IMG/VR virus record: IMGVR_UViG_3300031227_000563
Span: 1-20,089 of that record
DNA length: 20,089 nt
Direction: 5' to 3' (one strand)
From: a virus
Both the position numbers and the translations under genes were made by a program. Position 1 is the stretch's first letter, and the number at the start of each line of letters is the position of its first letter. The notes below the pieces were generated by a model, which was given only the letters and a program-made list of their open reading frames with translations, was not told the DNA's origin and ran no database searches. This document shows, in pieces, positions 1-20,089 of the stretch.

Positions 1-2
1 GT

Positions 3-581
3 TCAGAATATGATATGACCATTGCTACAGCAAGTACTGCGGGATCGAATTTTGCATACGCAACTTTAAAATCAACAGGGGCGACTGCGGCTTTGGTCAA
101 TGCATACAAAGATGGTTATTATATAGTTAGTGATGGGAGTGCAGTTCAAGGTGTTGGGCAAATGAAGAAAATATTATCTCATCCTGCAGCTACTGGTCAG
201 GTCTCAATAAAATTTACTTTTACCAATACTTTAGAAGTTGGAGTTTCTACGAGTTCAGCAGCTGGTTTAGTGAAGAATCTATATGATGATGTAATCCAAG
301 CTCCAGTAACTTCTGGAACTGGGGTAACAGCAGGTGTTGCTCCTGTAGCAGTTCCTGTTGCAACTCCGTATTTCTGGCTACAGACTTGGGGACTTTGCCC
401 AATGTTAATTAATGATGCTTTGACTGCCGGGACGATGGTTGTAAGAGATATATCTGCCGCTGGTGCCGGAAGTATTGGAAGCACTGGAGCAACCGCACTC
501 GCTGCCGAAAAAATCGGGAGAACTGGTTGGGTAACCGATACGACTGATAACGGATTTGTATATCTGATCGTTGCACCGTAA
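3..581 (+). CDS. Phage virion structural protein, 3' part (5' end outside window)
   Basis: The frame is open to the left edge; the four codons before the first ATG (position 15) read S-E-Y-D with no stop. No Shine-Dalgarno can be seen before that ATG, so this is probably the C-terminal part of a longer gene. The visible ~190 residues are rich in Gly, Ala, Thr and Val, have no membrane segment, and include an aromatic motif PYFWLQTWG near residue 118 and a C-terminal beta-rich end (GFVYLIVAP). Phage structural proteins encoded near the capsid gene often look like this, with a 'WxQTWG' strand followed by a small domain. Its place upstream of the neck genes fits a capsid or capsid-associated protein. 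I cannot tell whether it is the major capsid protein, a decoration protein or another shell component. A short AT-rich gap and a GAGGTG site lead to the next gene. Confidence 0.65.
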   Translation, partial: SEYDMTIATASTAGSNFAYATLKSTGATAALVNAYKDGYYIVSDGSAVQGVGQMKKILSHPAATGQVSIKFTFTNTLEVGVSTSSAAGLVKNLYDDVIQAPVTSGTGVTAGVAPVAVPVATPYFWLQTWGLCPMLINDALTAGTMVVRDISAAGAGSIGSTGATALAAEKIGRTGWVTDTTDNGFVYLIVAP

Positions 582-620
582 AAACAAAAAAAATAAGAAT
601 AAAAGAGGTGAAGATAAAAT

Positions 621-1142
621 ATGTTAAAAAATATATTTCAAAGAATTAAGAATTTTTTAAATCGACCTGCTCCGTATAATAGCGTAATTATGCAAGGTGA
701 ACTTTATGCAAAAATATTTCGGGTAAATGGGGATATTGAGGATAGAGGTTTGGTTGCAACAAGATGTGTTACTACGGCGGCAGTTGAAAATATGGTTCAA
801 ATATTCGTAAGTACTGCTGGTGGAAAATTAGCAGATTACGATTGGCATGCTTGGGGTTCAAGTACAGCAGCGGAAGCTACTGGTAATACTGCCCTGACAG
901 CAGAGGTAAAGATTGCCGAAAGATCCGATACTGGCACAAGAACAACCGGGTCGGCGGCCAATATTTTCCAAACCGTTTGTGCCCGAACTGCTTCGACTGC
1001 GGGGCAAATAGGTGAACATGGATTATTGTCAAGTTCTGGTGGGGCAACTCTCTGGGATAGAAGTGTCTTTGCTGCTATAAATGTGAGTAGTGGAGATTCT
1101 GTAGAATTTACGTACAATTTGACTATTTCGCCAGGTGGATGA
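621..1142 (+). CDS. Small virion-associated structural protein
   Basis: This encodes 173 residues, with the start set by GAGGTGAAG about 10 bases upstream of ATG. After a basic N-terminus (MLKNIFQRIKNFLNRP) comes a beta-rich domain. It contains a 'WHAWGSSTAAEATGNTAL' stretch near residues 76-93, then a 'GQIGEHGLLSSS' motif and a C-terminal VSSGDSVEFTYNLTISPGG. I recognise this 'sustained GTG/AxNT...EHGLF...DSxxFTYxLT' layout as a recurring hypothetical virion protein in environmental phage genomes, usually near the capsid or fibre genes. The molecular role is not established from sequence; a head-surface or fibre-associated protein is the likeliest reading. It is followed by 167 bases without a convincing gene and by a terminator, so it seems to end the capsid-side transcription segment. 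Confidence 0.65.
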   Translation: MLKNIFQRIKNFLNRPAPYNSVIMQGELYAKIFRVNGDIEDRGLVATRCVTTAAVENMVQIFVSTAGGKLADYDWHAWGSSTAAEATGNTALTAEVKIAERSDTGTRTTGSAANIFQTVCARTASTAGQIGEHGLLSSSGGATLWDRSVFAAINVSSGDSVEFTYNLTISPGG

Positions 1143-1266
1143 TCTCTTTGTTTACAACGGTTACAGCGTTTTTTTGATTATAAGATTGGAATAGAAAAAT
1201 TTATGCCAAGTGGAACTAAAAAGAACAACCGCTGGAGGATAATTTTTAAAAGTGAAGATAAATTTA

Positions 1267-1298
1267 GGGGCAGTGGAAATATTGCCCCTTTATTTTTA
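1267..1298 (+). terminator. Intrinsic terminator between capsid-side and appendage genes
   Basis: A perfect hairpin, GGGGCA (1268-1273) with TGCCCC (1284-1289), has a 10-base loop and an extra A-T pair at 1267/1290. It is followed by a T-rich tract (TTTATTTTT) ending at 1298. The tract runs directly into AAGGAGA, the ribosome binding site of the gene starting at 1310, so terminator and ribosome binding site are fused. The preceding 125 bases (1143-1266) hold no gene I can support. Read-through would be needed for the appendage genes unless a promoter that I could not recognise lies here; the hairpin probably lowers their expression relative to the capsid-side genes. Confidence 0.75.
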
Positions 1299-1309
1299 AG
1301 GAGAGATTT

Positions 1310-2059
1310 ATGGCTTGGATAAATCCGACAAGTACAACTGATAGTGGCGGAACTTGGTTAAATGACGATGATGCAATAGATGGCAATACAGGAACATATG
1401 CCAGTTCTGCTAATAATGATAATACTAATACCCTTGAATTAAATATTGCTGCCATTTCCTGTGATAAGATACAAATTTATGCTTCTAAATATAAAAATTC
1501 AGATGAAGATACAGGGGTTGTAGTTGATGTTTATTATTCTGGTGATTGGCATAATGTTATTACGGCTACCCTAACGGCGAATACTTGGACTGAAGGAGCA
1601 ATAGGTTCTACACAAACGGTTATTGCCGCAAGAGTTGTCGGGTCTGGTTTATCTGGAGGCAGGCATTTTAGATTAAAAGCACTTCAATTTAATGAGATTG
1701 CGGCAGGCCCTCAAGAATTTTATCAAGTTGCTGACGGGGCTGTAACTTTTGTAGGAAATGTCAGCAAAACATCAAAGAAGATTTTATTTAGTACAGTAAA
1801 TTTTACGAGCATCTTAAATACGGGTGGGGAAGCTTCGGGACAAATAATTACTGGAGTAATAACATTTACAGGCAATTTAAAACGTAAAATTAAAAAAAAT
1901 TTGTCAGGTAACCTAATCTCCCTCGGTACAGGATTGATAATAAAACGAACTGTTATCAAATTTTTTGGATTATTAAATATTGGCGGCGAATTAGGAAAAG
2001 GAAGGAAATATTATATTACAGTTGGAACAGGAAAAACAGTTAGAGGACGCCAAGGATGA
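1310..2059 (+). CDS. Putative appendage protein: N-terminal beta-sandwich domain plus short SGxLxFxG repeat tail
   Basis: This encodes 249 residues; AAGGAGAGATTT precedes the ATG. Residues 1-130 look like a jelly-roll/discoidin-type domain: a 'AIDGNTGTYASS' stretch, strands such as TLELNIAAI and VVVDVYYSGDW, and a closing RHFRLKALQFNEI. Such domains often bind glycans, but no binding residues can be assigned here. Residues 137-140 read FYQV. Four to five degenerate units follow at about 142-230 (DGAVTFVGNVSKTSKKIL; TGVITFTGNLKRKIKKNL; SGNLISLGTGL...), of the same type as those that fill the 1,800-aa protein two genes downstream. The C-terminus is basic. The gene therefore looks like a short relative of that protein, and both probably belong to one external appendage. 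Function is inferred from context only. Confidence 0.6.
   Translation: MAWINPTSTTDSGGTWLNDDDAIDGNTGTYASSANNDNTNTLELNIAAISCDKIQIYASKYKNSDEDTGVVVDVYYSGDWHNVITATLTANTWTEGAIGSTQTVIAARVVGSGLSGGRHFRLKALQFNEIAAGPQEFYQVADGAVTFVGNVSKTSKKILFSTVNFTSILNTGGEASGQIITGVITFTGNLKRKIKKNLSGNLISLGTGLIIKRTVIKFFGLLNIGGELGKGRKYYITVGTGKTVRGRQG
1733..2000 (+). repeat. Short array of SGxLxFxG-type units in the 249-aa protein
   Basis: Residues about 142-230 contain four to five degenerate units. The two clearest have exactly 18 residues and read xGAVTFVGNVSKTSKKIL and TGVITFTGNLKRKIKKNL. The consensus (Gly, then Leu/Val/Ile and Phe two residues apart, then Gly, then a Lys-rich half) matches the long arrays at 3980-8677. 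The array is preceded by FYQV, as in the long protein where FYQT(I/V) precedes some units. Confidence 0.7.
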
Positions 2060-2092
2060 TCAGGGGGATAAATTAAAGAGAGGTGATTATAA

Positions 2093-3421
2093 ATGGGAGT
2101 TAATACAACTCATGGTTATTTTTATTTACCCGGATATGGGGTTAGCGGAGTAGCTGAAAAAGCTCTCTATGACGCAGGACAACAGGTAGCCGATACGGCT
2201 ATTCACAATTTAAGGGCCAATGTAGTCTATCCCCAAGCCTATGCCACAGGCACAGGAACATTAGGTGACCCTTGGGCTGGTGATTGTATAGATGATGCTT
2301 ATACTGCCTGTCCTGCTGGTGGGACAATATATTTAAGGGCAGGTTATTATCAATTAGCAGGTACGTTAGCTATTAAGAAAACGATTAACATAATCGGCGA
2401 GGGTATGGGTAAAACCTTTATCTTAACCGCCGATGCAAATGGTATTGTAATTGGTAAAGATTATGGTACTTTTGACAATATTACTCTGAAAAACTTTACA
2501 ATAGATGCAGATGCACAAACATCACACGAGGAAGGGAATAATTGTATAGATGCGTCTGGATTATATGACCCTGTCGATTATCTAACATTAGAAAATTTAG
2601 AGCTTAAAAATTCTGGATCTATAGGGGCAGATATTTTTCAATGTAATTATTCATTGATTAAAAATATTTTTGGGCATGATAATTACTCACATACTATCGA
2701 GTCGAGTGGTAACGCAGCAGGAACTGATATTCATAATACCTTTAAAAATATTTACACTTGGGATAATGGCTCTTGTGGTGTTTGGTTTTTTGGGAATAAT
2801 GATGCTGGTGCAGAATATACATATAATGTATTTGATAATATTCATGCGTGGGATAATACCAATTATGGTATAGGGATATGCAATCAAAAAGGTGCTGTTT
2901 TGTCTAATTCATCCTCAAGTGGAAGTGGGAAAGAAGGAATAAATTTACATACACTTACCGATTGTGACATCCATGATTGCGTTGTAAATGAGTCAGAACA
3001 ACATGGGATAACTCTTAATACTTCAAATAATATCAATTTCACCAATGTTATTGTAAAAAATAGTTCCGCAGATGAAGGTGATAATAGCGGAATTAGAATT
3101 GACGACTGTAATGATATCAATTTTAACTCTTGCCAAGCCTATGACGATAGAGGTACTGCATTGGCAAACTATGGGATAGTTCTTGTTGATACTAATACAA
3201 ATATTAATTTAACGAATTGTAAATTATCACCGAATTTAACTGGAGAAATACTTGGTACTACCGCAGGGATCGTCAAGCGTGATATGGCTACCTTTGGTAC
3301 TTCTGTAGCTGGTGATGTAGCCTACTTTGATGGAACTAACTGGGTAAGATTAGCAAAAGGAACAGCAGGGCAAGTATTGACAATGAGTACTGGAGCTTCC
3401 CCAGAATGGGCGACACCATAA
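2093..3421 (+). CDS. Right-handed parallel beta-helix tailspike-like protein
   Basis: This encodes 442 residues with a strong AGAGAGGTGATT site upstream. Residues 1-50 form a short adaptor-like N-terminus. Residues 52-110 (GTLGDPW..., GGTIYLRAGYY, IIGEGMGKTFIL) are the usual entry into a pectate-lyase-3-type beta-helix. Repeated rungs rich in Asn and Asp follow up to about residue 385 (for example LKNFTIDADAQ, YLTLENLELKNS, NNINFTNVIVKNSS, NDINFNSCQAYDD, NINLTNCKLS). The C-terminal ~45 residues (GDVAYFDGTNWVRL then GTAGQVLTM...PEWATP) are the end motif common in phage fibres and spikes, probably used for trimerisation or capping. Such spikes bind and often cleave capsule or other surface polysaccharide. 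I cannot assign catalytic residues, so enzyme activity is open. It lies between two genes with shared repeats, in an appendage cassette. Confidence 0.82.
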   Translation: MGVNTTHGYFYLPGYGVSGVAEKALYDAGQQVADTAIHNLRANVVYPQAYATGTGTLGDPWAGDCIDDAYTACPAGGTIYLRAGYYQLAGTLAIKKTINIIGEGMGKTFILTADANGIVIGKDYGTFDNITLKNFTIDADAQTSHEEGNNCIDASGLYDPVDYLTLENLELKNSGSIGADIFQCNYSLIKNIFGHDNYSHTIESSGNAAGTDIHNTFKNIYTWDNGSCGVWFFGNNDAGAEYTYNVFDNIHAWDNTNYGIGICNQKGAVLSNSSSSGSGKEGINLHTLTDCDIHDCVVNESEQHGITLNTSNNINFTNVIVKNSSADEGDNSGIRIDDCNDINFNSCQAYDDRGTALANYGIVLVDTNTNINLTNCKLSPNLTGEILGTTAGIVKRDMATFGTSVAGDVAYFDGTNWVRLAKGTAGQVLTMSTGASPEWATP

Positions 3422-3439
3422 ATTAAAAGGAGATAATTA

Positions 3440-6400
3440 ATGACTACTTATACATCTCAATATCCAACGCAAGACGCTGACCATGTTAAAGCTACAGAAT
3501 ACTACGGTACAACTTATTACCCATATTTTACTACTAACCCTACATTATCATTAACTGGCAGTCATGTTAATAATCAATGGTTAACACGTTTAGAAACAAA
3601 TATGCGTTTCCATGTTGACTTGGGCTCTGCAAAAATAATAAGAAGAATTTATTATGAAAATGGCCATCACTTTGCAAGTAATACTACTGGTGCTAAAAAC
3701 TTTATTTTTCAAGGTTCAAATACTGCGTCTGGAACATTTGATGATTTAGTTTATGCCAATAATGAGGGTTGGACAACTCTGACTTGTTTTGCAAATATTT
3801 TTGACCAACACACGGCAGCAGATGAAGCAGACCCTAAATATATTACTGTAACTAATACCACAGCTTATAGATATTATGCAATTAAGATTACCGATAATTA
3901 TAGTAGTGGAGAAACAGGTATCAGGCGAATAGAATTACAGACGGAAGATGACTATTCACCATCAACCGAAAAAGCTATAACAGGAGCAGTCACTTTTATA
4001 GGAACAGCAAAAAAAGAAACAGCTAAATCATTTTCAGGTATTTTAAATTTTGTAGGAAATATTGTTAAACTGCCAAATAAAGTTTTATCGGGAGTACTTA
4101 ATTTTGGGACTATCGTAGCAGGAGCAGTAAAGATATCAATTGCAGGAGTTTTGGCATTTGTAGGCAACGTAACTAAGGCTTCCAATGTAACAATTGAAGG
4201 AGTATTGACATTTATTGGAAATATCGTTAAATTAACGGGATGGTTTCTTGCCGGGTGGTTTACTTGGTGGTTTGATAAGTCAGGAGAAGGAGTTTTAACT
4301 CTATCAGGTGCTTTAACATTTGTTAGAAATATAACTAAGACTTCTAAGATAACGACTAAAGGCGTATTGACATTTGCAGGGAATACAGCTAAATCAATTG
4401 CTAAGGGTTTAATTGGAGTATTAACAGTCGCAGGTCTTTTACTTAGACCGTTAAAACAATTTATTTCATTGTCCGGAACTTTAACATTCGCAAGTGATTT
4501 AATTTCCCGTCTTGACAAACGTATATCTTTAAGTGGAACGTTAAATTTAGAAACTACCCTAAAAAAAGCAACAAATTATTACCGAATAATTGCGGGTAGT
4601 TTAAGTTTTGTAGGCGATATTGTTAAAAAAATTAATAAAAGATTATTATCCGCTTTAAGTTTTGTGGGAACTTCGATAACAAGATATATTCGATATGCGA
4701 TATTGTCAGGAATGGTGGCTTTTTCGGGGAATATATTAAACAAAATAGCTAAAAATTTACTAGGAACTTTATCATTCATTGGGAAATTAACAAAGGGGTT
4801 AAAAGAAAGTTTAGTGGGAACTTTGAGTTTTGCGGGAAGTCTACTAAACCCTTTTAAAAAATTATTATTATTAGCAGGTTCATTAAATTTTGTAGGGATT
4901 ATATCGAAGGTTGCTTTATTCTATAGAGTGTTATCGGGAGCATTATCATTTACAGGATTACTTGTAAAGGGTTTATACCAAAGCTTAATTGGATCTTTGG
5001 ATTTTACAGGAGCTATTTCAAGTATATCAAAGAAAATTGTATCGTTGGTTGGTTCAATTTCTTTCGAGGGGTTATTATCGAAAATCGGTTCTTTCCATAA
5101 ATCATTAGCGGGTGTATTAAGTTTTACTGGTTCGATAGTAAAAGGTTTGTCACAAGCTTTATCAGGTGTATTGAGTTTTGCGGGTGAATTAATCGCTTCA
5201 ACTGCAAAAACGGTTTTGATATCTGGGGAATTATTGTTTACAGGAGCATTAAGCGAGATTGCTTCCTTCCATAAAATACTATTAGGAACTTTATCTTTTG
5301 TTGGCAACTTGGCAATAAGTGCGGCTGAAATATTTTACCAAACGATTAGTGGAGCATTATCATTCACGGGTACGCTTGTAAAAGGACTATCCCAAAGCCT
5401 ATCAGGAACTTTAAGTTTTGTGGGTAATCTAATTTCCTCAACCACAAAATTAGTTTTGATGTCCGGGAATTTGCTATTTACGGGAACGGTGGAGAAGATT
5501 ATTTCTTTCCGTAGAATATTATTGGGAGTATTATCTTTTACAGGAAATTTTACTAAAAAAATATATCAGAGATTATCCGGCTTATTAAGTTTTACGGGAG
5601 TAATTACAAGTTCGATTACCCAAGTTATTGTTTTATCGGGAGCTTTGGCGTTTGAAGGAATATTATCAAAGGTAAGTCTATTTTATAAGGCATTATTAGG
5701 TTTATTGGCTTTTACGGGAACGATCACAAGAATTGGTTTATTTCGTAAAATCCTATCCGGTACTTTGAATTTTGCCGGTAACTTAACAAAGGATATTGCT
5801 GAATTATTTTATCAAACAATTAGCGGTGTTTTAACTTTTACTAAAATATCAACAAAGAAGTTATATAAAACTTTATCAGGTATATTAACTTTTTCGGGAA
5901 GCATATTAAATAAAATTGGAAAAAATTTATTAGGAACTTTATCATTAGTAGGAGAAATAATTAGACAAACCTCTACATCTTTTTCTGGTGCGTTAGTATT
6001 TGCAGGTACAAATATTAAAGGTGTATCAAAGTTATTGTATGGAGAAATGGCTGCGGGAATGGCTTTAACATGTACATCTCAATATCCACCAGCACAGTCA
6101 AATGTTTATGTTATAGCAGCAACTACACTGGGTGCATCTACTTTGGAGTGGTTTGCTACTGACCCTGGATTATCAGTAACAGGAGACTACAAGTATAATT
6201 CTTGGCTATCTGCAAATGGTTCTTATACTGAACAACGTTTTCATATAGACTTGGGTTCTGCAAAAATAATTAAAAGAATATATTTTGAAAACTTCCATGA
6301 TGATGGTGGACTTACAACTTTGGGTGTTAATAACTTTATATTTCAAGGAAGCAATACATATTCTGGAACATTTAATGATACATTTTTCGATAATAATGAA

Positions 6401-8842
6401 GGGTGGACAACACTTACTACAGACCCGACATTATTTCAAGAACATACTGCGGTAGACGAGGCAGACCCACAGTACGCAACGGTAACGAATACAACAGCTT
6501 ATCGTTATTATGCTTTTAAAATTGTAGATAACTATACTAGTGCAAATTATGTGGGAATGAGGAGAATAGAATTACAGACTGAAAGTGGGGGTGGAGTAGG
6601 AGCATTATCAGGTTCATTAATTAAACAACCGCAAAAGATTTTATCTGGAGCTTTAGCTTTTACTGGCAATCTTATAAATAGTATAAAAGTATTACTGGCA
6701 GGCATGATTACCTTTGCTGGAAGTATAGCTACTGGAGCAGCACAAATATATTATCAGGCGGTTGCTGGAGTATTAAATTTATCCGGAGAGGTAATTAAAA
6801 AAATAGCAATTTCTTTTGGTGGGGTAGTAGATTTTACAGGGACGATAATCAAAAGGGTATCTAAAAATATAATAGGATTATTAGATTTTGTAGGGACTAT
6901 ATCGAAAGTCGCTTCATTTTATAAGGCATTAATAGGAACTTTGTCCTTTGTAGGCATTTTAAATAAAGGAATATCTCAAACTTTATTAGGTATATTAACT
7001 TTTATCGGGAAATCCAATAAACTAATTAAAGAAATTTTATCGGGTAGCCTTGATTTTATAGGAACAGCATATAAGCTAACATTACAAAGTCTATCAGGTG
7101 TATTAACCTTTGCCGGCGATTTTGCAAAAACGGCTAATCGAATTATTTTATTATCTGGAAATTTAGCTTTTATAGGAATTTTATCGAAAATAAATTTATT
7201 TTTAAAAGTATTATCAGGAACATTATCATTTATAGGATTATCTTTGAGGGTTAGTTCATTCTATAGAACTTTATCAGGGGTATTATCATTTATTGGAATT
7301 TTAGCTAAAGATATTGCCAAAGTATTTTATCAGACTATAAATGGAATTTTGACTTTCGCGGGAATTTCAACAAAAAAATTATACCAGACATTATTGGGAG
7401 TTTTAACATTTAGGGGGGTAATATATAAATCCTCTAAAGAGATTTTAGAAGGTAGTCTCGCTTTCGTTGGTATTTTGAACAAAATAATGACACAAACTTT
7501 ATCCGGAATTTTATCTTTTATTGGAAAGGTTAGCAAATTATCCGAAAAAATATTAATAGGTAATTTAAATTTTACAGGAAAAATATATAAAGTAATATCC
7601 AAAAGCTTATCGGGAGTATTGAATTTTGCTGGGGAGATCACAAAGACAATTGCTTGGATTCTATCATTGATTGGAAGTTTAGATTTTTCTGGCTCGTTAT
7701 CAAAAACTACTTTATTCCGCAGAATTTTAACAGGGATTTTAAGTTTTAGCGGAGTAATTAGCAAACTTCCTAAAAAACTTTTAATCGGGATATTGACTTT
7801 TATAGGGGGATTTTCGAGAGTCAGCTCACTTTATAGAACCCTATCGGGAACTTTAAACTTTATTGGTATCTTGACCAAAGATGTTGCGGAATTATTTTTT
7901 CAAACTGTATCGGGAGTTTTAACCTTTGCAGGCGTTTCTACCAAAAAGATATATCAAGTTTTGGCAGGCATATTAAACTTTGCCGGATTAACAGCGAAAA
8001 GATTTTTCCAAAGTCTGATGGGGGCTTTGAGTTTTGTAGGCAACTTTGCAAAAACGGTTACAAGATTATTGTCATTATCGGGAACTTTAGATTTCTCCAG
8101 AACTATTACAAAAATAACTCAAAAAATATTGACAAGTAGCCTAAATTTTGTAAGTATTATATCAGTAGCAATCGCAATTGGTTTATCTGCAAGTTTGTCA
8201 TTTTCAGGAATTGTGGTTAAATCAATTTTAATAAATATAATTGGTGTTTTGGCATTTTCGGGAATTGTCGGCAAATTATCAAAAAAGATTTTATTTGCAA
8301 GTTTAGATTTTTCAAGTATAATATTTAAAAAGATTAGAACTATTTTATTAGGTGTTTTAGACTTTACGGCAATCATAATTAAAAGAGTATCCAAAGGATT
8401 GTCAGGTGTTTTAGACTTTGCGGGAATTACAACCAAAGGATTATCCAAAAGCTTATCGGGAGCTTTAAGTTTTGTGGGGGCAATAGTAGCCTCACTCGGA
8501 AATCAAGTTTTTCTTTATGGCTCAATTGCCTTTTCTGGGATAGCCGAAAAGTTACCTAAAAAGATTTTATCGGGCAGTCTGGTTTTTGCGGGAACTATCG
8601 GGAAAAAGATAGGGAAAATTTTAAGCGGCGTTTTAGATTTTATAGGCTCGATTGCCGAATATGTCAAATTTATTTTTACAACAGCGGATTTATCGATAGC
8701 ATATTGTAACTCGGATTTATCGGTAGTTGCAACGGGTAGTGTTTTAAGCGTTAAGCAAAATCAGTCAATTTTATCAGTTATAGAAAATGAAAGTATTTTA
8801 GATATTGATAATAATAAAACAGTTTTATCAATAACTCAATAG
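3440..8842 (+). CDS. Giant repeat appendage protein with two discoidin-like domains
   Basis: This encodes 1,800 residues; AAAAGGAGATAATT precedes the ATG. Architecture: discoidin/F5-8C-like domain 1 (about 1-175), repeat block 1 (181-866), discoidin-like domain 2 (about 870-1050), repeat block 2 (1057-1746), then a 54-residue tail of 9-residue repeats. The two discoidin-like domains are clear paralogues, sharing RFH(V/I)DLGSAKII(R/K)RIY, FIFQGSNT, NNEGWTTLT, TNTTAYRYYA and RRIELQTE; this fold usually binds glycans. The blocks consist of about 72 units with consensus S-G-x-L-x-F-x-G-x-(I/L)-x-K-(x)n-L, all of even length. There is no signal peptide or membrane-anchor pattern. Its neighbours are a beta-helix spike upstream and an Ig-like protein downstream, so a virion fibre is likely. 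The position before the neck genes leaves head, neck or tail attachment open. Function is not known. Confidence 0.8.
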   Translation: MTTYTSQYPTQDADHVKATEYYGTTYYPYFTTNPTLSLTGSHVNNQWLTRLETNMRFHVDLGSAKIIRRIYYENGHHFASNTTGAKNFIFQGSNTASGTFDDLVYANNEGWTTLTCFANIFDQHTAADEADPKYITVTNTTAYRYYAIKITDNYSSGETGIRRIELQTEDDYSPSTEKAITGAVTFIGTAKKETAKSFSGILNFVGNIVKLPNKVLSGVLNFGTIVAGAVKISIAGVLAFVGNVTKASNVTIEGVLTFIGNIVKLTGWFLAGWFTWWFDKSGEGVLTLSGALTFVRNITKTSKITTKGVLTFAGNTAKSIAKGLIGVLTVAGLLLRPLKQFISLSGTLTFASDLISRLDKRISLSGTLNLETTLKKATNYYRIIAGSLSFVGDIVKKINKRLLSALSFVGTSITRYIRYAILSGMVAFSGNILNKIAKNLLGTLSFIGKLTKGLKESLVGTLSFAGSLLNPFKKLLLLAGSLNFVGIISKVALFYRVLSGALSFTGLLVKGLYQSLIGSLDFTGAISSISKKIVSLVGSISFEGLLSKIGSFHKSLAGVLSFTGSIVKGLSQALSGVLSFAGELIASTAKTVLISGELLFTGALSEIASFHKILLGTLSFVGNLAISAAEIFYQTISGALSFTGTLVKGLSQSLSGTLSFVGNLISSTTKLVLMSGNLLFTGTVEKIISFRRILLGVLSFTGNFTKKIYQRLSGLLSFTGVITSSITQVIVLSGALAFEGILSKVSLFYKALLGLLAFTGTITRIGLFRKILSGTLNFAGNLTKDIAELFYQTISGVLTFTKISTKKLYKTLSGILTFSGSILNKIGKNLLGTLSLVGEIIRQTSTSFSGALVFAGTNIKGVSKLLYGEMAAGMALTCTSQYPPAQSNVYVIAATTLGASTLEWFATDPGLSVTGDYKYNSWLSANGSYTEQRFHIDLGSAKIIKRIYFENFHDDGGLTTLGVNNFIFQGSNTYSGTFNDTFFDNNEGWTTLTTDPTLFQEHTAVDEADPQYATVTNTTAYRYYAFKIVDNYTSANYVGMRRIELQTESGGGVGALSGSLIKQPQKILSGALAFTGNLINSIKVLLAGMITFAGSIATGAAQIYYQAVAGVLNLSGEVIKKIAISFGGVVDFTGTIIKRVSKNIIGLLDFVGTISKVASFYKALIGTLSFVGILNKGISQTLLGILTFIGKSNKLIKEILSGSLDFIGTAYKLTLQSLSGVLTFAGDFAKTANRIILLSGNLAFIGILSKINLFLKVLSGTLSFIGLSLRVSSFYRTLSGVLSFIGILAKDIAKVFYQTINGILTFAGISTKKLYQTLLGVLTFRGVIYKSSKEILEGSLAFVGILNKIMTQTLSGILSFIGKVSKLSEKILIGNLNFTGKIYKVISKSLSGVLNFAGEITKTIAWILSLIGSLDFSGSLSKTTLFRRILTGILSFSGVISKLPKKLLIGILTFIGGFSRVSSLYRTLSGTLNFIGILTKDVAELFFQTVSGVLTFAGVSTKKIYQVLAGILNFAGLTAKRFFQSLMGALSFVGNFAKTVTRLLSLSGTLDFSRTITKITQKILTSSLNFVSIISVAIAIGLSASLSFSGIVVKSILINIIGVLAFSGIVGKLSKKILFASLDFSSIIFKKIRTILLGVLDFTAIIIKRVSKGLSGVLDFAGITTKGLSKSLSGALSFVGAIVASLGNQVFLYGSIAFSGIAEKLPKKILSGSLVFAGTIGKKIGKILSGVLDFIGSIAEYVKFIFTTADLSIAYCNSDLSVVATGSVLSVKQNQSILSVIENESILDIDNNKTVLSITQ
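3980..6037 (+). repeat. Repeat block 1 of the giant protein (residues 181-866)
   Basis: Thirty-five consecutive segments can be laid end to end over 686 residues with no residue left over. Most are 18 or 20 long, two are 22, and one is a 36-residue double unit with a Trp-rich insert (near 4200-4307). Typical units are SGALSFTGTLVKGLSQSL (18) and SGALAFEGILSKVSLFYKAL (20). The DNA of neighbouring units differs heavily at third positions while the protein pattern is kept. Confidence 0.85.
6608..8677 (+). repeat. Repeat block 2 of the giant protein (residues 1057-1746)
   Basis: Thirty-seven consecutive segments cover 690 residues: one 12-residue starter, then units of 18, 20 or 22. Examples are SGVLTFAGVSTKKIYQVL (18), SGTLSFIGLSLRVSSFYRTL (20) and SGTLNFIGILTKDVAELF plus FQTV (22). 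The block is within four residues of the length of block 1, but the order of unit types is not the same. Confidence 0.85.
8687..8839 (+). repeat. 9-residue tandem repeats at the C-terminus of the giant protein
   Basis: Residues 1750-1800 divide into DLSIAYCNS / DLSVVATGS / VLSVKQNQS / ILSVIENES / ILDIDNNKT / VLSITQ. The consensus is (D/V/I)-L-(S/D)-(I/V)-x-x-N-x-(S/T). The repeat type and length differ from the blocks before it. It ends at the last codon, so it may be a cap, a multimerisation segment or an attachment element. Confidence 0.75.
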
Positions 8843-8852
8843 GGGTGATTTT

Positions 8853-9137
8853 ATGAATTACATAATTGGGGACACAATCAGAATTCAGGCTACGATTAAA
8901 AATTTTGCAGGGGTTGAAACAGCTCCGGGAAGCATAAAAGTATCTGTTAAACAATTAGACGGAACGGAATTATTATCTTCAGGAGTCCCTTCGTTGAGTA
9001 CCGGCACTACTGCTCAATATTATTATGACTGGACGGTATCGACCGGGCTTACCGTTGATGAACAATTAGCGGCGGTGTGGTCATGGTCTGGACCCCACAA
9101 AAAAAAGAAACTTTTTAACATTATCCCTATACTTTAA
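8853..9137 (+). CDS. Small Ig-like/beta-sandwich phage structural protein
   Basis: This encodes 94 residues; the GGGGTGATTTT site lies 10 bases after the stop of the giant gene. The pattern is that of one small beta-sandwich: GDTIRIQATIKNF, SIKVSVKQLDGTELL, AQYYYDWTVSTGL, EQLAAVWSWSGPHKKKKLFNI. Phage genomes often encode such stand-alone 'change in polarity' Ig-like proteins beside fibre and neck genes. They are thought to add weak carbohydrate binding or to stabilise joints on the virion. The basic KKKK run near the C-terminus is notable. Its close spacing to the giant gene suggests that they are translated together and may act together. The fold is inferred from the strand pattern; no catalytic motif is seen. 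Confidence 0.6.
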   Translation: MNYIIGDTIRIQATIKNFAGVETAPGSIKVSVKQLDGTELLSSGVPSLSTGTTAQYYYDWTVSTGLTVDEQLAAVWSWSGPHKKKKLFNIIPIL

Positions 9138-9155
9138 GGAGGTAGGTACACAATT

Positions 9156-10010
9156 ATGCCAAGTGGAGTTTATAAACATAAACCACTTTCCGAAGAAACA
9201 AAAAGAAAACTCAGCAAAGCACATAAAGGGAAACCAGCTTGGAATAAAGGTATCCCGGCTACAGAAGAAACTAAAAAGAAATTAAGGGAACGAGTTCCTT
9301 CAATGTCGGGTAAACATCATTCAGAAGAAACAAAAGCAAAATTGAGTAAATCTCATAAAGGTAAAAAGTTTTCTGAAGAAACCAGGGAAAAGATGAGCAA
9401 GGTCAGTAAAAACAGGCATCCATCAGAAGAAACTAAAAGAAAGATTAGCGAAACATTAAAAGGTCACGAAGTTTCCGAAGAAACAAAAAAGAAAATGAGA
9501 GGTAGAAAGCGTTCTGAAGAGACCAGAATAAAATTGAGCGAGTCACATAAGGGGCAAATCACTTGGATGAAAGGTAAACTCCACACTAAAGAGACTAAAC
9601 AAAAAATGAGTGAATCTCATAAAGGACTAAAACTTTCAGAAGAGACTAAAGAAAAAATAAGTAAAGCAAATAAAGGTAAAATCCTTTCAGAAGAAACGGT
9701 AAGGAAACTAAGTGGGGAAAATAATCATAACTGGAAAGGTGGGATTTCTTTTGAACGATATTCACAAGACTGGACTGATGATCTAAAAGAAGCAGTGCGA
9801 AAAAGGGATAATTATATTTGTCAACTCTGTGGTTTGCACCAAGACGAATTAGACGGATGGAATAAAAAATTAGATGTTCATCATATTGATTATCAAAAAA
9901 ATAATTTGGACCCTGGAAATTTAGTAATACTTTGTCGGAGTTGTCATCTTAAAACAAACTATGACAGAGATTATTGGGAAAGATATTTAAAAGAGAAGAG
10001 GGGTGGTTAG
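9156..10010 (+). CDS. NUMOD3-repeat HNH homing endonuclease, free-standing
   Basis: This encodes 284 residues, preceded by AAGGAGG (9136-9142) that overlaps the stop of the previous gene; the 13-base spacing to ATG is rather long. Residues 10-196 hold ten copies of a NUMOD3-like DNA-binding motif (SEETKxKxSxxHKG type). Residues 210-270 form an HNH nuclease: CQLC (C222, C225) and CRSC (C260, C263) give the zinc knuckles, DVHHID (H242, H243) the catalytic histidines, and N255, H264 and N268 complete the beta-beta-alpha-metal motif. All key residues are intact, so it is probably active. Enzymes of this kind make site-specific nicks or breaks in unoccupied alleles and spread by repair. No intron or intein splice boundary is evident; the gene lies neatly between two structural genes. 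The next gene's ribosome binding site is embedded in its last codons. Confidence 0.93.
   Translation: MPSGVYKHKPLSEETKRKLSKAHKGKPAWNKGIPATEETKKKLRERVPSMSGKHHSEETKAKLSKSHKGKKFSEETREKMSKVSKNRHPSEETKRKISETLKGHEVSEETKKKMRGRKRSEETRIKLSESHKGQITWMKGKLHTKETKQKMSESHKGLKLSEETKEKISKANKGKILSEETVRKLSGENNHNWKGGISFERYSQDWTDDLKEAVRKRDNYICQLCGLHQDELDGWNKKLDVHHIDYQKNNLDPGNLVILCRSCHLKTNYDRDYWERYLKEKRGG
9183..9743 (+). repeat. Ten NUMOD3-like repeats in the HNH protein
   Basis: Residues 10-196 contain ten (S/T)(E/K)ET-centred helix-turn-helix-like motifs: LSEETKRKLS, ATEETKKKLR, HSEETKAKLS, FSEETREKMS, PSEETKRKIS, VSEETKKKMR, RSEETRIKLS, HTKETKQKMS, LSEETKEKIS, LSEETVRKLS. The last runs into NHNWKGG. A long set like this implies an extended DNA recognition surface. 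Confidence 0.85.
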
Positions 10011-10011
10011 C

Positions 10012-10905
10012 GTGACTATAGAAGGGAAGTACACCGGCCAGAATGATATAAGTAACTGGCCTAAAGATTTAACTCAAACAGAAATGCAGGAAACTATTGA
10101 TAGGGTTGAGGAAATAGTCGAAGAAGTGACTGGCGATGTTTTTTATCCGAAAACTTTTCATATATTTTTAGACGGTAATGGCAAAAATAGAATATTTCCC
10201 TTTTTTAAAAGTGATATTTTATCAGTTAATAAATTAGTAATATCAGATTTGACAATATCTCAAATAGATTATACGGGTAGTAATATTTCGGGAACTTCGG
10301 GGGCATTTACAGTTGCTTTGACTTCTACCTCAACAGCACTAAATACTGATTATTACGAAAATAATTATTTGGGAATTTATGATACTTCGGAATCTACCGA
10401 CTTTTACTGGGGGAGTAGAATTGTTTCGCATACTTCAAGCACGATTGGGGGGGCGGCTACTTTCACTATTGAAAAAGCATTGCCGATAACTTTAGCAACT
10501 GGTGATACGGTTAGTATTTTATATGGTTGGGATTACGATAAAAATTCAATTTGGCGAAGTACCGAAGCATCTACCCATGAACCGAATACCTTAATGAAGC
10601 CCGTAGAATTAATGGTTTTAGAAGGATATTTTCCAAGAGGAAATAAAAATATTGAGGTATGGGGAACGAGGGGGTATTATTCGTGTCCTAAGTCGGTAAA
10701 AAGGGCTGCGGTGATCCTTTGTAGAGCGGAAAATGATGAAACTCTATATTCTCAATCGGGTTACGGAATAAAATCTGAAAAATTGGGAGATTATAGCTAT
10801 GTTAAATTCGATTCTTCTAATGACAAAAGACTTACTGGGATAGGAGAAGCCGATAAATTACTCGCTCGATATATAAAAAATAAACCGATAATAGGAGTTG
10901 CCTAA
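10012..10905 (+). CDS. Head-tail connector (adaptor) protein with an inserted beta domain
   Basis: I choose the GTG at 10012 (about 297 residues) because AGGGGTGG at 9999-10006 sits at a suitable distance; an in-frame GTG at 10003 is possible but overlaps that site. The N-terminus (residues ~18-45, TEMQETIDRVEEIVEEVTGDVFYP) and C-terminus (CPKSVKRAAVILCRAEND..., KSEKLGDYSY, LTGIGEADKLLARYI) are typical of the helical adaptor that docks on the portal (HK97 gp6/SPP1 gp15 type). The conserved 'SEKxGDYSY' and 'LL.(R/K)YI' segments are clear. Between them, at about 10275-10530, lies a Thr/Ser/Tyr-rich beta segment (DTSESTDFYWGSRIVSHTSS...) that is absent from small adaptors and probably faces outward. 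The gene starts a run of neck genes just after the endonuclease. Confidence 0.78.
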   Translation: MTIEGKYTGQNDISNWPKDLTQTEMQETIDRVEEIVEEVTGDVFYPKTFHIFLDGNGKNRIFPFFKSDILSVNKLVISDLTISQIDYTGSNISGTSGAFTVALTSTSTALNTDYYENNYLGIYDTSESTDFYWGSRIVSHTSSTIGGAATFTIEKALPITLATGDTVSILYGWDYDKNSIWRSTEASTHEPNTLMKPVELMVLEGYFPRGNKNIEVWGTRGYYSCPKSVKRAAVILCRAENDETLYSQSGYGIKSEKLGDYSYVKFDSSNDKRLTGIGEADKLLARYIKNKPIIGVA

Positions 10906-11238
10906 ATGAGACATTTATTTAATTCTAAAATATCTTTTCAAAAATTGACAATTGTCAAAAATGATTATGGCTCGGATACCAAAACTTGGGCGGATATTGA
11001 TGATCTAACGAATATCCCTTGTCGTATAAATTGGTTTACTGGAATTCGCAGACGAGAATTTATTAATAATGGTAAAGTAGAATGGGAAAGAGATGGGGCA
11101 GTTTATTGCGGATATTCAACCGGGATAACTATGGTTAATAGAGGAGTCTATAAAAACAAAAATTATGATATTGTTAATATTGCAAATTTTGATGAACTGG
11201 ATAAATATATGACTTTAAATATTAAAAGGAGTTCTTAA
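10906..11238 (+). CDS. Head-tail joining (stopper-type) protein
   Basis: This encodes 110 residues. Its ATG follows the upstream stop with no gap, and AGGAG at 10893-10897 lies inside the preceding gene, so translational coupling is likely. The protein starts MRHLFNSKISFQKLTIV, followed by KTWADIDDLTNIPCRINW and a C-terminal beta half (YKNKNYDIVNIANFDEL, YMTLNIKR). This is the usual shape of SPP1 gp16/HK97 head-closure proteins: a small beta-barrel with an opening strand, a loop containing 'W..I..IPCRI', and a final strand pair. Such proteins form a ring below the adaptor and seal the DNA-filled head. Assignment rests on length, pattern and position between an adaptor and an HK97 gp10-like protein; sequence similarity in this family is always low. 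Confidence 0.7.
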   Translation: MRHLFNSKISFQKLTIVKNDYGSDTKTWADIDDLTNIPCRINWFTGIRRREFINNGKVEWERDGAVYCGYSTGITMVNRGVYKNKNYDIVNIANFDELDKYMTLNIKRSS

Positions 11239-11240
11239 AA

Positions 11241-11615
11241 ATGGTTTGGAAGGGTAAACTGCTAATAGCAAAAGTTAATATAGCAGCTCGAAAAACATTG
11301 GAAGACGCTTGTGTTTTAGTTGAAAATACTATCAAAGAAAGTATTGGAACAGTTTCCGCACCTTCGCCACCAGGTCACGCTCCGGCAAGTGTAACAGGAG
11401 ATTTAAAACGAAAAACTACACACGAAATGCACCCTACAAAATTATATGGCAGGGTGGGAAATAATATCGATTACGGTAGACGTTTGGAGCTGGGTTTTAC
11501 GGGGACTGACTCCAGGGGGCGACATTATACTCAAGCACCTCGTCCATACATCAGGCCTGGACTCCACAAGTGCGAGGCAAAAATTGCATTAATGTTTAAG
11601 AAAGCGATTCATTAA
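11241..11615 (+). CDS. HK97 gp10-like neck/tail completion protein
   Basis: This encodes 124 residues; AAAGGAG precedes the ATG, which starts three bases after the upstream stop. An amphipathic N-terminal helix (AARKTLEDACVLVENTIKES) leads to the family signature: SAPSPPGHAPASVTGDLKR, then RVGNNIDYGRRLELGFTG, then APRPYIRPGLHKCEAKI. The 'PPGxxPxxxTGxL ... xxYxxxLExG ... RPxxRPxL' arrangement is diagnostic of the HK97-gp10/minor tail completion family, which forms part of the neck between the stopper and the tail terminator. Full length is retained and nothing is missing. The next gene is unrelated to the neck, so the usual gp10-terminator adjacency is broken here by two extra genes. Confidence 0.88.
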   Translation: MVWKGKLLIAKVNIAARKTLEDACVLVENTIKESIGTVSAPSPPGHAPASVTGDLKRKTTHEMHPTKLYGRVGNNIDYGRRLELGFTGTDSRGRHYTQAPRPYIRPGLHKCEAKIALMFKKAIH

Positions 11616-11634
11616 ATAAAAAAGAGAGGTTTTA

Positions 11635-12273
11635 ATGTTAGATTATATTACGATTTTAGGGACTGGGGCAACCTTAATGAGATGCCCTGAAAAGAAAATT
11701 GAAAATGGTGAATATTGGGGATGTAACGGTACTTATAAAAAAGTTAAAATTGAATTAGATAAATTATTTATTATGAAAGATTTATATTTAACTCAATATA
11801 ATAAAGAAAAAACATTAATTAAAGATATTAACAAAAAGGATTTTCCAGTTTATACTTTAGGGAAATATCCGGAAATTAAAAATAATATTCAATATCCCGT
11901 TAAAGAAATATTAAAAGAATTTAAAATAGGATATTTCTTAACCAATATTTCTTATATGCTGGCTTTGGCGATTACCAAAAAACCAAAGTGTATAGGAATG
12001 TTCGGGGTAGATATGAATTTTGGCACCAATATTGAATATATGAGAAATGAAAAAAGTTGTATAGAGTTTTGGCTGGGGGTTGCAACGGGTCGGGGGATCG
12101 AGATACATATTCCTGTTCAATCGACTGTAATGAAGCGAAAAGGACATGGGGCATTTTACGGAATGAAAGTTAAAAAGGAAGGTAATGGTTTATTGCTTAC
12201 CCCAGACTATATGTGGGATAGAGAAAAATGTGCCGCAAAATATAAGATAGCTAAAAAGAGTAATATGTTTTAA
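11635..12273 (+). CDS. Rossmann-type 'GVDM' protein, copy A (DUF115/MptE-like?)
   Basis: This encodes 212 residues with AAAGAGAGGTTTT before the ATG. A Gly-rich first strand (ITILGTGATLMRCP, residues 5-18) suggests a nucleotide or nucleotide-sugar fold. It is followed by EYWGCNGTY, DKLFIMKD, FPVYTLG, a hydrophobic helix (NISYMLALAITKKP), a strand ending in the signature MFGVDMNFG, then CIEFWLGVATGRGIEIHIP. The same order of motifs is found in the gene at 13374. This resembles DUF115/MptE-like Rossmann proteins, some of which are linked to glycosyl transfer, but that is a pattern judgement and the activity is not known. It is not a structural gene by composition. It sits between the gp10-like protein and the inverted-repeat-flanked gene; a role in modifying virion or host glycans would fit the glycan-binding neighbours. 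Confidence 0.6.
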   Translation: MLDYITILGTGATLMRCPEKKIENGEYWGCNGTYKKVKIELDKLFIMKDLYLTQYNKEKTLIKDINKKDFPVYTLGKYPEIKNNIQYPVKEILKEFKIGYFLTNISYMLALAITKKPKCIGMFGVDMNFGTNIEYMRNEKSCIEFWLGVATGRGIEIHIPVQSTVMKRKGHGAFYGMKVKKEGNGLLLTPDYMWDREKCAAKYKIAKKSNMF

Positions 12274-12286
12274 ATAAGGGCAGAAT
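12272..12286 (+). repeat. Left arm of a 15-bp inverted repeat flanking the gene at 12309
   Basis: AAATAAGGGCAGAAT here is the exact reverse complement of ATTCTGCCCTTATTT at 12902-12916, 615 bases away. The arm begins within the stop codon of the preceding gene. The match is perfect over 15 bases and ends on both sides. Confidence 0.9.
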
Positions 12287-12308
12287 AAAAAATAAAGGAG
12301 AAAATAAA

Positions 12309-12893
12309 ATGAGTAAAAAGACTGCGAGATTAGTCGAGAACGAATCTCAAGAGAAAACTAAAAATTTGGCAGAAATTGCCGAAAAAGAACTACAGGAAGA
12401 GAAAGAACAAAAAGAAATAGCTTTAGTGAAGAGAGCAATTAAGCAAACATTAGAAGAAATTCGCAAAAAAGAAAAAGAAAGAAATAAGTTAAATAAAGAA
12501 ATTAAAATTTTAAAGCAGGATATTGATAATATTAGGGCTGGCAGATTAGATTTAATTGAGGAACGGCAAAGCAAAGATGACGAGGCAAAACGGACTTCGA
12601 TTATTGAAATAATTAAGGAAAAAGAAATTCACCATCACCATTATCATGACAGGTGGTATGAACCGTATCGAATAACTTTTAAATACCCCGATTATTATAT
12701 ACCATATACAGATTACAATATAGCGGGGGGCATAGGGGATTTGCCAATAACTACCATAGCGGGAAGTACATGGACAATGGCTACAGGAACTGTTTCAACT
12801 CACAAGGAGTACTCCGTAACAAATTCGGTGGCGAAAAATGCGGTTGCGGGGACTTACAAATTAGCTGATGGTGATTGTATAACAATTAACTAA
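12309..12893 (+). CDS. Coiled-coil, His-rich protein of unknown function inside an inverted repeat
   Basis: This encodes 194 residues; AAAGGAGAAAATAAAATG sets the start. Residues 12-105 are almost entirely charged and helix-forming with heptad character (KRAIKQTLEEIRKKEKERNK and onward), so a long coiled coil is expected. Residues 108-113 are HHHHYH, a natural metal-binding-type cluster, followed by an aromatic stretch (DRWYEPYRITFKYPDYYIPY, residues 114-133) and a small Gly/Thr/Ser-rich C-terminal part (TIAGSTWTMATGTVSTHKEY...) that looks beta-rich. I do not recognise the family. The arrangement of stalk plus beta head suggests a small fibre or whisker. It interrupts the usual neck gene order and lies between arms of a perfect inverted repeat, so it looks like an added gene with its own ribosome binding site. 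Confidence 0.6.
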   Translation: MSKKTARLVENESQEKTKNLAEIAEKELQEEKEQKEIALVKRAIKQTLEEIRKKEKERNKLNKEIKILKQDIDNIRAGRLDLIEERQSKDDEAKRTSIIEIIKEKEIHHHHYHDRWYEPYRITFKYPDYYIPYTDYNIAGGIGDLPITTIAGSTWTMATGTVSTHKEYSVTNSVAKNAVAGTYKLADGDCITIN

Positions 12894-12901
12894 ATTTAAA
12901 A

Positions 12902-12916
12902 ATTCTGCCCTTATTT
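12902..12916 (+). repeat. Right arm of the 15-bp inverted repeat, with T-tract and ribosome binding site
   Basis: ATTCTGCCCTTATTT matches the left arm (12272-12286) in inverse orientation. It is followed by TT and AGGAG, the ribosome binding site of the gene at 12929. The string CCCTTATTTTTAGGAG closely resembles the end of the terminator at 1267-1298 (CCCCTTTATTTTTAAGGAG), so the arm looks like the 3' half of a terminator. Confidence 0.85.
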
Positions 12917-12928
12917 TTAGGAGAAAAT

Positions 12929-13327
12929 ATGAATGACCTTTTTAAAGGAATATATGCGAAATATAAAAGCAGTACGGGAGTTGGCACTCTATACGCCGAT
13001 CTTACGGGGGGATTGCATAATACGGTAGTTCCACAAAATACAGCTTATCCTTATGCAGCTTTTTATTTAATAAGTAATGTCCCTCATTGGACATTTGATG
13101 CAACGATGGAAAATTCAATAATTCAATTTAGCATATTTAATGATAATTCAGATGTAAGTGATATCGGGGATTTGTATAAAGAATTAACCGATTTATATGA
13201 CTGGGCGGATTTAACTTTAGATAATTATCACTCAGTTTTTCTCCGGCGGGAATCTAGCAATTTAACAAAAAATGAAGAAATTTGGCAATACATTGTGGAT
13301 TATCGGGCGGAGCAACAATTAAAATAA
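12929..13327 (+). CDS. Tail terminator (tail completion) protein, DUF3168-like
   Basis: This encodes 132 residues; AGGAGAAAAT lies directly upstream. The protein starts with a helix (MNDLFKGIYAKYKSS) and LYADLTGGLHN, then the family turn 'PQNTAYPYAAFYLISN', followed by strands (SIIQFSIFNDNSDVSDIGDL), a helix and a closing strand pair (HSVFLRRESSNL, WQYIVDYRAEQQL). This matches DUF3168/SPP1 gp17-type tail completion proteins in length and in order of elements. Those proteins cap the growing tail tube and later contact the neck ring. Its place after the gp10-like gene (with two extra genes between) and before the tube genes supports the call. Confidence 0.78.
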   Translation: MNDLFKGIYAKYKSSTGVGTLYADLTGGLHNTVVPQNTAYPYAAFYLISNVPHWTFDATMENSIIQFSIFNDNSDVSDIGDLYKELTDLYDWADLTLDNYHSVFLRRESSNLTKNEEIWQYIVDYRAEQQLK

Positions 13328-13373
13328 ATAAGTAGAAACTTAAAAAAAACTAAAACAAAAAAAGAGGTGAAAG

Positions 13374-14036
13374 ATGAAGAAGGATTTTAAGAAGGGATTG
13401 GATGAAATAATAATTTTGGCACAGGGGCCGAGTTGGTATCAAGCTCCCCAAAAGGCTCCCGAAAATACGGAGATATGGGGATCAAATATTATTTACAGAG
13501 AAGGAAATAAAGTAGATAGATTATTTGTAGGGCATGATATTAGGATTTTAATGTTGCACGATGACCCCGATTTTGTAAAAAATGTAAATGAATTAGATGT
13601 TCCGATTTATACAACGGGAAGATTTAAATGTCTTAAAAATGATTTTCCAATTCCCATAAATGAAATAATGGATAAATTTCATACAGCATTTTTTCTTAAT
13701 ATTATTGCTTATATGATAGCAACGGCTATTTTGCAAAAACCGAAAAAAATAAGTATATATGGAGTAGATATGAGACCGGATGCAGGAAATGAAACTTATA
13801 GCAATGAAAAGGGGAGCGTAGAATTTTGGTTAGGAGTTGCGATGGGGCAGGGTATTGAAATTATTAATACGAAAGAATCTTTTGTATTAAAGACAAAACA
13901 AGAAGGGGATTTTAAAAATAAAAGAGAAAAAGTTCCCCAAATAGGATTATACACGCAGATACCGCAAGCAGAAAGAAATCCTATTGGTATTCAGAATTAT
14001 ATTATTTTACCAGATCCGTTGGGGTCTGAAATTTAA
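13374..14036 (+). CDS. Rossmann-type 'GVDM' protein, copy B (paralogue of 11635-12273)
   Basis: This encodes 220 residues; AAAAAGAGGTGAAAG precedes the ATG. Motifs follow the same order as in copy A: Gly-rich strand IIILAQGPSWYQAP (the 'GPSW' form is closer to the usual nucleotide-binding turn), EIWGSNIIY, DRLFVGHDIR, VPIYTTGRF, helix NIIAYMIATAILQKP, signature IYGVDMRPD, then the closing VEFWLGVAMGQGIEI. The C-terminal 40 residues are unique and hydrophilic. Both copies keep the signature residues, so both are probably functional, perhaps on different substrates. No catalytic residue can be named. It stands between the tail terminator and the tube genes, an unusual place for an enzyme-like gene. 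A role in glycan or nucleotide-sugar chemistry is a guess from fold pattern alone. Confidence 0.6.
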   Translation: MKKDFKKGLDEIIILAQGPSWYQAPQKAPENTEIWGSNIIYREGNKVDRLFVGHDIRILMLHDDPDFVKNVNELDVPIYTTGRFKCLKNDFPIPINEIMDKFHTAFFLNIIAYMIATAILQKPKKISIYGVDMRPDAGNETYSNEKGSVEFWLGVAMGQGIEIINTKESFVLKTKQEGDFKNKREKVPQIGLYTQIPQAERNPIGIQNYIILPDPLGSEI

Positions 14037-14041
14037 AAGAA

Positions 14042-14058
14042 AAGAACGAAATGTTCTT
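14042..14058 (+). other. Small hairpin upstream of the tail tube gene
   Basis: AAGAAC (14042-14047) pairs perfectly with GTTCTT (14053-14058) around a five-base loop, a few bases after the stop of the preceding gene. No T-tract follows (AATAAAATAAAA instead), so it is not a standard terminator. It might protect or define the 5' end of the tail tube message. The stem is short and AT-rich, and chance is possible. Confidence 0.3.
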
Positions 14059-14086
14059 AATAAAATAAAAACGAGGTGAATTAAAG

Positions 14087-14455
14087 ATGAGTGAATTAAA
14101 AGGATTGGACGGAAGTGTTGTTTTTGCTAATGGGCAAACTTATGTAAGTAATTGGACATTAAATTATGTTGCGGGAACTCATGACACAACGAATTTCGAT
14201 AGTTCTTCTGGAGGGAAAGTATTTATTGCAGGAGTAAAAGAATGGAGCGGAAGTTATGATTGTTTCTATTCTACGGGCAATACTGCGGTTCCGGGAGATA
14301 CAGGAAATATCGTTCTAAAAACATCTACGGGGATTGTTGGAGTTTGGTCAGGTGGAATAATTATTACTGGAATGGATATTACTACTCCCGTTGATGGTGT
14401 AGTAGCCCAAAATTATTCTTTCCAAGGAACTGGTTTAATAACCGCAAGTTCATAA
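14087..14455 (+). CDS. Tail tube-like protein 1 (compact form)
   Basis: This encodes 122 residues; ACGAGGTGAATTAAAG is the ribosome binding site. The sequence is a single beta-sandwich: LDGSVVFANGQTYVSNWTLN, YVAGTHDTTNFDSSSGGKVFI, VKEWSGSYDCFYSTG, then the closing GIIITGMDITTPVDGVVAQN and YSFQGTGLI. The 'NWT.NYV.G.HD.T.F', 'EWS' and 'QN.SFQG.G' elements are typical of small siphovirus tail tube subunits, which stack as hexameric rings around the tape measure. Position just before the second tube-like gene and the tail assembly chaperones fits. At 122 residues it is short for a major tail protein, but the neighbouring paralogue carries an extra domain. Which of the two forms the tube cannot be decided here. 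Confidence 0.72.
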   Translation: MSELKGLDGSVVFANGQTYVSNWTLNYVAGTHDTTNFDSSSGGKVFIAGVKEWSGSYDCFYSTGNTAVPGDTGNIVLKTSTGIVGVWSGGIIITGMDITTPVDGVVAQNYSFQGTGLITASS

Positions 14456-14472
14456 AAAGAGGTGAATAAAAA

Positions 14473-15165
14473 ATGAGTGAAATTAGTGGAGTAAATGGAG
14501 CCGTATATTACAACGAAGAATTAAGCAGTACTGCAACTGCAAATGATATTGAATTTTCGACTGGAGATAGTACAATAACTTCTGTTTTAATAGACTTTGG
14601 AACTACTGGGGTAGGATTTAAAGCGGGGATGTTGTTTGATTTATCGGAATGTGGAGAAAAAGATTCAAACGAGAGAATATATACTATTGATACAGTACTT
14701 AATAAAGTAATTACAACGGTAGAAGCGATTACTTCTGGGGGAGCTTGTACGGGGACTCCAGTTTTTACCGAATATGACCCTGGTATTGAGATATGCGGAT
14801 TTTACAACTGGACAATAAATTATGTATCGGGCATTCACGATGTAACTGCTTTTTGTAATTCTTCTGCCGGTAAATCTTTTATCCCCAGTGTTACTGAATG
14901 GTCAGCCACAGCAGATAAATATTTTTTAACAGCGAATAATACTGTAGATGATTGGCTTGCCACAGAAGTAGAAGTTAGGTTTTTTACCAAATATGTTGCA
15001 AGTCCGACCGTAGGGGATCCTGCTCAATATTGGGAAGGCACTATGTTGGTAACCGGGATAGATGAAACTACCCCAGTAGATGCGTTAGTTACTCAGAATT
15101 TAAGTTTCCAAGGCAAAGGAGCATTAACCTTAACTACAAAAACGAATGATTGGAATACGACTTAA
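14473..15165 (+). CDS. Tail tube-like protein 2 (paralogue with inserted domain)
   Basis: This encodes 230 residues; AAGAGGTGAATAAAAA precedes the ATG. It starts MSEISGVNGAVYYNEE like its upstream neighbour. At about residues 17-105 (14521-14790) it contains an inserted beta-rich segment: STITSVLIDFGTTGVGFKAG, then ERIYTIDTVLNKVITTVEAI. It then resumes the tube pattern: NWTINYVSGIHDVTAFCNSS, SVTEWSATADKYFL, MLVTGIDETTPVDALVTQNL, SFQGKGAL. The shared motifs show that the two genes arose by duplication. A tube subunit with an outward-facing extra domain, or a minor subunit near the end of the tube, are both plausible. The following gene is the tail assembly chaperone, as expected after a major tail protein. 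Confidence 0.72.
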   Translation: MSEISGVNGAVYYNEELSSTATANDIEFSTGDSTITSVLIDFGTTGVGFKAGMLFDLSECGEKDSNERIYTIDTVLNKVITTVEAITSGGACTGTPVFTEYDPGIEICGFYNWTINYVSGIHDVTAFCNSSAGKSFIPSVTEWSATADKYFLTANNTVDDWLATEVEVRFFTKYVASPTVGDPAQYWEGTMLVTGIDETTPVDALVTQNLSFQGKGALTLTTKTNDWNTT

Positions 15166-15184
15166 AAAATAAAAGGAGAAAAAT

Positions 15185-15595
15185 ATGACAGATAAATTGG
15201 AAGATATTTCCAAAAGTGGAATATCACTAAAAATAAAAGATAAAAAATATGAACTTTCAGTATTAACTATTGGCGATTTAGCGAATTTTCGGCAATATAT
15301 CAAAGGTAAAAGAATTGAATTGATTCAAGATAGCGTGAAAAATCCCGAAGAAAGAATCGCCTTAATATCAAAAATTTTAGACTCACAAATAGATGAAACA
15401 GCAGAGATGGGAACTATGAGTGGGGTTTGTTTTTTATTATGGAAATCGTTGCAGAAAAAGCAGAAAGATTTAAAGTTAGAAGATATAGATGAAATGATTG
15501 ATTTAGGGAATATAGGAGAAGTTAGTTCAGTATTGACACAATTAGGCGGAACAATCGCAAACCCCACTCAAAGGGCGGAAAAAAGGAAAAAATAA
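15185..15595 (+). CDS. Tail assembly chaperone, N-terminal (gpG-like) frame
   Basis: This encodes 136 residues, preceded by AAAAGGAGAAAAAT. The N-terminal part (ISLKIKDKKYELSVLTIGDL, residues 13-32) followed by a mostly helical, acidic body is typical of the first tail assembly chaperone, which coats the tape measure before tube assembly. The position between the tube genes and a 1,042-aa tape measure gene is diagnostic. The gene ends in AGG-GCG-GAA-AAA-AGG-AAA-AAA-TAA; the A-rich run just before the stop, together with an open -1 frame that continues past it, points to a programmed frameshift giving a longer G-T-type product, as in lambda. No exact canonical slippery heptamer is present. Confidence 0.8.
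   Translation: MTDKLEDISKSGISLKIKDKKYELSVLTIGDLANFRQYIKGKRIELIQDSVKNPEERIALISKILDSQIDETAEMGTMSGVCFLLWKSLQKKQKDLKLEDIDEMIDLGNIGEVSSVLTQLGGTIANPTQRAEKRKK
15579..15592 (+). promoter_or_regulatory. Candidate -1 frameshift site of the tail assembly chaperone
   Basis: AAAAAAGGAAAAAA lies immediately before the TAA at 15593. Moving back one base at the terminal AAA-AAA continues into the frame of the next gene as I-T-W-K-L-A-F-S. The A-site codon re-pairs perfectly (AAA to AAA); the P-site shift (AAA to GAA) is imperfect, so efficiency would be modest. At the upstream AAA (15581-15583) the Lys codon can also slip perfectly, but the AGG codon after it would not. Confidence 0.5.
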
Positions 15596-15603
15596 CCTGG
15601 AAA

Positions 15604-15816
15604 TTGGCATTTTCGCTATTATCCAGATATTATCCTTCTTTCAGTCCTGAAGTGATAAATAATTTAAGTACTTTTCAATTTCATAATTATATGAATAATA
15701 TTGCAGAAATTGAAAAAATGTTTCACGGGGCAGAAGAAAAAAAGAAACCAAAATCTAATAAAGAATTAGTTGATGAAGCAAAAGAAATGGGATTAAAAAT
15801 ACCGAAAAAATATTAG
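15604..15816 (+). CDS. Tail assembly chaperone, C-terminal (T-like) frame
   Basis: The open segment is about 70 residues (to the TAG at 15814) if counted from the TTG at 15604. That TTG has no good ribosome binding site: the nearest AAGGA is 16 bases away. The frame is open from the A-rich run at about 15592, which makes independent translation less likely than a -1 frameshift from the gene before it (fusion about 210 residues). The product begins with a hydrophobic/aromatic part (FSLLSRYYPSFSPEVINNL, STFQFHNYMNNIAEIEKM) and ends in a Lys/Glu-rich helix. That suits the second chaperone domain, which recruits tube subunits to the tape measure. Its stop overlaps the ribosome binding site of the tape measure gene (AGGTGA). 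Confidence 0.7.
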   Translation: MAFSLLSRYYPSFSPEVINNLSTFQFHNYMNNIAEIEKMFHGAEEKKKPKSNKELVDEAKEMGLKIPKKY

Positions 15817-15826
15817 GTGAAATTTT

Positions 15827-18800
15827 ATGGAATTAGACAAAACATTTGTTACAATTGGAGCAAATACAGCACCTTTGGCGGCAGGGTTAACTCAAGCACA
15901 AGGGATGGTTACTAAATCAGCGGCTACTATGACAAAAAAATTAGCCGGGATCGGTAAGGGAATGACTATTGCCGGTGCTTTGATCGTGGCGGGGCTTGGA
16001 ATGGCTATTAAAACTGCTGCAAAATTCGAACAATCGATGGCAAATACTGCTTCTGTTGCAGGAGCAACCGCTGAAGAGCTTAAAAAATTATCTGATTATG
16101 CTCGAATAATGGGTGAACAATCTGTTTATTCTGCAAGTCAAGCCGCTGATGGAATGTATTATTTAGCTTCCGCTGGAATGAATACCAACGAAATAATGGG
16201 AGCATTAGAAGGAACATTGGCTTTAGCCGCCGCTACTGCAAGCGATTTAGCCTATACTTCGGAATCGGTTGCTGCGACTTTATCACAATACGGTTTTGCA
16301 GCCGAAGAGGCAGCAAGAGTTTCCAATGTATTTGCCGCTGCTATTTCTGGTTCACAAGCTACAATGGAAAAATTAACAGATTCAATGAGTTATGTTGGCC
16401 CGATGGCAAAAAGTATGGGAATATCTCTTGAAACAACTACCGGGATTTTAATGAATCTTTATAATGCTGGTTTACAAGGATCAAAAGCGGGAACTGCCCT
16501 AAGAATGGCTTTTGTTAAACTAATTGATCCTACTGAAAAAGGGATAGCAGCATTGGGAAAACTAAAAGTCGTTATTACGGATAGCTCTGGGGAATTAAGA
16601 CCTTTTCAAGATATTATAAACGAATTAAGTATAGCCGGAATGTCTGCTGCTGATGCGATGGATATATTTGGCATAAGAGCTGGGCCTGCAATGATGGCAC
16701 TTGTATCTCAGGGTACGGGAGCTATTCAAGAAATGACAGATAAGGTTACCGGGACTAATAAGGCTTTTGAAATGGCTGAAATGCAGATAGATACTTTTCA
16801 AGGGGCAATGAAGCTTCTAAAAAGTGCCTTTGAGGAATTTCAAATAACTTTAGCCGGAGGGTTAATGCCTGTATTAAAAGGTATGATTGAAAAAATAAGC
16901 GAAGGTATAAAAAAAGTTACTGCATGGATGAAGGAAAATCCAAAATTAACAGAATCTATTGTTAAATGGACGACTGCAATTGGAGCTTTAATGCTTGTTT
17001 TGGGTCCATTATTAAAAGTATTGCCCGGTCTGGTAATAGCGGGTGGATTTTTTACAACAGCAGTTGGGGCAATGGCAGGAGCAGTTGGATTGGCAGTAAT
17101 TAATTTTATTCTTTGGTATAATATTATCAAATCAATTGATGAAATATTACATTCTCATTATACAAGTGTTCAGGATGTAACAGATGCTGAAGATATATTT
17201 GCAAAAAAACAAGAAGAAGTTGCCGCAAAACTTGGACTTACAGTTGAAAAATATCGAGAACTATCAAAAGCAGGTGCTACTGTAACGGAAATGCTTAATG
17301 AAGCAGCGAAAAAAACAGTAGATTGGGACGCTTACAATACAGGACTTGCCGAACTAAATAGGTTAGCCGAAAGCGGAGAAATCTCAGCTCAAGGGCTTTA
17401 TAATGCAATGCGTCAATTAGCGATAGATACAGGGGTTGCAACTGAAAAAGTTTCTGATTTTGGTGGGGAAATTGGCAAGATAATTATAACAACAGAAGAT
17501 TTAAAACTTGATATGAAACTTTTAACCAAAGAGCATGAAGCTTATGGGGAATCAATAGAAGACAGTGTAAAATATTACAATGGAATGATTAATAAATTAA
17601 ACGCGGTTGATACTGTTCTTCAGACTGAATTATTATTGCTTAAAAAAGGAACAACGGCATATAAAGAAAAACAAGCAGAAATATTCGATAATATCAGTGC
17701 ATTAAATAAGGTGCAGAAAGCAATCGAAGCCGTAACACAAGCAAGAAAAAATTTAAATGATGCTATGAAAACCGTTAAAGATAGAATTTACGAACTAACC
17801 CATACCGAAGATGAAAATGCTTTACATTCGTTGGCTAATATGGATGCAGTCAAAGCTAAAAGACAAGAGCTTATAGATGATATTATGGGTCAAAATATGG
17901 GGGAACAAGAGGAAAAAGATGCCTTATCTAAAGTTGCCGAATGGTATCAATTAGAAATAGATGAAATTAAAAAAGCATTAAAAGCTAAATTCGATGCAAT
18001 ACTGATAACAACTAAGGCAGTAGAAGATAGTGCAAGAGAAGAAATTACAGCCGTTAATTCAATAACTGCTGCTTATCAAGCCGAATTAGACATAATCAAG
18101 GAATTAGAAAAGGCAAAAACCGTAGAAGAAGAAGAACAGGATATAGAACCAGTCATTAAACCTAAAAAACCACTTCGACAAGTATTAGACGAAGAAGGCG
18201 ATGTGGTAGGGCTTACCAATGTTGGGCTATCTGCAGAACAAAAAGAAATGGGTTTTGTATTAGGGGAAATTATTGATAAACAGAAAACAGCGATAGATCA
18301 GCAAAGCACAATTGTTTCGGGAGAACAAGAAATTATAATTGGGCAAAAAGCTATTATAGATAATCAGAATACAATGGCTGAAAATCAAGCCGATGCTTCG
18401 GGAAAAGTTATTGAAAGCATAGGAGAAGAAAATTTAGCCGTTGAAGAATCTAAAGCAAATTATAAAAGTTGGGAAGAGAAAGTTGCTGCCTATATAAAAA
18501 GCCATGTCGAAACAATTTCAATTGCTACTACAAATATAATAGGGAAATTACAAAGTGAACAAGGGGCGGTAAATAGTTTAGCGGGTGCTTATTCGAAATT
18601 GGCTACGGCAAAAACTTCTGCTCCTGATAAAGAAGGTATGCCTACGGCGGAAGCCGTTGAAAATGACAGCTCCCAACCTAATTCTGGTAAAAATTCACCC
18701 GATTTACCCTATGTAGGGGCTTTCGCAGGTGGAGGATATGTGCCTCGAACCGGATTGGCTTTAGTCCATCAAGGAGAAACAGTAACTCGACAAGGAGAGC

Positions 18801-18955
18801 CTCAAAAGATAATGACTTATTCTCCTAAAATAGAAATATTAGTTCAAGGCGACGGGGATGAAAGTAAAATCAAAAGAGTAGTTGAGGATGTCTTGAATGA
18901 TAGCTCAGCTGAATTTATAAGGCGGGGATACGAATTAAGTCCAGGTATATATTAA
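15827..18955 (+). CDS. Tape measure protein (TP901 family)
   Basis: This encodes 1,042 residues; AGGTGAAATTTT overlaps the upstream stop. Residues 1-45 start with the usual FVTIGANTAPLAAGLTQAQG strand-helix. Residues ~46-62 are a hydrophobic segment (IAGALIVAGLGMAI). Residues ~70-310 form the TP901 core (SVAGATAEELKKLSDYAR, YSASQAADGMYYLASAGM, MGISLETTTGILMNLYNAGL, DIFGIRAGPAMMALVSQG). A long hydrophobic region at ~380-430 can span membranes. The rest is coiled coil rich in Lys and Glu, then a low-complexity part and a C-terminal GAFAGGGYVPRTGLALVHQG motif common in tape measures. Using roughly 0.15 nm per residue, the tail would be about 150 nm. No peptidase or lytic transglycosylase motif is seen. 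The protein sets tail length and probably enters the host envelope during DNA injection. Confidence 0.95.
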   Translation: MELDKTFVTIGANTAPLAAGLTQAQGMVTKSAATMTKKLAGIGKGMTIAGALIVAGLGMAIKTAAKFEQSMANTASVAGATAEELKKLSDYARIMGEQSVYSASQAADGMYYLASAGMNTNEIMGALEGTLALAAATASDLAYTSESVAATLSQYGFAAEEAARVSNVFAAAISGSQATMEKLTDSMSYVGPMAKSMGISLETTTGILMNLYNAGLQGSKAGTALRMAFVKLIDPTEKGIAALGKLKVVITDSSGELRPFQDIINELSIAGMSAADAMDIFGIRAGPAMMALVSQGTGAIQEMTDKVTGTNKAFEMAEMQIDTFQGAMKLLKSAFEEFQITLAGGLMPVLKGMIEKISEGIKKVTAWMKENPKLTESIVKWTTAIGALMLVLGPLLKVLPGLVIAGGFFTTAVGAMAGAVGLAVINFILWYNIIKSIDEILHSHYTSVQDVTDAEDIFAKKQEEVAAKLGLTVEKYRELSKAGATVTEMLNEAAKKTVDWDAYNTGLAELNRLAESGEISAQGLYNAMRQLAIDTGVATEKVSDFGGEIGKIIITTEDLKLDMKLLTKEHEAYGESIEDSVKYYNGMINKLNAVDTVLQTELLLLKKGTTAYKEKQAEIFDNISALNKVQKAIEAVTQARKNLNDAMKTVKDRIYELTHTEDENALHSLANMDAVKAKRQELIDDIMGQNMGEQEEKDALSKVAEWYQLEIDEIKKALKAKFDAILITTKAVEDSAREEITAVNSITAAYQAELDIIKELEKAKTVEEEEQDIEPVIKPKKPLRQVLDEEGDVVGLTNVGLSAEQKEMGFVLGEIIDKQKTAIDQQSTIVSGEQEIIIGQKAIIDNQNTMAENQADASGKVIESIGEENLAVEESKANYKSWEEKVAAYIKSHVETISIATTNIIGKLQSEQGAVNSLAGAYSKLATAKTSAPDKEGMPTAEAVENDSSQPNSGKNSPDLPYVGAFAGGGYVPRTGLALVHQGETVTRQGEPQKIMTYSPKIEILVQGDGDESKIKRVVEDVLNDSSAEFIRRGYELSPGIY

Positions 18956-18965
18956 GAGGTGAAAT

Positions 18966-19313
18966 ATGTCAAGTAATTATGTAGTAGTAGGAACTCAAAC
19001 AATAAATTTTCCAATGAATTATAATTATACACCAGTTAATATGGAAACACATGAAAGAACTTTGGACGGATCTATGATTACTAATTATACGGTTACTACA
19101 GGGGACGTTCGGGTAATGAAGCACATCTGGGATATATCGGGAATTGACGAATTTCCATCTACTTTTTTAGGAGCAACGGGGACAGCTTGTACGGTTTATT
19201 GTTTAGGGGTTACCTATTCAGCAAAAATAATGAGCCAAGATTATCAGTTAGTTAAACCAATTTCAACTGGAGAAAATCTTATTAGATATAGTTTATCATT
19301 GGAGCAAATATAA
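18966..19313 (+). CDS. Small tail protein, probably distal tail component
   Basis: This encodes 115 residues; AAGAGGTGAAAT immediately follows the tape measure stop. Strands are evident (NYVVVGTQTINFPMNYNYTP, DGSMITNYTVTTGDVRVMKH) and a Trp-containing loop (IWDISGIDEF); the C-terminal half (TACTVYCLGVTYSAKIMSQD, then LIRYSLSLEQI) closes a beta-barrel. The pattern, length and place between tape measure and a hub-like gene fit a distal-tail-type ring protein of siphoviruses, which connects the last tube ring to the baseplate. No carbohydrate-binding addition is visible. Its TAA stop shares its last base with the ATG of the following gene, so the two are coupled. Confidence 0.55.
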   Translation: MSSNYVVVGTQTINFPMNYNYTPVNMETHERTLDGSMITNYTVTTGDVRVMKHIWDISGIDEFPSTFLGATGTACTVYCLGVTYSAKIMSQDYQLVKPISTGENLIRYSLSLEQI

Positions 19314-20089
19314 TGGAATTAGAAATACCTTGTTATGCACTTACAAGCACGGGTGTGGTTATGTCCCATGAAGTAGATTGTTCGCTAACTGCAACAAATG
19401 GAAGCAATACTTGGGGGTTAATGATTCCTTGTGATATGGCAACAACAATCATAGAATCATCTGTTAATAGTGGAGGAATTAATTATATTGTGGGAGATAT
19501 CCTTACTGTTGTTCAAGGTACAAATACAACGGCAACAGTAACTGTTACTTCTGTCGATGGAAGCGGAGCAGTTACTGGCTATACATTTATTGATAGTGGA
19601 AGCGGTTATACCGTAGAAATAGGATTACCAACCACTGGTGGAACTGGAACGGGAGCAACGGTTGATATTGAAACGGTAAGTTCTTTCACTCAAATAGTTG
19701 TTGGAGCTTGTATTAGTGCTGAACAAAGAGTAAGAATGAATATAACGGTTGGTGGGGTAGACGTTACCGATTATTTGGTAGGAACAATCCAAATTACTCA
19801 CAATCTAAATTATATTAGTTCTTTTTCACTTAATTTAAATAATCCTAATTATTCGCCATTGGAAAATGCTAATATAAAATCAGATGCTATTGTAGTAATA
19901 ACTGCTTTTGTTAATGAACAATCCTTTAAAATGGTGACAGGATTAGTTGACCAAATTAAAGTAACTCATGATAGAGGATTTAGAATTAATATTACTGGTA
20001 GGGATTATGGGAAAAAATTATTAAATATGACTAAAACTTTGATTTCAGTTCAGGAAGCGGCAAATAACCAAACCAGGGGCTCAATAGTT
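19313..20089 (+). CDS. Hub-like (baseplate/tail-tip) protein, 5' part, with inserted GSGY-type domain
   Basis: The gene starts with the ATG in TAATGG and runs off the window after 259 codons. GGAGC at 19301 is its ribosome binding site. Residues 1-48 start an outer barrel (MELEIPCYALTSTGVVMSHE, TWGLMIPC). Residues ~51-125 are an inserted beta-domain of the type common in phage structural proteins (GINYIVGDILTVVQGTNTT, TFIDSGSGYTVEIGLP, GGTGTGATVDIE). The hub pattern then resumes: GVDVTDYLVGTIQITHNLNY, FSLNLNNPNYSP, VVITAFVNEQSFKMVTGLVD, RGFRINITGRDYGKKLL. The 'F.I...GRDY...L' motif and the alternating strands match gp27/gpD-like hub proteins, which form the trimeric ring at the tail tip. The rest of the gene would hold the fibre or lysozyme attachment part, if any. 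Confidence 0.72.
   Translation, partial: MELEIPCYALTSTGVVMSHEVDCSLTATNGSNTWGLMIPCDMATTIIESSVNSGGINYIVGDILTVVQGTNTTATVTVTSVDGSGAVTGYTFIDSGSGYTVEIGLPTTGGTGTGATVDIETVSSFTQIVVGACISAEQRVRMNITVGGVDVTDYLVGTIQITHNLNYISSFSLNLNNPNYSPLENANIKSDAIVVITAFVNEQSFKMVTGLVDQIKVTHDRGFRINITGRDYGKKLLNMTKTLISVQEAANNQTRGSIV

Follow-up and report, generated by a model that had tools for sequence, protein, structure and literature searches.

Mirror symmetry and a preference for even unit lengths in a beta-strand repeat from a putative adhesion stalk of uncultivated tailed phages

The DNA analyzed here, a 20,089-base record of an uncultivated virus (hereafter the window), comes, judging by its gene content, from a tailed phage. 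Its central feature is a plus-strand ORF of 1,800 aa (3440-8842) containing two long arrays of a short repeat. The same ORF is present on a near-identical contig (L001), which extends further upstream and adds genes for a head maturation protease, the virion structural protein phrog_1623 and two related 290-aa proteins. The gene order is thus head protease, phrog_1623, the two 290-aa proteins, array gene, head-tail adaptor, neck, tail terminator, major tail and tape measure, the last five following the array-gene region in the window. This places the array gene between the capsid genes and the head-tail adaptor gene. The 290-aa proteins, which are 69% identical and encoded in tandem after the phrog_1623 gene (5118-6939 of L001; positions 3-581 of the window are the end of the second copy), are likely capsid decoration proteins; the second has no match in Pfam.

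Two further plus-strand ORFs lie immediately upstream of the array gene. The first (1310-2059, 249 aa) shows a weak F5/8 type C match at its N terminus (Pfam E = 0.25) and a short run of the array repeat, with one interval scored as 21 residues; it aligns with the 1,800-aa protein at E = 1.4e-8. The second (2093-3421, 442 aa) encodes a right-handed beta-helix, tailspike-like protein (Pfam Beta_helix, 2.3e-11; PHROG tail spike, 4.5e-6). Among the structural genes downstream, positions 9156-10010 encode a probable free-standing homing endonuclease with an HNH domain and six NUMOD3 motifs (5.1e-35). Two paralogous proteins with no Pfam match (11635-12273 and 13374-14036; 39% identity, 5e-46) lie among the neck and tail genes, and two adjacent genes (14087-14455 and 14473-15165) each match the major tail protein family phrog_1407.

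In the 1,800-aa protein, each of two domains is followed by an array, and short repeats make up the C terminus. A discoidin-like domain of about 170 aa, resembling F5/8 type C and DUF5000, occupies the N terminus (3440-3949). It is followed by array 1 (3980-6037, residues 181-866), with units of 18, 20 and 22 residues and a Trp-rich double unit of 36 residues (4196-4303; residues 253-288, or 254-289 in anchor numbering). The second discoidin-like copy (6059-6580) has a DUF5000 match at residues 920-1043, and the two halves of the protein align with each other. Array 2 (6608-8677, residues 1057-1746) again consists of units of 18, 20 and 22 residues, so that the repeat region of the preliminary description (3980-8677) corresponds to residues 181-1746. 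The protein closes with 9-residue repeats (8678-8839; ..VLSVKQNQS ILSVIENES ILDIDNNKT..), which are possibly an anchoring or trimerization end. Similar 9-residue tails, of the xLSIxxNxS or RIYPIEKDD type, close many other arrays, those of six relatives among them.

The discoidin-like copy of the window scored 20.5 bits against F5/8 type C, below the curated cut-off of 27.8. The family was matched by 14 of 16 relatives (best 5.1e-7), and DUF5000 by 15 of the 16 (best 5.1e-10). Three relatives of the array bear Laminin_G_3 in place of the discoidin-like domain; the N-terminal modules resemble both known domains, and the window copies fall under curated cut-offs. Conversely, the discoidin-like domain occurs without the repeat (relatives L005-L021), in other viral contigs and in contigs of bacterial and archaeal metagenome-assembled genomes. 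The domains of L015-L021, which are 46-60% identical, were found on contigs from genome bins of WOR-3, Patescibacteria, Methanothrix and Nitrosotalea, among others. Since the domain is found without the repeat, the stalk and the head are independent modules, and tracing the array through its N-terminal domain proved unsuitable for the same reason. Other additions were seen by eye. In two relatives, about 690 residues resembling a PhoD-type phosphodiesterase are fused after the array, and in another a 343-aa insert with no Pfam match, resembling a glycosidase-type barrel, lies amid the repeat units. Where a relative has a recognizable capsid or tape-measure gene, the array gene appears to share its contig and strand; the gene order varies, and so does not point to any fixed place on the virion.

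The units were delimited with a self-trained profile and dynamic programming, the spacing being free within 12-40 residues and no length being preferred. This gave 70 anchors, with contiguous intervals of 18 (37 times), 20 (24 times), 22 (5 times) and 36 residues (twice), and none of odd length. One of the two 36-residue intervals splits into 18 + 18, and the second corresponds to the Trp-rich double unit. A broader second model gave the same parity (39 intervals of 18, 24 of 20, 5 of 22, and one each of 24 and 30). The claim that every unit of this protein is even (18, 20 or 22 residues, and one of 36) was therefore borne out, no odd interval appearing in either segmentation. The lattice itself is far above chance, because a DNA pattern of two units spaced 18 codons apart matched 15 times in the window and in none of 100 shuffles.

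The even intervals are not all independent observations. Units that are nearest neighbors in DNA similarity within the window share their length class in 48 of 70 cases, versus 32 ± 4.7 expected (p = 0.0008), and a super-repeat of 174 nt (18 + 20 + 20) is visible in the array DNA. Unit lengths are thus partly inherited through duplication, so that 70 even units out of 70 do not represent 70 independent events.

Relatives were collected by scanning IMG/VR with a degenerate DNA pattern in which two repeat cores stood a set distance apart. We kept 55 arrays from the first three scans (18-, 19- and 20-codon patterns), forming 50 clusters at 60% identity; nine loci of looser cousins were excluded from the profile work, and matches to VGV, GFTGS and collagen-like patterns were discarded as unrelated low-complexity repeats. 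The 50 independent arrays provided 737 intervals, 680 even and 57 odd. The 18-residue class was the largest (440), followed by 20 (194), 22 (33), 19 (28), 25 (17), 21 and 24 (6 each) and 23 (5); a 15-residue interval was found once and a 17-residue interval never. Many of the clusters mix units of 18, 20 and 22 residues. As the arrays had been chosen by pattern spacings of 18, 19 and 20, a fairer comparison is offered by the loci in which the pair hit by the pattern is itself part of an array. In IMG/VR these numbered 0 at spacing 17, at least 43 at 18, 2 at 19, at least 42 at 20, 10 at 21 and at least 13 at 22, several of the spacing-21 loci belonging to cousins with uniform 21-residue units. 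In four such cousin arrays the units (e.g. ..GTIGATQAANTASL) are mirrored about a bond rather than a residue.

These counts rule out a strict law of even lengths, in view of the 57 odd intervals, the recurrent 25-residue class and the uniform 21-residue cousins. Two-residue quantization, as advanced in the preliminary description, thus failed as a rule, odd units being present in homologues (28 of 19 residues, 17 of 25, 6 of 21 and 5 of 23), and stood as a bias. Even length is a strong family preference with discrete exceptions. No two-unit period, as would reflect strand alternation, was seen in the unit lengths: the autocorrelation was negative at lags 1 and 2 and positive at lag 4, the latter being best read, in arrays other than that of the window, as block duplication.

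The repeat does not correspond to a described family. Protein queries retrieved no relative of the array from 50,697 GenBank phage records, an absence that is informative at the sensitivity of the search, because one of the queries recovers 45 of the 55 family members by BLAST with the low-complexity filter on. No Pfam or PHROGs family matched more than 5 of 41 members, the weak matches being scattered; those to PHROG tape-measure proteins were set aside for that reason. The window protein had no NCBIfam match, and comparison of the repeat with PDB chains gave no sequence match at an E-value below 0.03. Triple beta-spiral shafts of the adenovirus type do not fit, as they have repeats of about 15 residues; the intervals found here span 16-26, apart from the single one of 15 among 737, which is in an outlier array. 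Nor do functional amyloids of the curli/FapC type, whose repeats have conserved Gln/Asn ladders, whereas Gly, Leu, Phe and Lys are the residues conserved here. Phages are known to have fibre-like adhesion proteins, but this repeat class, with the mirror symmetry set out below, appears undescribed in open-licence papers.

The profile of the 18-residue unit reads [ST]-G-x-L-S-F-T-G-x-L-x-K-x-[IT]-x-K-x-L. Taken from Lys16 round to Lys12, it becomes K-x-L-x-G-x-L-x-F-x-G-x-L-x-K, a palindrome except for one Leu/Phe pair. Compared with its own reversal, the profile scored 0.89 when centered on position 5 and at most 0.67 at other centers; all mirror pairs scored at least 0.92 apart from Leu4/Phe6. 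Shuffles that preserved the alternation, by keeping odd and even columns apart, reached 0.89 in only 0.2-0.4% of cases (p = 0.002-0.004). The symmetry was present in each half of a random split of the arrays, and the window by itself gave p = 0.029. The best mirror center was identical in the classes of 18, 19, 20, 21 and 22 residues, and the connection was mirrored about its own midpoint in classes 18, 19, 20 and 21 (p = 0.003, 0.014, 0.002 and 0.008, respectively). With alternation preserved, the symmetry did not reach significance for class 20 (p = 0.10) or class 22 (p = 0.06).

The simplest cause of such symmetry would be that neighboring units run in opposite directions, like pairing with like. 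The profile thus suggests antiparallel strands, one per unit; covariation between adjacent units favored neither a parallel nor an antiparallel arrangement. In a hairpin, lengthening adds one residue to each strand, so that the unit would grow by two. A strong bias that allows exceptions appears to be better explained by hairpin growth than by the alternation rule put forward earlier. Continuous alternation is not a strict need either, since a turn centered on a bond can leave a 21-residue unit with its hydrophobic face intact.

We considered the possibility that the array is instead a parallel beta-solenoid (beta-helix) with one coil per unit, which would serve the adhesion fibre as its shaft; a solenoid or cross-beta fibre with one rung per unit had been suggested in the preliminary description. 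An AlphaFold2 (AF2) model of nine units, based on 41 sequences, was all beta except for one terminal helix (pLDDT 78.8, pTM 0.70). In structural comparisons, 177 of its 180 residues aligned with parallel beta-helices, the best being 5dns (Z 13.8, 2.7 A), and it also aligned with QnrB1 (2xty, Z 13.4) and with the tail fibre of phage 7-7-1 (Z 12.4); Foldseek E-values were above 0.01. The five models spanned 68 to 79 pLDDT, however, and a gap-free alignment of four units (52 sequences), meant to lessen the bias towards solenoids, gave a pLDDT of only 67 and weak alignments to solenoids (SV2C, Z 7.3). The 12-residue strands of this second model were dropped as proof of an antiparallel arrangement, because strands can bend round the corners of a solenoid. 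In a published test (PMC11795689), moreover, AF2 turned 32 of 78 random repeat sequences into confident beta-solenoids, at a mean pLDDT of 76.7; stacked charges sometimes give such models away. In the repeat profile, Lys12 and Lys16 share their alternation face with Leu10, Ile/Thr14 and Leu18, so that a solenoid might stack lysines in or near its core unless that stretch is a loop. Because of this bias and this risk, the predictions are evidence for beta structure, but weak evidence for a solenoid. Beta-solenoids such as QnrB1, MpAFP and phage tail fibres and spikes resemble the modeled array as tandem all-beta coils of about 20 residues, and differ from it in the mirror symmetry of the array repeat and in its lysines in the core-facing register. 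A loop between coils should also tolerate every length, a freedom that is absent here, and the symmetry would be left without a reason. We regard the solenoid as possible, though somewhat less likely than antiparallel strands. What stood of the earlier structural proposal is beta structure with continuous in/out alternation, both models being beta, and an extended rod with one structural element per unit; one solenoid or cross-beta rung per unit is in doubt, as the models resemble beta-helices, with moderate or low confidence, but mirror symmetry suggests antiparallel strands. The proposed length of 34 nm would hold only if one strand made one step of 0.47-0.48 nm, and it would be divided into two blocks of about 16-17 nm with a domain between them.

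Even lengths might also be structurally irrelevant and reflect only the tandem duplication of a small set of ancestral units, 18, 20 and 22 residues long. The link between length class and sequence similarity in the window, the 174-nt super-repeat and the lag-4 autocorrelation in other arrays all agree with this, and duplication has contributed. As a full explanation it is unlikely, since the bias recurs in 50 clusters split at 60% identity, many of them mixing the three lengths and none containing a 17-residue unit. Finally, strands with one hydrophobic and one polar face and a Lys at either end could in principle form a membrane-inserted or lipid-binding, porin-like sheet rather than a fibre. 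The large and very variable number of units (up to 72), the lectin-type domains and the position of the gene within the head cluster of a tailed phage make this highly improbable.

The reading that we favor, with a probability of about 0.45, is that of a virion-associated adhesion stalk made of mirror-symmetric antiparallel strands and bearing discoidin-like domains. Each repeat would be a single amphipathic beta-strand, some 12-15 residues long (K-x-L-x-G-x-L-x-F-x-G-x-L-x-K), joined to the next, antiparallel one by a short connection centered at unit position 14. The outcome would be a long beta-meander with one Leu/Phe face and one Ser/Thr face, the former probably hidden by self-association in a dimeric or trimeric fibre. 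Added length would be split symmetrically, one residue going to each strand of a hairpin, and units would step from 18 to 20 to 22. An odd unit would need a different, bond-centered turn and would hence be rarer; the 21-residue cousins may have such a turn.

Judging from the domains and the gene neighborhood, the product is most likely an adhesion fibre, in which the rods would hold the two discoidin-like domains, as putative binding modules, away from the particle. Flagellotropic phage 7-7-1 provides a possible parallel in its capsid (head) fibres, which are long, make first contact with the host and are themselves of still unknown structure (PMC12796354); the array gene lies beside capsid genes. 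In pyocin fibres and in K1F endosialidase, beta-prism and knob domains build trimeric prisms from antiparallel or ladder-like sheets, again in phage-derived fibres (PMC6116203). They are short, in contrast with the far longer array of about 70 units, and the comparison is one of idea alone.

More broadly, and tentatively, the arrays could represent a widespread, so far undescribed class of viral fibre in uncultivated phages, an open-ended antiparallel beta-meander that grows symmetrically and serves as an interchangeable stalk for lectin-type domains. If so, a fibre architecture absent from the GenBank phage set searched would be common in environmental viruses. Hairpin geometry would then account for the puzzling length rule, and mirror symmetry would provide a sequence-only test for antiparallel repeats, useful where AlphaFold2 defaults to solenoids.
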